Of a DNA stretch of 64,000 nucleotides, positions 1-64,000 are shown piece by piece. The notes beneath the pieces were generated by a model. That model ran no database searches and had not been told where the DNA came from. It worked only from the letters and a program-made list of their open reading frames with translations. Where the stretch lies: positions 124,001-188,000 of the forward strand of contig JAJDTB010000027.1 in the NCBI GenBank assembly GCA_022827345.1. The letters run 5' to 3'. The position numbers and the translations under genes were made by a program. Numbering within the stretch: position 1 is the first letter of the stretch; each line of letters opens with the position of its first letter. Origin of the DNA: Gemmatimonadota bacterium (GTDB lineage Bacteria > Gemmatimonadota > Gemmatimonadetes > Longimicrobiales > Gaopeijiaceae).

Positions 1-531
1 CTCCAGGAAGCCGGCGAACGCTACCTGGCCGGCGAACTCGTCCAGCCGGAGCGTTCCGAGTCGCTGGAGCGCCACCTCCCGGGCTGGACCGAAATCCTGG
101 ACCCCATCATCGGCAAGCGTCTCGAGGCCGCCCACGGGGTGACCGCGATCGAGTACGTCGCCATCCTCCGCCTGCGCCGCCGCCTCTCGGCAAGCATCCA
201 CGCGCGCATGGACGCCGGCGAGGTCGACCTCCTCGCCACCCCCACCCTACCCATCACCCCCCCGACGCTGGCCTCCCTATCGGAACTGGATGTCTACCGC
301 GCCGTCAACCGCAGCATGCTCTCCGGGACCGGCCCGGCGAGCATGCTCGACCTGTGCGCGGTGACCCTGCCAGCCGGCCTGGACCGGCACGGCATGCCCA
401 CCGGCCTGCAGCTCATCGGCCGCAGCGGCAGCGACCACTCCCTGCTGGCCCGCGCGGCAGCGGCCGAAACCGTGCTCGGCACCAACCTGGAGCGCATCGG
501 CGTCCCCCCTCGCATGGCGCGTCCGCGTTAG
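1..531 (+). CDS. Amidase-family (GatA-like) protein, C-terminal part, cut by the window edge
   Basis: Only the last 176 residues are in the window; the frame is open from base 1, so the start lies upstream. The segment has the usual C-terminal layout of amidase-signature enzymes: a helical stretch (RLRRRLSASIHARMD), the DLLATPTLPITPP strand, then a Gly/Met-rich end containing LCAVTLPAGL and GMPTGLQLIGR. This region forms the substrate-side wall of GatA and related amidases. The Ser-Ser-Lys catalytic triad is in the missing N-terminal part, so the substrate cannot be judged. No gatB or gatC is visible here, so a stand-alone amidase is as likely as glutamyl-tRNA amidotransferase subunit A. Confidence 0.85.
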   Translation, partial: LQEAGERYLAGELVQPERSESLERHLPGWTEILDPIIGKRLEAAHGVTAIEYVAILRLRRRLSASIHARMDAGEVDLLATPTLPITPPTLASLSELDVYRAVNRSMLSGTGPASMLDLCAVTLPAGLDRHGMPTGLQLIGRSGSDHSLLARAAAAETVLGTNLERIGVPPRMARPR

Positions 532-627
532 CCGTCACGCGGGCACGGGCCCACCCCCCTAACCCCTGACACGACCCGCCCCCGTCGTCCTGCCGGACGC
601 GACCGACCCCGCGCCACCCACGTCCCC

Positions 628-1311
628 CTACCCCAGCCGCAGCGCCCCGATCACCTGCGCCAGCACCGCCACCGCGATCTCCTCCGGCGTCCGCGCCCCG
701 ATCGGCAGCCCCACCGGCCCGTGTATCCGCTCCAGCGCCGCGCCATCGAACCCCAGCCCGCCGAGCCGTTCCCGCCGAGCCGCCTGGGTCTTCCGGCTCC
801 CCAGCGCGCCGATGTAGAAGGCGTCGCTCTCCAGCGCGGCGATCAGCGCGGGATCGTCGATCTTGGGATCGTGCGTGAGCGCGACGACCCCCGTGCGATC
901 GTCCGGACGCAGCCCATCCATCACCATGTCGGGCCACTCGGTCACCAGCGCCGCGCCGGGGAACCGGTCCGCCGTGGCGAACCCCTCGCGCGGATCGAGC
1001 ACCGTGACCTGCAAGCCCGCGATCGTCGCCATCGGCACCAGCGCCTGCGCGATGTGCACCGCGCCCACGATGATCAGCCGCGGCGGCCGCACATAGGGCC
1101 GCAGAAAGACCGGCCCGTCCGCCGTCTCGACCGTCCGAGGGTCGCCGGTCGCAAGGGCCGCCGCAACAGCATCGCCGTCCAGCCCCAGGACCGCCGACCG
1201 CGCGCCCCGCGCAATCAGCTCCTGCGCCCCGTCCGAGAGCCGCGTCGCCACCACCACATCACGCCCGGCCCGCTGCGCGTCGACCACCTCCCGCAGGACA
1301 TCGCCCCTCAT
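628..1311 (-). CDS. XdhC C-terminal Rossmann-domain protein (second half of a split XdhC)
   Basis: A 227-residue protein equal to the XdhC_C half of XdhC/CoxF-type molybdenum-enzyme maturation factors. PRLIIVGAVHIAQAL is the nucleotide-binding Rossmann start. VVALTHDPKIDDPAL and FYIGALGSRKTQAARRERL are the conserved family motifs, and GLPIGARTPEEIAVAVLAQV closes the domain. XdhC binds and sulfurates the molybdenum cofactor before it is inserted into xanthine dehydrogenase-type enzymes. The start overlaps the stop of the upstream N-terminal half by four bases (ATGA at 1308-1311), so the two are almost certainly co-translated. No xdhA or xdhB is in the window, so the client enzyme is unknown. 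Confidence 0.85.
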   Translation of the reverse strand: MRGDVLREVVDAQRAGRDVVVATRLSDGAQELIARGARSAVLGLDGDAVAAALATGDPRTVETADGPVFLRPYVRPPRLIIVGAVHIAQALVPMATIAGLQVTVLDPREGFATADRFPGAALVTEWPDMVMDGLRPDDRTGVVALTHDPKIDDPALIAALESDAFYIGALGSRKTQAARRERLGGLGFDGAALERIHGPVGLPIGARTPEEIAVAVLAQVIGALRLG

Positions 1312-1688
1312 CGGGCCTGCTGCACCGGCGTCTCGACCGCCGGCGCCCCGACCACCGGCTCCACGAAGAGGTGCACCCTCCCCCCGCACGCCAGCCCCAC
1401 CTCCCACGCCATCTCGTTCGTCACCCCGAACTCCAGGGTGCGCGGCTCGCCCGACTCGATCACCTCGAGCGCCGTCTGGATCACCGCGCCCTCGATGCAT
1501 CCCCCCGACACCGACCCGGCGAAGTCGCCGTTCGCCGCGATCGCCATGTGGCTCCCGGCGCGCCTCGGGGCCGACCCCCAGGTGCGCGTCACCGTCGCCA
1601 GGGCGACCCGGCGGCCCTCGTCCACCCACTCCACCGCTTGCGCGAGCACGGGATCGGCGTTCGTGTGTCTGCTGTTCGGCTGGTCCAT
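1308..1688 (-). CDS. XdhC/CoxI N-terminal domain protein (first half of a split XdhC)
   Basis: About 126 residues carrying the XdhC_CoxI domain: LATVTRTWGSAPRRAGSHMAI followed by GSVSGGCIEGAVIQTAL, the cysteine-containing motif conserved in the family. A full-length XdhC has this domain fused to the Rossmann domain; here the two are separate genes joined by an ATGA overlap. The ATG at 1688 was chosen; a TTG at 1724 would add 12 residues. The gene is transcribed away from sufU, whose TTG start is 39 bp away, so the short space between must hold both promoters. The role in molybdenum cofactor handling comes from the family. Confidence 0.8.
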   Translation of the reverse strand: MDQPNSRHTNADPVLAQAVEWVDEGRRVALATVTRTWGSAPRRAGSHMAIAANGDFAGSVSGGCIEGAVIQTALEVIESGEPRTLEFGVTNEMAWEVGLACGGRVHLFVEPVVGAPAVETPVQQAR

Positions 1689-1726
1689 GGGACCGGAAGC
1701 TATACCTCCCGGCAAGGCGCGCAACG

Positions 1727-2158
1727 TTGGCCGCGACCCCAGGCGATGAACTCTTCCAGGCCGTGATCCGGGATCACTTCCGGCGGCCCCGCAACCGCGG
1801 CCCCCTGGACGCCCCCGCCACCAGCGGCCACGCCCACAACCCCTTCTGCGGCGACACCGTCAGGATCTGGGCGCGGGTCGAAGGCGGCCGCATCGCCGAA
1901 GTGACCTTCGACGGCCGCGGCTGCGCGATCTCGCAGGCGGCCGCATCGATGCTCACCACCCTCATGAAGGGCAAGCGGCTGGACTCGGTCGACTTTTTGC
2001 GCCGCGCTTTCACCGACGGGCTCGCCCCGGACGGCCCCGCCCTGCCGCGGGAACTCGGCGACCTGCGCGCGCTGGCAGGCGTGAAGCGGTTTCCCAGCCG
2101 CGTGAGGTGCGCGGTCATGCCGTTCGATGCGCTGGAGGAGGCGCTGGGCAGAGAATGA
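1727..2158 (+). CDS. sufU: SufU-type iron-sulfur cluster assembly protein
   Basis: A 143-residue NifU-like protein. Cys41 (NPFCGD), Asp43, Cys66 (GRGCAIS) and Cys128 (VRCAVM) sit where the Zn ligands of Bacillus SufU lie. The segment of about 20 residues between the second and third cysteine regions that separates SufU from IscU is present (residues 95-115). SufU is a Zn protein that accepts sulfur from the SufS desulfurase and passes it on for Fe-S assembly. No sufS, sufB, sufC or sufD lies in the window, so this copy is detached from a suf operon here. The start is a TTG at 1727 that gives the normal N-terminus. The gene converges on hipA. Confidence 0.9.
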   Translation: MAATPGDELFQAVIRDHFRRPRNRGPLDAPATSGHAHNPFCGDTVRIWARVEGGRIAEVTFDGRGCAISQAAASMLTTLMKGKRLDSVDFLRRAFTDGLAPDGPALPRELGDLRALAGVKRFPSRVRCAVMPFDALEEALGRE

Positions 2159-2164
2159 GGATCC

Positions 2165-2181
2165 GCAGGGAAGTGCCCTGC
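2165..2181. terminator. Weak hairpin between convergent sufU and hipA
   Basis: GCAGGG (2165-2170) and CCCTGC (2176-2181) form a 6-bp stem with a 5-base loop, just past the sufU stop and before the hipA stop. There is no T-tract, so intrinsic termination is only a possibility. Confidence 0.3.
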
Positions 2182-2222
2182 ATCAGCAGGCCCGTGGACA
2201 AGTCCTCGGTGCGACGCGGCGA

Positions 2223-3482
2223 CTATCGACTGGCTGCCAGACGCCGAGCCCCCTCCAGGTCCTCATGCGAAAACGCCGACTCCATTCGGTCGGACTCCCG
2301 CCTCGTCGCGCCCATTTCGGCCGCCACCTCCCGCCAGGCGCCGACGGCACCGGCGACCTCGCCCGCGACTCGCCTGGCTTCAAGAGAACCGAGGCCATAG
2401 TACACGGCGGTCGCCAGCGCCAGTTCCAGCGACGCGGTGCCGTCGTACTCGTCGATGTTCGTGGCGAGTACGCGGGCGCGTTCGTCGGTGGGAGTGGGGT
2501 TGAGGTCGAAGGCCGGAGACAGACGCCAGCCCCGGTCCCGCTCGTACAGGAACCCGTGATTGCGCAGATGGTCGTCCGTGTTCGAGACCAGGACGCTGAA
2601 GACGACCCGCCTCCATAGCTGTGCCAGATCTCGCCTGGGGATGGCCCCGTGCGAGCGCAGCGCGTCGGCGATCTCCAGGTAGGAGCGCCGTTCGTTGTCG
2701 GCGGCCCCGAGCATGCTCATCGCCGACAGGTACGGCACCCGGCCCGCACCCCTGCGGTCGAACCGGCGCAGGACGAGGACGCGGCGCGCGGCCACCCTCT
2801 CGATGCGCCAGTCCGGGACCGCGATCCCGGCACGGGCCGCCAGCGCGAGCGCCACCGCCTCCCACAGCACGATGTCCCGGTCGTCATCCGCGTGGGGGAA
2901 TTTCGCGATCGCCAGACCGCCGTCCCGGTCCCGGATCGCCGCCTTCGGGCGGGCGCCGCCCAGGGAGGAGCCGGGGACCACCAGAAGCCGCAGGTCGTCG
3001 TCCAGTTCGTCCCGCCGCGTCACCCTGTTGCAGGCGGACAGGAGTCGGCGCAACTCAACGAGCGGCGGAACCCGGTCAGGCCGCGCTTCAGCGAGGAACG
3101 GTCCGCCGGCGACCGCCCGGAACCGCAGGGCCCCTACGCGGAGTTCGTCGTCGACGAGCAGGAGAAAATCGGACTCGAAGAGTGTGCGGGGCGTGCGATT
3201 CTCCATTCGCGCCCGCCGAATCTCCGCGCGGCGCAGGAGAACGCGTCCCCACCGGTCGGGCGCCGAGTCGCCGATCGCACCGAAGAGGGCCTCGCGGGTG
3301 TGGAAGGCGCCGGGCCCGGTTGCGAGTGCCGGTTCGAGGGAAAAGCTATCGGGTCTGCCCAGCCAGGCGCGGTCGTATTCGAAAGACGCACTCTCGCGAC
3401 CCCTGCGCACCCGGACCCATAGGCGCCCGACCAGGACGGGTGTGTCCCCCATGTCCGCGTGGACCAGAATCTCGCGTTCCAT
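2223..3482 (-). CDS. hipA: HipA-type serine/threonine kinase toxin
   Basis: A 419-residue HipA-family protein. Motifs in order: the N-terminal HipA_N region, the Gly/Ser P-loop VPGSSLGGARPKA (about 169-181) with the autophosphorylation serine, AIAKFP (191-196), the catalytic loop SNTDDHLRNHGFL (300-312), and AFDLNPTP (324-331) in the DFD-like position. E. coli HipA phosphorylates glutamyl-tRNA synthetase and induces dormancy; other family members hit other targets. The catalytic residues all look intact. The ATG at 3482 starts 10 bp after the stop of the XRE-type antitoxin gene, the normal hipBA order. It converges with sufU. Confidence 0.9.
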   Translation of the reverse strand: MEREILVHADMGDTPVLVGRLWVRVRRGRESASFEYDRAWLGRPDSFSLEPALATGPGAFHTREALFGAIGDSAPDRWGRVLLRRAEIRRARMENRTPRTLFESDFLLLVDDELRVGALRFRAVAGGPFLAEARPDRVPPLVELRRLLSACNRVTRRDELDDDLRLLVVPGSSLGGARPKAAIRDRDGGLAIAKFPHADDDRDIVLWEAVALALAARAGIAVPDWRIERVAARRVLVLRRFDRRGAGRVPYLSAMSMLGAADNERRSYLEIADALRSHGAIPRRDLAQLWRRVVFSVLVSNTDDHLRNHGFLYERDRGWRLSPAFDLNPTPTDERARVLATNIDEYDGTASLELALATAVYYGLGSLEARRVAGEVAGAVGAWREVAAEMGATRRESDRMESAFSHEDLEGARRLAASR

Positions 3483-3492
3483 GGCTGGTGCT

Positions 3493-3843
3493 CTACTCCC
3501 CGGCGCGTGAATGCGGCCCGGCGCTCCTGCGAGGCACTCGGACGCGTTTCGGCAGGGTCTCCTCCAGGATATCCAGCCCCAGCACATCGCGGCTGCGGTC
3601 GGCCAACTCCGAGATCCCGTCGTGAAGACCCAGCACGAAGAGAACGGTCGAGTAATTCCCCATGGAAACACCGGGATCGCCCCGCTCGATTCTGTGGAGC
3701 GTGGTTCGGCTGATCAGCGCCCGCTCCGCCAGAGTCACCGTGCGTATACGCCTTCGCAGCCGCGCGTCCCTGATGTCGCTGCCGAGTTTCCCCAGTAGAC
3801 GAAGGACGGGCAGCGGGATCGTACTCTTGATTGGAACGGGCAT
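3493..3843 (-). CDS. hipB: HipB-like XRE-family antitoxin and autorepressor
   Basis: A 116-residue protein with a helix-turn-helix of the XRE type at about residues 36-73: VTLAERALISRTTLHRIERG then VSMGNYSTVLFVLGL. The last 25 residues are basic. It directly precedes hipA on the same strand with a 10-bp gap, so it is the antitoxin of the pair; HipB proteins bind HipA and repress their own operon. The ATG at 3843 follows an AT-rich upstream region with palindromes that probably form the operator. A very short leader is implied if the TATAAT at 3854-3859 is the -10 box. Confidence 0.85.
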   Translation of the reverse strand: MPVPIKSTIPLPVLRLLGKLGSDIRDARLRRRIRTVTLAERALISRTTLHRIERGDPGVSMGNYSTVLFVLGLHDGISELADRSRDVLGLDILEETLPKRVRVPRRSAGPHSRAGE

Positions 3844-3902
3844 GATTGTGACTATTATAGTATACGGTAATAAACGATTTGTATGTTACTTTGTACTGTA
3901 AC
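3844..3902 (-). promoter_or_regulatory. Probable promoter/operator of hipBA
   Basis: This AT-rich stretch contrasts strongly with the GC-rich surroundings. Read on the minus strand it has a perfect TATAAT (3854-3859) 10 bases before the hipB ATG. Further upstream is the inverted repeat GTTAC-N8-GTAAC (3885-3902), placed where a repressor would cover the -35 region. No convincing -35 hexamer is visible. HipB-type regulators bind such palindromes, so autoregulation is the likely role. Confidence 0.55.
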
Positions 3903-4081
3903 TGATTGCAAGGCGGTAGTTGGAAGCACATTGTTCATCCGGTCTTCATGAAGCTTGTTCCGGTTTGGAAGTCCCTCCAGGAAGCGATTCGGGAGACCGG
4001 CGGCACTGACTGTCACATGCGAATGAACAGCCGGACCTCCTTGACGAAGCGGAACATGGTACAGCTTGCTCACGCGAAACG

Positions 4082-4453
4082 GCTCCGCTCTCTCTACATT
4101 TCAGAGACTGGTTTGTCCGGTTGCCCGAGGACGATGCCAGCCTGATCGACAGGCTACGCCTCACGGACGGCGGCTACCTGACCAAGGCGGCCATTCTGCT
4201 CTTCCATCGCGATCCGGAACGGTTTGTGGGCGGCGCGCACGTCAAGGTCGGATACTTCCGCAACGAGTCGGATGTGCTCTTCCACGATGTCATTTCGGGG
4301 GATCTGTTCACGCAGGTCGCGAACACCATCGAGGTGCTGCATTTCAAATACCTGAAAGCCGGCATCAGCTACGACGGGATCCAGAGAGTGGAGAGCTTCG
4401 CGCATCCGGAAGGATCCAGCGCATCGGATCCCGCAAGACGGGTGAGTGGCTGA
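4082..4453 (+). pseudogene. Remnant of an AlbA_2/RecG-like transcriptional regulator
   Basis: One frame encodes FRDWFVRLPEDDASLIDRLR, LTDGGYLTKAAILLFHRDPE, SDVLFHDVISGDLFTQV and ISYDGIQRVESF. This is the middle of a common family of AlbA_2-domain regulators (DNA-binding domain followed by a GHKL-like ATP-binding half). The N-terminal DNA-binding domain is not readable upstream, and after GIQRVESFAHPEG the frame loses homology and stops at 4453, so the ALREA..NAV.HRDY segment is absent. No clean start codon or ribosome site fits. A decayed gene is the simplest reading. An intact member of the same broad family lies at 7045-8400, but the two are not close copies. Confidence 0.65.
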
Positions 4454-4614
4454 TCGTCGAATGACCTTTTGGCAGTCCGTGGACCGCATCGGAAACCACA
4501 AATAAACCGCAGATAAACCACAGACGGGACGCGGTCGCCATGCCGGCCCTCCACCGGCCCACCGCCCTTGCCCTGCGACCCCACACCCCGCTACCATCCC
4601 CGCCACATCACGAA

Positions 4615-4775
4615 TCGGCCGGAGGGGCCAACGGAAGCCGGTGCAAGTCCGGCGCGGCCCCGCCACTGTGAGAGGTCCGGGAAGACCCCGGAACGCCTGC
4701 CCGGCATGCCACTGGGATCCACAGCGATCCCGGGAAGGCGGGTCAGGCGGCCTCGAGCCAGGAGACGTGCCCGTC
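4615..4775 (+). ncRNA. Cobalamin (B12) riboswitch
   Basis: The conserved core of the cobalamin riboswitch is easy to follow: ACGGAAGCCGGTGCAAGTCC, then CGGCCCCGCCACTGTGA, then GCCACTGGGATC, CGGGAAGGCGGG, and finally the B12-box-like GAGCCAGGAGACGTGCC (4755-4771). The order and spacing match the class, which binds adenosyl- or related cobalamins and shuts off downstream expression when cofactor is plentiful. It ends about 155 bp before the ATG of a BtuB-like receptor. The remaining leader is GC-rich and could form a terminator or sequester the start site. The stretch 4454-4614 before it holds no gene I can see. Confidence 0.93.
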
Positions 4776-4929
4776 CGGCACCCACACGCGGGCCGCGCCA
4801 CATGCGTCGCGGCCCGCCAAGCACCTCCGCGGGGAGGTGAGGGTGCGAGCGAACCGTGGCGACCACCACGACCCGCTCCGGATGCCGCGGCATCTCCCTT
4901 TTTCTTCCGCGCGGGAAGGGAGAGCCGAA

Positions 4930-6927
4930 ATGACACACCGCGCCGCCCCCCCGGTCACCGCCGGCATCCATCTGTTTGCAGGACTGCTCGCCGCACTGGC
5001 CGCCGCTACACCGCCCCAACCCGCCGCCGCCCAGAACCCGATCGAGCTCGAAGGCCTGGTGGTCACCGCGAACCGCTGGGCCGAGCCCGCCTGGACCGTG
5101 GCTGCCCACGCCACCGTCATCGAAGGGATCGAACTGCGCCGCGCCGGGATCGAGTACGTCGCCGACGCGCTCCGGCGCGTGCCGGGGATGGCGGTCGTGC
5201 GGGGCGGCTCCTTCGGGGCGGTCACCTCGGTCTTTCTGCGGGGCGGCGAGTCGGACTACGTCCAGGTGCTCGTCGACGGCGTCCCCGTGAACGAGCCGGG
5301 CGGCGCCTTCGACTTCGGTTCGCTGTCCACCGACAACATCGAGCGCATCGAGATCATCCGGGGACCCGGCTCGGCGCTGTACGGGTCGGATGCGGTGAGC
5401 GGCGTCATCCAGATCTTCACCCGCCGGGGCGCGGGTCCCGCCCGGGCCAGCGCGTCCTTTCAGGCGGGCAGCTTCGCCACGCGCCGCTGGCAGGGCAGCC
5501 TCTCGGGCGGAACCGACGCCCTCTCCTACGCCTTCTCACTGGGCCGCAAGGACACCGACGGCATCCTCGACTACAACAACGAGCACCACCGCACCACCTT
5601 CACCGGCCGGGTGCAGGGACGGCTCGGACCGCGCGCCGACGCCGCCCTCGGCGTCCGCTACGACGACCAGCGCTTCCACTTCCCCACCGACGGCTCCGGC
5701 GCGCTCGTCGACCGAAACGCCTATTCCTACGGCGACGCCCTCACCCTGCACCTCGACGCGGGCCGCCGCTGGAGCGACGCCTTCGAGACGCGCGTCACCT
5801 TCGACGTCCACGAGACCGACCGCGGCAGCGACGACGCCCCCGACGGCCCGGCCGACACCCTCGGGTTCTTCGGCTACACCAACCTGAACGACATCCGCAG
5901 GACCGGGACGGGCGTCCGGGCAGTCTGGCGTTCGCCCGCCGGCACCGCGCTCGCCGCCGGATACGAGCTGGAGCAGCAGTCCATCCGCGCGTTCAGCCGA
6001 TCCTTCTCCCAGTACGGACCGAGCGCGTCCAACTCCGAGAACGACCGCCGCAATCACGCGGGCTACACCCAGCTGTCGTGGCAGCGGGGCGGCCTGGCGG
6101 TCAACGGCGGCGTGCGCACGGAGAGCAACGAGCGCTTCGGCACCGCGGCCACCTGGAAGGCCGGCGCGGCCTGGCAGTCCCCTTCCGGGTGGACGCGCCT
6201 GCGGGCGGCGGCCGGGACCGGCATCAAGGAGCCGACCTTCTTCGAGACCTATGCCGCCGGGTTTACCAGGGGGAACCCCGATCTCGAACCGGAACATTCC
6301 ACCAGCTTCGAGGCGGGACTGGACCAGGATCTGGGCGGCGGCGCCCGCCTCTCGCTCACGGGCTTCAGCCAGAGCTACCGTGACCTGATCCAGTACACCT
6401 TCTCGCCGCCGGCGCAGGGCGGCCCCAACTACTACAACGTGGCGAAGGCGCGGTCCCGGGGCGTCGAGGCGGAGGGGGCCGCGGACGCCGGTCCGGTGCG
6501 GCTGACCGCCAACTACAGCTGGCTGGACACCGAGGTCGAGGATGCCGGATTCCATGAGGGGCCGGGGGCGACCTTCGTGGAGGGCGAACCGCTGCTCAGG
6601 CGGCCGAAGCACACCGCTGCGGCGTCCGCGGCCTTCCGGGTGGCTGACGCGTTGGGGCTGGAGGTCGCCCTGCGCCACACGGGCGAACGCGCGGACCGTG
6701 ACTTCTCCACGTTCCCGGCGACGCCGGTCACGCTGACGGCGTACACCGTGATCGATCTGTCGGCGGAGATCGAGGTCGCCGCCGCGCGGGCCGGACGGCC
6801 GGGCTTCACCATGACCCTTCGGGCCGAGAACCTGGCCGGCGCCGAGTACGAGGAGGTATGGGGATTCGCTGCGCCGGGACGTGGGGTGTACGTGGGCGGG
6901 AGGGTGGGACTCGGCGGGGGCGGGTGA
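4930..6927 (+). CDS. btuB: BtuB-like TonB-dependent outer-membrane receptor, probably for cobalamin
   Basis: A 665-residue receptor. Residues 1-35 are a signal peptide ending PAAAQ; LEGLVVTANRW is the TonB box region. The plug follows, with YVADALRRVPGMAVVRGG, VFLRGGESDYVQVLVDGVPV and IERIEIIRGPGSALYGSDAV; the rest is a 22-strand-type barrel. The ATG at 4930 has GGGAGAG just upstream; earlier in-frame codons would run into the riboswitch leader. The substrate is assigned from the cobalamin riboswitch ahead of it, since the receptor sequence alone would not separate cobalamin from siderophore uptake. The protein ends in a Gly-rich tail rather than the usual terminal aromatic residue. No btuF, btuC or btuD follows. 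Confidence 0.9.
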   Translation: MTHRAAPPVTAGIHLFAGLLAALAAATPPQPAAAQNPIELEGLVVTANRWAEPAWTVAAHATVIEGIELRRAGIEYVADALRRVPGMAVVRGGSFGAVTSVFLRGGESDYVQVLVDGVPVNEPGGAFDFGSLSTDNIERIEIIRGPGSALYGSDAVSGVIQIFTRRGAGPARASASFQAGSFATRRWQGSLSGGTDALSYAFSLGRKDTDGILDYNNEHHRTTFTGRVQGRLGPRADAALGVRYDDQRFHFPTDGSGALVDRNAYSYGDALTLHLDAGRRWSDAFETRVTFDVHETDRGSDDAPDGPADTLGFFGYTNLNDIRRTGTGVRAVWRSPAGTALAAGYELEQQSIRAFSRSFSQYGPSASNSENDRRNHAGYTQLSWQRGGLAVNGGVRTESNERFGTAATWKAGAAWQSPSGWTRLRAAAGTGIKEPTFFETYAAGFTRGNPDLEPEHSTSFEAGLDQDLGGGARLSLTGFSQSYRDLIQYTFSPPAQGGPNYYNVAKARSRGVEAEGAADAGPVRLTANYSWLDTEVEDAGFHEGPGATFVEGEPLLRRPKHTAAASAAFRVADALGLEVALRHTGERADRDFSTFPATPVTLTAYTVIDLSAEIEVAAARAGRPGFTMTLRAENLAGAEYEEVWGFAAPGRGVYVGGRVGLGGGG

Positions 6928-7044
6928 GGCGTTGACCGTTTGGTGACGGCGCTCCGCGACATTCAACCCGGAAGTTTGGCCACTCCGTATGCTTCAGAGT
7001 ATATTTCCGAGTATTCGTTCACGGAAGGCCGGAAACAGCGTCGC

Positions 7045-8400
7045 ATGGACCTCACCGACATACTCCGCAGGCCCGAGGGCAAGACGCTCGAATTCAAGCG
7101 GGATCTGTCCTCGCCCCAGGGATTCCTGCGCACCGCGGCCGCCTTCGCCAACACCGCCGGCGGCACCGTCGTCGTCGGCGTCGCGGACCGCACGAGGGCC
7201 GTCCGTGGAGTCGACAACCCCCTCGACCTGGAGGAACGCGCCGCCAATCTGATCAGCGACTCGATCCAGCCCAGGCTCCTGCCGGACATCGAGGTGATCG
7301 GATTCCGTGACCGCCAGCTCCTCGCGGTCCGGGTCTATCCCAGCGCGTCGCGGCCGCACTTTATCAAGCGTGCGGGCCGCCGGAGCGGTACCTACGTCCG
7401 CGTGGGCTCCACCAACCGGCAGGCCGACGCACAGATGATCGCCGAGATGCAGCGGTTCGCCATCGGCGAGTCCTTCGACGAGTGGCCGATGCCGGAAGCA
7501 AACTCTGAAGCGCTCGACTTCCGAGCCGCTTCCGAGTCCTTCGCACCCGTGCGGAAGCTCACGCGCGGGAACCTGGAGACCCTCCGCCTGCTGACCCGCC
7601 ACCAGGGCCGGCCTGTGCCGACGGTCGGCGGCATGCTCCTCTTCGGACGCGCCCGGCTCGACCACTTCCCCGACGCGTGGATCCAGGCGGGGCGCTTCGC
7701 GGGAAAGGACAAGTCGGCCATCCTCGATCATGTGCGCCTCGACATGCCCCCGATCCGGGCCATCGAGGAAGCGGTGGCGTTCGTCGAGAAGCACTCCCTG
7801 CGCGGGGCCGTCATCGGCCGCGTGCGCCGGCGCGACCGCTGGAGCCTTCCCCCCGAAGCGGTGCGGGAAGCGATCGTCAACGCCGTCGTGCATGCGGACT
7901 ACTCGCAGCGGGGCGCCCCGATCCGGATTTCGATCTTCGACGACCGGCTGGAGGTCGAGAACCCGGGCCTGCTTCCCTTCGGCCTCACCCTGGAGGACCT
8001 TCCGCGCGGTGTCTCCAAGCTGCGCAACCGCGTGCTCGGCCGGGTCTTCCACGAGTTGGGGCTGGTCGAACAGTGGGGCAGCGGGGTGCAGCGGATGATC
8101 TCCGCGTGCCGCGACGACGGCCTGGCGCCGCCCGTGTGGGAGGAACTGGGCTTCCGCCTGCGCGTGACGCTGCGCCCCGGCTCCGCCAGGCCGCCGATCA
8201 TCGACCCGAGGGACCAGTCGATCCTCGACCTCCTCGACACCGGCGAGGGGCACGGAACCCGCGCCATCGCCGAGGCGATCGGCCTCTCCACCCGCTCCAC
8301 CCGCACCCGCCTGGCCCGCCTCGTCCAGCGGGGCCTGGTGCGAGAGGTCGGGACCAGCCCGAACGACCCGAGGCGCAGATACCTGATCGGGCTCGACTGA
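7045..8400 (+). CDS. AlbA_2-domain transcriptional regulator with GHKL-like ATP-binding half
   Basis: A 451-residue protein often labelled 'RecG-like' or 'divergent AAA'. The N-terminal AlbA_2 (Schlafen-type) domain has LEFKRDLS and AFANTAGGTVVVGVAD (residues 15-49). The middle contains GGMLLFGRARLDHFPDAW. The ATP-binding half has EAVREAIVNAVVHADYSQRG (about 271-290) and RISIFDDRLEVENPG. A C-terminal winged helix (TRAIAEAIGLSTRSTRTRLA, about 405-425) is consistent with DNA binding. ATG 7045 was chosen because the longer reading begins in noncoding-looking sequence. Function in the cell is unknown for most of the family. It stands alone between btuB and the M14 peptidase gene. Confidence 0.85.
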   Translation: MDLTDILRRPEGKTLEFKRDLSSPQGFLRTAAAFANTAGGTVVVGVADRTRAVRGVDNPLDLEERAANLISDSIQPRLLPDIEVIGFRDRQLLAVRVYPSASRPHFIKRAGRRSGTYVRVGSTNRQADAQMIAEMQRFAIGESFDEWPMPEANSEALDFRAASESFAPVRKLTRGNLETLRLLTRHQGRPVPTVGGMLLFGRARLDHFPDAWIQAGRFAGKDKSAILDHVRLDMPPIRAIEEAVAFVEKHSLRGAVIGRVRRRDRWSLPPEAVREAIVNAVVHADYSQRGAPIRISIFDDRLEVENPGLLPFGLTLEDLPRGVSKLRNRVLGRVFHELGLVEQWGSGVQRMISACRDDGLAPPVWEELGFRLRVTLRPGSARPPIIDPRDQSILDLLDTGEGHGTRAIAEAIGLSTRSTRTRLARLVQRGLVREVGTSPNDPRRRYLIGLD

Positions 8401-8506
8401 GTGGCAGCCACCCCACGCGCACGGCCTTTCCCCACCCCACCCCACCCGGCTACTCTACCTCTGCCAGACACCCCCACAATTGCAGTCCAAACCGCCGAGG
8501 AACGCC

Positions 8507-11248
8507 ATGACCGCAGGCCTTACCGCCATTTCCGCACGCCGATTCGCGGCTACCGCCGCCGCCCTCGCCCTCACCGCCCTGGCCGCGCCCCAACACCCCG
8601 CCGCCGCCCAGCTCACCTCCCCGGAAGAGCAGTTCGGCTACCGCCTCGGCACCGACTACCAGCTCGTCAACTACGAGGGCCTCACCGACTACTGGCACGT
8701 CCTCGCCGAGCAGTCGGACCGCATGACGCTGGAGTCGATCGGCAAGACCTCCGAAGGGCGCGAGCAGTGGATGGCGACCATCACCTCGCCCGCCAACCGG
8801 CCCAACCTCGACCGCTACAAGGAGATCGCGCAGCGGCTCGCGCACGCGGAGGGCGTCGGCGAGGAAGAGGCTCGCGCACTCGCCGCCGAGGGCAAGGCCG
8901 TCATCTGGATCGACGGCGGCCTCCACGCGACCGAGGTGCTCGGCATCCAGCAGCTCATGGAGCTCGTGTGGCAGATGGTCAGCCGCGACGACGCCGAGAC
9001 GATGCGCTTCCTCGATGACGTCATCCTCCTCGCCACGCACGCCAACCCGGACGGCCACGCCCTCGTCGCCAACTGGTACATGCGGCACGACGATCCCCTC
9101 GAGCGCACCACCCAGGGCGTCCCGGTCCTCTACAACAAGTACGCCGGGCACGACAACAACCGCGACTTCTACATGGCCTCGCTCGCCGAGAGCGAGAACA
9201 TGAACCGCGTGGTCTACCGCGAGTGGTTCCCGCAGATCGTCTACAATCACCACCAGACCGGCCCGCAGGGCACCGTCATGTTCGCCCCGCCCTTCCGCGA
9301 CCCGCCGAACCACAACCTCGACCCCATCATCATCACCAGCCTCGACCAGGTCGGCTCGGCGATGCACCACCGCTTCGTCGTCGAGGGCAAGGGCGGCACC
9401 ACCATGCGCCGCGGCGCCAGCTACTCCACCTGGTGGAACGGCGGCCTGCGCACCACGCCCTACTTCAAGAACATGATCGGCCTCCTCACCGAGACGATCG
9501 GCCACCCGACCCCCATCGAGATCCCCTTCCTCCCCAACCGCCAGATCAGCCACGCGGACCTGCCGCTGCCGGTCACCCCGGGCATGTGGCACTTCCGCCA
9601 GTCGGTCGACTATTCGCAGACCGCCAACCGGGCCGTCCTCGACTACGCGTCGCGCAACCGCGAGCACCTGCTCTTCAACATCTGGCGCATGGGGATGAAC
9701 TCGATCGAGCGCGGCAGCCGCGACGCCTGGACGGTCCTGCCCAACTGGATCGACCAGGTCGCCGAGGACGTCGGCCCGCGCGGCTCCCTCGACGACTACG
9801 AGGCCCACCTGCGCGACCCCGCAAAGCGCGACGCCCGCGGCTACATCCTCCCGTCCGACCAGCGCAGCTTTTCCACCGCCACGCGCTTCGTGAACACGCT
9901 GCTCAAGAACGGCGTCACCGTCCACCAGGCCACCGACGACTTCAACGTCGGGGGCAAGGACTACCCCGCCGGCTCCTACGTCGTCGTCACCGCGCAGGCA
10001 TTCCGGCCGCACGTGATCGACATGTTCGAGCCGCAAAACCACCCCAACGACTTCCAGTACCCGGGCGGCCCCCCGATCGCCCCCTACGACAACGCCGGCT
10101 GGACCCTCGCGCTGCAGATGGGCGTCGAGTTCGACCGCATCCTCGACGGCTTCAGCGGCCCCTTCCAGCCGATCCCCTGGCTCGCCGAGCCCCGGCCCGG
10201 CACCGTTGCCGGCGCGGATTCGCCCGCCGGATACGTGGTCGATCACGTCAACGCGGCCTTCACCGCCGTCAACCGCATTCTCGCGAGCGGCGGTCAGGTG
10301 TTCTGGATTGAAGAGACGTTCGACGCGGCGGGCACTTCGTTCGAGCCGGGCGCCTTTTTCATCCCTGCTGCCGCCGCCACGCGGTCGGAGCTGGAAGATT
10401 GGGCCACCCAGCTGGGCCTCTCCTTTCATGCCGTCGCGGCGGCCCCCGCGTCCACCTTCGAGCTGACCCACGCGCGGGTCGGCCTCTGGGACCGCTACGG
10501 CGGCTCGATGCCGTCCGGCTGGACCCGCTACGTGCTGGAGGACTTCGAGTTCAACTTCGAGGTCATCTACCCGCCCGACATCGATGCGGGCAACCTGAAC
10601 GACCGCTTCGACGTCATCGTCCTGCCCGACGGCGCCATGGGCGGCGGCCGCGGGTTCAGCTTCGGCGGCCCCGGCGAGGAGTTCCTGGCCACCCTGCCGG
10701 ACTCGCTGCGCGGCCGCGTCGGGTCGCTCTCCAGCGAGACCAGCGTCCCCGCGCTGCGCGAGTTCGTCGAGAACGGCGGCGCCGTCGTCGCCGTCGGCAC
10801 GTCCACGCGGCTCGGCCAGGAGTTCGGCCTCCCCCTCACCAGCTTCCTCGTCGACGCCGACGGCAACGGGCTCAGCCGGGACGACTACTTCACCCCCGGC
10901 TCGATCCACGACATCCGCGTCGAGCACGGCAGCCCCATCACCCACGGCCTCGGCGAGCGCATGCACGTGCTGCACAGCCACAGCCCCGTCTACCAGATCG
11001 GCGACGGCGCGATGAACGTGCGCCGCCTGGCCTGGTACGACTCGGCGACTCCGCTCGTGAGCGGCTGGGCCTGGGGCCAGCACCACCTCGAAGGCGGCAC
11101 CAGCATGATCGAGGCCGACGTCGGCGCCGGGAAGCTCTTCCTCTTCGGGCCCAAGATCACCTTCCGCTCGCAGCCCCACGGCACCTTCCCGCTCCTCTTC
11201 AACGGGATTCACTACGGGGCGGCGAAGCGGCGAGGGCCGGTGAGTTGA
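8507..11248 (+). CDS. Secreted M14-family zinc carboxypeptidase, large type
   Basis: A 913-residue protein with an Ala-rich signal peptide ending near AAAQ. The M14 catalytic domain follows: H140 and E143 in GGLHATEVLG, the ATHANPDGH strand, and a third histidine in YNHHQTGPQG (about 248-249), giving the HxxE...H zinc site. The second half (from about residue 560) looks like a class I glutamine amidotransferase-like or carbohydrate-binding fold, as in the roughly 900-residue M14 proteins of Bacteroidota and Gemmatimonadota. It probably trims peptides in the periplasm or outside the cell. ATG 8507 is preceded by GAGGAACGCC. Its stop overlaps the TTG start of the CPBP protease gene, so the two should be expressed together. 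Confidence 0.88.
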   Translation: MTAGLTAISARRFAATAAALALTALAAPQHPAAAQLTSPEEQFGYRLGTDYQLVNYEGLTDYWHVLAEQSDRMTLESIGKTSEGREQWMATITSPANRPNLDRYKEIAQRLAHAEGVGEEEARALAAEGKAVIWIDGGLHATEVLGIQQLMELVWQMVSRDDAETMRFLDDVILLATHANPDGHALVANWYMRHDDPLERTTQGVPVLYNKYAGHDNNRDFYMASLAESENMNRVVYREWFPQIVYNHHQTGPQGTVMFAPPFRDPPNHNLDPIIITSLDQVGSAMHHRFVVEGKGGTTMRRGASYSTWWNGGLRTTPYFKNMIGLLTETIGHPTPIEIPFLPNRQISHADLPLPVTPGMWHFRQSVDYSQTANRAVLDYASRNREHLLFNIWRMGMNSIERGSRDAWTVLPNWIDQVAEDVGPRGSLDDYEAHLRDPAKRDARGYILPSDQRSFSTATRFVNTLLKNGVTVHQATDDFNVGGKDYPAGSYVVVTAQAFRPHVIDMFEPQNHPNDFQYPGGPPIAPYDNAGWTLALQMGVEFDRILDGFSGPFQPIPWLAEPRPGTVAGADSPAGYVVDHVNAAFTAVNRILASGGQVFWIEETFDAAGTSFEPGAFFIPAAAATRSELEDWATQLGLSFHAVAAAPASTFELTHARVGLWDRYGGSMPSGWTRYVLEDFEFNFEVIYPPDIDAGNLNDRFDVIVLPDGAMGGGRGFSFGGPGEEFLATLPDSLRGRVGSLSSETSVPALREFVENGGAVVAVGTSTRLGQEFGLPLTSFLVDADGNGLSRDDYFTPGSIHDIRVEHGSPITHGLGERMHVLHSHSPVYQIGDGAMNVRRLAWYDSATPLVSGWAWGQHHLEGGTSMIEADVGAGKLFLFGPKITFRSQPHGTFPLLFNGIHYGAAKRRGPVS

Positions 11249-12267
11249 CGGAGGAGGAAGCGGGCGCGGCGGCGGGCGGGCCGGACGGAGGAGCGGGCGA
11301 GTCGGGCGGAGGCCCGGGACCGGCGGACGGGTTGTCTCTGGACGCCGCGGGTTCCGTGGGCGAGGCTGCCACGGGCCCGACCGGAGCGCCGAGCGGCGCC
11401 GCCGGTAATCCCTTCGCGGGTTTGCGGACGATCTCGGTCATCCCCTGGATGATCTTCGTCACCCTCATCCTCTACGCCGCCCTTCACATCCTTTCCCTCT
11501 TTACGCCGCTGAACCTGGGGGATCCGTCGCAGGCAGAGGTCGCCGGGATGGCGGCGGGCTACGGGGCTCTCGCGGGATGGCTGCTGTGGGTTTGCCGGCG
11601 CGCGGGGGTGGACATCCGGCGGCTCGTTGGGAGCGTGCCGGAAGGGTACAGCTGGGGGACGACGCTGCTGCTGCTGGCCGCCACGATGGCGTTCTCGCTG
11701 GGGTCGTGGTTCGTGTTCGCGTACGGGCTGTCGGTGGTCTCGCCCGGAGTGCTCGAATTCCTGGTCGAAGCCCTGGCGACGCCCCTCGCTCCATCGCTGC
11801 TGTACCAGCTGGCCATGCCGATCCTGGTCGTGGTTGCCGCGCCGCTGCTGGAGGAGGTGGCGTTCCGCGGGGTGCTGCTCAACCGCTGGAGCCACAAGTG
11901 GGGAGTCGGCAGGGCCGTGATCGCGACATCCTTCGTCTTCGGCTTCCTGCACGCGAATCCGGTGGGGATCACCGCCGTCGGCATCGTCGCCGCCCTGCTG
12001 TACCTGCGGACTCGGACGCTGATCGTCCCCATCGTCTTCCACGCCGCGAACAACCTGCTGGCCACGATCGGCGGGTACGCCTTCGAGACCGGCGAAGCCT
12101 TCGATGTCGGCGGAGCCTTCGATGTCGCCGCCGAGATGCAGGAGATCCAGCAATCGGGGCTGCTTGGGATCGGCCTGGTCGCGGTCACGCTGCCGGTGCT
12201 GATCTGGTACATGCGGCGCCACTGGCCGGAACGGGAGGCGGAGCTGCCGTACGGTTCGGGTGGCTGA
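11245..12267 (+). CDS. CPBP (Abi/CAAX-type) intramembrane metalloprotease
   Basis: About 340 residues. The three CPBP motifs are complete: EEVAFRG (E203, E204, R208), FGFLHAN (H236) and HAANN (H266, N270), set among about seven hydrophobic segments. The N-terminal 60 residues are unusual: acidic and Gly/Ala/Pro-rich, with no predicted fold, ahead of the first membrane helix at ISVIPWMIFVTLILYAALHI. The start is taken as the TTG at 11245, which shares bases with the stop of the M14 gene (TTGA); a later start just before the first helix is possible. Family members cleave prenylated or signal-type substrates or act in immunity to peptides; the substrate here is unknown. Confidence 0.82.
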   Translation: MTEEEAGAAAGGPDGGAGESGGGPGPADGLSLDAAGSVGEAATGPTGAPSGAAGNPFAGLRTISVIPWMIFVTLILYAALHILSLFTPLNLGDPSQAEVAGMAAGYGALAGWLLWVCRRAGVDIRRLVGSVPEGYSWGTTLLLLAATMAFSLGSWFVFAYGLSVVSPGVLEFLVEALATPLAPSLLYQLAMPILVVVAAPLLEEVAFRGVLLNRWSHKWGVGRAVIATSFVFGFLHANPVGITAVGIVAALLYLRTRTLIVPIVFHAANNLLATIGGYAFETGEAFDVGGAFDVAAEMQEIQQSGLLGIGLVAVTLPVLIWYMRRHWPEREAELPYGSGG

Positions 12268-12277
12268 GATCGGCGTG

Positions 12278-12316
12278 TTTTACGTAAATTGTGTAATGTA
12301 TGTAAAATGCGTAATG
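12278..12316 (+). promoter_or_regulatory. Probable operator/promoter of phd-vapC
   Basis: An AT-rich patch in a GC-rich setting, directly before the phd start. It contains the perfect palindrome TTTACGTAAA (12279-12288), an outer inverted repeat TTTTAC (12278-12283) / GTAAAA (12302-12307), and repeated TGTAATG/GTAATG half-sites. Phd-type antitoxins bind palindromes overlapping their own promoter. No clear -35/-10 pair was assigned. Confidence 0.55.
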
Positions 12317-12342
12317 CCATCCCGGTAGGAGAGGATTGACCC

Positions 12343-12645
12343 GTGCCGGATTCACGCGTCGTGAGTGCCACCGAGGCCGTCAGGAAGTTCAGTGCGATCG
12401 TGGCTCAGGTGCGTGAGGAGGGGGCGGTGTTCGTGGTGGAGAGGAGCGGGAAGCCGGTGGCGCGGATCGGTCCCGCCGCGAAGCGGTCGCTCACCGGCGG
12501 GGAGTTCGCGGCCCTGGTTCGGGCCGGCGGGCACGCTGAAGCCGGTGACCCCCCCGGGGGGGGGCACGACTATTGCCGCGCGGTCGAGGACGGGATCGCG
12601 TTCCTGAACCGTTCGGAGGTTCCGAAGACGCCTTGGGCATACTGA
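12343..12645 (+). CDS. Phd/YefM-family antitoxin
   Basis: A 100-residue protein. The N-terminal half is typical Phd/YefM: VVSATEAVRKFSAIVAQVREE, then VFVVERSGKPVARIGPA, the DNA-binding dimer fold. The C-terminal tail (VEDGIAFLNRSEVPKTPW) is the toxin-binding arm. The GTG at 12343 follows a good AGGAGAGG. The coding sequence crosses a run of seven C and nine G at about 12549-12564; the reading frame after the run still gives a sensible tail, so no frameshift is inferred. The stop lies inside the start region of the PIN toxin gene (13-bp overlap), which fixes the pairing. Confidence 0.85.
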   Translation: MPDSRVVSATEAVRKFSAIVAQVREEGAVFVVERSGKPVARIGPAAKRSLTGGEFAALVRAGGHAEAGDPPGGGHDYCRAVEDGIAFLNRSEVPKTPWAY

Positions 12646-13037
12646 TCGACTCCAGCGTCCTGATCGCCGCGGAGCGGGGCGACCTGGATGTGGACCGGGT
12701 GTTCGACGCGCCGGACCGGCAGGACGAACCGGTGGCGATCGCCGCCGTCACGGCGTCCGAGATGCTTCACGGCGTGCACCGGCTCGGGGGCGTGGCGAGG
12801 GTCAGGGCCGAGGCCTTCGCCCGGCGGTGGCTCGATGCGCTGCCCGTGCTCCCCTTCGATCCGGACGTGGCCCGGGTCCACGCCACGCTCGGCGCCCAGC
12901 TGGCGGCCGCGGGAACGCCCATCGGCGCCCACGACCTGCTGATCGCGGCCACCGCCGTTCACCACGGCTACCGGATGGCCACCCGGGACCGGCGCAGCTA
13001 CCGCCGCATCGAAGGGCTTGAGGTCGAGTACTGGTGA
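12633..13037 (+). CDS. vapC: PIN-domain ribonuclease toxin (VapC-like)
   Basis: A 134-residue PIN domain with all four acidic residues in place: D6 (ILIDSSVLIAAE), E43 (TASEMLHG), D101 (AHDLLIAATA) and D119 (ATRDRRSY). VapC toxins are Mg-dependent RNases that cut tRNA or rRNA and are held inactive by the partner antitoxin. The TTG at 12633 gives the canonical N-terminus (LGILIDSS), with GGAGG 13 bases upstream. It overlaps the antitoxin gene by 13 bp. A longer reading from 12573 would add residues that do not fit the family. Confidence 0.88.
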   Translation: MGILIDSSVLIAAERGDLDVDRVFDAPDRQDEPVAIAAVTASEMLHGVHRLGGVARVRAEAFARRWLDALPVLPFDPDVARVHATLGAQLAAAGTPIGAHDLLIAATAVHHGYRMATRDRRSYRRIEGLEVEYW

Positions 13038-13089
13038 GATCGCAACCTCCAGGTACGCCCCGACCCGGGACGCGCAAAGCCGGGGCAGC

Positions 13090-14046
13090 TTGACACGCGT
13101 CGCCGCCATCGACGCCGGGTCGAACGCGATCCGCTTCGTCGCCGCCGACTTCGAGGGGACGTCGTCCTGGGAGGTCGTGCACAAGATCAGGGCACCGGTG
13201 CGGCTGGGGCATGGCGTGTTCACCGACGGCAGGCTGGATGAGCGCACGATGGACGAAGCCGTGGGAGCGTTCCGGAGCTTCCGGCACCAGATCGACTCCC
13301 TGGGCGTGGAGAGGTTCCGGGCGGTCGCCACGAGCGCGACCCGTGAAGCCGCCAACCGGGACCTGTTCCTGGAGCGTATCCGCGCGGCGACCGGCATCGG
13401 CCTCGAGCCGATCAGCGGGGCCGAGGAGGCGCGCCTTGTCCACATGGCGGTGCGAAGCCTGGTGGACCTCTCGCATGGGCGCTGGATCCTGGTCGACCTG
13501 GGCGGAGGCAGCGTCGAAATCTCCCTTGTCGACGACAGCGGAATCCTGTGGAGCGAGTCGTACCGGGTGGGCACGGTGCGCCTCCTCGAAACCCTCGCCG
13601 CGACGCGCGGCTGCCACGACTCGCTGCGGCAGTGGGTCCGGCGCCAGCTCGCGGCCCTCACCATCCCCCCGCCCCACAGCTACCCCGGACCGACCACCTT
13701 CGCGGCCACCGGCGGCAACATCGAAGCCATCGCCCGGCTCGCACTCAGCTACGTGGATCGCAGCGAGCCGGCCCTGCTCCCCCTCAACCGCGTCGATGCG
13801 GTGATCCAGCTCCTGACGGCGATGACCGTCCGGGAACGGATCGACGAACTGCGCCTGCGCCCCGACCGCGCCGACGTGATCCTCCCCGCCGCGCTGGTGT
13901 ACCGCTACTTCGCAAAGCTGGTGCAGGCCGAGCGGATCGTGGTGCCGGGCGTGGGGGTGAAGGAGGGGGTGCTGCTGGACGTGGCTACTTCCTTACGGCG
14001 AGATACCGTATCTCCTGGATGGCAACAGACAGCCCCGCGAGGCTGA
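13090..14046 (+). CDS. Ppx/GppA-family phosphatase
   Basis: About 318 residues of the ASKHA fold. VAAIDAGSNAIRF is the first phosphate loop; RAVATSATREAANRD, ISGAEEARLVH and ILVDLGGGSVEISLV are the conserved second-loop motifs, and FAATGGNIEAIARL follows. Such enzymes hydrolyse polyphosphate from the end or pppGpp to ppGpp; the short form here lacks the C-terminal HD-type extension of E. coli Ppx. The start is uncertain: TTG 13090 gives the usual N-terminus, while TTG 13018 would overlap vapC. The last 62 bp overlap the 3' end of the NAD-glutamate dehydrogenase gene on the other strand. Confidence 0.82.
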   Translation: MTRVAAIDAGSNAIRFVAADFEGTSSWEVVHKIRAPVRLGHGVFTDGRLDERTMDEAVGAFRSFRHQIDSLGVERFRAVATSATREAANRDLFLERIRAATGIGLEPISGAEEARLVHMAVRSLVDLSHGRWILVDLGGGSVEISLVDDSGILWSESYRVGTVRLLETLAATRGCHDSLRQWVRRQLAALTIPPPHSYPGPTTFAATGGNIEAIARLALSYVDRSEPALLPLNRVDAVIQLLTAMTVRERIDELRLRPDRADVILPAALVYRYFAKLVQAERIVVPGVGVKEGVLLDVATSLRRDTVSPGWQQTAPRG

Positions 14047-17000
14047 TCGGATCCTCCGCCGCCACCTCGTTCAGGATTTCGTGGAACCGGCCCAGGCGCG
14101 AATCGGACTCGCCGTAGCCCAGGACGCCGGCAAGGGCGTCGTCGCCTGCGATCGCGCTCTCGGTGAGGTTGCGGCGGATCGCGCCCAGGTCCTGCACCAG
14201 GCCGAGCGCCCAGCGCTGCTGCCACCGGCTGTCACCCCGGGACTGCTCGATCGAGCGCATCAGCCAGGGGATCCGGAGCTCCTCGGTGACCCAGTAGTAC
14301 ACCCTGGCGGCGCGGACCGGATCGGTGTCCGTCGTGCGCGCCAGCCGCAGGATCTCAAGCAGGTGGTCGAGGAAGCGCAGCCCGACCAGGTTGCGCACGA
14401 ACGCCTCGTCGTCCACCGCCGACATGCCGTCCGACACCCGCCTGTCGAAGTCTTCGCGGTCCTCGCCCGCGACGATCTCGTGGAACTTCTGGCGGAGCGC
14501 GCCGAGGCCGTTGAGGCTGCCCTGGATGAGTGCGGTCGTGGACTCGGCGGGATCGCAGTTGGTCAGCACCCATCGGGTCGTGCGCTCCAGTACGCGTGAC
14601 AGCGCCATCGTCCAGCGGTAGATGACCGCGGTGGGCACGACCCCCTCGCGCGAACGGATCTCGCTGAGCAGCAGGCGATGCTGCGTGAGCTTGGCCGCCA
14701 CCAGCCAGGCGCGCGCGACCTCGGTGGGCTCGCGGCCCGCCTCCCGCGACAGCCGGTCGATGAAGGTCGACCCCATGAGGTCCACGAGGTCGTTGGTCAT
14801 CTGGCATGCGACGATCTCGCGCCGCAGCCGGTGGTTGACGGCTCTGTCCCTCCCCACGACGCGAACGGCTTCGAAGGGGAAGTAGTCGAGGAAGTAGTCG
14901 GCCGTCGTCGGATCGTCGGGCAGGTCGGAGGAGAGGAGGGCGGCCTTGAGGTGCAGCTTGGCGTAGGAGAGCAGGACGGAGAGTTCCGGGCGCGTGAGCG
15001 ACTGATGCCGTTCCTTCCGGGAGCTGAGTTCGTCCCACGACGGGAGCCCCTCCGCGTCGCGGTCCAGCAGGCCCGACCGGGTCAGGTGCGTCATCAGCGC
15101 CCAGAACCGGTCGACGTTGCGGCGGGCCCGGTACTCGTCGAAGGAGACGGCCTGGCACTGCGACTCGTTGTCCTGCAGGACGAGGGCGGCCACGGCGTCG
15201 GTCAGGCGGTCGACGAGTGCGTTGCGCTCGTCCCGGGTGACCTCGCCGGTGTTCAGCACCTCGTTCAGGAGGATCTTGAGGTTCACCTCGCGGTCGGAGA
15301 GGTTGACGCCGCCGGAGTTGTCGAGCGCGTCGGTGTTGATGCGGCCGCCGTGCAGCGCGTACTCGACCCGCGCGGCCTGCGTGAAGCCGAGGTTGCCCCC
15401 CTCGCCGACGACCTTCGCGCGCAGGTCGCTCGTGTCGATGCGGACCGCGTCGTTGGAGGCGTCGCCCGCGTCGGCGTGGCTCTCGTGGCCGGCCTTCACG
15501 TAGGTGCCGATCCCGCCGTTCCAGAGCAGGTCGACGGGGGCCTTCAGGACCGCGCGGATGAGGCTCTCGCCGTCCAGGGTCGCCTCGTCGTCGGCCAATC
15601 CCAGCGCCTCTCGTGCCTCGGGGGTGAGGTCGACGGACTTCACCCCGCGCGGGACGATCATGCCTCCGGTCGAGAGCAGGGAGCGGTCGTAGTCGTCCCA
15701 CGACGAGCGGGGCAGCTCGAAGAGGCGCTCGCGCTCCCGGAAGGTCGCAGCGGGATCGGGGTCGGGATCGATGAAGACGTGGCGGTGATCGAAGGCCGCG
15801 ACGAGACGGATGCACGGCGAGAGGAGCATGCCGTTGCCGAACACGTCGCCGCTCATGTCGCCGATGCCCGCGACGGTGAAGGGCTGGTTCTGGATGTCGC
15901 GTCCCATCTCGCGGAAGTGGCGCTTGACCGACTCCCAGGCGCCGCCGGCGGTGATCCCCACCTTCTTGTGGTCGTAGCCGTTCGAGCCGCCGGATGCGAA
16001 GGCGTCGTCGAGCCAGAAGCCGTACTCGGCGGCGATCGCGTTGGCGGTGTCGGAGAAGGGCGCCGTGCCCTTGTCGGCGGCGACCACGAGATACGGATCG
16101 AAGCCGTCGTAGCGGATGACGCCCTCCGGGGGCCCGCCGTCGCCACCAAGGTTGTCGGTGATGTCGAGCAGGCCGCGCATCAGCGTGCGGTACTGCTCCT
16201 TCGCCTCACGGGCCATGGCCTCGCGATCCGCAAAGGACCTGAGGCAGACGAAGCCGCCCTTCGAGCCGCTCGGCACGATGACCGCGTTCTTCACCACCTG
16301 CGTGTTGACGAGGCCCAGCACCTCGGTGCGGAAATCATCGGGGCGGTCGGAATGGCGGATGCCTCCGCGCGCCACCGGAGCGCCCCGCAGGTGGATCCCC
16401 TCCATGCGCGATGAGCGCACCCACACCTCGTACTTGAGCCGGCTCCTGGAGACGGCCTGCAGCTCCTCCGAGTCGAACTTGAAGGAGACGTAGGGGACGC
16501 CGCCCGACCTGCGCGTCGGGGTGCAGCCGCCGCCCAGATAGTAGTTGGTACGAATCGTCGAGAGAATGACGGTCTGGTAGGCCCGCAGCGCCCGGTCGTG
16601 CGCAAGCGAACTCACGCCGACAAGCTCGGCCGCGAGCTCGGACTTCAGCTCGGCCACCTTCTTGCCCCGCTCCTCGCTGCCGGGGTCGAAGCGCACCTCG
16701 AAGAGCCGGAAGAGCAGCTGCCCGATCCTCGGATAGCTGTCCAGGGCCGTCGGCAGCACCTGCCGGCTCGGGATCGCTCCGATCTGGAAGGCGTAGCTCG
16801 CGTAGGCGCGCAGGACCTCCACCTCGCGCCAGGACATCCCGGCGCGCTGGACCAGGCGGTTGAACCGGTCGTTGGTGGCATCGCCCGCCCGCACGGCCAG
16901 AATCGTCTCCGACAGGACCTCGCCGCGGCCTTCGACATCCACCGGCTCCCCGTCCCCCGTCTGTACGTCGAAGCTGTAGATGACCGAGTCCTCCTGCCCG

Positions 17001-18868
17001 TCCTCGCGCAGGTCGAAGGGCGACACCGCGATCACGCGCAGGCCGCAGTTCTCCAGCACCGGCATGAAGTCCGACAGGATGATCTGGTGATTCCTGATGT
17101 AGACCTTGAGTTCGGTGTGCTCTCCCCCGGAATCGAAGAAGCGGACGGACTCGGTGCGTCCCTCCGCGCGCATCGCCTCCAGTTCCTGGATGTCGCGGAT
17201 CGCGAGGGCGGGGTCGTTGGCGGCCTTGTACTCGGGCGCGAAGGAGCGCTCGTAGTGGCGGGCGAGGCGGCGGGCCTCGTCGGTGGGGCGCTCCTCGTCC
17301 AGCAGGTCGCGTACCTCGTCGAACCACGACCGCGTGAGGTCGGCGACCGTCGACCGCAACTCCTCCGCGTCGACCTCGGCCAGCCTGGCCGGGGGACCGC
17401 CCAGGTAGAAGTGGAGGCGGGCCTGGTCGCCCGCGCTCATGGCCAGATGATAGTTCAGGATCTCGGCCGCATACCGGTCCACCAGCCACCCTTCCAGCTC
17501 GCGCCGGAAGCTCCCCGAAAAGCGGCTTCGCGGCAGCACGACCATGATCGACACGCCGCGTCCGAGGGCGTCGCGCCGCACCGAGACGAAAACCTCGGCG
17601 GTGTTGTAGCGGATCAGGATGGTGCGGATGTCCTTCGCGATCTCGTCCGCCGAAGCCAGGAACAGCTCCTCCTTGGGCAGCGAACCGAAGATCGTGATGA
17701 CTTCCTTGTAGTCGTGCGACCCCTCGGCCAGCCCCGAACGCTCGAGGATCGTCTCGAGCTTCTGGCGCAGGATCGGGATGTCCTGGGCGGGTTCGGAGTA
17801 GGCCTGCGAGGTGAACAGCCCCAGGAAGCGGTGCTCGCCGGCCACGGACCTGTCGGCGCGCACCCTTTTCACCCCGACGTAGTCCATGCGCGCCCGGCGA
17901 TGGACCGTTGACTCGGCGTTGGTCTTGCTGATGATGAGAATCGGGCCGGAGATGGCGCGCTCGCGCATTCCGGAACTCAGCTGGCTGACCGGAACGGGAT
18001 GCGCGAAGGTCGACCCTCCTTCATTCTGGAGGATCCCGAGGCCTGAGCCGGGCGCGACCATGACGCAGGGCTCGCCGCCGGGCTCAACCGGCTCGAAGGT
18101 GTAGTAGCGGTATCCGAGGAAGACGAATCCGCCGTCGCGGAGCCAGCGCAGGAAGGCCTGGATCTCGCGGAACTCGGAGCGGCTGCCGCGCAGGTCGCGC
18201 ATGCGGAAGCTCAGCTCGGACACGACATCGCCGATCTTGTCGACCATCAGCCCGAAATCGTCGGTCGCCTTGACGACATCCTCGAGGCGGCGCCTGGTCT
18301 CGTCGCGCAGCGAGTCGAGCACCTCCTGGTCCTCGGCCCGGGATATCTCCGCGTAGACCATCGACTCGGTGCGGTGGCGTTCGCCGGGTGGGTGCAGGTC
18401 GACGATCGTGCCGTCCTCGTCCCGGTCCACCATCATGAGCGGATAGACGATGTGCGCGATCCTGCGCTCGGCGGAGTGGAGGAACTCGCGGATCGTGTCC
18501 ACGATGAAGGGCCGCTCGGAGACGTTGGTCCGCACCACCGTGACGGGCGCGTACCAGCCGGCATCCTCCTGCCTCGGGTTGATCACCTCCACGTCGACCC
18601 GGTCGGGACGGCTCCGGTCCAGGAAGCGGAAGGAGTTCAGGCACATGTGCGCGAGGTTGTCCGTCCCCCTCTCCTCGATCAGGTCCGTCGGGGCCTTGCC
18701 GAGGAAGAAGGGGACGAACTTCTCGAGGAGCCGGAAGCGGTCGTCGGCCACCTCCGCCCGAAGCACCGCGAGCACATCCCGGATCGCCCGCATCTTCTCC
18801 GGCGAGTCCGCTCCGGGCGCGGCCGGACTCCCGGCTTCTTCGGAGGCTCCGAGCGATGTCACTGCCAT
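13985..18868 (-). CDS. gdhB: Large NAD-dependent glutamate dehydrogenase (GDH180 type)
   Basis: A 1627-residue protein matching the 180-kDa NAD-glutamate dehydrogenases of Pseudomonas, Caulobacter and Streptomyces (Bac_GDH). The long N-terminal regulatory half includes ACT-like parts (PFIVDTIREFLHSAERRIAH). The catalytic half has ARGGIRHSDRPDDFRTEVLG, VPSGSKGGFV, ASGGSNGYDHKKVGITAGGA and VVGEGGNLGFTQAARVEYAL, with the substrate lysines and dinucleotide fold. It oxidises glutamate to 2-oxoglutarate and ammonium using NAD+, feeding carbon from amino acids into the TCA cycle; sucA lies about 9 kb away. ATG 18868 is the first sensible start; upstream in-frame sequence looks noncoding. It faces the sbcD-like gene across a 158-bp shared upstream region. 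Confidence 0.93.
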   Translation of the reverse strand: MAVTSLGASEEAGSPAAPGADSPEKMRAIRDVLAVLRAEVADDRFRLLEKFVPFFLGKAPTDLIEERGTDNLAHMCLNSFRFLDRSRPDRVDVEVINPRQEDAGWYAPVTVVRTNVSERPFIVDTIREFLHSAERRIAHIVYPLMMVDRDEDGTIVDLHPPGERHRTESMVYAEISRAEDQEVLDSLRDETRRRLEDVVKATDDFGLMVDKIGDVVSELSFRMRDLRGSRSEFREIQAFLRWLRDGGFVFLGYRYYTFEPVEPGGEPCVMVAPGSGLGILQNEGGSTFAHPVPVSQLSSGMRERAISGPILIISKTNAESTVHRRARMDYVGVKRVRADRSVAGEHRFLGLFTSQAYSEPAQDIPILRQKLETILERSGLAEGSHDYKEVITIFGSLPKEELFLASADEIAKDIRTILIRYNTAEVFVSVRRDALGRGVSIMVVLPRSRFSGSFRRELEGWLVDRYAAEILNYHLAMSAGDQARLHFYLGGPPARLAEVDAEELRSTVADLTRSWFDEVRDLLDEERPTDEARRLARHYERSFAPEYKAANDPALAIRDIQELEAMRAEGRTESVRFFDSGGEHTELKVYIRNHQIILSDFMPVLENCGLRVIAVSPFDLREDGQEDSVIYSFDVQTGDGEPVDVEGRGEVLSETILAVRAGDATNDRFNRLVQRAGMSWREVEVLRAYASYAFQIGAIPSRQVLPTALDSYPRIGQLLFRLFEVRFDPGSEERGKKVAELKSELAAELVGVSSLAHDRALRAYQTVILSTIRTNYYLGGGCTPTRRSGGVPYVSFKFDSEELQAVSRSRLKYEVWVRSSRMEGIHLRGAPVARGGIRHSDRPDDFRTEVLGLVNTQVVKNAVIVPSGSKGGFVCLRSFADREAMAREAKEQYRTLMRGLLDITDNLGGDGGPPEGVIRYDGFDPYLVVAADKGTAPFSDTANAIAAEYGFWLDDAFASGGSNGYDHKKVGITAGGAWESVKRHFREMGRDIQNQPFTVAGIGDMSGDVFGNGMLLSPCIRLVAAFDHRHVFIDPDPDPAATFRERERLFELPRSSWDDYDRSLLSTGGMIVPRGVKSVDLTPEAREALGLADDEATLDGESLIRAVLKAPVDLLWNGGIGTYVKAGHESHADAGDASNDAVRIDTSDLRAKVVGEGGNLGFTQAARVEYALHGGRINTDALDNSGGVNLSDREVNLKILLNEVLNTGEVTRDERNALVDRLTDAVAALVLQDNESQCQAVSFDEYRARRNVDRFWALMTHLTRSGLLDRDAEGLPSWDELSSRKERHQSLTRPELSVLLSYAKLHLKAALLSSDLPDDPTTADYFLDYFPFEAVRVVGRDRAVNHRLRREIVACQMTNDLVDLMGSTFIDRLSREAGREPTEVARAWLVAAKLTQHRLLLSEIRSREGVVPTAVIYRWTMALSRVLERTTRWVLTNCDPAESTTALIQGSLNGLGALRQKFHEIVAGEDREDFDRRVSDGMSAVDDEAFVRNLVGLRFLDHLLEILRLARTTDTDPVRAARVYYWVTEELRIPWLMRSIEQSRGDSRWQQRWALGLVQDLGAIRRNLTESAIAGDDALAGVLGYGESDSRLGRFHEILNEVAAEDPISLAGLSVAIQEIRYLAVRK

Positions 18869-19026
18869 GGGCAACCAGTCTCGACTCTGGAGTGATCGAC
18901 AGCGGCCGCGGCGGCGACCCGGGAGATCCACAGGGCGATCGTTGAAGCAAAAGCTTACCCAACCCCCCCGCATCCCGCCAGACGTTACTTTATGGGATTG
19001 CGCCCATCCAGTTCCCGGAGCCCATC

Positions 19027-20280
19027 GTGCGCTTCCTTCACATCGCCGATGTACATCTGGATACGCCGTTCGCGGGCCGGTCACAGGCCGTGCGCGCGCA
19101 CCTTCGCCGTGCCTCCCTGACCGCTCTGGGCCGGGCGGTCGCGGCCGCGGTCGACGAAGGCGTCGACGCCGTGCTCATTGCCGGCGACCTCTTCGACGGG
19201 GCCTATCCGTCCTTCGAGACCGAACGCTTCCTCCTCGCGCAGATGGAGCTGCTCTCCGGCGCCGGCATCCAGGTCGTCTACGCCACCGGGAATCACGACC
19301 CCGGCGAGGGCTCCCGCGCGGGTGATCTCGCCTGGCCCGGCTCGGTGAGCGTCATCGCGGCGGCCTCGCCGCAGACGGTTGCGGTCACCGGACGGAACGG
19401 CGAGACGGTCGGCCATGTGACCGCCGCCGGCCACGCGACCGCGCGAGAGACCCGGGACCTCTCGCGGCTGCTGGAGCCCGTGCGCGGGACCGGCCTGCCG
19501 CAGGTGGCGCTGCTCCACACGCAGGTCGCCTGGAGCGGGGCCGATCGCGTCCACGGTCCCTATGCGCCCTCCAGCCTGGACCGTCTGCGGGCCGCCGGCT
19601 TCCACTACTGGGCCCTCGGCCACGTGCACGCCCGCCAGCAGCTCTCCGGCGACCCGCCCGTCCATTACAGCGGCAGCCTCCAGGGGCGGAACCCCGGAGA
19701 GACCGGCGCGAAGGGCGGCCTGCTGGTCGATCTGGGCGATCCGGCCGCCCCGGTCGTCGAATTCAGGGAGTTCTCGCCGGTCCGGTGGGAGAAGCTCACG
19801 GTGGACACGCTGGGAGAAGCGCGGACGCTGGCCGAGGTCGTCGCCCAGGCTGCAGCCGCGTGGGAGGCTGCGCGCGAGGCCGAGCCGGGCGCGGAGGGCA
19901 CCGAGTGGATGGTGGCGGTGGAGCTGGCGGGACCCTCGCCGCTCTGGCGGCAGCTGCGCGATGCCCGCGAACTGGAGACGATCGCGGACGAGCTCGCCGG
20001 GCAGCTGGGCGCGGTTGGCGTCGAGGCGCGGAGCGCGAAGGTGCACCCCCGCGTGCGCGTCGAGGAGCACCTGGAGCGCCGTGATGTGCTCGGCGCCACG
20101 CTGCAGCTCGCGCGGGCCGTGATGGCGGGCACCGAGACGCTGGACCTGTCGGAAGCCGACCTGGCCGGATTCGATTCCCGGCGCGAAGCGACGCTTTCAT
20201 CGTACCTGCAACGCCTGGTCGAGGGCGGAAGCGAGGAAATCCTGGTTCAAATGCTCGACCCCGAGGAACTTTCCGAGTGA
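19027..20280 (+). CDS. SbcD/Mre11/YhaO-type DNA exonuclease subunit
   Basis: A 417-residue calcineurin-like phosphoesterase. The five metal motifs are clear: ADVHLD (D8, H10), AGDLFDG, ATGNHDPGEG, LLHTQV and ALGHVHARQ. The middle GSLQGRNPGETGAKG strand and the Glu-rich C-terminal cap fit YhaO/SbcD proteins that pair with an SMC-like ATPase to process DNA ends. A GTG at 19027 is the start. The stop overlaps the GTG of the YhaN-like gene (GTGA at 20277-20280), so the two form a coupled pair. Length and layout are closer to Bacillus YhaO than to E. coli SbcD. Confidence 0.88.
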   Translation: MRFLHIADVHLDTPFAGRSQAVRAHLRRASLTALGRAVAAAVDEGVDAVLIAGDLFDGAYPSFETERFLLAQMELLSGAGIQVVYATGNHDPGEGSRAGDLAWPGSVSVIAAASPQTVAVTGRNGETVGHVTAAGHATARETRDLSRLLEPVRGTGLPQVALLHTQVAWSGADRVHGPYAPSSLDRLRAAGFHYWALGHVHARQQLSGDPPVHYSGSLQGRNPGETGAKGGLLVDLGDPAAPVVEFREFSPVRWEKLTVDTLGEARTLAEVVAQAAAAWEAAREAEPGAEGTEWMVAVELAGPSPLWRQLRDARELETIADELAGQLGAVGVEARSAKVHPRVRVEEHLERRDVLGATLQLARAVMAGTETLDLSEADLAGFDSRREATLSSYLQRLVEGGSEEILVQMLDPEELSE

Positions 20281-23051
20281 GATTCGAGTCCATTCACATC
20301 GCCCGCTACGGATGTCTGACAGGTCTTCAGACGCCGGATCCACTGCCGTCGATCGTCGTGGTCCTGGGTCCCAACGAGAGCGGGAAATCGACCTTCTTTT
20401 CCTTCCTCACCAATCTCCTCTACGGCTTTCGCCCCGCCACCGCCGAGGGCCACCCGTACACGCCCTGGTCCGGCGGCAGCCCCGAGGGCTTTGCGCGCAT
20501 CCGCCTGGATGACGGCACGGCCGTGGAGCTCGAGCGCCGGCTGGCGTCGGCCGGCCGGGGCAGGGCGACGATCAACGGGGTCGCCGAAGACATCCGCAAC
20601 CGGGCCCTGGCCGCGACCGATCATGTGAACCGGGGCATCTTCCGCCATGTCTACGCGCTCACCCTCGCCGAGCTGGCCAGCCTCGAGGGCGAGAGCTGGA
20701 ACATCGTGCAGGACCGCCTGGTCGCGGCGCTCGGCATGAGGGGCCTGAAGCCGGCCCGCGAGGTGGCGGCGCAGTTCGAAGGCGAGGCGAACCGGCTGTG
20801 GCGGCCCGACAACCGGGGACGCCCGCGCTTCCGCGTCCTGCAGGACGAATTGACCGCCCTGAACGAACGCAGGCGCGAGGCGGTGGCACTGGACCGGACG
20901 CTGCGGGAGCGGGTGGCGGAGAAGGCGGGGGCCGAGCAGGAGCTCGATGCGCTGCGCGAAGAAAGGCGGGCCGCACGGGTGCGTCGCGAGGTCCTGGAGC
21001 ACCGGATCGGACGTCTCCTCCCCCTGCGCCGCGCGATCCTCCGGATCGAGGACCTGCGGCACACTGCCGGTGTCGTCGAGGAGCTCGAGGACCTGCCGAC
21101 CGATCCCCAGGGCCATCTGGAGTCGCTCCGGGCCAGGCATCTGGAGGCGGGCGTGCGCGTCGAGAAACTCGAGCGCGAACTCGCCGTTTGCCGGGAGACG
21201 ATCGACGCCTACGCCGAGGGGGGCGAGGCCGCGATCGTGAGGGACGGGGAGCGCGTTCGCCGTGCGGCGAGGCTGGCGGCGGAGATGACCGAGCTGCAGC
21301 GCCACGCCGCGGTCGCCGAGGAGGACGTGGCGCACATGACCGCCCGCTGCGACGAGCAGAGTGCGTCGCTGTTCTCCGCTCCCTGGCCCGAAGTCTCGCT
21401 CGAGGCCCTCCTGGCCGTGCCGGCAACGTCGCTCTTCGAGACCGTACGCGGCTACGAGGCCGCCCGCGCCAGGCTGGCGGTCGAAGAGGACGAGGAGCGC
21501 GAACGCGACCCGATGCGTCTTCCGGCCGCGATGCGACCCGGCCGCGCGGGGCTTGTCACCGGGGTGATGCTGCTGGCCGCGGCACTGGGCCTGGCGGCGT
21601 GGCCCGTCCTGTACCCGAATACCGTCCTGTCGCTCGGAGCCACGACGATCCCCGCGACCGCCGCCGTGAGCGCGTCACTCCTCCTGGGAGCGACCGGCAT
21701 CATCCTGCTCATCCTGCGCCTGCAAGCCGGGCGCCGTTACCGGCAGTTCCAACGCGCGGTCACCGCCGCCGAGAAGCAGAGGGCGCTCAGGGTCAAGAGG
21801 CTCGGGCTTCGGGTGAGAGACACGAGGAACGCGGTCACCGACATGGTTGCCGACCTTCCCATCGCTCCCCGACTGCTCGAGGCGCCGAGCCTGGACCTGC
21901 CGACCGGGATCGAGCGGATGGCCGAACTGGCCGACCGCCTGGGCGAGCGCAAGCGGGTCCTGGGCGAGCGGCAGGACCGGGTCCGGATCACCGCCGCCGA
22001 AATCCGCGAGACGAGAGAATGGGTGGCGGCTCGCGCGGGCGCCGACGCGGAAGCCGAACTCGGTGGTCTCACCGGGGTTCTGGAGAAGGCGCTCAAAGAC
22101 CGCGAGCGTGCCGTCCTGGCCAGAGAGCACCTGGACCGGCTGAAGGGCGAGCTTGCGGATGCGGTCGCGAAGAGCGAGGCGGCCACCCGCGAGCGCGACG
22201 CATTCGTGTCGCGGCTGGCTGCCCTGGGAGACGGGGACGCGGACTCGGGAGCCGCATCGGCCGCCGCGAGGCTCGATGCGTTGCGCCGCGCCGGGGACCT
22301 GAGGGAGGAGCTGGAGAGGGAGAACGCGGACCTCGACGAAATGGCGGGCGGAATCGCCGCCGCCGAGGCGGAGGGGGAGGAGTGGGAAGACCTGCCGGAG
22401 AGGCTGGACGCGGCGGTCGCCCACCGCGACGGTCTGGCCGAGCGTTCGGAGGCGCTGCGGGCGGCGATCGGGAGACTCGAGAGCGAAATCGCCCACCTCC
22501 GCAAGGGCGAGACGGTGGACGCGGTCGACGGACGGATCGAGCTGGTCCGGGGCCGGATGCAGGAGGCGAGGGAAGGCCGCGACCGCGCGTTCGTCCTCGC
22601 GCGCCTGACGCGGGAGGCGGATCGGCGCTTCCGCGAGGAGAATCAGCCCGAACTGCTGCTGCGGGCCGGGCGATACCTCAGGCAGGTGACGCACGGCCGC
22701 TATGACCGCATCGAGATGGGCGATGCCGGAGACGAGAGCTTCTACCTCCGCGAGCCCTCCGGATCCCGCCGGATACGGGTGGGCGAAACTACTTCGCAGG
22801 GGACGAAGGAGCAGGTCTACCTCGCCCTGCGGCTCGCAATCGTCAACCACCTCGACAGCGGCCACGAGCGCCTGCCCATCTTCATGGACGAGACGCTGGT
22901 GAACTGGGACGCCTGGCGGCGCGACCGCGCATTCGACCTCCTCCGGGACCTGGCCTCCGAGCGGCAGGTGTTCATCTTCACCTGCCACCCCGCCATGGCG
23001 GCCGAGATGGAGGACCGCGGCGGCACGATCATCGCGCTGGCGCCGGATTGA
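20277..23051 (+). CDS. YhaN-like AAA/SMC-family ATPase with membrane hairpin
   Basis: A 924-residue RecN/SbcC-type ATPase. Walker A is LGPNESGKSTFF (about residue 31). Two long coiled-coil arms flank a central hydrophobic pair, GLVTGVMLLAAALGLAAWPV (about 421-441) and SASLLLGATGIILLILRLQ (about 462-482). Near the end are the signature-like GTKEQVYLALRLAIV, Walker B LPIFMDETLVNWD and FIFTCHPAMA with the H-loop. Two membrane helices in place of a zinc hook are the YhaN hallmark and would tether a DNA-end-processing complex to the membrane. It starts at a GTG overlapping the nuclease gene and ends overlapping the next start (TTGA). Confidence 0.88.
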   Translation: MRFESIHIARYGCLTGLQTPDPLPSIVVVLGPNESGKSTFFSFLTNLLYGFRPATAEGHPYTPWSGGSPEGFARIRLDDGTAVELERRLASAGRGRATINGVAEDIRNRALAATDHVNRGIFRHVYALTLAELASLEGESWNIVQDRLVAALGMRGLKPAREVAAQFEGEANRLWRPDNRGRPRFRVLQDELTALNERRREAVALDRTLRERVAEKAGAEQELDALREERRAARVRREVLEHRIGRLLPLRRAILRIEDLRHTAGVVEELEDLPTDPQGHLESLRARHLEAGVRVEKLERELAVCRETIDAYAEGGEAAIVRDGERVRRAARLAAEMTELQRHAAVAEEDVAHMTARCDEQSASLFSAPWPEVSLEALLAVPATSLFETVRGYEAARARLAVEEDEERERDPMRLPAAMRPGRAGLVTGVMLLAAALGLAAWPVLYPNTVLSLGATTIPATAAVSASLLLGATGIILLILRLQAGRRYRQFQRAVTAAEKQRALRVKRLGLRVRDTRNAVTDMVADLPIAPRLLEAPSLDLPTGIERMAELADRLGERKRVLGERQDRVRITAAEIRETREWVAARAGADAEAELGGLTGVLEKALKDRERAVLAREHLDRLKGELADAVAKSEAATRERDAFVSRLAALGDGDADSGAASAAARLDALRRAGDLREELERENADLDEMAGGIAAAEAEGEEWEDLPERLDAAVAHRDGLAERSEALRAAIGRLESEIAHLRKGETVDAVDGRIELVRGRMQEAREGRDRAFVLARLTREADRRFREENQPELLLRAGRYLRQVTHGRYDRIEMGDAGDESFYLREPSGSRRIRVGETTSQGTKEQVYLALRLAIVNHLDSGHERLPIFMDETLVNWDAWRRDRAFDLLRDLASERQVFIFTCHPAMAAEMEDRGGTIIALAPD

Positions 23052-24397
23052 CCGCGCGCCGGCGCCCCCTTTTCCAGGTATTCGAGCCCGGCCAGGCCAT
23101 GCGGGCCACCCCCCTGCTCCCCCTCGGCCTCCTCCTCGTCGCGGCCCTCGGCGCCTTCGGCTGGCTGCACGGCATCGCCCTGCCCCTGCCGCGCCTCCTC
23201 TTCCCCGCCGCCGCGTTCCTCTGCTACGGCGCCGCGGGCCTCACCGCCGCCCGCGCGGGCGCCCCTCTCGCCCTGGTCTGGACGATCGCGGTGCTGGGGC
23301 GTCTTGTCCTGCTCCCACTCGCGCCCGAACTGTCGGACGACATTTACCGGTACCTCTGGGACGGGCACGTCCTGGCCGAGGGCCTCAACCCCTACGGCCA
23401 TGCTCCCGCGGACGAGGCGCTCGCCGCCATCCGCACCCCCTGGCACGACGAGATCAATCACCCCGACGTGCCCACCATCTATCCGCCGCTGGCCCAGCTC
23501 CTCTTTGCCGTGGTGGCGTTGGCGGGCGGCGGCACGGTCCTCGCCGCGAAGCTCCTCTGGCTCGGGTTCGACCTGGGTTGCGGCCTCCTTCTGCACCGGA
23601 TCGCCGCGCGCACGGGCCGCAGCCCCGCGGCGGTGCTCGTGTGGTACCTCTGGTCCCCGCTCCTTATCGTGGAGACCGCGTGGAGCGCCCATTTCGACGC
23701 GGTCGGGCTCTTCCTGCTGGCTGGGCTGGTCCTCGCCTGCACCCGCGCGCCGGGCCGTGACGGTGGCGCGCGCCCTGCCGCCCGCGATGCCCTCACCCGC
23801 GGCGCCCTCCTCGCCGCTGCCGTGCTGGTCAAGTTCGCCCCCGCCGCTGCCCTGCCCGCACTGATCCGGCGGCACGGCCGGGGCACCCTTTTCGCCTTCA
23901 CCGCCGTCTGCGCCGCCTTCTACCTGCCCTTCGCCGGCGTCGGTCCCGATGCGCTCACAGAGGGCCTGCGCACCTACGCCCGCCACTGGTCGGCAAACGA
24001 GGGGGCATTCGCCCTCATCGCCGCGCTGATCCGCGACCCGGTCCACGCCCGCGCCGCGGCCACCTTCCTCGTGCTCGCCGTCGTCGCCTGGGTGACCTGG
24101 CGCCGCCTGCCCATCGAGGAAGCACTGCTGTGGATCATCGGCGCCGGCCTTCTCCTGTCTCCCACGGTCCATCCCTGGTACACCCTGTGGATCCTCCCCA
24201 TGGCCGCGCTGCGGGGCCACCGCCCCTTCCTGCTCCTGGGCGGCCTCGCCTTCCTCGGCTACTGGGGGCTCGCCGCGTACGAGTCGACCGGGATCTGGCC
24301 GCAGCCGCTGTGGAGCCGGATCCCGATGTGGCTGCCCGTTTGGGCTTGGATTTTGTCGGCCAAAATCGGGCAGATTTGGCGAACAAACTCTCCGTAA
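23048..24397 (+). CDS. GT87-like polyprenol-phosphate-dependent mannosyltransferase
   Basis: About 449 residues from the TTG at 23048, or 432 from ATG 23099. The protein has about ten hydrophobic segments and the loop ELSDDIYRYLWDGHVLAEG-NPYGH, whose DD motif is typical of GT-C mannosyltransferases such as GT87 and MptB. Further on are HPDVPTIYPPLAQLLF and LSPTVHPWYTLWILPM, also family landmarks. These enzymes transfer mannose from a lipid carrier outside the cytoplasmic membrane. It is coupled to the yhaN-like gene, although the functional link is not obvious. Its last residues (SAKIGQIWRTN) are encoded by the first of two palindromic repeats, so the C-terminus may have been altered by repeat insertion. 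Confidence 0.78.
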   Translation: MTARRRPLFQVFEPGQAMRATPLLPLGLLLVAALGAFGWLHGIALPLPRLLFPAAAFLCYGAAGLTAARAGAPLALVWTIAVLGRLVLLPLAPELSDDIYRYLWDGHVLAEGLNPYGHAPADEALAAIRTPWHDEINHPDVPTIYPPLAQLLFAVVALAGGGTVLAAKLLWLGFDLGCGLLLHRIAARTGRSPAAVLVWYLWSPLLIVETAWSAHFDAVGLFLLAGLVLACTRAPGRDGGARPAARDALTRGALLAAAVLVKFAPAAALPALIRRHGRGTLFAFTAVCAAFYLPFAGVGPDALTEGLRTYARHWSANEGAFALIAALIRDPVHARAAATFLVLAVVAWVTWRRLPIEEALLWIIGAGLLLSPTVHPWYTLWILPMAALRGHRPFLLLGGLAFLGYWGLAAYESTGIWPQPLWSRIPMWLPVWAWILSAKIGQIWRTNSP

Positions 24398-24437
24398 GGG
24401 GCGTTGTCGGCCAAAATCGGGTCAAATTGGCCGACAA
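24353..24437. repeat. Pair of palindromic repeat units, 51-bp period
   Basis: Unit B (24404-24437) is TTGTCGGCCAA, a 12-base loop, then TTGGCCGACAA: an 11-bp perfect inverted repeat. Unit A (24353-24386) has the same left arm and start of the loop, but its right arm is TTGGCGAACAA, with two mismatches. The two units share roughly 28 of 34 bases and lie 51 bp apart. They sit where the GT87-like gene and the FG-GAP gene converge, and unit A lies inside the end of the former. They could be REP-type dispersed elements or a bidirectional terminator; no T-tract follows. Confidence 0.8.
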
Positions 24438-24458
24438 ACGTCCGCTCGGCGGATCCGA

Positions 24459-25661
24459 CTACCGCCCCGCCGGCACGTTCGCGAAGATCCCGTTGCGCGC
24501 ACCCGAATTGGCGGTGACGATCTCGGGAAACCCGTCGCCGTTCAGATCCCCGACCGCCACGCCGTAGGTGGCGCAGTCCCCGCAGCCGAAGCGGAATTCG
24601 TCGAGCCGCACGCCGTCGGCCGGCCGCGCGCGGCCGCCGGCCCCGTCGCCGCTGCCCCGGTTGAAGTACACCGCGTTGGTCCCGCCCACATTGGCGACGA
24701 CGATGTCCGGGTCCCCGTCCAGGTCCACATCCGCGAGCCGCACCGCATAGCTCTGGTCCTCGGAGCCGCCGAACGGCAGGCTGCGCTCGAATCCTCCCGC
24801 CCCGTCCCCGAAATACACCGCGTTCGCCTCGCCGATATTCGCCGTGACGATGTCGAGATCGCCGTCGCCGTCCACATCGCCGACCGCCACCCCGCGGGTC
24901 TCGTCGCTCCCGGTTCCGTAGCGGCTGCCGCGGCCGAAGTCCCCTGCGTCGTTCCACTGAATCGCGTTGGCGCCGCCGTCGCGGTTGGCGAGCACGAGGT
25001 CGAGATCGCCGTCGCCGTCGAGGTCCGCCGCGGCCACGTCGATGGTCGAGTCATCCCCCGCTCCGAATGGCGTCCCCACATCGAAGCCACCCGATCCGTC
25101 CCCGTGGAAGATGAAGTTCCGGCGCCCCCGGTTGACCACCAGGATGTCGGTGCGCCCGTCGCCGTTCAGGTCCGCCAGCGTCAGGCTGCGCGTCGAACTC
25201 GGGGTGCCGAAGGCGGCGCCGGCCGTGAAGCGCCCTTCGCCGTCGTTGAAGAAGACGAGGTTGCGGGTGCGGTCGTTCCCCACCGCGATGTCGAGGTCCC
25301 CGTCGCCGTCGAAGTCTGCGAGGGGCACCGCGTAGGTGCCGGCTTCCTCCTCGCCCAGACGCCGCGCCAAGGTGAAGGCGCCCCGGCCGTCGTTGAGGTA
25401 GACGCGGTTTTGCTCGGCCCAGTGGCGGCCGTTGGCGACGACGATGTCGAGGGCGTCGTCGCCATTCACGTCACCGAGACTCACCGAGGCCGTGAGCTCG
25501 GTTCCCGGACCCAGCGGCCTGACGGCCTGGAACGTCCGCGCCTCCTGCGCCCCGAGCGGGGTTGGGACGAGCGGATGGGCGGAGTGCCCGGCAACCGCGA
25601 GGAGGCCTGCGGCCACCAGCAGGCCCGCGGCCACACCCAGCCACCCCGGAACCCGGCTCAC
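24459..25661 (-). CDS. Secreted FG-GAP/VCBS-repeat beta-propeller protein
   Basis: A 400-residue protein. A signal peptide (VPGWLGVAAGLLVAAGLLAV, ending near LGAQ) is followed by seven FG-GAP repeats, each with a calcium loop of the DxDGDGDLD or DxNGDGxxD type: DVNGDDALDIVVAN, DFDGDGDLDIAVGN, DLNGDGRTDILVVN, DLDGDGDLDLVLAN, DVDGDGDLDIVTAN, DVDLDGDPDIVVAN and DLNGDGFPEIVTAN. Seven evenly spaced repeats (about 46-50 residues) fit one closed seven-bladed propeller. The GTG at 25661 overlaps the stop of the GT2 gene (GTGA). Such propellers bind ligands or surfaces; nothing here points to an enzyme. Its position at the end of a glycosyltransferase operon suggests a surface-polysaccharide context. 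Confidence 0.85.
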   Translation of the reverse strand: MSRVPGWLGVAAGLLVAAGLLAVAGHSAHPLVPTPLGAQEARTFQAVRPLGPGTELTASVSLGDVNGDDALDIVVANGRHWAEQNRVYLNDGRGAFTLARRLGEEEAGTYAVPLADFDGDGDLDIAVGNDRTRNLVFFNDGEGRFTAGAAFGTPSSTRSLTLADLNGDGRTDILVVNRGRRNFIFHGDGSGGFDVGTPFGAGDDSTIDVAAADLDGDGDLDLVLANRDGGANAIQWNDAGDFGRGSRYGTGSDETRGVAVGDVDGDGDLDIVTANIGEANAVYFGDGAGGFERSLPFGGSEDQSYAVRLADVDLDGDPDIVVANVGGTNAVYFNRGSGDGAGGRARPADGVRLDEFRFGCGDCATYGVAVGDLNGDGFPEIVTANSGARNGIFANVPAGR

Positions 25662-27118
25662 GAACCGGCTCCCACTGTCCGCGATCCCGGCCCGTCTCCC
25701 AGCCCCAGCGCCAGGTAACCCGTCGCGAACAGCGCCACGAACGGCAGCGACCCCCACTGCCCGCCCGCCACCGCCGCCACTCCCGCCACAACCATGAACA
25801 CACCCGCGCCCACGGCCAGCCCCCGCCCGGGAAATCCCTGTCCCGCGGCCTCGTAGCTCGACCGCCGCCCGCCCCCGGCCTTGGGCGTCCTCTCGAAGGG
25901 GTCGCGAAACCGTCCCAGGCCCCGCAGCACCGCCCGGCTGAGCAGCACCGACAGCCCCGCCCCCAGCGCCAGCGTCCCGGCCACGCCCTTCACGGTCGAG
26001 CTCCGGTCGCGGCTGCGCCGCCGGGCCGCGGTCCCGTAGAAGACGATGAAGGGCGCCGTCGCCGCGGTGAAGAGCGCCAGGTCGATCCACCACAGCCGAT
26101 CCATCCCCAGCGCCTGCCTGGCGAGGGCGGAGGGGACGATGAGGAGGGAGAGCACGAAGGTGAGGGGATGGGCGAGGTGGCCGCACAGGTGGACGAAGGC
26201 CTCGAACTTCACCGCCGGGCTGAAGCCGCCCCGGAGCAGCCGCGGCAACACCTTGCGCGCGGTCTGCACCCCGCCCTGCGCCCAGCGCCGCTGCTGCACG
26301 AGGAGCGACCCCGGGGTGGAGGGCAGTTCGGCCGGAACCCCCACGTCGTCGCGCAGCACGAAGCGCCACCCCGCCATCTGCGCCCGGTAGCTGATGTCCA
26401 GGTCTTCGGTGAGCGTGTCGGACTGCCACCCGCCCGCGTCGATCAGCGCCTGCCGGCGCCACAGCCCCGCGGTCCCGTTGAAGTTGAAGAACCGGCGGCC
26501 GCGAAAGCGTCCCCTCTGCTCCAGGAGGAAGTGGCCGTCGAGGAGGAGTCCCTGCGCCCGCGTGAGCCACGAGCCGCCCTCGTTGAGATGGTCCCAACGT
26601 GCCTGCACCATCCCGACGCCCGCATCGGACATCGACGGGAGCAGCTCCTCGAGGAGGGTCGGATGGGGAACGAAATCGGCGTCGAGGATGAGTACGTACT
26701 CACCCTTTGCCGCCTCCAGCCCCGCGGCGAGGGCACCGGCCTTGTAGCCGCTTCGGACGGTGCGGTGGAGCACCTCGACATCCACGCCCCTGCGCCTCCA
26801 GGCCCGCGCCCGCCGCCGCGCCAGGACCGTCGTCTCGTCGGTGGAGTCGTCCAGCACCTGGATCTGCAGCTGTCCCCCCGGAAGTGACAGCCGGCAGGCC
26901 GCGTCGATGAGCCGCTCGATCACGTGCTTCTCGTTGAAGACGGGCAGCTGGACGGTCACCCGCGGCGGAGAGGGATCCCCGGCCGCCGCGGCCGGGCCGG
27001 CTGGAGCCTCGCGCCGCGACAGCAGGAGCAGCGCCAGCCGATGTCCCGCAAAGGGCAGGAGCAGCGCCAGCACGAGCGCGTAGAGCGACACCGCGGTCCA
27101 GCTCAGCGTCTCGATCAT
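25658..27118 (-). CDS. Processive family 2 glycosyltransferase, cellulose-synthase-like
   Basis: A 486-residue membrane glycosyltransferase. Helix 1 (residues 5-33) precedes the GT-A domain: LPVFNE (59-63), LDDSTDE (DD 90-91), LILDADFVPH (DAD 146-148), TEDLD (237-241) and QQRRWAQGG (275-283). D, DxD, TED and QxxRW together mark processive inverting enzymes such as BcsA and plant CSLA-like proteins. Several membrane helices follow (LTFVLSLLIVPSAL and others). It probably polymerises a sugar from a nucleotide donor and passes it through the membrane; the sugar cannot be read from sequence. The ATG overlaps the pgeF stop (ATGA), and the stop overlaps the FG-GAP start, so three genes are coupled. 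Confidence 0.88.
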   Translation of the reverse strand: MIETLSWTAVSLYALVLALLLPFAGHRLALLLLSRREAPAGPAAAAGDPSPPRVTVQLPVFNEKHVIERLIDAACRLSLPGGQLQIQVLDDSTDETTVLARRRARAWRRRGVDVEVLHRTVRSGYKAGALAAGLEAAKGEYVLILDADFVPHPTLLEELLPSMSDAGVGMVQARWDHLNEGGSWLTRAQGLLLDGHFLLEQRGRFRGRRFFNFNGTAGLWRRQALIDAGGWQSDTLTEDLDISYRAQMAGWRFVLRDDVGVPAELPSTPGSLLVQQRRWAQGGVQTARKVLPRLLRGGFSPAVKFEAFVHLCGHLAHPLTFVLSLLIVPSALARQALGMDRLWWIDLALFTAATAPFIVFYGTAARRRSRDRSSTVKGVAGTLALGAGLSVLLSRAVLRGLGRFRDPFERTPKAGGGRRSSYEAAGQGFPGRGLAVGAGVFMVVAGVAAVAGGQWGSLPFVALFATGYLALGLGDGPGSRTVGAGS

Positions 27119-27834
27119 CGTGTCACCCCGGCCGGCCCCCGGCTCCGGGCGACGGTTTGCATGCCGGCTCCCGCCGCCCGCCGCGCCCCCGCCCTGGGCA
27201 GGATCCCGATGAAGCCACGGTGCCGCCCGGTGTCCCCCCGGCGGTGGGAGTAGTAGCGCCCGTCTCCGCAAAGGGTGCACTCGCGGCTGACGGTCAGGCG
27301 CCCGGCCCCGACCCCCGCCGCGATCGCCCGCCGCCGGATCACGCCCCGCAGGTCGATCGGGGTCGCGGCCGACGGGACGGGCTCGTTCAGCGCCTCGAAG
27401 ACCTCCGGGCCGACCTCGTAGCACGCCCCGCAGATCGCCGGACCGAGGTGGACGCAGCACTCCGCCGGGTCGCTGCCGAACGCCCCCGCCATCACCGCAA
27501 GGCCCCGCTCGACGACCCCCGCGGCCGTTCCCCGCCACCCCGCGTGCAGGAGCGCGACCGCCCGGTGCGCCGGATCGGCGACGAAGACGGGCACGCAGTC
27601 GGCGAGCGTCACCGTCAGGAGCAGCCCGGCGCCGCGCGTGACGTGTCCGTCGCCGTCGCCCACGACATGCTCACCCGCCGGAAGGTCCGCGTGCAGCTTC
27701 GTCACCGCCCCGTGCACCTGCCGGCTGCGCACGACCGACGTCCATCCCATCGCCAGCGGATCCTGTCCCCGCCAGGTGGTGCCCGCATCGAGCCATGGGA
27801 GGCGCTCGTCCCATCCCGGTACGCTGGTCGTCAT
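27115..27834 (-). CDS. pgeF: PgeF/YfiH-family purine nucleosidase-like protein
   Basis: A 239-residue protein of the old 'multicopper polyphenol oxidase/laccase' family, now linked to adenosine phosphorylase/deaminase activity (FAMIN) and, in E. coli, to editing of peptidoglycan precursors. Zn ligands are in place: H41 (RQVHG), C80 (TLADCVPV) and H97 (HAGWRGT); GPAICGACYEVGPEVFE and RYYSHRRGDTGRHRGFI complete the fold. ATG 27834 starts it, about 120 bp from the divergent sucA start. It is the first gene of a coupled operon with the GT2 and FG-GAP genes; pgeF more commonly follows rluD or ftsZ, so this neighbourhood is not typical. Confidence 0.88.
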   Translation of the reverse strand: MTTSVPGWDERLPWLDAGTTWRGQDPLAMGWTSVVRSRQVHGAVTKLHADLPAGEHVVGDGDGHVTRGAGLLLTVTLADCVPVFVADPAHRAVALLHAGWRGTAAGVVERGLAVMAGAFGSDPAECCVHLGPAICGACYEVGPEVFEALNEPVPSAATPIDLRGVIRRRAIAAGVGAGRLTVSRECTLCGDGRYYSHRRGDTGRHRGFIGILPRAGARRAAGAGMQTVARSRGPAGVTR

Positions 27835-27957
27835 CGGCGAACCTTGCTAATCTTCCGCGCGGGGGTCTGCGTGATCCCGTCCGCGCCGGGCGCGAATCGC
27901 GGAGCTTTTTCCGCGGCGTATTGCTCCGTGGGAAAAATAACTAGCTTACTGTCCACC

Positions 27958-30870
27958 ATGAGCAGCACCTACTTCGACAGCCAGAACGCGGCCTACGTTC
28001 AGGCCCTCTACGAGGACTTCACGCGGAACCCGCAAGCCGTTCCGCGCCAATGGAGAGAGTTCTTCGAGAGCGACGCCGCCGCGCTGGCGGACGCGGGCCT
28101 GATCGTCCTTGACGGACGGCGCGCGGATCGTCCGAACGGCAACGCCGCGCCCGCACGCGACCCTTCCCGGCTCCCGGAAGCCGACTGGGCTCCGGTCCCG
28201 GCAGCGCCGGCCGCCGCGCCCGAGGCCAGGCGGCTTGCGGCACCCGCTGACGAGCCTTCCGCCGGAGCCTCCGCCGACGACATGCGCCGGCTGCTGCCCC
28301 TCGTCGCCCGCGGCGCGCGCCTGCTGCAGGCGTTTCGCGAGCACGGCCACCAGGCGGCGCGGATCGATCCGCTGGGAAGCGAGCCTCCGGGTCATCCCCA
28401 ACTCGATCCCGGGTACTTCGGCACGACCATGGAGGAGCTGGAGGAGATCCCCACCTCGGTGCTCTTCCCCGAGGGCGGCGACGCCCCGCTCGCCTTCACC
28501 CTCGATACGCTGCAGGGCATGTACAGCGGCGCCCTCGGCTACGAGTTCGAGCACCTCGAAGACCCCGAGAAGGTCGCCTGGCTGTGGGACCAGGTGGAGC
28601 GCGGTACGCACTTCGCGGCGTACACCGACGCCGGCCGGCTGCGCACGCTCGACCGGCTGACCCGCGTCGAGGGGCTGGAGCAGTTCCTGCACCGGGCCTA
28701 TCTGGGGCAGAAGCGCTTCTCGATCGAGGGCATCGACATGATCGTGCCGATGCTCGACGAGGCAATCGAGATGGCGGCTGCGGAGGGCGCGACCGAGATC
28801 GTCATCGGGATGGCGCACCGGGGCCGGCTCAACGTGCTGACGCACATCCTGGGCGTCCCGTACGCCGAGATCCTGGCCGAGTTCGAGGAGGGCGCCGCGC
28901 CGGGGAGCGCGCTGTGGGTGCCCGACCCCGGCACGGGCGACGTGAAGTACCACCACGGCGCCACCGGCGAGTATCCGCTCCGTTCAGGCGGCACGATCCG
29001 GGTCACGCTGGCCCCGAACCCCAGCCATCTGGAGTACGTGAACCCGGTCGTGCTGGGGATGGCGCGCACACAGCAGTACACGGACCGGGGCGCCGGCACG
29101 AAGCGGGATCCGGCGCTGGTCGTGCCGATCCTGATCCACGGCGACGCCGCCTTTGCGGCCGAGGGCGTCGTGGCCGAGACCCTGAACCTCGCGCGGCTGC
29201 GCGGCTACGAGGTCGGGGGTACGATCCACATCATCGGCAACAACCAGGTCGGCTTCACCACCAACCCCGACGAAGGCCGCTCCACGCGCTACGCCAGCGA
29301 CCTCGCCAAGGGCTACGACGTCCCGGTCATCCACGCCAACGGCGATGCCGCGGAGGAGTGCCTCGCGGCGGTGCGGCTGGCGATGGCCTATCGGTCCCGC
29401 TTCCACTCCGACGCCCTGATCGACCTGATGGGCTACCGGCGCCACGGCCACAACGAGGCCGACGAGCCGGGGTACACGCAGCCCGTCCTCTACCAGTGGA
29501 TCTCCACGCACCCCACGGTGCGGATGCAGTGGGCCGGAGAGCTGGTGGCGCGGGGGCTGGTGACCACGGCGCAGGTGGACGAGCGGGTCGCCGGGATGGC
29601 CAGGGAGCTGCGCGCGGTGAAGGATGGCCGGGTGCAGACCGAGAAGAAGGCCGCCTCGCCCTGGGGGGTGCCCAGCTACAGCGCGGTGGACCAGGACTTC
29701 GCGGTGGACAGAGGGGTGCCCCTCGAGCGGCTGGAGCGCATCAATCGGGTGCTCCTGGAAGTGCCCGACGGCTTCACCGTGCACCCCAAGCTGGTTCGCC
29801 AGCTCAGTCGGCGCGGGGAGGATTTCGGGATCGATTTCCGGGTGGTGTGGGGGCACGCCGAGGCGCTCGGCATCGGGAGCATCCTCGAGGATGGCATCGC
29901 CGTGCGGCTCTCGGGCCAGGACTCGGAGCGGGGCACCTTCAGCCACCGCCACCTCGTCCTCAAGGACACCAAAACCGGAGAGCGCCACACTCCGATGGCG
30001 CAGGTGGCGGACACGCGCTTCGAGGTCCACAACTCGCCGCTGACGGAAGCGGCCGTGATCGGCTTCGAGTATGGGGCCGCGATCGCCGCCGAGCGGGATC
30101 TGGTGCTCTGGGAAGCCCAGTTCGGCGACTTCGTCAACGTCGCGCAGGTGATGATCGACCAGTTTCTTTCGGCGGGTTGGTCGAAGTGGGGCCAGCGCTC
30201 CCGCCTTACCCTGCTGCTGCCCCACGGCTACGAGGGGCAGGGGCCGGAGCACTCGAGCGCGCGCCTGGAGCGCTTCCTGCAGCTCTGCGCGGAGGACAAC
30301 ATGCGCGTCGTCTACCCGTCGACGCCGGCGCAGTACTTCCACATGCTGCGCCTGCAGGCCTTCAGCGAACCGGAGCGGCCGCTGATCGTCATGACCCCGA
30401 AGAGCCTGCTGCGGCTGCCGAAGGCGACCTCGACGGTCCGCGACCTGGTGGACGGCGGGTTCCAAAGTGTGATCGACGACCCTTCGATCCACGGGGCGGA
30501 AGGCCGTGACGGCGTCAGTCGCCTGATCCTGTGTACCGGCAAGATCTACTACGACCTCGCGGCGTCGGAGCTGCGGGCCGCGGCTACGAACACCGCGATC
30601 GTCCGGATCGAGACGCTCTACCCGTTCCCCGCGTCCGAGATCGAGGCGCTGCACGAGCGCTACCCCAACGTCGAGACGGTGACCTGGACGCAGGAGGAGC
30701 CGATGAACATGGGCGCACTGACCTACATCCTGCCCCGGCTGCGCAGCGTGCTCCCCTCATCGGTGCGGCTGCGCCATCTGTCGCGGCCCGAGCGCGCCAG
30801 CCCCGCCGAGGGCAATCCCCACAACCACGCCGTCACGCAGAACCAGATCGTCGCCAGGGCGCTGGGGTGA
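27958..30870 (+). CDS. sucA: 2-oxoglutarate dehydrogenase E1 component
   Basis: A 970-residue thiamine-diphosphate enzyme. The N-terminal E2-binding peptide is present (YVQALYEDFTRNPQAVPRQW), followed by an Ala/Pro linker. GMAHRGRLNVLTHILG (about 284-299), HGDAAFAAEGVVAETLNLAR and IIGNNQVGFTTNP form the TPP site, with FSHRHLVL and HSSARLERFLQL later. It decarboxylates 2-oxoglutarate and passes the succinyl group to the E2 subunit. ATG 27958 was chosen from the family N-terminus although no clear Shine-Dalgarno precedes it; an upstream in-frame extension overlaps pgeF antisense and looks noncoding. E2 (sucB) and E3 are not adjacent. Divergent from pgeF. Confidence 0.95.
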   Translation: MSSTYFDSQNAAYVQALYEDFTRNPQAVPRQWREFFESDAAALADAGLIVLDGRRADRPNGNAAPARDPSRLPEADWAPVPAAPAAAPEARRLAAPADEPSAGASADDMRRLLPLVARGARLLQAFREHGHQAARIDPLGSEPPGHPQLDPGYFGTTMEELEEIPTSVLFPEGGDAPLAFTLDTLQGMYSGALGYEFEHLEDPEKVAWLWDQVERGTHFAAYTDAGRLRTLDRLTRVEGLEQFLHRAYLGQKRFSIEGIDMIVPMLDEAIEMAAAEGATEIVIGMAHRGRLNVLTHILGVPYAEILAEFEEGAAPGSALWVPDPGTGDVKYHHGATGEYPLRSGGTIRVTLAPNPSHLEYVNPVVLGMARTQQYTDRGAGTKRDPALVVPILIHGDAAFAAEGVVAETLNLARLRGYEVGGTIHIIGNNQVGFTTNPDEGRSTRYASDLAKGYDVPVIHANGDAAEECLAAVRLAMAYRSRFHSDALIDLMGYRRHGHNEADEPGYTQPVLYQWISTHPTVRMQWAGELVARGLVTTAQVDERVAGMARELRAVKDGRVQTEKKAASPWGVPSYSAVDQDFAVDRGVPLERLERINRVLLEVPDGFTVHPKLVRQLSRRGEDFGIDFRVVWGHAEALGIGSILEDGIAVRLSGQDSERGTFSHRHLVLKDTKTGERHTPMAQVADTRFEVHNSPLTEAAVIGFEYGAAIAAERDLVLWEAQFGDFVNVAQVMIDQFLSAGWSKWGQRSRLTLLLPHGYEGQGPEHSSARLERFLQLCAEDNMRVVYPSTPAQYFHMLRLQAFSEPERPLIVMTPKSLLRLPKATSTVRDLVDGGFQSVIDDPSIHGAEGRDGVSRLILCTGKIYYDLAASELRAAATNTAIVRIETLYPFPASEIEALHERYPNVETVTWTQEEPMNMGALTYILPRLRSVLPSSVRLRHLSRPERASPAEGNPHNHAVTQNQIVARALG

Positions 30871-30964
30871 CCGGGGGCCGGTCGGGTCCGGCTCCGGCGC
30901 GTGCAGGTTGCTCCGGCATCCCGGCCACTCTCCGGCAGAGCTCGGTTTGGCGGGTGACGTCGCA

Positions 30965-32176
30965 ATGCTGACCGCCGCCGACGTGACCGCCGCGCGGGAG
31001 CGAATCGCCTCGCAGGTCGTCAGGACCGGGTGTCCTCAGTCCTTCGCCCTGGGCGGCGCGGCCGGCTGCCCGGTGTTTCTGAAGGCCGAACTGCGGCAAC
31101 AGACAGGGTCGTTCAAGGATCGGGGCTCGCTGAACAAGCTGTTGCTGCTTCCTCCCGGGCAGCGTGAGGCGGGGATCATCGCCGCCAGCGCCGGCAATCA
31201 CGCCCAGGCGCTTGCCCGCCACGCAGCGCGGCTCGGCATCCCGTGCACGATCGTCATGCCCGACACGGCGCCGCTGATCAAGGTCAGCAACACGCGCGCA
31301 TCCGGCGCCAGGGTCCTGCAGACCGGGGAGACGTTGTCCGACGGGATGGCGCTCGTCCGGCGGCTGATGGACGAGGAGGGTCTAACCCTCGTGCACGCCT
31401 TCGACGACCTCGCCGTGATGGCGGGCCAGGGGACGATGGGGCTCGAGATCCTGGAACAGGTGCCCGACGTGACCACGATCGTGGTGCCGATCGGCGGCGG
31501 CGGGATGATCTCCGGGATCGCCACGGCGGTGAAGGCGGCACGGCCCCAGGTGCGCGTGATCGGGGTTGAGGCCGCCGCCTCGCCCGGTGCCGCGCAGTCC
31601 CTGAAGGCGGGCGCGCCCGTTCACGTCGAGATGTCCGACACGCTGGCCGACGGGATTGCGGTGAAGCAGATCGGCGACCTCACCTATCCCCACATCGAGG
31701 CGCTGGCGGACGATGTCGTCCTGGTCGACGAGGAGGAGATCATTCGCGCCATCTTCTTCCTGCTGGAGCGCGAGAAGCTGGTGGTGGAAGGAGCGGGGGC
31801 CGTCGGCGTGGCCGCGCTCCTCGAGGGGAAGATCCGGGCCGGGCCGGGTGAGACCGTGACCTGCGTCCTCTCCGGCGGAAACATCGACATGAACATGGTG
31901 TCGCGGATCATCGACCGCGCGCTTTGGGCCGACGGCCGCCTCGCCAGCCTGTCGGTCGTGGTGCGCGACCGCCCCGGCTACCTCAACGAGGTGACCGCGG
32001 TGGTCGCGATCGAGGGCGCCAACGTGCTGCACATCGAGCACACCCGCGCCTTCGGCGACATCACCGTCGGGAAGGTGGGCATCGCGATGAAGATCGAGAG
32101 CCGCGGCCGCGACCATGTGGCGAAGATCGTGGCCCACCTGCGAGAACTCGGGCACGACGTGGAAGAGGTGCTTTAG
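30965..32176 (+). CDS. Threonine ammonia-lyase (threonine dehydratase) with ACT domain
   Basis: A 403-residue fold-type II PLP enzyme. K51 in GSFKDRGS is the Schiff-base lysine; SAGNHAQALARHA binds substrate; VVPIGGGGMISG holds the phosphate; and VTCVLSGGNIDMNM follows. The last 70 residues (LSVVVRDRPGYLNEVTAVVA onward) form an ACT domain. Length and single ACT domain match catabolic-type TdcB/short IlvA enzymes rather than the two-ACT biosynthetic IlvA of E. coli. It converts threonine to 2-oxobutanoate and ammonia. ATG 30965 was preferred over an earlier in-frame start at 30908, which lies in GC-rich sequence after sucA. It may follow sucA on the same transcript. Confidence 0.9.
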   Translation: MLTAADVTAARERIASQVVRTGCPQSFALGGAAGCPVFLKAELRQQTGSFKDRGSLNKLLLLPPGQREAGIIAASAGNHAQALARHAARLGIPCTIVMPDTAPLIKVSNTRASGARVLQTGETLSDGMALVRRLMDEEGLTLVHAFDDLAVMAGQGTMGLEILEQVPDVTTIVVPIGGGGMISGIATAVKAARPQVRVIGVEAAASPGAAQSLKAGAPVHVEMSDTLADGIAVKQIGDLTYPHIEALADDVVLVDEEEIIRAIFFLLEREKLVVEGAGAVGVAALLEGKIRAGPGETVTCVLSGGNIDMNMVSRIIDRALWADGRLASLSVVVRDRPGYLNEVTAVVAIEGANVLHIEHTRAFGDITVGKVGIAMKIESRGRDHVAKIVAHLRELGHDVEEVL

Positions 32177-32191
32177 CAGGGGGTTGGCCCC

Positions 32192-33514
32192 CTATCCCCT
32201 TTCGGGCACCGGCACCCCGTACTGCGCCAGCGTCTGCGCCATCGTCGGCCGCCCCAGCCGCACCCGGCTGTCATCCAGCAGATACGAGAAGACGAATCCG
32301 GCCCCGAGCATCAGGATGCCGATGAGGAAGCAGTACATGACCGCGCGGTCGGGGTACGTGTCCTTCAGGTAGCCGACGTACATGGGACCGATGATCCCCG
32401 CCGCCGACCAGGCGGTGAGAATCGTCCCGTAGATCTTGGACATGTTCTTCGATCCGAATACGTCGAGGATGAACGACGGCATGGTCGCGAAGCCGCCGCC
32501 GAAGCACAGCAGCACGTAACAGACGAGGATCGAGAAGATCCACGGGTTCTCGTTGGTCATCAGAATGCCGAAGACCACCATCTGGCTCGCGAGCAGCACG
32601 CGAAATACCGACACGCGGCCCAATCGATCGGAAAGCAGGCCCCAGAAGAGCCTGCCGACGCCGTTGCACAGCGAACTCATCGCGATGAGGGTGGCTCCGT
32701 ACTCCGCAAGCGTCGCCGGATCGATCGATGGATCGGCGAGCCCCCACACCTCCTGCAGCAGCTCCGACTGGAAGCTGATCACCGAGATTCCGGCCGCGAT
32801 GTTGAAGAAGAACACGATCCACATGATCGCGAACTGCGACGTGCGCATGTACGGCGCCGCCGGCTCGACCTCCGCGGGCGCCGCCGCCTTCGCCGCGGCC
32901 GGCTGGCCGGGCGCTCCCGTTTCCGGCGGATCGCTCAGGACCAGGCTGCACGGGATGAGGATGCACGCGAACACGATCCCGAGCCACAGGAACACCACCT
33001 GAAGGTCGCCCTGGGCCTGGACGACCAGGAGCGGAGCCAGAACCTTGCTCAGCAGGAACGCGCCGACCCCGAAACCCATCACCACGATCCCCGTCACCAG
33101 CCCCTTGCGATCGGGGTACCACTTGGCGGCCGTGGTCACCGGAGTCACGTATCCCATCCCGATTCCCGCGCCCCCGATCACGCCGTAGCCGAGGTAGAAG
33201 AGCCACAGCGAGTCGATGGCCAGCGCCAGGCTGCCCAGCAGGTAGCCGGCGGAGAACATGACGCTGCCCAGCACGGCAAGGAACCTGGGCCCGACCCTGG
33301 GGAGCGCCTGTCCGGCCAGCGCCGCCGAAACCCCGAGGGTGAAGATCGTGATGCTGAAGGCGGCCGCCGTCTGGCTGAACGTCCAGCCCACGTCCCTGAC
33401 GAGCATCGTCTGAAAGAAGCTCCAGGCGTATACCGTCCCCAGACACACCTGCAACACGGTGCAGAAGAGCGCGATGACCGCCCTGGGCGCACTCCGCCGG
33501 ACGCGTGTCGCCAC
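32192..33514 (-). CDS. MFS transporter, oxalate/formate antiporter (OxlT-like) family
   Basis: A 440-residue, 12-helix major facilitator protein. Landmarks of the OFA/OxlT group: LGTVYAWSFF in helix 1, TLGVSAALAGQALPRVGPRF, GAGIGMGYVTPVTTAAKWYP followed by DRKGLVTGIVVMGFG, and GLLSDRLGRVSVFRVLL in the second half. Members exchange small carboxylates; the actual substrate is not known here. A central loop (about residues 205-225) is Ala/Pro/Glu-rich. The GTG at 33514 lies two bases after the stop of the membrane receptor gene, so the transporter is the last gene of that operon. It converges with the threonine ammonia-lyase gene. Confidence 0.87.
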   Translation of the reverse strand: MATRVRRSAPRAVIALFCTVLQVCLGTVYAWSFFQTMLVRDVGWTFSQTAAAFSITIFTLGVSAALAGQALPRVGPRFLAVLGSVMFSAGYLLGSLALAIDSLWLFYLGYGVIGGAGIGMGYVTPVTTAAKWYPDRKGLVTGIVVMGFGVGAFLLSKVLAPLLVVQAQGDLQVVFLWLGIVFACILIPCSLVLSDPPETGAPGQPAAAKAAAPAEVEPAAPYMRTSQFAIMWIVFFFNIAAGISVISFQSELLQEVWGLADPSIDPATLAEYGATLIAMSSLCNGVGRLFWGLLSDRLGRVSVFRVLLASQMVVFGILMTNENPWIFSILVCYVLLCFGGGFATMPSFILDVFGSKNMSKIYGTILTAWSAAGIIGPMYVGYLKDTYPDRAVMYCFLIGILMLGAGFVFSYLLDDSRVRLGRPTMAQTLAQYGVPVPERG

Positions 33515-33516
33515 CT

Positions 33517-34287
33517 CTAGCGTCCCTTCCCGGTTCGCACCCCGCCCTCTCGCGCGCGGCCGTCGGCGACGTGCTGCATCAGGCGTGCCATGTCGCCGAT
33601 TTCGTCGTCCCTGGTCAGCAGGTCGTCGTGAGGCACCTTGTCCTCATCGCGCTCGCGGGCAAGCCGGACGACGAACTCCAGCAGTGCGGCCAGCGGCCTC
33701 GACGCCAGGTTGACCAGCCAGATCGAGGCCAGCACACCCGTCACCAGAATGATGCAGAGCAGGTAGATCTGCTGGCCGACGGCGCGCTGGGTCTTCAGGC
33801 CCAGAAGCTCGAGGTCCATCCCTACGTGCACCGTGCCCGCAACGCCGGAAAGGATGGGGCTACCGACTTCGATGAAGTCCCCCAGCCCGGGCAGGCTCCG
33901 GTCGACCGGTTCCGTCGCGGTGTGGTCGCTCGCCAGAATCTCTTCCGGGATCCCCGGAATGAAGGTGTGAGCGAGGAATTCTCCGGTGTCGCTGGTGATG
34001 TAGATGTACCGGATGCTCTGAATCTGCACGAACTGGTCGATCAGGGACTGCAGCGTGGCCAGGTTCCGGTTGAGGAGGATGTCCACGCTGGAGTCGGCGA
34101 TGTTCTTCGCGATGCTCTCGCTGTTGATGATGTACTCGTCGCGCAGCTCGCGGGACACGCTGATGATCGACAGAATCGAGATCGAGAGCACCACGGCGGC
34201 GAAGAGCGCGAAGAACCCGAATCGCGTCTTCCGGAAGAGTTTCCTGACCAGCAGGGCCTCTTTCCCGTGTCGTCTGGAGCGCGTCAT
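33517..34287 (-). CDS. Membrane receptor with extracytoplasmic sensor domain and HAMP, no kinase
   Basis: A 256-residue two-helix protein. TM1 (about 25-47, FGFFALFAAVVLSISILSII), a periplasmic domain of about 120 residues with a CACHE/PAS-like pattern (SRELRDEYIINSESIAKNIA, IRYIYITSDTGEFLAHTF), TM2 (about 170-192), and a cytoplasmic HAMP-like segment (NLASRPLAALLEFVVRLARE). It then stops, 40-50 residues after the HAMP. A histidine kinase or methyl-accepting domain would normally follow, so either a partner supplies the output or the protein is shortened. The start overlaps the stop of the solute-binding protein gene (ATGA), and the stop lies two bases from the MFS gene. Confidence 0.75.
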   Translation of the reverse strand: MTRSRRHGKEALLVRKLFRKTRFGFFALFAAVVLSISILSIISVSRELRDEYIINSESIAKNIADSSVDILLNRNLATLQSLIDQFVQIQSIRYIYITSDTGEFLAHTFIPGIPEEILASDHTATEPVDRSLPGLGDFIEVGSPILSGVAGTVHVGMDLELLGLKTQRAVGQQIYLLCIILVTGVLASIWLVNLASRPLAALLEFVVRLARERDEDKVPHDDLLTRDDEIGDMARLMQHVADGRAREGGVRTGKGR

Positions 34288-35663
34288 GGCAGGCCGAACC
34301 TGGCTTCCCAGTCATCGAGCGGCACGAAGCGGTCGCCCTCCGGGACGGTGTAGTAGACTTGTTGCAGCCCCTGTCGGCGGTCGGGGCCGAAGCGAACCCG
34401 TTCGCCCACACCGAGGTCGTAGTTGCGCACGGCGAAGACCGCATCCTGGATCCCGGACCGCTGCGGGTTGTCGCCCATGCGGCGGATGATCTCGGTGATC
34501 AGCTTCGCGTTCACGAATCCCTCAAGGCTGACGAAGCTCTGCGCGAAGGGCTCGTACGGCTCGCCCTCCGCGATTCGGTCCACCTCTTCGGAGGACGGCA
34601 GTGGCGGATTGTAGCGCTCCATCAGTTCGTGGTACTCGCGCACGGCCGGCAGCGAGGTGTCCTCGTAGCTGGGCACGACTTGTGAATTGACCAGGAAGCG
34701 GGTGTGCGAGTCCGCGTCGGCGCGCCCCTCGCGCATGAGCGCCAGGAGGTTTTCGCTCCCCACGAAGGAGACGTTGGCGACCGGTATGTGCAGTCACAGG
34801 TCCTCGGCGTCGCGCGCGAAGGCGGCGCAGGCCTGGTAGGCGCCGATGCAGATCACGGCGTCCGGCGAGCGGGCCTGCAGGATCTCCACCTGGCCGCGCA
34901 TGCTGGCCCCGAACTGGGTGCCGCGCATGTAGGTCGCCTCGCCGGCGATGGTCTCGCCGTGCCGGGCCAGCGCCTCCCGTACCCCGGCCCAGCCGCTGCG
35001 CCCGTATGCGTCGTTCTGGTAGAAGACCGCGACGCGACGCCGCCCGAGCGCCACGAAGTTGTCGACCAGACCCGCCGTCTCCTGCCGGTACGAGGCCCGC
35101 AGGTTGAAGGCGAACTCGCCGTATGGGGGCTCCCGCTGAGGCTCCGCCCCGGTAAAGGGGAAGAAGAGGTAGACCTGCTGGTCGCGGAACTTCTTGAGTA
35201 CAGGAAGCGCCCGCGTGACCGTGGGCGTCCCCACGTAGTTGAAGAGCAGGAAGACGGTTTCGTCCTGGATGAGTTCGATCGTGTTGGCGACGCACGGATC
35301 CGGCTGGTATCCGTCATCGAGGAGCTTCATCACGATCCTGCGCCCGTTCACCCCGCCGTTCTCATTGACCTGGTTGAAGTAGGCCATTGCGCCACGGTAG
35401 AGCTCGGTGCCGAGTCCGCGCGAAGGGCCGGAGAACGCGGCGGACACGCCAAGGACGATCTCGTCGTCCTGCGGCAATCCGCGAGCCGCACGCTTCCGGT
35501 TGAAATACGCTCCGGCAGCCGGTGCCGAAGCCGCGCCCAGCGACTTCGCCCAGGGCAGGGCGAGAAGGGAAGCCAGCCCGGAGCGGACCCATGCCCGCCG
35601 CGTCAATTGCGCCACAGTGTCGTCGCGTGGCTCTTCGCTTGTGGAGCCCCGAGAGACTCTCAT
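34284..35663 (-). pseudogene. Branched-chain-amino-acid-type (Peripla_BP_6) solute-binding protein, interrupted by an in-frame TGA
   Basis: Two ORFs in the same frame add up to one periplasmic binding protein of about 459 codons. The N-terminal part (to 34794) has a twin-arginine-like signal (LTRRAWVRSGLASLLALPWA), IVLGVSAAFSGPSRGLGTEL, the ligand-binding GRRIVMKLLDDGYQP and VAVFYQNDAYGRSGW. The C-terminal part continues PVANVSFVGSENLLALM to the end at 34284. They are divided only by a TGA at 34794-34796, between AEDL and LHIPVANV; GGA (Gly) would fit there. There is no frameshift. The ATG at 35663 has an excellent GGAGGAAACCGAC. Either a recent nonsense mutation or a sequence error. It leads the receptor-MFS operon. 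Confidence 0.85.
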
Positions 35664-35879
35664 GTCGGTTTCCTCCGCTTCCCGCATTTCCTTCCATCAA
35701 TAGCGTCGGCAAAAAACCTAATCGGCAGCAATGTAGTCCCCGCCATTGCCGGGATCAACGCAATCCGGTACGGCTTTTGGCGGTCTCGGGCGGCAAAACG
35801 GGGCAACGGAGACGAATCTTCACCTCGGAGAACGCCACGGAGCTTTCATCGCCGGCCGCGTCCGTGGCTGCAACGCCGA

Positions 35880-36074
35880 TCAGGATTCCGGTTGACGTGC
35901 GAGCCAGCGTTCCACCCTGTCCATCAGGCTGGTGCCGCGGCGCAGGAACCTCCGCAGGTCGAAGAGGACCAGGATCAGGAGTACGAAGACGCCGAGTTGC
36001 ACGAGGGCCGTGATTCCAGCGAAGAAGCTGATCAGTGTGGTCAGCGAGCCGAATCCGAGGTCGGTCATGTCCAT
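35880..36074 (-). CDS. Small single-helix membrane protein
   Basis: A 64-residue protein. After a short polar start comes one long hydrophobic stretch (SLTTLISFFAGITALVQLGV then FVLLILVLFDL, about residues 10-40). The tail is basic and amphipathic (RRFLRRGTSLMDRVERWLAR). No family is recognised. It is called because the ATG at 36074 is preceded by GAGAGG at good spacing and the hydrophobic/basic pattern is protein-like. It lies between the quinone oxidoreductase and the solute-binding protein on the same strand. The 216 bases between it and the solute-binding start hold no gene I can see. Confidence 0.5.
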   Translation of the reverse strand: MDMTDLGFGSLTTLISFFAGITALVQLGVFVLLILVLFDLRRFLRRGTSLMDRVERWLARQPES

Positions 36075-36162
36075 TGCGTCTACCTCTCTTGATGGTGTCG
36101 TTGCTCCCGGATCGGGATTGACGTCGAATGGCTCAAGGTAGCATGTGGGCGGCCATAAGGCA

Positions 36163-37137
36163 TTACCACGTCAGAATCAGCTTCCCGAAATTCCTGTTCT
36201 GTTCCATGCGGCGATGCGCATCCGCCGCGCGAGCTGCGGGGAAGATGCGGTCTATCGCAGGCTCAAGGGCGCCATCGACGAAGCCGGGGAGCACGGATTC
36301 AGTGAACTCGCGGGCGAGGCCGGCCTTCTCCTCCACACTGCGGGCCCTCAGCACGGTGCCGAAGATTCGTGCGCGGCGCGCCATCAGCAAGCGCAGGTCC
36401 AGCTCCGCACGGCTTCCACCCGGCACGCCCACCACCACGTGGCGTCCGCCCACCGCGATGGCGGCCTGGTTGCGCGCGAGGTAGGGAGCTCCGACCAGAT
36501 CGAGGATCACGTCGGCCCCGCGGCCCCCGGTCGCGTCGCGCACAGCCTCGTCCCACGCATCTCCACCAGGAAAGCCCGGTCCGAGCCCCATCGCCGCGGC
36601 CCGTTCCAGCTTCGAGGCGGTGCGTGAAGTGCCGATCGTTCGCGCCCCCGCACGGCGCGCCAGCTGCAGGGCCGCGGTTCCGACACCGCTGCCGACGGCG
36701 TGGATCAGGAGCGTCTCGCCGCGCTCGAGCCCGGCCTGCCGGAAGACGGCGTCCCAGGCGGTCATGTACACCTCCGGGATCGCGCCGGCCGTGGTCATGT
36801 CCATCCCGGCAGGGATCGCCACGGCCACACGTTCGTCGACGACGACCCGCTCCGCGTAGCCCCCGCCCGCCACGATGCCCATCACGCGGTCCCCCGGCCC
36901 CCACCGCGACACCCCATCGCCCACCTCGTCCACCACCCCGGCGAATTCGAGCCCCGGCACCTCGGAAGCACCCGGCGGCGGCGGATACAGACCCCGGCGC
37001 TGGAGCACGTCGGCGCGGTTCACGCCCGAGGCGCCCACCCGCACGACCACCTCGCGTGGCCCGGGCCGCGGGTCGCATGCGGTATCGAGCCGGAGCACGT
37101 CGGGCTCGCCGAATTCGGTGATCAGAACGGCACGCAT
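36163..37137 (-). CDS. Zinc-independent quinone oxidoreductase (QOR-like MDR family)
   Basis: A 324-residue medium-chain dehydrogenase/reductase. MRAVLITEFGEPDVLRL starts the catalytic domain; SGVNRADVLQRRGLYPPPPG and EVPGLEFAGVV are typical of the QOR/PIG3 branch; HAVGSGVGTAALQLARRAGA is the NADPH-binding turn. The catalytic zinc cysteines and histidine of alcohol dehydrogenases are missing, as expected for this branch. It probably reduces quinones or enones with NADPH. ATG 37137 was preferred over an upstream in-frame start at 37194 that would run into the divergent exonuclease promoter. The exonuclease gene starts 77 bp away on the other strand. Confidence 0.88.
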   Translation of the reverse strand: MRAVLITEFGEPDVLRLDTACDPRPGPREVVVRVGASGVNRADVLQRRGLYPPPPGASEVPGLEFAGVVDEVGDGVSRWGPGDRVMGIVAGGGYAERVVVDERVAVAIPAGMDMTTAGAIPEVYMTAWDAVFRQAGLERGETLLIHAVGSGVGTAALQLARRAGARTIGTSRTASKLERAAAMGLGPGFPGGDAWDEAVRDATGGRGADVILDLVGAPYLARNQAAIAVGGRHVVVGVPGGSRAELDLRLLMARRARIFGTVLRARSVEEKAGLAREFTESVLPGFVDGALEPAIDRIFPAARAADAHRRMEQNRNFGKLILTW

Positions 37138-37213
37138 CGGTGGAATATACACAGGCGGCCCCACCCGGCCCCGTGATGTGCATCCGCGCGCCACGCATTA
37201 CACTATCCGGGTC

Positions 37214-37993
37214 ATGGAACTTCCCTTCGAACTCGACCGGCCCGTTCTCTTCTTCGACCTCGAGACGACCGGCCTCAGCCTCTCCCGCGACCGCATCGTC
37301 GAGCTGGCCGTGATCCGCGTCTCGCCTCGCGGCGACGTCTTCGAGCGGGTGCGCCGCTACAACCCGGGCATGCCGATTCCGCCGGAAGCGGCAGCGATCC
37401 ATGGCATCACCGACGACATGGTGGCGGACGAGCCCCCCTTCCGCGCCACCTCCCGCTCGCTGGCCGAGCTGCTCGAGCCGTGCGATCTCGCGGGGTTCAA
37501 CATCCGCCGCTTCGACCTCCCCATCCTCATCGCAGAGTTCGCGCGCGCCGGGATCGAGTTCGAGGTTAAGGACCGCCGCCTCATCGACATGAAGATGATC
37601 TTCCACCGCGAGGAGCCGCGCGATCTCTCGGCCGCCGCGCGCTTCTATCTGGGCCGTGACCACGAGGACGCCCACACCGCCCTGGGCGACATCCGCACGA
37701 CAGCGGCCGTGCTCACCGCCCAACTGGCGCGCTACAGCCATCTGCCCCGCGACATGGACGGACTCCACGCCTACTGCGACGAGATGGGTGCCTTCGTCAC
37801 CGAGTTCGACCGCTGGTTCAGGAGCACGCCGCAAGGGCTCGTCTTCAACCGCGGCAAGCACAAGGGCACCGCGCTCGGCGAAGTCGCGAGGTCCGCACCG
37901 GACTACCTCGATTGGATGCTGCGCGCCGACGACATGCCGTCCGACGTGCTCGAGGCGGTTCGCGGAGCGATGGAGGCGCCGGGCGGGCAATGA
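37214..37993 (+). CDS. DnaQ-like 3'-5' exonuclease
   Basis: A 259-residue DEDD-superfamily nuclease. ExoI has FFDLETTGL (D15, E17); ExoII has FNIRRFDLPILIAEF; ExoIII has HEDAHTALGDIR, with His and Asp of the DEDDh type. The C-terminal 60 residues (LVFNRGKHKGTALGEVA and PDYLDWMLRADDMP) match the small domain often fused to stand-alone DnaQ nucleases in Bacteroidota and relatives. It may proofread or trim nucleic acid ends, but no polymerase gene is near. The ATG at 37214 is clear. It shares its upstream region with the divergent quinone oxidoreductase gene and precedes the VPS10/BNR gene by 68 bp. Confidence 0.88.
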   Translation: MELPFELDRPVLFFDLETTGLSLSRDRIVELAVIRVSPRGDVFERVRRYNPGMPIPPEAAAIHGITDDMVADEPPFRATSRSLAELLEPCDLAGFNIRRFDLPILIAEFARAGIEFEVKDRRLIDMKMIFHREEPRDLSAAARFYLGRDHEDAHTALGDIRTTAAVLTAQLARYSHLPRDMDGLHAYCDEMGAFVTEFDRWFRSTPQGLVFNRGKHKGTALGEVARSAPDYLDWMLRADDMPSDVLEAVRGAMEAPGGQ

Positions 37994-38061
37994 CCGCCAG
38001 CGGGCCACATGCTACTGTTTGGCCAGGACACCGAAGCACCGGACAAGGAGAAACCCACACG

Positions 38062-40959
38062 ATGACCGCCCGGAAGCCAGCCGCCACCGCTCGCCTCGCC
38101 GCCCTCTTCGCGGGAAGCTTCGTGCTCGCCGCGCCCCTCGCCGCCCAGCAGGCCGTCACCTCGGAGGAACTCGCCGCATTCGGCGCGCGCCACGTCGGCC
38201 CCGCAGTCACCGGCGGCCGCATCCACGACGTGGAGGCCCTGCCGTACGACCCCTCGACCATCTACGTGGCAACCGCGTCGGGCGGCCTCTGGAAGAGCGT
38301 GAACCGGGGCATCAGCTGGACCAACCTGTGGGAACACATGCCGGTCAGCACCTTCGGCGACCTGGCGATCGCGCCCTCGGACCCGGACATCCTGTACGCG
38401 GGGACCGGCGAACAGCAGAACCGTCAGAGCACGTCCTGGGGCAACGGCGTCTATCGCTCCGACGACGCGGGCGCGACCTGGCGACACCTCGGCCTCGAGG
38501 CCACGCTCCACACGGGCCGGGTCCAGGTGCACCCCACCGACCCCGATATCGTCTACGTGGCCGCCCTGGGCAACCTCTGGCGCTCATCGCCCGAGCGCGG
38601 CGTCTACCGCTCCCGCGACGGCGGCGACACCTGGGACCAGGTCCTCTTCGTCGACGACAACACCGGGGCGATCGACCTGGTCATCGACCCCTCCAACCCC
38701 GATGTCCTGTACGCGGCCATGTACCAGCGCCAGCGCCGCACCTGGGGCTTCAACGGCGGCGGCCCGGGCAGCGGCGTCTACAAGACCACCGATGGCGGCG
38801 ACACCTGGCGCGAGCTCACGAATGGGCTGCCCGAGGGTGACAAGGGCCGCATCGGCATCGCCCTGGCCGCCACGAATCCCCAAATACTTAACATTCTTGT
38901 TCAGCATTCCGACGCATCGGGCGGCTACCGCAGCGAGGACGGCGGCGAGAGCTGGCAGAAGGTGAGCGATCAGAACATCCGCCCGATGTACTACTCGCAC
39001 GTCTTCATCGACCCGACCAACGAGGACCGCGTCTATACCCTCGCCACCTCGTCCCACCGCAGCGAAGACGGCGGCCGCAGCTTCACCGAGATTGCCGAGC
39101 GCCCCACCTACGACGTCGGGGTGCACGCCGACCATCACTCCATGTGGATCAACCCCGCCGACCCCGAGCACTTCTACCTCGCCGGCGACGCGGGCCTGCA
39201 CGAGACCTACGACCGCGGCGTCACCTTCCGGCGCATCAACAACCTCCCGATCGGCCAGTTCTACGGGATCACGGTGGACAACCGCGACCCCTACTGGATC
39301 TACGGCGGCATGCAGGACAACCACTCCTGGATGGGGCCGTCGGCGACGCGGTCCTGGGAGGGAATCGTGGATGACGAGTGGCGGCAGAGCGGGTTTGGGG
39401 ATGGAATGTACCAGCAAGCCGACCCGGACGGGCGCACGATGTACATCAACGCGCAGAACGGTTCGTGGACCCGCTTCGACAACGTCACCGGCGACATGAT
39501 GAGCCTGGCGCTCACCGCCCCCGAGGGCGAAGACCCGTACCGCTGGGACTGGGCGTCGCCCAGCCTCATCTCCCGGCACGACCCCAACACGGTCTACCTC
39601 GGCGGCAACCGCCTGTTCATCTCCCGCGACCGCGGCGACAGCTTCACCCGCACCGGCGACCTCACCCGGCAGCAGGACCGCGACGAACTCGAGATCATGG
39701 GGGTGCGCGGCGCCGACATCACCCTGTCGCGCAACGACGGCACCTCGTCGTACGGCGAGATCGTCACCCTCTCCGAGTCGCCCCTCGACCCGGCCGTGCT
39801 CTGGGTCGGCACCGACGACGGCAACGTCCAGGTGACGATGGACGGTGGCCGCAGCTGGAACGAGGTTTCGGGCGGCGCGCCCGGCCTCCCCGGCGGCGCC
39901 TACGTCAGCCGCGTCGCCGCCTCGGCGGAGGCGCCCGGCACGGCATACGTCACCTTCGACGCCCACCGCGACGGCGACTTCCGCCCCTACGTCTACCGCG
40001 CCGAGGACTACGGGGCGCGCTGGACCGCGCTCCACGACGACCTCCCCTCGGGCTCCATCAACGTGCTCGTCGAGCACCCCGACAACCCGGCGGTCCTCTT
40101 CATCGGCACCGAGCATCACGTCTTCGCCAGCACCGACCGGGGCGCCTCCTGGGCGCGTTTCCCGCAGCTCCCCACCACCGCCTACGACGACATGGTCGTC
40201 CACCCCCGCGAGAAGGACCTCGTCCTCGGCACGCACGGCCGCTCCATCATCATCATCGACGACGTGAGCGCCCTTGCCCGCTACGGCGAGACCGCCGCCG
40301 ACGCCGCCGCGCTCTACGAGCCCGGCCCCGGCACGATCATGAACTACTGGAAGGACACCTCCTACCGGGCACAGTCGGTGTTCATGGGGGAGAACCCGGT
40401 CGACGGGACGGTGATCACCTACCGGCTCGGCTCAGGCTCCGGACAGGCCATGCTCACCATCCGCAACGCCGTCGGCGAGGTGGTGCGCGTCATGAGCGTG
40501 CCTTCCGAGCCCGGACTCCACCGCGTCAACTGGGACCTCCGCCACGGCCTGCCCGCGGCCGAACTGCCCTCCTGGGCGCCGCACGACGCCTCCGTGGTGC
40601 CCCGCCCGCTCGAGATGCGCGGCCCCTTCGCCTCACCAGGCGTCTACACCATCGAGCTCTCGGCGCGGGGCCTCGTCCGCACCCAGCACACCCTGGTCCG
40701 CGGCGACCCCGACCTCGCCCTCACCGCCGAGGACTACCAGGAGCGCGAAGCCTTCCTCCTCGAGATCCTCAACCTGAACAGCCAGCTGCAGGAGGCCGGC
40801 GACGGCACCGAGGCGCACCGCCGCAACCTGATGCGCCTCTACAGCGCCATCAACGGCGGCGGCGTGCGGCAGGGTACACTCCATCCCCCCACGACCACGC
40901 AGCGCGAAGAACTGGAGCGGATCAAGCGGGCGCTGCGGCGGCTGGGACTGGTGGCGTAG
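38062..40959 (+). CDS. Large secreted VPS10/BNR-repeat (sortilin-like) propeller protein
   Basis: A 965-residue protein with a signal peptide ending APLAAQQ. The body is made of BNR/Asp-box repeats on two propellers: RSDDAGATW, SRDGGDTW, KTTDGGDTW, SEDGGESW, SEDGGRSF, SRDRGDSF, TMDGGRSW and STDRGASW. The C-terminal 170 residues (from about GTVITYRLGSGSGQAMLTIR) form a separate beta domain plus a helical end. Such proteins are abundant in Gemmatimonadota and Bacteroidota and are often annotated as glycosyl hydrolases, but the sialidase catalytic residues are not evident, so a binding or peptidase-associated role is as likely. The ATG at 38062 follows AAGGAG. It converges with the DUF4143 ATPase gene, with only 13 bases between. 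Confidence 0.87.
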   Translation: MTARKPAATARLAALFAGSFVLAAPLAAQQAVTSEELAAFGARHVGPAVTGGRIHDVEALPYDPSTIYVATASGGLWKSVNRGISWTNLWEHMPVSTFGDLAIAPSDPDILYAGTGEQQNRQSTSWGNGVYRSDDAGATWRHLGLEATLHTGRVQVHPTDPDIVYVAALGNLWRSSPERGVYRSRDGGDTWDQVLFVDDNTGAIDLVIDPSNPDVLYAAMYQRQRRTWGFNGGGPGSGVYKTTDGGDTWRELTNGLPEGDKGRIGIALAATNPQILNILVQHSDASGGYRSEDGGESWQKVSDQNIRPMYYSHVFIDPTNEDRVYTLATSSHRSEDGGRSFTEIAERPTYDVGVHADHHSMWINPADPEHFYLAGDAGLHETYDRGVTFRRINNLPIGQFYGITVDNRDPYWIYGGMQDNHSWMGPSATRSWEGIVDDEWRQSGFGDGMYQQADPDGRTMYINAQNGSWTRFDNVTGDMMSLALTAPEGEDPYRWDWASPSLISRHDPNTVYLGGNRLFISRDRGDSFTRTGDLTRQQDRDELEIMGVRGADITLSRNDGTSSYGEIVTLSESPLDPAVLWVGTDDGNVQVTMDGGRSWNEVSGGAPGLPGGAYVSRVAASAEAPGTAYVTFDAHRDGDFRPYVYRAEDYGARWTALHDDLPSGSINVLVEHPDNPAVLFIGTEHHVFASTDRGASWARFPQLPTTAYDDMVVHPREKDLVLGTHGRSIIIIDDVSALARYGETAADAAALYEPGPGTIMNYWKDTSYRAQSVFMGENPVDGTVITYRLGSGSGQAMLTIRNAVGEVVRVMSVPSEPGLHRVNWDLRHGLPAAELPSWAPHDASVVPRPLEMRGPFASPGVYTIELSARGLVRTQHTLVRGDPDLALTAEDYQEREAFLLEILNLNSQLQEAGDGTEAHRRNLMRLYSAINGGGVRQGTLHPPTTTQREELERIKRALRRLGLVA

Positions 40960-40972
40960 GCAGTCCCGGGGG

Positions 40973-42130
40973 CTAGAGCGGCTCGACCTCGGCCAGGATG
41001 TCCCGACCGGCCACGGCGCGGATTCCTTCCGCCATCGGGAATGTGTCACGTCCGACGTGGACGACGTCGAGATGGTCGAGGCCAAGCGATTCCATGGCGG
41101 ATCGCATCGATCGGGTGACCCTGGGCGCGTCGGTGCGCTTGAATTCGTAACCGCGTCTGCGGCTTCCCCTGACGACGAGGAGGTCCAACTCGGGCCCGCC
41201 GTGCACCGACCAGAAGTGGCACTCCTCCGGACGCGCCTTCAATTGGCGCACGACCTGTTCGAGGGCGAACCCCTCCCAGCTCGCGCCGACCTTCGGATGT
41301 CCTCCCAGATCCCGTGCGGACTCTACACCCAGGAGCGTATGCAGCAATCCGGAGTCGGCGATGTAGGTCTTGCTGGCCTTGACGATTCGCTTGCCCGGAT
41401 TCGCTTTCCAGGGGCGGAGTTGGCGCACGACATATGCCCCGGTCATGATGTCCAGGTACCGGCGCACCGTCGTGTGGGCGAGCCCGAAGGCGCGCCCCAG
41501 CTCGGATCCGTTCCAGGTCTGGCCGTGGTAGTGGGCCAGCATGGTCCAGAAGTCGTGGAGGAGCCTCGACGGCAGCGTGATCCCGAAGCCGGGCAGGTCC
41601 CGCTCGACGAAAGAGCGAATGAAATCCCGACGCCACTCCTGACTGGCCGCTTCGTCCTGGGCCAGCCAGGAGCGTGGGAAACCCCCGCGAAGCCATAGCC
41701 GTTCCCATTGGTCTGCTCCGACTTCGGCGAGGTCGAGCCCTCCCAGCTCGTGGTAACCCAGACGGCCGGCCAGAGACTCCGATCCCTGGCGCAGCAACTC
41801 CGACGAGGCGCTGCCGAGCACCAGAAAGCGGGCCGGGGGCGGGGTGCGGTCGGCGAGCACCCGCAAGACCGGAAAGAGCTCGGGCCGATGCTGTACCTCG
41901 TCGATGATGACAAGCCCACGGAGCGATCCGAGGGCGAGCGTGGGCTCATCGAGGCGCGCAAGGTCTCGTGGATCCTCGAGGTCGAAGTGTGTGGCGGCGC
42001 CCAACTCGGCAGCCAGCGCCTTGGCGAGGGTAGTCTTGCCCACTTGACGGGCACCGAGGAGTGCGACTACGGGGTTGTCGTCGAGCTTTCGGCGCAGTTC
42101 GGCCAAGTGGGCTGGCCTGGATATCATCAT
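40973..42130 (-). CDS. AAA-family ATPase with DUF4143 C-terminal domain
   Basis: A 385-residue protein. Walker A is LLGARQVGKTTLAKAL (residues 24-39); Walker B is RGLVIIDEVQHRPELF; sensor-type FLVLGSASSELL follows. The C-terminal half is the DUF4143 winged-helix plus nuclease-like fold: WNGSELGRAFGLAHTTVRRY, IYIADSGLLHTLL-like TYIADSGLLHTLLGV, and ELDLLVVRGSRRRGYEFKRT. The family is widespread and mobile, and its function is unsettled. ATG 42130 is the start. The upstream region carries a 19-bp inverted repeat at 42140-42158 and is AT-rich, so the gene probably has its own promoter. Confidence 0.87.
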   Translation of the reverse strand: MMISRPAHLAELRRKLDDNPVVALLGARQVGKTTLAKALAAELGAATHFDLEDPRDLARLDEPTLALGSLRGLVIIDEVQHRPELFPVLRVLADRTPPPARFLVLGSASSELLRQGSESLAGRLGYHELGGLDLAEVGADQWERLWLRGGFPRSWLAQDEAASQEWRRDFIRSFVERDLPGFGITLPSRLLHDFWTMLAHYHGQTWNGSELGRAFGLAHTTVRRYLDIMTGAYVVRQLRPWKANPGKRIVKASKTYIADSGLLHTLLGVESARDLGGHPKVGASWEGFALEQVVRQLKARPEECHFWSVHGGPELDLLVVRGSRRRGYEFKRTDAPRVTRSMRSAMESLGLDHLDVVHVGRDTFPMAEGIRAVAGRDILAEVEPL

Positions 42131-42139
42131 GTATGAAAA

Positions 42140-42158
42140 ATGAGTATCGAGAACTCAT
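42140..42158. promoter_or_regulatory. Inverted repeat upstream of the DUF4143 ATPase gene
   Basis: ATGAGT, a 7-base spacer and ACTCAT form a 19-bp inverted repeat 9 bases ahead of the ATG of the DUF4143 gene, within an AT-rich patch. The position suggests an operator or a leader hairpin; no matching regulator is known. Confidence 0.35.
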
Positions 42159-42227
42159 ATTTCAAGAGTCGAGACTTCGCGGCCGGTCTCTGCCCAACCG
42201 AAGGTACCCGCCCGGGTCACACCCCGA

Positions 42228-43583
42228 TCAGCGGAACCACCAGAACCCGCCCCCGCCCCCGCGGAACCGGTTGTTCACGACGTTGTTGTAGATCGACCCG
42301 AACTGGAACGAGAAGCCGAGCTGCAGCGAGTAGTTGAAGTCCTGCGAGCGCTGCTGGAGGTTCAGGAGGGCCTCCGCGTCGGTCGCGCCGTCGGCCGAAA
42401 GGTAGATCTGGTCGTTGACCCAGGAGATGTTGCCTTCGGCGTTGAGACTGAGTCCGCGCGCGATGCGCACGTCGATCTCGCCCCTGAGCCTCACGTTGTA
42501 CAGGTCGATGTCGTGAAGGAAGTGCGACCCGGTCATGCTGATGGAGGCGTCGCCCCACTGCTGCCGCTGGGACAGCTCGAACTCGAGGGACTGCTCCCAG
42601 CGGGTTTCCTCCATCTCGCCGAACACCGTCTCCTCCAGGTAGCTCCGGTATGCCGGACCGATCTGGTAGAAGAGCGTGAGCGACCGCCGGGTCGCCTCCT
42701 CGTAGGGGAAGAAGCTGTACTCGAGCGCCGGCGTCATCTCGGCGCGGAAGGCCTGGTTGAAGCGGACGATGCGTCGCATCTCGCCCTGGACGCCGACGGA
42801 CCAGTGGTCGGCAAGCGAGTACGCGACGAGGTGGCCGAAGCCCCAGTCCGTCCTGGAATCGACGAACGTGGGCGCGTCGGTGAGCTCGATTTCGCGCTGG
42901 TTGTAGTTGATGTTTCCGCGGAAGTTCATCTTCCAGGTGGGGGTGACCCGGGAGGCGCTGAAGTTGCCGTCCATCCGCCGGGTCTGGCGCGTCTGCTCGC
43001 CGTTGATCTCGGTACGTCCGCCGAGACGGAACACCCAGAAGTCCCACGGATCCTCCACCTCTTCCACGGCGACCACGCGCTCCCGCGGATCGATATCTCC
43101 GGAATCGATATCGATGACGTCGGCGATTTCATGGAAATCGTCGGCGGATTCGAAGAACCCGCTGACCGTGCCGAAGTGGAGCAGACCCACCGCGATGGTG
43201 TGCGCGATCTCGTCGAGCGTCTCGCGGTCCGTGTCGGTGGGCGCCGCCTGATGCGCCAGTTGCTCCTCGTAACCCGAATCGCCGTTCCCGATGAAGTCCA
43301 GCTGGTACTCGCGCCCGCCCGACCCCGTAGCCTGGCTGGTCATGATGAGGTGCACATCCGCGCCTTCCGGAATGCGCACCCAGTTCACCCAGGACATCTC
43401 GGTGCGGAAGTAGTTGAGGTCGCAGAAGCGGGCCGCGCAGTCCAGGAAGACGCTGACCCGGTTGCCGTTGACGCCCTGGGTCTGCTGGGCGGACACGCGC
43501 TGGGCAGACCCCGCCACGAGCGCGAGACCGGTCAGGAACGCAAACGTCGCCCTGGCAAGGAGGGTCGAGGTTCGGTTCAGCAC
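42228..43583 (-). CDS. Predicted outer-membrane beta-barrel protein of unknown function
   Basis: A 451-residue protein with a signal peptide (LLARATFAFLTGLALVAGSA, ending VSAQ). The N-terminal third (VSVFLDCAARFCDLNYFRTE, then VNWVRIPEGADVHLIMTSQA) has two cysteines that could pair. The remainder is alternating aromatic/polar strand pattern (WKMNFRGNINYNQREIEL, WSVGVQGEMRRIVRFN, LRGEIDVRIARGLSLNAEGN), ending RFRGGGGGFWWFR, as for a barrel with a terminal aromatic. No named family is recognised. The GTG at 43583 is the start. It follows the plug-like lipoprotein gene on the same strand by 28 bp, so the two may be expressed together. Confidence 0.7.
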   Translation of the reverse strand: MLNRTSTLLARATFAFLTGLALVAGSAQRVSAQQTQGVNGNRVSVFLDCAARFCDLNYFRTEMSWVNWVRIPEGADVHLIMTSQATGSGGREYQLDFIGNGDSGYEEQLAHQAAPTDTDRETLDEIAHTIAVGLLHFGTVSGFFESADDFHEIADVIDIDSGDIDPRERVVAVEEVEDPWDFWVFRLGGRTEINGEQTRQTRRMDGNFSASRVTPTWKMNFRGNINYNQREIELTDAPTFVDSRTDWGFGHLVAYSLADHWSVGVQGEMRRIVRFNQAFRAEMTPALEYSFFPYEEATRRSLTLFYQIGPAYRSYLEETVFGEMEETRWEQSLEFELSQRQQWGDASISMTGSHFLHDIDLYNVRLRGEIDVRIARGLSLNAEGNISWVNDQIYLSADGATDAEALLNLQQRSQDFNYSLQLGFSFQFGSIYNNVVNNRFRGGGGGFWWFR

Positions 43584-43611
43584 GTGCGGGGCCGCAGGAG
43601 CGGCGCTTGCG

Positions 43612-44007
43612 TCATCGCCGCCTCGTGGTGATTACGATGGCACCACCGATGTGGTTGGTGCCGAATCGGGTGGTGGCGTCGGAGGCGCTCATGAAGCGGA
43701 TTTCGCTGACCTCGGTGGGAAGCAGGTTCCACATCTCACCCAACTCGCCGCGAAGCTGACCGTCGATGTAGACCCTGGCGGTCTGCTGCTGACGACTCTG
43801 GAAGCTCGCCCCCGCCCTGGCCTGCAGCCATCTGGGGCGCAGCGCCCGCACGGCTTCGAAAACAGTGCTGTGGGGCACTTCCATGAGCTCCGTTTGCGTG
43901 ATGAGGTCGCGAGAACGGCCGGTGCTGCCGGACTCCCCGGACGACGCGCAACCCATCGCCAAAAGGGTTGCCATGACAGTCGGGCATGTAGTGACTCGGG
44001 TCAGCAT
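43612..44007 (-). CDS. Standalone TonB-receptor plug-like lipoprotein
   Basis: A 131-residue protein. The lipobox LLAMGC places the lipidated Cys at residue 20. The rest resembles only the plug domain of a TonB receptor: TELMEVPHSTVFEAVRALRP, then ARVYIDGQLRGELGEMWNLL and VSEIRFMSASDATTRFG, ending IGGAIVITTRR. The final part matches the plug's DIExIEVLKGxxATxxYGxxxxxGVIxITTKRG. There is no barrel. The ATG at 44007 has GAGG 7 bases upstream; longer in-frame readings would place the lipobox too far in. Short plug-only lipoproteins recur in Gemmatimonadota, with no assigned role. Confidence 0.7.
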   Translation of the reverse strand: MLTRVTTCPTVMATLLAMGCASSGESGSTGRSRDLITQTELMEVPHSTVFEAVRALRPRWLQARAGASFQSRQQQTARVYIDGQLRGELGEMWNLLPTEVSEIRFMSASDATTRFGTNHIGGAIVITTRRR

Positions 44008-44160
44008 TTCGCACCTCGTCTTTCCTGCAGCGCGCCCGACCGGCAATTGCGAGGGACCGACCGAACCATTACTTCATTCTGACACCCGCAGTGCCCGTAG
44101 CGTTGACGGAACCGGGCGTCCACGATGCATCGAACATCCAAGGTAGAGCGTGAGGAACCC

Positions 44161-44589
44161 TTGAGAAAGCCCAGTGCGGTACTCGCCGCCGCCGTCGCGG
44201 CCTCGTTTCTCGTCTCGAGTTGCTTTTCGGTTCAGCGAGTCGAACTTCCCGAACCCGATCTTCGAAGCGCCCTGAATGTCCGAGGAGTCGTGCTGGGCGA
44301 GGGCGAGCAGGGCGAGAGGTTCGAGTTCTCGGAGGTGCACGAGACCCGTTGGACCGAGTCGAGCCTCGTGGTATCGGGCGTAGTGCATGCGCCGGGCACA
44401 CCCGGTCACGGGCAGACCACCGCCGTGACTTTTCCGCTGGACGACATCAGCGAAATCCTGGTCAGCGAGGTGGACGGAACCCGCAGTTCGATTATCGTCG
44501 CGGGCGTGATCATGGGCGCCTCGATCATCATCTCCTTCCTGGTGACCGGGAAGTCGCAGTCGGGCGTGCCTATTGGGTCGGTGCGGTAG
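44161..44589 (+). CDS. Small lipoprotein of unknown function
   Basis: About 142 residues. The signal peptide RKPSAVLAAAVAASFLVSSC ends in a lipobox with Cys21. The mature part is a short beta-rich domain (VRGVVLGEGEQGERFEFSEV, ETRWTESSLVVSGVVHAPG, VTFPLDDISEILVSEVDG). A hydrophobic C-terminal segment follows (SSIIVAGVIMGASIIISFLV). The TTG at 44161 has GAGGAACCC in front and gives a standard signal peptide; ATG 44125 would add 12 charged residues. The fold resembles the other lipoprotein at 56378-56860 in having a C-terminal hydrophobic stretch, but the two do not look homologous by eye. A strong hairpin terminator follows. Confidence 0.6.
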   Translation: MRKPSAVLAAAVAASFLVSSCFSVQRVELPEPDLRSALNVRGVVLGEGEQGERFEFSEVHETRWTESSLVVSGVVHAPGTPGHGQTTAVTFPLDDISEILVSEVDGTRSSIIVAGVIMGASIIISFLVTGKSQSGVPIGSVR

Positions 44590-44607
44590 GGCCCGGGTGC
44601 GACGACC

Positions 44608-44644
44608 AGCGCCCCCGCCGGACCGAAGTCCCGGCGGGGGCGCT
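44608..44644. terminator. Strong hairpin between the small lipoprotein and the first susD gene
   Basis: AGCGCCCCCGCCGG (44608-44621) and CCGGCGGGGGCGCT (44631-44644) form a perfect 14-bp stem with a 9-base loop, 18 bases after the lipoprotein stop. The downstream sequence is AT-rich but has no run of T. It lies between converging genes and could serve both. Confidence 0.7.
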
Positions 44645-44658
44645 GTAATGTAATCTAT

Positions 44659-44677
44659 ACCTTACAATATGTAAGGT
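44659..44677. repeat. AT-rich 19-bp palindrome beyond the terminator
   Basis: ACCTTACA, a 3-base spacer and TGTAAGGT: an 8-bp perfect inverted repeat in an AT-rich island (44645-44700) at the 3' ends of two converging genes. Just upstream is TGTAATGTA (44644-44652), a 9-mer that also occurs in the phd-vapC operator (12292-12300). No gene starts here, so the role is unknown. Confidence 0.5.
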
Positions 44678-44699
44678 TGTGTTTACATTCTGTTTGAGT

Positions 44700-46031
44700 C
44701 TACGTGCACACGGAAGAGTTCTGAATCTCCGGGTTGAGGGTGCATTCGATCTCGGGGATCGGCATGCAGGACACACGCGGCTCGGCTCCAGGTCCGATGA
44801 GCGTTCCGCCCTGCAGGAACGGATGTTGCCAGCGGTCCAGATCGTAGAGCCGGCGTCCCTCGATCCACAGTGTGAGGTAGCGTTCCCGATCCAGAATCGA
44901 CCAGGCGTCGTCCTGTGCGTTCGGGAACTCCAGTGCTCCGGCTGACGCGGGCTGTTCGATCGGCTCCGCCCCGTAGAACGCGCGCACCTCGTTGACCTTG
45001 GCCGTGAAGGTGGCGAGATCACCGCCGACCAGCGCTGCCTCGGCTTCGATCAGGCGCATCTCGGTACCCGTTACGATCGGCACGTCGCTGCCCTGCTCGG
45101 GGTACTTGTCCTGCCTGTAGTGCGCCGTCAAGCCGTCCGCTCCCTGGTGCGCACCGCTGCCCTGCCCGGTGCAGACACCCGTCGGCGTCACGCCTGCCTC
45201 CGGGTCGTTTTCATCGTTCCACTCGCCGCAGATCGTGTACGGCGCCCGCGGGTCTCCATCGAAGACCCGCTGCGCGGGCGTTGCCCACACTCCCACTTCG
45301 GCACGGCCCCAGCTTTCGTTCCACACACCGTTGCTGTTCGCCGTCTGGTGGTAGATCGCGTTGTGCACGAAGTCGGTCGGGACCTGCGAGGCGGACTGAA
45401 CCGCCGCCGACCAGTTGCCCAGCCCGACATTGGCCTGGGCGATTCCGCCGTGCGCGGCGGTTACGAAAGCCGACGCACCCGCCGCCGTACCGATGGTGAT
45501 GGCCTGATTGAGGGCCACGATCGCGCTGTCGAACGCGGCCGTGCGAGGCTGCAGCGGCCCCTTGTCGTAGACCACATCGCAGAAGTTCTCACCCAGGATG
45601 CGGTGCGCCAGTCCCATGAGGAGGAACAGCCGCGCAGATCCTTCGAAGCTGTTGGCTTCGGCTTCAAGGACCACCTGCAACCGTTCCCACGCGCTCCCGG
45701 AAGCCCATGCGGCCTCGTGGGTCTGTTCCCAGTGCCCCTCGGAGTTCTCGTTGTCGAAGACTCCCCTGCGGTACTGCCCGGTGGAGAAGTAGCTTCCCGT
45801 CCCGGACAGGTCGTCGGTGAGGCGTGCGATGTCGAACGCGTAGGCATCACCGATGTGATTGAACTCCGCCGAGGCCCCGGAAACCAGGATCGGCATGAGG
45901 TCGCGGGTGGTGAGGTCCTCGTCCAGGATCCGTCCCGGATTCAGGACCTCCAGCTCGCACCCTGTCAGCGCAACGGCGCCGAAGAGGACTGCAAGGGCGC
46001 CCATCCCCGCCTTTCTCTGTCGTCTCATCAT
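44700..46031 (-). CDS. SusD/RagB-like outer-membrane lipoprotein
   Basis: A 443-residue protein. The lipobox AVALTGC gives Cys25. The first mature residues ELEVLNPGRI are the NPG motif common to SusD-like proteins of this group, followed by TPR-like helices (SAWERLQVVLEAEANSFEGS, MGLAHRILGENFCDVVYDKG) and the late TGTEMRLIEAEAALVGGD and ERYLTLWIEGRRLYDLDRWQ motifs of RagB/SusD. It would cap its SusC partner and bind substrate on the cell surface. The ATG at 46031 follows GGGGAGG at ideal distance; an in-frame ATG at 46049 overlaps the SusC stop. Cargo is unknown; the lack of nearby glycoside hydrolases argues against assuming a sugar. Confidence 0.87.
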   Translation of the reverse strand: MMRRQRKAGMGALAVLFGAVALTGCELEVLNPGRILDEDLTTRDLMPILVSGASAEFNHIGDAYAFDIARLTDDLSGTGSYFSTGQYRRGVFDNENSEGHWEQTHEAAWASGSAWERLQVVLEAEANSFEGSARLFLLMGLAHRILGENFCDVVYDKGPLQPRTAAFDSAIVALNQAITIGTAAGASAFVTAAHGGIAQANVGLGNWSAAVQSASQVPTDFVHNAIYHQTANSNGVWNESWGRAEVGVWATPAQRVFDGDPRAPYTICGEWNDENDPEAGVTPTGVCTGQGSGAHQGADGLTAHYRQDKYPEQGSDVPIVTGTEMRLIEAEAALVGGDLATFTAKVNEVRAFYGAEPIEQPASAGALEFPNAQDDAWSILDRERYLTLWIEGRRLYDLDRWQHPFLQGGTLIGPGAEPRVSCMPIPEIECTLNPEIQNSSVCT

Positions 46032-46048
46032 CGTTTCTATCCTCCCCA

Positions 46049-48985
46049 TCAGAAGTTCACGGAGAGATTCAGGATGAAGATCCTCGGCGGCGCCATGTTG
46101 TAGTACTCGTTGGGCGTCGAGTCTCCAAACCCGTTGTCGTTGGCCTCCGGGTCCAGACCGCGGTAGTCGGTCCAGGTCAGCAGGTTCTTTCCTGCGATTC
46201 CGACCTGGGCGCTGCGCGCTCCGGGCACCAGCCCGTCGGGGAGCCGGTAGGTAATCGAGGCCGAGCGGATCTTGAAGAAGTCCGCCGGATCGGTCCACAT
46301 CCCCTGGTCCGAATAGGGCCCAATGCAGCGGGCGATGTCGGCGGCCGGCAGCCCCATCGTCGCGACCCGCGACGATCCCGAACCACTGAGCGAATAGTAC
46401 TGGTCCTGAATGGCGGGACATCCGTCACCCGGCCATACGCGCCTGCGCACGTTCTGGTACGCGACGCCGATGGGCCTCACCATGCCGTACTGGCCTTCGC
46501 CCACGACATCGAGCGTCAGTGAGCGCCAGAGAGTCAGCCGGGAGTTCAGCCCGATCGTCTGGGTGGGGAAGAGGTTGCCGATGTAGCCCTTTTCCCAGTC
46601 GGGCAGCGCACCGATCTCGGTGGGGTTCTGCAGGATGTCGTCCCATTGGATCCAGAGCGGAAGGCCAAGTTGCCGGGTGGTGCCCAGGTCCTCGAGGGGC
46701 CCGAGGTCGGTGATCTCGCTGTCGTTGGTACTGTAGTTGACCCCGATGTCCCACTCGATGTCGTCGGTCCGAACCGGAACGAGGTTGACGAGAGTCTCGG
46801 TGCCCCAGTTCTTGACCTCGCCCAGATTCCTGAGCGTCGACTGCTCGGTGCCCCCCGAGGGAGCCTCCTGCACGCCGATCAGAGCATCGCGCGTGGTCTG
46901 GTCGTAGGCGGTGAACTCGACGCTCACACGGCCGTTGAGGAACGAGGCGTCCACCCCGTACTCGATCTCGGACGATACCTCGGGCCCGAGATCCGGATTC
47001 CCCAGGTTGGAGATGATCACGGCCGGAACCTGCTCGTCGGCCGACGTTGCCGAGTAGGTGCGCTTGGCGGCGAAGGCTCCGGGAGCCTTGCCCGACTCGC
47101 CCCACGCGGCCCGCAGCTTGACCGTCTCGGCCCAGTCGAAGGGGAAGAAGTTCTCATCCGAAATGGTGTAGGCCGCCTGCAGCTTGGGATATGCGGCCAG
47201 GCCGAAGCCTTCCCCGAAGGTGCTGAAGCCATCCCAGCGCATCCCGCCGGTAATGAACAGCTTGTCGTTCAGGCCCAGGACTTCCTGCACGAAGAAGCCA
47301 CCGTTCCGGGTGGTGATGCGGCCCTCGAAGACCTGGGGAAGATTGCCGCCGCCGAGAATCTGCTCGCCCGGTCCGGCGAACAGCTCGTCGAAGCCGTTGA
47401 TGGTGTAGTTGTATTCCTCGTACACCTGTCCGCCCCAGGCCAGGGTCGAACTGATGTTGTCCAGGGGACTGTAGTTGAGCGTCCCGCTGTAGTCGAAGGT
47501 CAGGTTGCGATCGAACTGCTGGTCGACCTCGCGGTTCCCCGCATGGTCCTCGTAGAAGCCCCAGCCCTTGAAATCGATGAAGTCCGACGACGTGTAGTCG
47601 ATCCCCATGTTCACCCGGTGGGAGAACAGGTTGTTGGGGGCCCAGTTGATGGCGAGACCGGTGATGTACTGGTCGAGATGGGTAATGATCTCGTTTTCCA
47701 GAACCAGCGAATCGTCGTTGCCGGGGGTGTACCCGCGGTCTCCGCGCAACACGTTCAGATACAGACCGGACGCGTTGTTGCCGTTGGGAATCCAGGTGAT
47801 GTTCCGGCGCCCGTAGGTGCTGTTCATCTGAATGTTCAGCCCGTCAGCCGGCTGGAAGGAGATGTTGGCGCGGACGTTGTAGTTGTCCGCACCCTGCGGG
47901 TCCACCACGCCCTTCCGGTCGCCGTACTGGCCGGAAACGAAGTAGGTCGCCGTTTCGCCGCCGCCCCGCACGCTCAGGTTGTAGACCTGGTGGTGGGCGT
48001 TGCGGAACCAGCTCCCGCTCTCCGGGCAACCGGGCTCGTCCACACCCATCGTACCGGTCTGGTGATTGAGGATGCTGGAATCCCGGCAGGTGTTCAGGAA
48101 GAGCCCCGAGGGGTTCACGTCGACGCCGGGACCCTGGTGGGGCATGACGCTCATGCCCTGCTCCATCGAGAGGGTCCACGCCGGCGCTCCCGCGACACCG
48201 CGCTTTGTGAAGATCTGGATCACGCCGCCTGCCGCCTCCGTGCCGTACAGCGTCGTGGCGGCGGGCCCCTTGATCACCTCCATGCGGTCGATGTCCGCAG
48301 GGTTGATCATGTCCAGGGCCGAAGGCGTCTGAGCGCCCTCGTCGTCCGAGCCGATCGGGTTGCTCTCGAGGCGGACCCCGTCCACGTAGATGAGGGGATT
48401 GTTGCCCTGCGTGAGGGAATTGTTGCCCCTGAGCCGGATCTGGCTCGCCGCGCCCACCTGCCCGCTGTGGTCGTTGACCTGGATGCCGGTGGCCCGTCCC
48501 TGCAGCACGTCGCCGAAGTCCGTTACGGCGGTGAACTCGATGTCCTCCGCCGCGATGGCGCTGATGCTGTTGCCGACCTCGCGGCGCCGTGCCTGTCCCG
48601 CGGTGCCGGTTGCGATGATTCCCTCCAGCGCGATCGCGTCCTGGCGGAGGTTGAAGTCGGCGGTGGCCGCGCCTCCGGCCGGAACGGTCACCTGCATCTC
48701 CGTGCTGCCGTAGCCGATCATGTCGACCCGAACCGTGTGTTCGCCGGCCGGCACGTTGATGATCAGGAAGCGCCCGACGTTGTTGGCCAGGACCCCGAGC
48801 GAGGTTCCGACGACGGAGACCTGCGCTCCGGCAATCGGAGCCTGGCTGACCGCATCCTGGACGGCCCCCGTAATCGTCCCGGTTTGAGCCGCCGCTCTCT
48901 CTGCAAACCCGAAGGCAAGCACGAAAGAGAGGGCGACGCCGAGCGAGGCCAAACGCCCGGCACCAATCTGTTCGCGTAGTCGCAT
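46049..48985 (-). CDS. SusC/RagA-like TonB-dependent outer-membrane transporter
   Basis: A 978-residue receptor. Signal peptide to about residue 34 (ERAAAQ); CarboxypepD_reg-like domain (GTITGAVQDAVSQAPIAGAQ, DMIGYGSTEMQVTVPAGG); TonB box region ALEGIIATGTAGQARRREVG; plug (VLQGRATGIQVNDHSGQVG, LIYVDGVRLESNPIG, IDRMEVIKGPAATTLYGTEA); then the 22-strand barrel, ending ILNLSVNF with the terminal Phe. The ATG at 48985 has an excellent AAGGAGGAGTC. It pairs with the SusD-like lipoprotein that follows immediately. Upstream on the same strand is a single-helix protein gene (gap 111 bp). Confidence 0.92.
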   Translation of the reverse strand: MRLREQIGAGRLASLGVALSFVLAFGFAERAAAQTGTITGAVQDAVSQAPIAGAQVSVVGTSLGVLANNVGRFLIINVPAGEHTVRVDMIGYGSTEMQVTVPAGGAATADFNLRQDAIALEGIIATGTAGQARRREVGNSISAIAAEDIEFTAVTDFGDVLQGRATGIQVNDHSGQVGAASQIRLRGNNSLTQGNNPLIYVDGVRLESNPIGSDDEGAQTPSALDMINPADIDRMEVIKGPAATTLYGTEAAGGVIQIFTKRGVAGAPAWTLSMEQGMSVMPHQGPGVDVNPSGLFLNTCRDSSILNHQTGTMGVDEPGCPESGSWFRNAHHQVYNLSVRGGGETATYFVSGQYGDRKGVVDPQGADNYNVRANISFQPADGLNIQMNSTYGRRNITWIPNGNNASGLYLNVLRGDRGYTPGNDDSLVLENEIITHLDQYITGLAINWAPNNLFSHRVNMGIDYTSSDFIDFKGWGFYEDHAGNREVDQQFDRNLTFDYSGTLNYSPLDNISSTLAWGGQVYEEYNYTINGFDELFAGPGEQILGGGNLPQVFEGRITTRNGGFFVQEVLGLNDKLFITGGMRWDGFSTFGEGFGLAAYPKLQAAYTISDENFFPFDWAETVKLRAAWGESGKAPGAFAAKRTYSATSADEQVPAVIISNLGNPDLGPEVSSEIEYGVDASFLNGRVSVEFTAYDQTTRDALIGVQEAPSGGTEQSTLRNLGEVKNWGTETLVNLVPVRTDDIEWDIGVNYSTNDSEITDLGPLEDLGTTRQLGLPLWIQWDDILQNPTEIGALPDWEKGYIGNLFPTQTIGLNSRLTLWRSLTLDVVGEGQYGMVRPIGVAYQNVRRRVWPGDGCPAIQDQYYSLSGSGSSRVATMGLPAADIARCIGPYSDQGMWTDPADFFKIRSASITYRLPDGLVPGARSAQVGIAGKNLLTWTDYRGLDPEANDNGFGDSTPNEYYNMAPPRIFILNLSVNF

Positions 48986-49096
48986 GACTCCTCCTTGTTC
49001 AAGTGTGGGCGAGGCATGCACGCCTCCCCGGTGCGCTGATGCTCCGCGTGCATAGTGAGGTCGGATTGCGACAACCGCAAGTATTCCCGCTGGCAT

Positions 49097-49906
49097 TCAG
49101 CGATTCGAGCGCGGTGCCACCCTGCAATCCGTCAACGTCTCGCAGGTCACCGAGAGCCGGAGCCGGTCCTCCGTTGGTACTGAGAGAATCGAAACGGCCG
49201 CCACGGCCTCGCGCACATCGATCGGGCGCGGAGGCCGGAAGGTGAGGTGCACGCGCCAGGTGGGCCGCCCGCTCGCCTCGTACTGCTCGAGTTCGACGCC
49301 GCCGATCCAGGGGACCGCGAGAAGTTCGCGGTTCAGCACGGAGATGTCGGACTGCGTGCGCGGTCCGGCGCCCAGTTGCAGCGTCAGGACTTCGCTTGAG
49401 AACGGATGGTTCTCGCGCCAGCGGTTCACGGCGTCGTTCACCTGCCGCCAGTCGGCGCCCGAGTCGAGCAGGTGCTGGGCGTAGTCGCGCAACAGGAATT
49501 CGTTGTGCTTGACGTCGGACTCCAGCGCCTCCTCGAAGTGGGTCACGAATCCCCCCTCGTCGCCCTGGACGATGGACTGCACGCCTTCCAGGAAGTCGGT
49601 GTCCGGATCGTCGGGGTTCACCTGCTCCATGACGGATGTCATCTCGGCCCAGCGGTCGCTGCCCCAGTCGACGGGCTCGGTGGTCCGGGACAGATGGAAC
49701 TCGCGCAGCCCGGCCGCCGCCCCCACTCCGTAGATGACGAAGAGGATGCGGTAGCGCTGGAAGACCGCTCGCAGACGTTGAGTCCCGGGCCCCGGCGATT
49801 GGCTGGGACGGGACGCATGGCGGCCACCCCCGGCCATTGGGCGATCGCCGGCAGCCCGCGCGCGCTTCCCGGCCGCACCGCGCCGTTTGCGTCCGCGCCT
49901 GCTCAC
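49097..49906 (-). CDS. Single-pass membrane protein of unknown function
   Basis: A 269-residue protein. The first 45 residues are very basic (SRRGRKRRGAAGKRARAAGD). One hydrophobic segment follows (ILFVIYGVGAAAGLREFHL, about 53-71), then an acidic helical domain (EMTSVMEQVNPDDPDTDFLE) and a C-terminal mixed domain (WIGGVELEQYEASGRPTWRV, VSILSVPTEDRLRLSVTCET) with two cysteines near the end. This is an N-in, C-out arrangement with the bulk outside the cytoplasm. No family is recognised. The GTG overlaps the stop of the polytopic protein gene upstream (GTGA at 49903-49906), so the two are coupled. Confidence 0.6.
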   Translation of the reverse strand: MSRRGRKRRGAAGKRARAAGDRPMAGGGRHASRPSQSPGPGTQRLRAVFQRYRILFVIYGVGAAAGLREFHLSRTTEPVDWGSDRWAEMTSVMEQVNPDDPDTDFLEGVQSIVQGDEGGFVTHFEEALESDVKHNEFLLRDYAQHLLDSGADWRQVNDAVNRWRENHPFSSEVLTLQLGAGPRTQSDISVLNRELLAVPWIGGVELEQYEASGRPTWRVHLTFRPPRPIDVREAVAAVSILSVPTEDRLRLSVTCETLTDCRVAPRSNR

Positions 49907-50985
49907 AGTCCCCTCTGCACCTGCTTGTCCCTCACCTTCCAGATGAAGGAATCGACGTAGTAGTGCAGCAGCGCGTAGGCGTACAGCATCATCTGGGACC
50001 AGAGTTCGTAGCCGCCCGCGTAGTCCAGCGCCGGGATGTTGAACTGCGGGATCGCGGGATACGGCGCGAAGTTCACGACGCCGAAGCCGAATTCATCCAG
50101 CGGCCTGTTGATGAGGAGCTGAAAGGCGACCGCGTAGGCGCCGCCGAGGATCAGGAACCAGCGGAGCCTGCCGCTCCCGGTGAGCCTGCTCCATAGCCCC
50201 GTTCTCGAAGCGCCCGTGGCCGCCGAGCGGAGCATGTAGGAGTACACCATCACCATGTACTGGACGCCGTGCATGACCCGGTGCGCGACCGCGTACAGCA
50301 GGATCGAGTTCGTGTGCCAGGCCACAAAATACCAGAGGAAGTAGCTGGCGGCGATGAAGGCGTACTTGATGGGGTTGATCTGCGCCCCCGCCTTCACCGT
50401 CTTGCGGAGGTGCAGGAGGTAGACGATCAGGTAGCCGCCGGTGACGATCCAGCTGAGCATGAGCAGGCCCTCGACGAACCCCGCCGAGATGGGGACCTGC
50501 ATTCGGTGCAGTTCGCGGATCCACAGGAAGCGGAACATGGGGGCCTGCAGGAACATGTTGCCGTAGAGGATCCAGTGCAGCGCCAGGTCGTACTTGCGCG
50601 TGTTCTCGAGGCCAGTCTTCGCCTTGAAGTCGTAGACGCGGCTGAAGCCGTGCTGCTGCATGATACTGTGCTGGTGGTCCCAGGCCGAGACGAGCAGGAG
50701 CAGGGTGATGGGGGCCCAGATCAGCCCCGCCGCGGTGAGGGAGAAGATGGCGACGGGTCCCACGATGAGGCGCGCCTTGAAGCGCTCCCACACCTCGGGC
50801 ATACCGTAGCTGCGCACCCACGTCGCGTAGTGGTGGGGGGTGGTGACCCACAGGTTGATCGACGCGACCGCCACGTAGGGGAGCCACGCCTGGAAGCCCA
50901 GGGCGAGCGCCACGGCGGCGAAGGGCAGGCCGAGGAACCAGACCGAATCGGCCCGCGGGTTCAGGATGTAGCCCGTCTTGAACAT
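49903..50985 (-). CDS. Polytopic membrane protein with conserved histidine clusters, function unknown
   Basis: A 360-residue protein with about nine hydrophobic helices. Histidines cluster near helix ends: TPHHYATWVRS (about 49-59), SAWDHQHSIMQQHGFSRVYD, AHRVMHGVQYMVMVY and LLHYYVDSFIWKVRDKQ. Repeated His pairs at one membrane face are typical of di-iron or heme membrane enzymes (fatty acid desaturases, Brp/Blh-type carotene oxygenases), and the terminal LHYYxDxxxWK motif is reminiscent of the latter, but I cannot place it in a family. The ATG at 50985 is taken; an upstream in-frame extension looks noncoding. It is coupled to the single-pass protein gene and lies ahead of the first SusC/SusD pair. 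Confidence 0.65.
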   Translation of the reverse strand: MFKTGYILNPRADSVWFLGLPFAAVALALGFQAWLPYVAVASINLWVTTPHHYATWVRSYGMPEVWERFKARLIVGPVAIFSLTAAGLIWAPITLLLLVSAWDHQHSIMQQHGFSRVYDFKAKTGLENTRKYDLALHWILYGNMFLQAPMFRFLWIRELHRMQVPISAGFVEGLLMLSWIVTGGYLIVYLLHLRKTVKAGAQINPIKYAFIAASYFLWYFVAWHTNSILLYAVAHRVMHGVQYMVMVYSYMLRSAATGASRTGLWSRLTGSGRLRWFLILGGAYAVAFQLLINRPLDEFGFGVVNFAPYPAIPQFNIPALDYAGGYELWSQMMLYAYALLHYYVDSFIWKVRDKQVQRGL

Positions 50986-51144
50986 GACTTCACGGTATGC
51001 CGGGATCGGGTGGGGATCAATGACGCGCGTGCGGCGGCCCGGCCCCTGCGCGGGCCGGCCGGGGAGGTGGACGCGTTGCCCGGCGGGCGCGCAACCGCCA
51101 GACTTCGGGCACCGTTTCACATCCAGACTTCAGGAGCCGCAACC

Positions 51145-51540
51145 ATGCTCTACGCCGCTCACTCGGGCCTGCGCTTTCTGGTGCTCGTCGGCGGGCTGTT
51201 CGTGATTCTCTACGCGGCGGTCGGCTTCTTCGGCAAGCGCGAGTACTCGGGCGCAATGGCCCGGCTGGCGATCGTCTTTACCGGGCTGATCCACCTGCAG
51301 GTGCTGCTTGGGGTCGTGCTGCTGCTCACGCGGCCGTTCGGGACCGCGATGATCGGGCACATCTTCATGATGATCGCGGCGGCGGTTGTCGCGCAGGGGA
51401 CCAGTACGGTGGTGAAGCGGCGGCCGGCGGAAGCGAAGAGCTACGGGCCGCACCTGGTGGGCGCTGTCCTCGCGATTGCGTTCATCGCGCTGGGGATCGT
51501 GGCGATCGGGCGGGGGGTGCTGCAGAGCACGGTGCCCTGA
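51145..51540 (+). CDS. Four-helix membrane protein, possibly b-heme binding
   Basis: A 131-residue protein with four hydrophobic helices, each carrying a His near one end: AAHSGLRFLVLVGGLFVI, LIHLQVLLGVVLLLTRPFG, MIGHIFMMIAAAVVAQGT and YGPHLVGAVLAIAFIALGIV. One His per helix in a four-helix bundle is the pattern of b-type cytochromes and of the CtaA half-molecule, so two hemes could be held, but this is inference. Similar short 'HSGLRW' proteins occur in Bacteroidota. ATG 51145 follows AGGAG. It is alone on the forward strand, divergent from the polytopic His-rich protein, with which it shares a 159-bp upstream region. Confidence 0.65.
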   Translation: MLYAAHSGLRFLVLVGGLFVILYAAVGFFGKREYSGAMARLAIVFTGLIHLQVLLGVVLLLTRPFGTAMIGHIFMMIAAAVVAQGTSTVVKRRPAEAKSYGPHLVGAVLAIAFIALGIVAIGRGVLQSTVP

Positions 51541-51545
51541 ATTGC

Positions 51546-51580
51546 GGCGGGGCGCCCCGCTGGTTGCGAAGCGCCCCGCC
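51546..51580. terminator. Hairpin between the four-helix protein and the second susD gene
   Basis: GGCGGGGCGC (51546-51555) and GCGCCCCGCC (51571-51580) form a 10-bp perfect stem with a 15-base loop, 5 bases after one stop and 23 bases from the other on the opposite strand. Likely a bidirectional terminator, though no T-run follows. Confidence 0.55.
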
Positions 51581-51603
51581 AAGTCCTGCTGGCCGGTCAG
51601 CGT

Positions 51604-52902
51604 CTAGCCGGTCGGCCCGTTGATGTTCGGGTTGGTGTCGACCTCGCCGCGCGCGATCGGGAAGCACAGGTCCTGCTGCACGAGGTGCGAGCCCTCGTGC
51701 TGGCTTCCTGACGGCATTTCGAGCGGGTGACGGTCACCGGGCGTGTTGTCGCGGTTCCAGCGGAAGAAGTCGCCAAGGCGGCGCCCTTCCAGCCAGGTCA
51801 CGATACCGCGCTCGTGCTTGAGCGCCGTCCAGGCTTCCGCCGCGTTCGACGCCGTGGCCGCTTCGACCCCGGCAGCCGATCGCAGCGCGTTGATCTTGTC
51901 CATGGCGCCCTGCCATTCTCCTGACACGAGCATGGCCTCGGCCTCGATCATGCGCATCTCGGTTCCCTTCGACAGGGGGATGTTGTCACCGGCATTCGTG
52001 TACTTCTGCTGGGGCCACCAGGGAACCTGTCCACAGCACTGGACCGCGGCGTCTCCCGTCTCGTCGGTGACCCGGTAGGGTACGCGTGGGTCGCCCGCGG
52101 GGTTGTTGTCGCTCTGGGCGTAATCCTCGTACTTGGTGAACTTCTGGGTATGAGCCTTGTACGGCTCGTTCTGGGTCGCGAACTGGATCCGGTTGCGGGT
52201 CGCGTCGCCTTCGGTGTCGAAGTACGGCATCTCCCAGACGAAACCATCGGGGATCCCCGATGCGTCGGAAACCGCTCCGGCCCAGTCGCCCATGAAGGCC
52301 TTGACCGCCGCGCGGCCCGCAACGGCCGCCATCGCCATCTCGCCCGATCCCAGCGATGCCGCCTGGTCGAAGCGCGCGATGGCACGGTCGTAGTAGACGC
52401 TGCGGGCTCCGGCCGACTCGCCGTCGATGACGGAGACGCAGAAGTTCTCGCCCAGCAGGCGATATGCGTACCCCGCCCACAGATAGGCTTCGGCAAGCAG
52501 CGACTGTTCGCTCGCGCCGGTCTCCATGATCTTGGCCACGCCGTCGTCACCCCACCAGCGCGCACGCTGGGAGAGGTTCCAGTGTGTGTTGACGGTTTCG
52601 TAGTCGAGTTCGCCGTTCTGCCACTCCACGGTGATGCCGAAGCTTCCCGTGGAACCTGAGGGGTGGACTTCCCGAGTGATCGCCGCTCCGGTGTAACCGA
52701 CCCAGTTCTGGGCCTCGGAGGCTGCCCGGCCGATGCCCTTGACGATCGCCTGCTGTGCCTCGACCTCGAAGAGGAATTCCTCCTGGACCCGCCCCGGGTT
52801 GACGACATCGAAGTCGCAGGCCGCGAGAACGGTGACCAGGGCGACGGGGAGGAGCGCACCCTTGTGCGTCATGCTCGATGCAATTCTTGCAATGTGTTTC
52901 AT
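51604..52902 (-). CDS. SusD/RagB-like outer-membrane lipoprotein (second pair)
   Basis: A 432-residue lipoprotein. Signal peptide with lipobox VTVLAAC (Cys29), then DFDVVNPGRV, matching the NPGR motif of the first SusD here. Later motifs: LLAEAYLWAGYAYRLLGENF, SKGTEMRMIEAEAMLVSGEW and HERGIVTWLEGRRLGDFFRW. By eye it is about one-third identical to the SusD at 44700-46031, so the two pairs are related but not recent duplicates. The ATG at 52902 has AGGAGGGG upstream and lies 14 bases after the SusC stop. It should act with that SusC as a lid; cargo is unknown. Confidence 0.87.
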   Translation of the reverse strand: MKHIARIASSMTHKGALLPVALVTVLAACDFDVVNPGRVQEEFLFEVEAQQAIVKGIGRAASEAQNWVGYTGAAITREVHPSGSTGSFGITVEWQNGELDYETVNTHWNLSQRARWWGDDGVAKIMETGASEQSLLAEAYLWAGYAYRLLGENFCVSVIDGESAGARSVYYDRAIARFDQAASLGSGEMAMAAVAGRAAVKAFMGDWAGAVSDASGIPDGFVWEMPYFDTEGDATRNRIQFATQNEPYKAHTQKFTKYEDYAQSDNNPAGDPRVPYRVTDETGDAAVQCCGQVPWWPQQKYTNAGDNIPLSKGTEMRMIEAEAMLVSGEWQGAMDKINALRSAAGVEAATASNAAEAWTALKHERGIVTWLEGRRLGDFFRWNRDNTPGDRHPLEMPSGSQHEGSHLVQQDLCFPIARGEVDTNPNINGPTG

Positions 52903-52916
52903 TCGTCTCGCCCCTC

Positions 52917-55900
52917 CTAGAAGACGACTTGCAGTGCGAAGGTGTAGAACGCCGGCGGCGGCACGTGCTCGGTCATGGAGCGAACGCGCGTATTGAAGCC
53001 GACGTTGCCGCCTACCTCGGGATCCAGCGTGCGCATCAGCGGATCCACCCAGCGGAAGAAGTTCCGGCCGGAGATGGTCACGTTGGCGCGCGAGGCGCCG
53101 GCCATCGACGCCCAGGCCTCCGGCAGCGGAGCCTGGAAGCTCAGCTCGCGGATCTTGAAGAAATCGGCCGGCTGGATGGAGAAGTCGGACTGGTAGAATT
53201 GCAGGTCACAACGGGCCCGCTCCTCGGCGGTGAGGGCCGCGTAGCCCTGCGTCTCCCAGGTGTTGTACGCTTCGAAGCACCCCGCCCAGCGCACGGAACG
53301 ACGCGTGGCGGCCGCCTGCGGGCCATTCGACATGAACGCGCCGCCCTGGTACTCGGCGCGAGCTGCGATGGTGATTCCGCCCGGCAGCTGGAAGGTGGTG
53401 TGCATGCCTGCGATGGTCGTGGCCTGGTTCGGTCCATGGTAGCAGTCGTCCTCGATGATCGGATCCGCATGCGCGTCCGGGTTGGTCACGCAGTCCGAAC
53501 GGATGACCGGAGCCGGGTGACCTTCGACGACCCAACCGAAACCGCCAATCGAGAAGGAGGGCGATCCGCCGAGAGAGATGATCTCGGAGTCGTGGAGGGA
53601 CAGCGTGCTGCCGATGTCCCAGGTCCACGTGTCGTTGCGAATGATGCTGTAGGTGAGCCCCAGCTCCATCCCGCTATTGGCGAGCTCGCCCACGTTGGCC
53701 AGCTGCGAGCTGGTGAAGCCCAGCGACGGGATCTGGCGGACGCTGAAGAGCGCCTGGGCGGTGTTCTGTGTGAAGTAGGTGAAGTCGAGCGCAAGCCGAT
53801 CGTCCACGAACGATCCCTCGAAGCCCGCTTCGAGCTCGGTGGTGGTCTCGGGACCGACCTCGGGGTTGCCCACGTTGCTCGGCAGGAAGGCCGGGACGCC
53901 GCCCCAGCCGGCCGCACCGAAGGTCCGGACCGCGTCGAAGGCGCCCGGTGCGCGGCCCGCCTGGCCCCACGCCGCACGGAGCTTCATGGAGCCCCAGCCC
54001 TCGTTCCAGAAGTCCTCGTCCGAGATGATGTAGGAGCCGGAGACCTTGGGGTAGGCCTGGAAACCGAAGTCCGCGCCGAAGGCCGAGTTGCCGTCCACCC
54101 GGACGCCCGCGATCAGGAAGTACTTGTTCGAGAAGTCGAACTTGCTCTCGACGAAGAGGCCGGCGTTCACGACGCGGGTGCGATCCTCGAAGCCGAGGGT
54201 GTTGCCCGCGTTGTCGACATCGGGGTCACCGGGGCCCGGGAAGTTGTCGCCGTAGGCGGTCGTGACTTCGCTGCGGGTGGTGACGGATTGTCCGCCGAAG
54301 GAAAGCGCCGAGCGGATTCCCGAGGGAAGCTCGACGTCCATCGATCCGACGTAGTCGAAGGTCAGGGTGTTGAACTCGTACCGCGACGTAGCGAGGATGC
54401 CGGTGGGAGCCCGGATGAAGCCGAACGGCCGCAGGTTGCGGTTGTCCTGCTGCGCCAGGTCGTACCCGATGCTAAGCCGGTTCGAGAAGTTGGCCATCGG
54501 CGAGTAGGTGGCGGTCAGCCCCGTGATCAGGTGGTCGATCTGCGTCGTGATCTCCTGGTTCAGGAACGGGTTGATCGCGTTGAAGGACTCGTCGTTGAGG
54601 TAGTTGCGGTCCCGGCGGAAGGTGTTCAGCGTCATCCCGTGGGCGTTGTTGCCGCCCGCGGTATGGGCCAGCTGGTCGTTGGTGTACGACGTGTTCCACT
54701 GGAGCTGGAGGTCTTCCCGCGGCGAGAAGGTGAAGTTGCCGCGCAGGATCAGCTTGTCCTCGTGATCGTTCGGGAGTACGCCATCGTCGCTTTCGAAGGC
54801 GCCCGAAACGAAGTAGCGGATGTTCTCGGCACCGCCGCCGACGCTCAGCGCGTAGTTCTGCTGATGCGCGCCCATGTCGCTGAAGAGGCCGCTGTCGCAG
54901 GGCTGGTCGGCCACGACGATCGCATCGTCGCACTTCGGCTTGTGGCCGCGCAGCCAGGGGTTGATGAAGAGGAAGTCCGACCGTCCGCCCGAGAGCGACG
55001 TCGGATTTTCGGACGGCGGCCTGAGCGAGGGGTCCGGACCGAAGGTGAGGTTTCTCGCCAGGCCCTGGTTGATCTGGCCGGTCCAGGTCGCCTCGCCGAC
55101 GCTGCCGCGCTTCGTGAAGATCTGGATCACGCCCGCGGAGGCCTCTGTGCCGTACAGGGTGGTCGCAGCCGCGCCCTTGATCACCTCGACCCGCTCGATG
55201 TCCTGCGGGCTGATGCTGTTCAGCGGACTCGACACGTCGTTGTTGCTGCGGCCCGAGTAGCCGATCGGCGGGACGTTCTTGGCGAATCCCGAGCTGCGGA
55301 CGCGCACGCCGTCCACGTAGATGAGCGGCTGGTTCGACTGCGTCATCGAGACGTTGCCGCGGAGGCGGATCATCGCGCCGCCGCCCACGCTGGCCGAACT
55401 CTGCGTGACGGACATCCCCGGGACTCTCCCCTGCAGGAGCGCGTCCACGTTCTGGGGCGGGGCCACGACCTCTTCCTCGATATTGAGCTGTGAGACCGAG
55501 TTGCCCACCTCGCGCCTGCGCGCGGCCCCCGCGGTGCCGGTTACGACGATCTCGTCGAGGCCGAGCGCCTGCGCTGACAAGTTGAAGTCCTGCTGCACGG
55601 TTCCGCCGGCGCCCACGGTGATCTGGGCCTCAACGGCGGTGAAGCCGATGCGCTCGGCCCGGAGGGTATAATCGCCGGGCGGAACGTTGAGGATGATGAA
55701 GCGGCCGTTGTCCCGAGACAGGGTCCCGAGGCCGGTGCCCACAAGATGCACCTGCACCGAGCCGACGGGCCGCTGGCTCGCGGCGTCCGTGACGGACCCG
55801 GTGACGGTGCCGTCCTGCGCGTGCGCAACGGCGGGGACCGCCAGTGCGAACGCGAGGAGGGCAGCCCCCGCAAACGCCGCGCCGCTCCCGCGGGAGCGGA

Positions 55901-55925
55901 CGGATTCCAACAATCGGTTTACCAT
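52917..55925 (-). CDS. SusC/RagA-like TonB-dependent outer-membrane transporter (second pair)
   Basis: A 1002-residue receptor. Signal peptide ending AVAHAQ; CarboxypepD_reg-like domain (GTVTGSVTDAASQRPVGSVQ, ERIGFTAVEAQITVGAGG); GLDEIVVTGTAGAARRREVG before the plug; plug motifs LLQGRVPGMSVTQSSASVGG, LIYVDGVRVRSSGFA and IERVEVIKGAAATTLYGTEA; the barrel ends FYTFALQVVF with the terminal Phe. The ATG at 55925 was preferred over an in-frame start 21 codons earlier, as it gives a normal signal peptide and is preceded by GAGAGGAG. The shared ARRREVGNS segment between plug and signal links both SusC proteins. It follows the PKD-like lipoprotein gene by 69 bp. Confidence 0.92.
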   Translation of the reverse strand: MVNRLLESVRSRGSGAAFAGAALLAFALAVPAVAHAQDGTVTGSVTDAASQRPVGSVQVHLVGTGLGTLSRDNGRFIILNVPPGDYTLRAERIGFTAVEAQITVGAGGTVQQDFNLSAQALGLDEIVVTGTAGAARRREVGNSVSQLNIEEEVVAPPQNVDALLQGRVPGMSVTQSSASVGGGAMIRLRGNVSMTQSNQPLIYVDGVRVRSSGFAKNVPPIGYSGRSNNDVSSPLNSISPQDIERVEVIKGAAATTLYGTEASAGVIQIFTKRGSVGEATWTGQINQGLARNLTFGPDPSLRPPSENPTSLSGGRSDFLFINPWLRGHKPKCDDAIVVADQPCDSGLFSDMGAHQQNYALSVGGGAENIRYFVSGAFESDDGVLPNDHEDKLILRGNFTFSPREDLQLQWNTSYTNDQLAHTAGGNNAHGMTLNTFRRDRNYLNDESFNAINPFLNQEITTQIDHLITGLTATYSPMANFSNRLSIGYDLAQQDNRNLRPFGFIRAPTGILATSRYEFNTLTFDYVGSMDVELPSGIRSALSFGGQSVTTRSEVTTAYGDNFPGPGDPDVDNAGNTLGFEDRTRVVNAGLFVESKFDFSNKYFLIAGVRVDGNSAFGADFGFQAYPKVSGSYIISDEDFWNEGWGSMKLRAAWGQAGRAPGAFDAVRTFGAAGWGGVPAFLPSNVGNPEVGPETTTELEAGFEGSFVDDRLALDFTYFTQNTAQALFSVRQIPSLGFTSSQLANVGELANSGMELGLTYSIIRNDTWTWDIGSTLSLHDSEIISLGGSPSFSIGGFGWVVEGHPAPVIRSDCVTNPDAHADPIIEDDCYHGPNQATTIAGMHTTFQLPGGITIAARAEYQGGAFMSNGPQAAATRRSVRWAGCFEAYNTWETQGYAALTAEERARCDLQFYQSDFSIQPADFFKIRELSFQAPLPEAWASMAGASRANVTISGRNFFRWVDPLMRTLDPEVGGNVGFNTRVRSMTEHVPPPAFYTFALQVVF

Positions 55926-55994
55926 GTTTGTTTGACTCCTCTCAAACGTGGCTGTCGGGCTCGGCACCGGGGCTTTCCCGGGGCTCACGCCGAC

Positions 55995-56381
55995 TCACTG
56001 ACTCTGCTGAATATTGATGAACACCTCGGCGCTCGCCACTCCCTCGGCCGAGTCTTCTGCCCTGGCGCGCACCGTGAACATTCCCGCGATTTCGTACGTG
56101 TGCTCCCTGGCGCCCGAAGCGGACTGTGCGCCCGCTGTCGCCAGCGAGTCGACCGCGCCGTCACCCCAGGTGAAGACGATCCCGCTGAGGCTGCGCCCGG
56201 TCACGTTGTAAAGCACCGACAGCTTCTGGCCGACCAGCCCGTTTTCGGGCCCGATGAGTTCGATGGAAAGAGGCGAACCGATTTCATCGTCGTAGCAGGA
56301 CGCCGGCGCCAGCGCCAGGAGCAACAGCAGGGCGATCCGGATAGCCCTACGGCCCAATGAGGTTCGAGTTACACCGGTCAT
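55995..56381 (-). CDS. Small PKD-like lipoprotein
   Basis: A 128-residue lipoprotein. The lipobox ALAPASC gives Cys29. The mature domain is one PKD/Ig-like fold: LIGPENGLVGQKLSVLYNVT, GIVFTWGDGAVDSL (the WxWGDG type motif) and HTYEIAGMFTVRARAEDSAE, matching the HTYxxxGxYxVxL strand of PKD domains. It is probably a cell-surface or periplasmic binding module. The ATG overlaps the stop of the preceding lipoprotein gene (ATGA at 56378-56381), and the SusC gene follows. This makes it the third gene in the octaheme-SusCD run. Confidence 0.75.
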   Translation of the reverse strand: MTGVTRTSLGRRAIRIALLLLLALAPASCYDDEIGSPLSIELIGPENGLVGQKLSVLYNVTGRSLSGIVFTWGDGAVDSLATAGAQSASGAREHTYEIAGMFTVRARAEDSAEGVASAEVFINIQQSQ

Positions 56382-56860
56382 CGCGTGGTAAACGGTATCT
56401 GGATGACGATCGGGCCTTCCAGCGGGCCGGTCGTGGTGGTGGTTCCCCGCCGCGAGCGCCTTCTGACCTGGTCCCAGATGATTGCGCCCGCCGCCGCGCC
56501 GATGACTCCGGCCAGCGCGGACGACCGCTTCCAGTCCAGCAGGCGCATCTCCACGTCCGCCACGCCGCCGACCGGTATCCTCAGCCGCTGACTGAACGAC
56601 TCGACGCGGATTCCTTCGGCGACGGTCAGAACGGGCACCTCGAGCAGGAGTTCGGCGGGACTCGCTTCCACAACCGTGCCCTCGACCAGCCGGTCGCCCC
56701 CGAGGAGGTATTCCTGGAGTTCCTCGTGCTGGTCCGCCGTGAGCAGGGTGCGCACGCGGTCGCCGGCGTTCAGATCGGAAAGGGTGCCGGGCCGGTAGGT
56801 GTGGCACCCTGCGGCGCAGAGTAACAGAACGAGGGCAAAGGTGGTGCGAACGGATATCAT
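56378..56860 (-). CDS. Lipoprotein with C-terminal glycine-zipper-like segment
   Basis: A 160-residue lipoprotein. The lipobox LCAAGC gives Cys19. The mature part has a beta-rich domain (LNAGDRVRTLLTADQHEELQ, DRLVEGTVVEASPAELLLEV, RIPVGGVADVEMRLLDWKRS), which resembles small RNA-binding-like or SH3-like domains. It is followed by ALAGVIGAAAGAIIWDQVRR, a short glycine-zipper helix. No family is named with confidence. It starts with an ATG overlapping the stop of the octaheme cytochrome gene (ATGA at 56857-56860) and ends overlapping the PKD lipoprotein gene, so translation of all three is linked. Confidence 0.7.
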   Translation of the reverse strand: MISVRTTFALVLLLCAAGCHTYRPGTLSDLNAGDRVRTLLTADQHEELQEYLLGGDRLVEGTVVEASPAELLLEVPVLTVAEGIRVESFSQRLRIPVGGVADVEMRLLDWKRSSALAGVIGAAAGAIIWDQVRRRSRRGTTTTTGPLEGPIVIQIPFTTR

Positions 56861-59298
56861 GGTGACGGTAAACCTAACATGGCGCGCACCTGCCGCAGGA
56901 CATCGGCGATCTCGTCGTCGTCGGGGGCGAATTCCAGCGCATCGTGGAGCGAGGGCAGCGCTTCTTCGGGACGCCCGGTATTCACCAGGGCAACCGCCAG
57001 GTAGAAGTGGGCCCGGGAGAGCCCGAAGTCGTTGCGGATGGCTGCCCGGTAGGCGTCGATCGCCCTCTCCAGGTCGCCGCGCCGGAAGCGGGCGTTGCCC
57101 AGGTTGAGGTGCGCCAGAGCCTCGGTCGGGCGAACGAGGGCGGCGCGCTCGTACACGGCCTCGGCCTCTTCGCCGCGGCCCAGCGACTCCAATCCCAGCC
57201 CCAGGTTGACGAGGGCGACGGGATCGTCGGGGCGGCGGCGGAGCGACTCCAGGTAGACCTGCACGGCGCCTCCAACTTCGCCGGCCGCTGCCAATCCGGC
57301 CCCGAGCGCCACCAGGGTCTCGGGCGAGTCCGGCCGTACTTCCTGGGCACGGCGCAGAAAGAGAAGCCCCGCTTCGGGTCCGGTTGCCCGATCGGCCGCT
57401 GCGGCCCACTGGGTCAGCGCCGCCCCCCAGCGTGCCCTCAGTCCCTCGGGCTCCGCCTCGTCGCGCGGCAACACGTCCAGCAGCGCGCGAACCTCCGCAG
57501 CCTCGCCCCTCGTTGCATGAAGCGCGGCGGCCGCCACCGCGCGCACATCCAGGTCGGCATCGGCCGCCATCGCCGCCAGGGCGCCGCCCGGCGCGTCATC
57601 GAGCCCGGTCGGCGGCGCGTCCGGCCCGGCCCCGCGCCGCGCCACCCACCCCCTCACCCACGCGTCCACCGCCATCACCTTGGCCAGGCCGTGCCTGTCG
57701 CCCAGCGCGGCCGCCTCGACCAGGGCGCGATCCAGCTCCGCCCGACCCGCGCCGGGCCCCGTTGCGGCAACGAGCGCGGCCACCTCCGCGCGGTGCGGCC
57801 TCACCTCCCCCCACCATTCCGTCACCTGGGCCGCCAGGTCTCCGACCGTCATGTCGCCGTGGCACCGGCTGCACGCCGACGCGAGCCCCATCCGCTCGTC
57901 CACACCGGGCCGCGGTATCGCGATCGTGTGGTCGGAGCGACCGTACGGGATCGCCTCGGACAGCTCCGGATGCTGGATGTATGGCATATGGCAGCTGGTA
58001 CACGCGGCGCCGGGCGACCCCGCGGGATGAAAGGTGTGGACTTCCGGCTCCGCCCCGATGGCCGCGTGGCAGCCGGTGCACTGTCCGTCGTCGAAACGGC
58101 CCTGCAGAGGCTTTCCGAAGACGTCGCGGTAGCCCTGCGAGTGGGGATCGTGACAATCGACGCAGGTCATCGAGCCGAAGAGGTAGCAGGCGCTGTTGCG
58201 GTGGGTCTGCTGGTAGCCGAAGGTCGCGATCCGGCCGTCGGGCAGGTACGGCGAGTCGCCCACGGCAGGGAGGCCGAGGCTGTAGTCGACCGCACCGCCT
58301 TCGGCGGGGTCGTTCAAGGCGCGTTTGAGGGCGTGGCACTGGAAGCAGACGGCCAGCGAGGCGTCGGTTGCCAGCGTGTCGAGAGCTGGCAGTCGGGTGC
58401 CGGCGGTGGGCGGGGCCGGGGCCGCCGCCGGTTGGCCCGCCCCGTCATCGGCCGAAGGGCCGGGGCCGCCGCCGGGCTGGCCGGGTCCCCGCGCCCAGTC
58501 CACGTGCGCCTGGGCCGGGCCGTGACAGGATTCGCAGTTGATCTGCAGCGTGGCCACGGTCGTCCGGTAGCGCCCCGTCTCCGGACGGAACTCGACCTCG
58601 ACCTGGCTGCCATGGCAGTTCTGGCAGTTCGCGAAGCGGCGGCTGGTCCCCATGATCCGCACCGGCGGCCAGTCCCCGCATTCGGTCAGCCGCATCTCTT
58701 CCGTGATCGGCAGCCACCCCGCGTCGGCGCGGAGGGCGGCCCGATCCGCGCCGGGCAGCCAGAACCCGCCCACAAACGCCGTGTTGCAGAACCAGGCGTC
58801 CGCGTCGCGGGAATAATCGAAGGGAAGGAACCGCTCCGTACCGTCCGGGAACTGCGAAATGAACCCTTGGGTTCCACCCCCGATCATGTGGCCCCTGCCG
58901 ACCACGCCCGACACCGAAAGCTCCATCGGCGGCCGGCCATCCCGCTCCACCACGAAGAGATGGCGCCCCTGGTCGTCCACGCGCGGCCATACCGCCGCGT
59001 CCGCGAATCGAATGGCGGATCCCCCGAACGGCGCGATCACGCTCTCCGGCCCCGGCGGCCCGCCGGCGGTCCCGTGCGTCGAGCCCGCCCACGCTTCGTA
59101 CTCCTCCACATGACACGCCCGGCAGGCCTCCGATCCGGCGAACTCCGGCGCAAGCTGCGCAGGGGACCCGTCCCCCACACCACGGTCTCCACCCAACCCC
59201 GCGGCTGCAGCCACGACGAAGACCGCGCCGGCGGCGAGTCCCATGCGGAGCAATGATGATCGGTGCAAATCGTCCCCCGAGTTGACGATGCGGCCCAC
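56857..59298 (-). CDS. Octaheme c-type cytochrome with C-terminal TPR domain
   Basis: An 813-residue exported protein. The N-terminal hydrophobic segment LRMGLAAGAVFVVAAAAGLG is the signal or anchor. Eight CxxCH heme sites follow: CRACH (about 59), CQNCH (225), CESCH (256), CFQCH (319), CVDCH (379), CTGCH (406), CTSCH (434) and CSRCH (475). Motifs such as FAGSEACRACHVEEYEAWAG and MTCVDCHDPHSQGYR fit the cytochrome c554 / multiheme superfamily. A HEAT/TPR-like linker then leads to about four TPRs (VALVNLGLGLESLGRGEEAE, ALAHLNLGNARFRRGDLERA, RAHFYLAVALVNTGRPEEAL). The GTG at 59298 is uncertain. It heads an operon with two lipoproteins and a SusC/SusD pair. The electron donor is unknown. Confidence 0.88.
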   Translation of the reverse strand: MGRIVNSGDDLHRSSLLRMGLAAGAVFVVAAAAGLGGDRGVGDGSPAQLAPEFAGSEACRACHVEEYEAWAGSTHGTAGGPPGPESVIAPFGGSAIRFADAAVWPRVDDQGRHLFVVERDGRPPMELSVSGVVGRGHMIGGGTQGFISQFPDGTERFLPFDYSRDADAWFCNTAFVGGFWLPGADRAALRADAGWLPITEEMRLTECGDWPPVRIMGTSRRFANCQNCHGSQVEVEFRPETGRYRTTVATLQINCESCHGPAQAHVDWARGPGQPGGGPGPSADDGAGQPAAAPAPPTAGTRLPALDTLATDASLAVCFQCHALKRALNDPAEGGAVDYSLGLPAVGDSPYLPDGRIATFGYQQTHRNSACYLFGSMTCVDCHDPHSQGYRDVFGKPLQGRFDDGQCTGCHAAIGAEPEVHTFHPAGSPGAACTSCHMPYIQHPELSEAIPYGRSDHTIAIPRPGVDERMGLASACSRCHGDMTVGDLAAQVTEWWGEVRPHRAEVAALVAATGPGAGRAELDRALVEAAALGDRHGLAKVMAVDAWVRGWVARRGAGPDAPPTGLDDAPGGALAAMAADADLDVRAVAAAALHATRGEAAEVRALLDVLPRDEAEPEGLRARWGAALTQWAAAADRATGPEAGLLFLRRAQEVRPDSPETLVALGAGLAAAGEVGGAVQVYLESLRRRPDDPVALVNLGLGLESLGRGEEAEAVYERAALVRPTEALAHLNLGNARFRRGDLERAIDAYRAAIRNDFGLSRAHFYLAVALVNTGRPEEALPSLHDALEFAPDDDEIADVLRQVRAMLGLPSP

Positions 59299-59368
59299 CG
59301 CCCAATCTTATACCGTTGCGCCCCATTCTGCGCCCTGGCCCAGCGGCGTCAACCGCCAAAGCGACCCC

Positions 59369-60598
59369 ATGTCAGACCAATCACGAGACGATAGCAGCGC
59401 CGGCACCCTGGCGCTGGTCATGGGCGGCGGCGGCGCCCGGGCCGCCTACCAGGCCGGCGTGCTGCGCTATCTGTCCCGCCGGTTTCCGCACCTGCAGGCC
59501 CCGATCATCACCGGCGTGAGCGCGGGAGCGATCAACGCGGCGCACCTTGCGGCCCACCACGGCACCTTCGGGCAGGCCACCGAGGAGCTCTTCCACCTCT
59601 GGTCGAGCCTCAATGTCGAGCACGTATTCCGCACGGACGTCCCGTCGCTCGCGTGGCATGTGTTTCGCTGGGGGCGCCAACTGGTTTCGGGCGGCGTGCG
59701 CACGGGGCCGCAGGTCCGCGGGCTCCTGGACACCGAGCCCCTTCGCGCGTACCTCACCGATCGGATGCACGCCATAGACGGCGAGCTCACCGGGATCAAC
59801 TACAACCTTGCAATGGGACGGCTGAGGGCGGTCGCCCTGAGCACCACGAACTACTCCACGGGACAGTCGGTGCTGTGGGTGCAGGGCCAGGGCGTGACCG
59901 AATGGGAGCGCCCCAACCGCCGCTCCCGGTTGACGACGCTTACCGTCGACCACGTCATGGCATCGGCCGCTCTCCCTCTGGTGTTCCCCGCCGTGCAGAT
60001 CGAGAAGTACTGGTTCGGAGACGGGGGTATCCGGCTCACCGCCCCTCTGTCGCCGGCACTCCATCTCGGAGCTGACCGTATCCTGGCCATCAGTACGCGC
60101 CGCTCGCGGTCGATCTCCGAAGCGGATGCTCCGGTGATCACAGGCTACCCACCCCCGATCCAGGTGGCCGGCGTACTCATGAACTCGGTCTTCCTCGATC
60201 TGCTCGATGAGGACGGGCATCGTCTCAAACGGATCAACCGATTGCTGACGGGACTTGCGCCGGAACAGCGCACCGGGATGCGCCCGGTCCGCCTCCTCAC
60301 CATACGACCGTCGGTCGACCTGGGGCGGCTGGCCAATCGATACGAGCCTCAACTGCCGAAGGCCTTCCGGTTCATGACGCGCGGATTGGGCACCAGACAT
60401 ACGAGGGCGCCCGATTTCCTCAGCCTCATCATGTTCCAGCCCGACTACATCGCGGAGATGATCCGCGTGGGCGAGGCGGACGCCGAGAAGCGGGAGCCGG
60501 AGCTGGCCGCCCTTCTGGAACCGGGGGCCGCGGATGAGATTACAAAGAAGAGCGCGATAACCGACCCACGCCGGCCGACACCGAAGGAGGCACTGTGA
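59369..60598 (+). CDS. Patatin-like phospholipase
   Basis: A 409-residue patatin. The oxyanion glycines are VMGGGGARAAYQAGVL (about 18-32), the nucleophile is S51 in ITGVSAGAINAAH, and the dyad Asp is in YWFGDGGIRLTAP (about 218). FxxPxLP-like VMASAALPLVFPAVQI precedes it. It probably hydrolyses acyl esters of membrane lipids; it has no signal peptide and so acts in the cytoplasm. The ATG at 59369 is chosen over in-frame upstream codons that cross the divergent cytochrome promoter. The stop overlaps the GTG of the acyl-CoA dehydrogenase gene (GTGA), so freed fatty acids could feed straight into beta-oxidation. Confidence 0.88.
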   Translation: MSDQSRDDSSAGTLALVMGGGGARAAYQAGVLRYLSRRFPHLQAPIITGVSAGAINAAHLAAHHGTFGQATEELFHLWSSLNVEHVFRTDVPSLAWHVFRWGRQLVSGGVRTGPQVRGLLDTEPLRAYLTDRMHAIDGELTGINYNLAMGRLRAVALSTTNYSTGQSVLWVQGQGVTEWERPNRRSRLTTLTVDHVMASAALPLVFPAVQIEKYWFGDGGIRLTAPLSPALHLGADRILAISTRRSRSISEADAPVITGYPPPIQVAGVLMNSVFLDLLDEDGHRLKRINRLLTGLAPEQRTGMRPVRLLTIRPSVDLGRLANRYEPQLPKAFRFMTRGLGTRHTRAPDFLSLIMFQPDYIAEMIRVGEADAEKREPELAALLEPGAADEITKKSAITDPRRPTPKEAL

Positions 60599-62457
60599 AC
60601 GCCCCCTCATCCAAAGACCAACCGGGGATCAGCGGCGCCAGGGAGTCGCGCGAGGTCGCCGAAGGCGCACGCGAGGCCAGGTGGGACAAGCGCAGCTTCA
60701 TGAAGGAGCTGTTCGGCGGGCGCCTCTCTCTCGACCTGATTCACCCGCACCCGGAGCAGGATCCGGAGGAAGCGGCCAGGGCGGCCCCCTTTCTGGAGCG
60801 ACTTGAGAGATTCACCGTCGAGCACGTGGACGGCGACGCCTTCGACCGCGACGGCTGGGTGCCCGACTCGGTGCTCGAGGGCCTCGCCGCACTGGGCGCG
60901 TACGGCATCAAGATCCCGCGGGAGTACGGCGGTCTCGGCCTTTCCCAGACCTCGTACAACCGCGCGCTGGCGATCGTAGCCAGCCGCTGCGCCTCCACGG
61001 CTGCGTTTCTTTCCGCGCACCAGTCCATCGGCGTCCCCACGCCCCTGGTCCTGTTCGGCACCGAGGAGCAGAAACGCAAGTACCTGCCTCGCGCCGCGGG
61101 CGGCGAACTGTCCGCATTCGCGCTCACCGAAGCCATGGTCGGATCCGACCCGGCGAACATGTCCACCGTCGCCCGCCTCTCGGACGACGGCGAGCACTAC
61201 ATCCTCAACGGCGAAAAGCTGTGGACGACCAACGGGCCACGCTCCAGGCTCCTGGTCGTGATGGCGCGGACCCCGGCCCGCGCCGGCGTGAAGGGCGCCC
61301 GCCCCATCAGCGCCTTCATCGTCGAGACCGACTGGCCGGGCGTGGAGGTGGCACAGATCTGTCGATTCATGGGACTGAACGGCATCTCCAACGGCGTGCT
61401 CCGCTTCACGGACGTCAAGGTGCCAAGGGAGAATCTGCTCTGGGGCGAGGGCATGGGCCTGAAGCTCGCCCTGATCACCCTCAACACCGGGCGGCTGGCC
61501 CTTCCCGCCTTCTGTGCCGCCGGGGCAAAGGGCTTCCTGCGCACCTCCCGCAAGTGGGCCGCCGAGCGGGTGCAGTGGGGCGCCCCGATCGGGAAGCACG
61601 ACGCGGTCGCCCAGAAGGTGGGCCGGATGGCGGCCGAGGCCTATGCCATGGACGCCGTGGTCGAGCTCGCCGCGGCCATGTCGGGCCAGGGGAAGCTGGA
61701 CATAAGACTTGAAGCGGCCATGGCCAAGCTCTGGCACAGCGAGAAGTGCTGGGACCTGGTGAACGACGCGGTGCAGGTGCGGGGAGGACGCGGTTACGAG
61801 ACCGCCGATTCGCTCCGGGCCCGCGGCGAGGACCCGGCCCCCCTGGAACGCTACCTGCGCGACTCCCGCATCAACCTGATCTTCGAGGGCACTAGCGAGA
61901 TCATGCGCCTCTTCATGGCTCGCGAGGCGGTCGACCACCACCTGTCCGTCGCCGGCAACGTCATCGACGCCCGGCTGCCCGCCTCAAAGCGCCTCGCCGC
62001 CCTCCTGAAGGCCGGCATGCACTACGCCGTCTGGTACCCGGGCAGGTGGCTGGGCTGGGGCCGGTGGCCGCGCTACGCCGAGTTCGGGGTGCTGGCGCGG
62101 CACATGCGCTACGCGGACCGGAAGTCGCGAAGACTGGCACGGGCAATCTTCCACGCCATGCTCCGCTTCGGCCCGAAACTCGAGCAGCGGCAGGCGCTCC
62201 TTGCAAGGTTCGTCGACATCGGCGCCGACCTGTTCGTGATTTCGGCCTCCTGCGTGCGCGCCATGAAGCTCCAGAGGGAGGGACCCGGCGACCGCTCCCC
62301 CAACGAGCTCGCCGACGCGGCGTGCGCGCTGGCACGTCGCCGCATCGACGCGCGGTTCCGGGCCGTCCGACGAAACGACGATTCGCAGATGTACCGCGTG
62401 GCCCGCCGTGCCATGGCCGACCGCTACGAATGGCTCGAGGAAGGCATCTGCGACTGA
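60595..62457 (+). CDS. Acyl-CoA dehydrogenase, long (VLCAD/ACAD9-like) form
   Basis: A 620-residue FAD enzyme, longer than the usual 380 residues because of a C-terminal helical extension of about 170. Family signatures: YGIKIPREYGGLGLSQTSYN, LSAFALTEAMVGSDPANMST, YILNGEKLWTTNG, VKVPRENLLWGEGMG and NLIFEGTSEIMRLFMAREAV. It oxidises acyl-CoA to enoyl-CoA in the first step of beta-oxidation. The GTG at 60595 has AGGAGG five bases upstream and overlaps the patatin stop. The ctaA ATG follows the stop with no gap, so the run is one operon. Chain-length preference cannot be told from sequence. Confidence 0.92.
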   Translation: MNAPSSKDQPGISGARESREVAEGAREARWDKRSFMKELFGGRLSLDLIHPHPEQDPEEAARAAPFLERLERFTVEHVDGDAFDRDGWVPDSVLEGLAALGAYGIKIPREYGGLGLSQTSYNRALAIVASRCASTAAFLSAHQSIGVPTPLVLFGTEEQKRKYLPRAAGGELSAFALTEAMVGSDPANMSTVARLSDDGEHYILNGEKLWTTNGPRSRLLVVMARTPARAGVKGARPISAFIVETDWPGVEVAQICRFMGLNGISNGVLRFTDVKVPRENLLWGEGMGLKLALITLNTGRLALPAFCAAGAKGFLRTSRKWAAERVQWGAPIGKHDAVAQKVGRMAAEAYAMDAVVELAAAMSGQGKLDIRLEAAMAKLWHSEKCWDLVNDAVQVRGGRGYETADSLRARGEDPAPLERYLRDSRINLIFEGTSEIMRLFMAREAVDHHLSVAGNVIDARLPASKRLAALLKAGMHYAVWYPGRWLGWGRWPRYAEFGVLARHMRYADRKSRRLARAIFHAMLRFGPKLEQRQALLARFVDIGADLFVISASCVRAMKLQREGPGDRSPNELADAACALARRRIDARFRAVRRNDDSQMYRVARRAMADRYEWLEEGICD

Positions 62458-63333
62458 ATGGCGCGATCCCTCCTCCTGTTCGTTCTCGTCTGGACCCTCG
62501 CGCTGCTGCTCCTTGGCAGCGTGGTGCACGCTACCGAGTCCAGCCTCGCCTGCCCCGACTGGCCCACCTGCTTCGGCACGATGATGCCGGAAATGACCGG
62601 CGGCGTCTTCTGGGAACACCTGCACAGGCTTTGGGCCGGCGCCCTGGTGCTCCTGTTCGCGGTCACCGTGGTCGTCCTGCGCCGCACCCTGCCCGAACGG
62701 GGCGACCTGCTGCGCATGGGGATCGCGGGGCTGATCCTGCTGCTGATCCAGTCGGTCCTGGGCGGCCTGACGGTCATCTACCGCCTGCCCGATGCCATCT
62801 CCACCTCGCACCTGGCGCTCGCCTTCGGCTTTCTGGCGCTCGTCACCGTCATGCTGGTTCGTACGCGACCCCCGGGCGGTGATGCCGCCCCCGAAATCGA
62901 CCCTCTGGCGCGGCGGGCCGGCATTTGGGGGACGGCGCTGGTCTTCACCCAGTCCCTGGTCGGCGCGCTGGTGCGCCACACCGATTCCGGAATGGCCTGC
63001 CCGGACGTACCCCTCTGCCTCGGCAGGATCATCCCGCCCCTCGAGTACCCGACGGTGCAGCTCCACTTCCTGCACCGCGCCCTGGGCGTGCTCGTCGCGG
63101 TGGTTCTGCTGCGCCATGCGTGGCTGATCCTGGCACGCTCCCGCGACCGGGTCGCGCGCCGGCTGGCGGCCGGCCTGGGAGCGGGCGTCATCGCCCAGGT
63201 GCTGCTCGGCTACCTCTCCGTCGCCTACCGGCTCGCCCCCCCGTACGTCTCGACGCACACGCTCCTCGCCGCGGCCCTGCTCTCCATGGCCGTTGCGATG
63301 GCGGCGCGCAGGCCGCACCCCGTCCCGGCATGA
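62458..63333 (+). CDS. ctaA: Heme A synthase
   Basis: A 291-residue, eight-helix COX15/CtaA protein. The two half-molecules are visible: first half ACPDWPTCFG, EHLHRLWAG and STSHLALAFG; second half ACPDVPLCLG, LHFLHRALGV and VSTHTLLAAA. The paired cysteines in both outer loops and the four His residues for two hemes are all present, as in the class with two Cys pairs. It oxidises the C8 methyl of heme O to make heme A for aa3-type oxidases. The ATG begins directly after the ACAD stop and the stop overlaps the DUF420 gene (ATGA). No ctaB or oxidase subunit gene is in the window. Confidence 0.93.
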   Translation: MARSLLLFVLVWTLALLLLGSVVHATESSLACPDWPTCFGTMMPEMTGGVFWEHLHRLWAGALVLLFAVTVVVLRRTLPERGDLLRMGIAGLILLLIQSVLGGLTVIYRLPDAISTSHLALAFGFLALVTVMLVRTRPPGGDAAPEIDPLARRAGIWGTALVFTQSLVGALVRHTDSGMACPDVPLCLGRIIPPLEYPTVQLHFLHRALGVLVAVVLLRHAWLILARSRDRVARRLAAGLGAGVIAQVLLGYLSVAYRLAPPYVSTHTLLAAALLSMAVAMAARRPHPVPA

Positions 63334-63761
63334 GCGCCGAGTCCGTCGCCGACACGCTCGCCGCGGTCAACGCCGCCCTCAACTTCACCAGCGCCGCGCT
63401 GCTGGTGGCCGGCTTCCGCTTCATCAGGCGCGGCAGGATCCGGGAGCACCGGCGATGCATGCTCGGTGCCGTTACAGCCGGCGCAACCTTCCTGGTCCTC
63501 TACGTCACGCGGTTTTCCCTCACGGGCACGCACGAGTTCCCGGGCCCGGAAGCCGTGCGACCCGTCTACCTGGCCATCCTGTTCAGCCACATGATCCTTG
63601 CCATCATCGTGGTGCCGCTGGTCATCCGGCTGCTCGTGCTGGCCCGGCGGGAACGTTTCAGGGAGCACCGGCGCCTGGCGCGCTGGACCTTCCCCATCTG
63701 GCTCTACACCTCGGTGACGGGGCTGGTCGTCTACCTGATGCTCTACCGGATGTACGGCTGA
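63330..63761 (+). CDS. DUF420 (CtaM-like) membrane protein
   Basis: A 143-residue four-helix protein of the DUF420 family: VNAALNFTSAALLVAGFRFI with R..HRRCM after it, then FLVLYVTRFSLTGTHEF and a long stretch ending RREHRRLARWTFPIWLYTSV. The pair EHRRCM/EHRRLARWTFP and the His residues in FSHMILA are the family pattern. In Bacillus and Staphylococcus the DUF420 protein CtaM (YozB) is needed for activity of heme A oxidases, and its place here, overlapping the heme A synthase stop, agrees with that. It is the last gene of the patatin-ACAD-ctaA run. Confidence 0.88.
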   Translation: MSAESVADTLAAVNAALNFTSAALLVAGFRFIRRGRIREHRRCMLGAVTAGATFLVLYVTRFSLTGTHEFPGPEAVRPVYLAILFSHMILAIIVVPLVIRLLVLARRERFREHRRLARWTFPIWLYTSVTGLVVYLMLYRMYG

Positions 63762-63796
63762 AGAGCCCCGCTGCCGGCGGGATTATCAACTGGCGC

Positions 63797-64000
63797 TTAA
63801 CGCAATTCAGCGGCCCAGCGGCAGGTCCGGTCTCCCCGTGTCTCGCACTGCTGCTTGGCCACCACGGCTTCCCGTCCCGCGCTGTCGTGGAGAACGCGCT
63901 GGCAGAACCCGGTGATGATCTCGCAGGCATCTCCGTTCCGGTCGACCTGGACAAGTGGAGAAGCGGACATCTCGAACACGAAGGATCCGGACATGAATCC
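63797..64000 (-). CDS. V4R-like domain protein, C-terminal part, cut by the window edge
   Basis: Only the last 67 residues are inside the window; the frame stays open past 64000. The segment has VDRNGDACEIITGFCQRVLH, then AVVAKQQCETRGDRTCRWAA, which matches the end of V4R (4-vinyl reductase/hydrocarbon-binding) domains: a Cys in C.I..GF, and C...GD..C near the end. V4R domains bind small hydrophobic ligands or metals and are often part of sensory or regulatory proteins. The rest of the gene would be needed to tell which. It converges with the DUF420 gene. Confidence 0.55.
   Translation of the reverse strand, partial: GFMSGSFVFEMSASPLVQVDRNGDACEIITGFCQRVLHDSAGREAVVAKQQCETRGDRTCRWAAELR

Follow-up and report, generated by a model that had tools for sequence, protein, structure and literature searches.

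The sensors DctS and DcuS are kin to sCache_3, and DctB is a binding protein. As described in an excerpt of PMC6978683, an accessory extracytoplasmic co-receptor, a sensor and a secondary carboxylate transporter act as one unit in DctB-DctS-DctA of Bacillus subtilis, as do a sensor and such a transporter in DcuS-DctA of E. coli. The locus presented here resembles DctB-DctS-DctA in encoding a binding protein, an sCache-type receptor and a secondary transporter together; unlike DctS and DcuS, which comprise a kinase with a response regulator and have DctA as transporter, it has no kinase, and its transporter belongs to the major facilitator superfamily (MFS). As in TorT-TorS and LuxP-LuxQ, the gene of a solute-binding protein (SBP) directly precedes that of a receptor with a periplasmic sensor domain and a HAMP region; however, an output domain is absent in 44/44 Gemmatimonadota cassettes, and a transporter follows. 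The combination of an SBP with a small and a large membrane protein also recalls TRAP and TTT systems, but the SBP is of the Peripla_BP_6 type, the carrier is an MFS protein and the small protein is an sCache-HAMP receptor. By Pfam, the three proteins include no DctP/TctC-type SBP and no DctQM or TctAB subunit.

The three genes lie on the minus strand at positions 32192-35687 of the window, the 64,000-nucleotide stretch of Gemmatimonadota DNA that was analysed. Their features are as follows:

35880..36074, minus strand: small one-helix ORF 5′ of the SBP gene, with related ORFs in 5 of 22 loci searched
34284..35687, minus strand: SBP, signalling-type, Peripla_BP_6 (Pfam E 1.5e-32); the start may be 35663 (ATG)
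34794..34796, minus strand: in-frame TGA within the SBP gene, codon 298 counted from 35687
33517..34287, minus strand: receptor of 256 residues, with an sCache_3_2 sensor (E 1.2e-7), two transmembrane (TM) helices by hydropathy, HAMP and a stop
34156..34212, minus strand: receptor TM1, residues 26-44 (hydropathy)
33808..34146, minus strand: periplasmic part of the receptor (residues 48-160), made up of the sCache domain and the helix that leads into it
33712..33768, minus strand: receptor TM2, residues 174-192 (hydropathy)
33565..33711, minus strand: HAMP region, residues 193-241, with P198 and DExG (D228, E229, G231)
32192..33514, minus strand: SfMCT-type (L-lactate) MFS transporter of 440 residues (MFS_1 E 9e-39)
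32699..32767, minus strand: TM7-TM8 periplasmic loop of the MFS protein, residues 250-272, a near-invariant insertion of the receptor-linked clade
32216..32266, minus strand: cytoplasmic C-terminal tail of the MFS protein, residues 417-433

The original prediction of a binding protein, a two-helix receptor and an MFS transporter in this order, joined tightly, was borne out: the SBP and receptor genes overlap by ATGA, and 2 bp separate the receptor from the MFS gene. The receptor occurs in 44 of the 395 Gemmatimonadota genomes searched. The order SBP, receptor, MFS on one strand exceeds chance, because it is the same in 44/44 receptor-bearing genomes, and the same cassette is present in one Binatia genome. 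Across ten loci, the trio stays together in lineages whose flanking genes differ, and the three genes seem to have moved between phyla as a set. All three are under purifying selection; between the window and its L030 counterpart, dN/dS is 0.063 (receptor) and 0.052 (MFS protein). In line with the predicted lack of an ABC uptake partner, no ABC permease or ATPase adjoining the trio was recognised by eye in the flanks of the window and of the ten loci. It is doubtful that the small upstream ORF is part of the system.

The best-conserved part of the receptor is the sCache region, with a mean column identity of 0.91. In the HAMP region, P198 and D228-E229-x-G231 are invariant in 23/23 receptor rows, while the connector and C-terminal tail vary freely, with little conservation after residue 241. 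The Pfam HAMP model (PF00672) misses the window receptor at E 0.1, and 4 of 11 family members match it at E<=1; in a structure model, helices span residues 159-212 and 229-247. Searches of the PDB with the single receptor sequence gave nothing useful, and a profile gave only weak matches to CitA (E 0.05), while a fold search returned the sensors WalK and CitA, the latter at E 1e-4 in its best row. In the weak CitA alignment (E 0.05), the citrate-binding arginine of CitA is not retained, which fits the expectation if the receptor senses the SBP and no free ligand.

Directly after HAMP the receptor stops, in 44/44 Gemmatimonadota genomes and in the Binatia one, so that its description as kinase-less holds throughout, and these output-less receptors form one clade (support 97/97). 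Relatives that continue into a kinase had been named as a sign of truncation; they do exist at 26-37% identity, but every close relative also stops after HAMP, and because of this we conclude that the short receptor is a conserved state and neither a broken kinase nor a truncation. Apparent receptor-MFS fusions were rejected. In L008 and L215-L217 a stop lies just past HAMP and the MFS frame is a different one; the numbers for L035 match the L008 sequence, and a stop again falls inside the aligned end. In each of these loci, the search frame had extended beyond the receptor.

The SBP gene is, as predicted, that of a binding protein, with a Tat-like signal by eye, but its reading frame is interrupted by a TGA that had been overlooked. 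At this codon, 53/53 other SBP relatives have glycine. Purifying selection acts on both sides of the stop (mature-protein dN/dS ~0.03 before and ~0.06 after it), which rules out an old pseudogene; the TGA is a recent mutation or an assembly error. When modelled, the L030 orthologue comes closest in structure to 4kv7 and 3lop, whose titles name no ligand; lower-ranked Peripla_BP_6 structures have amino acids, aromatic acids, amides or urea bound. The small ligand would probably be a carboxylate or an amino acid.

Among described carriers, the MFS protein shares with SfMCT, an L-lactate/proton carrier (PDB 6g9x), the positions Y119, N276, R280, F335, K377 and D378. Its substrate clamp is kept as Y122, N284 and R288 (equivalent to Y119/N276/R280), whereas of the proton site H250/D257/D378/Y383 only D378 remains (as D385): the H250 position is Gln, D257 is not conserved and Y383 is Arg, and elsewhere Y331 is Phe and C362 is Trp. 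Unlike SfMCT, it is accompanied by an SBP and a receptor, and its TM7-TM8 stretch is 9 residues longer. The protein had been called OxlT-like. It belongs to the same wider family as the OxlT oxalate:formate antiporter (PDB 8hpj; E 2e-24), but it falls below the oxalate/formate models TIGR00890 (190.3 against 374.85 bits) and TIGR04259 (173.2 against 335 bits), and a Trp aligns with lysine 355 of OxlT, a residue with a role in oxalate binding. The SfMCT model NF049980 is passed at 336.9 bits (cut-off 320), as it is in L054 (321.6) and L221 (327.3), with L222 below it at 309. The carrier resembles SfMCT, a lactate carrier, more than the oxalate carrier OxlT, and the OxlT label does not hold.

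The receptor-linked transporters form a distinct clade (support 100/100). Their TM7-TM8 loop carries FQSELLQExWG in 50/51 clade rows against 0/9 receptor-free relatives; it is a candidate docking site, though the loop could serve transport alone. A pattern in the cytoplasmic tail is found in 32 of the 51 rows, some of the 51 being cut short.

Homologous SBP-receptor pairs occur with other outputs. Behind the same kind of SBP, distant receptor homologues extend into histidine kinase, MCP or GGDEF-EAL outputs: a hybrid kinase in L055 and L146 (and, by similarity, L145), a kinase in L147, an MCP in L085 and GGDEF-EAL in L148. Such recurrence supports the proposal that the binding protein serves the receptor. 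Of eight loci on the Desulfobacterota side, L145-L148 carry the SBP, in L150-L152 the receptor matches are weaker and lie behind another kind of SBP (Phosphonate-bd in L150; by eye in L151 and L152), and L149 gave no useful gene calls. In plasmids, a receptor lies directly downstream of the SBP homologue in 5 of 8 annotated records opened, leading to an MCP in Deinococcus, Terrarubrum, Phaeobacter and Ruegeria and to a hybrid kinase in Burkholderia. The other three have nothing (Comamonas), an HDOD protein (Eleftheria) or an OFA MFS protein (Bradyrhizobium) downstream. These eight records (nine with an unannotated one from Halomonas) are the top-ranking ones, one per genus, of 97 that matched. 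The output-less clade alone is followed by the distinct SfMCT-like MFS clade.

We propose, at a probability of about 0.45, that an SBP-coupled receptor has lost its output domain and had it replaced by the neighbouring transporter, which it would control directly. A small ligand would be captured by the periplasmic SBP, and, as the gene pairing suggests, the loaded SBP would dock onto the sCache domain of the receptor. The signal would be relayed via TM2 and HAMP, and the receptor, having no kinase, may then contact the SfMCT-like carrier directly and open or close monocarboxylate transport. The MFS protein encoded in the operon is a likelier partner than an unlinked kinase, because its orthologues (>=60% identity) are present in exactly the receptor-bearing genomes (23/23, against 0/36 without the receptor). 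The stop in the window SBP, the MFS tail pattern in 32/51 rows, the weak Pfam HAMP scores of most members and the weak CitA alignment limit the reading that the receptor gates the transporter. The searches brought up no case of MFS transport that is both gated by a receptor and dependent on an SBP, and, by title or start of abstract, no open-licence PMC paper describing an MFS protein paired with an SBP receptor that lacks a kinase. A more tentative and somewhat doubtful idea is a single membrane complex of all three proteins, with the MFS protein gated directly by HAMP or fed directly by the SBP.

An unlikely alternative is a new SBP-dependent secondary transporter, in which the SBP hands ligand to the MFS protein and the receptor is a docking scaffold, giving a tripartite uptake system that in outline resembles TRAP or TTT. 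One operon with an SBP, a small membrane protein and a 12-helix-type carrier would suit it, as would the clade-specific periplasmic loop, the loss of any output domain and the lack of a noticeable ABC partner. However, a scaffold would need no conserved HAMP signature, relatives of the SBP serve signalling receptors, and the SfMCT substrate clamp is kept. SfMCT is not known to have an SBP partner. An excerpt of PMC6573034 describes that carrier as working alone.

Less plausible still is a co-sensor, with the receptor, together with the SBP and the MFS protein, pairing in trans with an unlinked histidine kinase or other signalling enzyme. HAMP usually feeds a signalling domain, and transporter-sensor units such as DcuS-DctA and DctB-DctS-DctA are known (in the same excerpt of PMC6978683). 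TM-less PAS-type kinases, recognised by eye, are present in the genome; yet these (L203, L205 and L206) each adjoin a response-regulator-sized reading frame, also by eye. The split system of the original prediction found no support: at E<=1 the genome holds no second receptor-like sequence, the sole match being the receptor itself, and its 18 HATPase_c matches, judged by size, helices and neighbours (with a Pfam scan for the SBP3-linked kinase only), include no candidate for an orphan HAMP kinase. Nor was a kinase recognised among the neighbours of the trio in ten loci.

Improbable, and ranking lower again, is an arrangement of physically independent genes, in which an SBP-receptor pair senses with a vestigial or other output and the MFS protein carries a related compound. 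Neighbourhood is the one kind of evidence that joins the genes, and that of receptor and MFS could reflect co-regulation only; a second SBP copy (74% identical) also adjoins TonB-dependent transporters, with neither receptor nor MFS. Against this stand the selection on all three genes and their cohesion amid differing flanks and in apparent joint transfer. Decay, with a truncated kinase and an SBP pseudogene, is highly improbable and largely refuted for the family: the in-frame TGA and the kinases on distant homologues would suit it, but the identical receptor end in 44/44 genomes, the glycine at the stop position and the low dN/dS on either side of it do not.

If the proposed control of the transporter by the receptor is true, a HAMP receptor can take a transporter as its output, without any phosphorelay, and SBP-controlled secondary transport would reach the MFS, beyond TRAP and TTT. 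One receptor family that occurs behind the same kind of SBP with a kinase, an MCP, GGDEF-EAL or no output offers a compact natural test of an unattached HAMP.

The cassette comprises three genes on one strand, with an ATGA overlap between the first two and 2 bp between the second and third, as originally predicted:

35687..32192, minus strand: a Peripla_BP_6 solute-binding protein (SBP), a 256-residue receptor and a 440-residue carrier of the major facilitator superfamily (MFS)

The flanking genes, recognised by eye, encode threonine ammonia-lyase and 2-oxoglutarate dehydrogenase E1. A 64-residue ORF at 35880-36074 (minus strand), with one hydrophobic stretch seen by eye, has no match in Pfam or NCBIfam; related ORFs occur at 5 of the 22 loci searched (L030, L032, L040, L050 and L051). 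An in-frame TGA at 34796-34794 (minus strand), overlooked in the original prediction, interrupts the SBP frame at a position that is glycine in 53/53 other SBP sequences compared. Measured against L030, the nearest relative, dN/dS was 0.0040/0.153 for the mature SBP before the stop, 0.0079/0.142 after it, 0.0124/0.195 for the receptor and 0.0077/0.148 for the MFS. Because values are low on both sides of the stop, we take the TGA to be a recent event or an assembly error. The trio is under selection.

The receptor consists of an sCache_3_2 domain, two hydrophobic helices and a HAMP-like end. In its AlphaFold model (mean pLDDT 70, pTM 0.48), the TM1 helix is followed by a core of mixed strands and helices, TM2 continues as a long helix, and residues 229-247 form a second one; Foldseek ranked models of WalK-YycH and of an MCP at the top, together with the CitA sensor. 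Across 22 orthologues, mean column identity reached 0.91 for the sCache part and 0.70 and 0.79 for the two HAMP helices, against 0.42 for the connector and 0.34 for the C tail. Since the HAMP helices are conserved and the connector and tail vary, we infer that HAMP is retained and that the protein ends after it by design. A weak profile alignment with CitA (E 0.05) places the arginine of the CitA R-x-x-H motif opposite F104, keeps the histidine as H107, and sets two more basic CitA positions opposite E140 and G142. By our reading of the R93/H96 spacing, the motif arginine would be R93 of Geobacillus CitA, whose change loosens citrate binding (PMC11754779, in excerpt).

A single-receptor query found close homologues (at least 60% identity) in 28 of 98 relatives and, in one more, a kinase-linked 26% match. 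By profile search, 44 of 395 Gemmatimonadota genomes have the receptor, and the gene order that the original prediction proposed to look for elsewhere, SBP, receptor and MFS on one strand, was found in 44/44, a count that includes three genomes with a gene cut by a stretch or contig end (SBP in G005 and G519, MFS in G010). The same cassette occurs at L054, from a Candidatus Binatia genome that holds the only close receptor match among 198 genomes of its phylum. L054 is placed among Gemmatimonadota rows in the SBP tree (96/91) and with locus L222 in the MFS tree (86/87), positions which suggest that the cassette moved between phyla; the receptor tree leaves its placement without resolution. Flanking genes vary by lineage. 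A GST-type gene lies directly behind the MFS at L054, and an Iso_dh protein of the isocitrate/isopropylmalate dehydrogenase type follows ~10 bp behind it at L042 (8074-9087) and L046 (8099-9112), a hint at the substrate; the nearest NCBIfam model for the L046 protein is isocitrate dehydrogenase PRK08997 (469/510 bits, under the cut-off). Records L043, L044, L046 and L049 are titled Gammaproteobacteria and carry a Gemmatimonadota-type cassette; these MAG names look wrong.

The carrier had been called OxlT-like, a label that did not hold: it fails the oxalate models and meets the equivalog model of SfMCT, an L-lactate/proton carrier. Two of three other members also pass, and L222 reaches 309/320 bits. 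By the residue roles in the accessible text of PMC6573034, the SfMCT carboxylate clamp is kept (Y119 = Y122, N276 = N284, R280 = R288), whereas H250 is replaced by Q249, Y331 by Phe, F359 by Leu, C362 by Trp and Y383 by Arg, and D257 is not conserved. As the clamp is kept and OxlT lysine 355 lies opposite a Trp, the substrate is likely a monocarboxylate; proton coupling is uncertain. Receptor-linked carriers form one clade (100/100). Fifty of 51 rows carry FQSELLQExWG, and in them the TM8 Asn follows the motif Gln at a constant spacing of 35, compared with 26 in SfMCT by a count on the alignment; neither feature was found in the 51st. The motif is absent from all 9 receptor-free relatives compared, two of which (Aureimonas and locus L083) have their own insertion at that site. 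A C-terminal tail pattern occurs in 32/51 rows, some misses probably being rows cut short. Among 59 genomes, MFS orthologues were present in 23/23 with the receptor and 0/36 others, three of which have an MFS at 28-36% identity.

Homologous receptors with outputs, which the original prediction also proposed to look for, were found in distant relatives as kinase, MCP and GGDEF-EAL forms. In L055 (Desulfovibrionales), an SBP (46%) overlaps a 1189-aa receptor with sCache, HAMP, PAS, HisKA, HATPase, two receiver domains and Hpt. The pairing recurs in L146 and L145, hybrid kinases by Pfam and by length and similarity, respectively. The L147 receptor is a kinase with a sigma-54 activator encoded downstream; that of L085 (Deinococcus aetherius plasmid) is an MCP within a chemotaxis cluster. 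In L148 (4951-6450), the receptor start is followed by PAS-GGDEF-EAL in another frame, probably through an assembly frameshift. In a midpoint-rooted tree, the 13 output-less receptors group as a single clade (97/97) that excludes the kinase and MCP forms; several branches outside the clade are long. On a Bradyrhizobium plasmid (L231 4141-7873), a 33% SBP homologue is followed on the same strand, 600 bp downstream, by an OFA MFS, with no receptor recognised between them; this is either chance or a reduced version of the trio.

The genome itself holds two further SBPs:

L153 7280-8446 (contig C13): SBP2, between two TonB-dependent receptors with carboxypeptidase-like domains
L154 5582-10166 (contig C29): SBP3 (41%) region, with a receiver-SpoIIE phosphatase on one side of the SBP and a HAMP kinase of 745 residues on the other

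SBP2 is 74% identical to the cassette SBP, nests within its clade (97/98) and perhaps shares its ligand; by eye, SBP copies in G011, G012 and G033 adjoin similar large genes. SBP3 and its kinase constitute an SBP-kinase system separate from the trio. STAS-like and anti-sigma-like small genes, read by eye, lie close to it, making the region a candidate SBP-fed partner-switching system. The arrangement is repeated in G001, G012, G021, G022 and G030, in G021 though that genome lacks receptor and MFS.

Two rival explanations give the receptor another role: it would serve as a docking scaffold for SBP-dependent transport, or as the co-sensor of a kinase encoded elsewhere. The latter, the split system of the original prediction, found no obvious partner among the genome's 18 HATPase_c matches, several of which read by eye as non-kinases (gyrase- and MutL-type proteins, for example), and no second receptor copy was found there. 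Among described systems, the closest is the DctB-DctS-DctA tripartite sensor unit, which, unlike the trio, has a kinase (review PMC6978683, in part). SBP-activated receptors in the available portion of a survey (PMC9602780) comprise chemoreceptors, sensor kinases, diguanylate cyclases/phosphodiesterases and Ser/Thr kinases, with output-less receptors not among them; searches of open-licence literature yielded no description of an SBP-receptor-MFS trio. In this family, SBP-receptor pairs form signalling units whose outputs can be exchanged. The output-less clade has lost the output domain and invariably comes with one particular MFS; most simply, the receptor would act on this co-encoded carrier.
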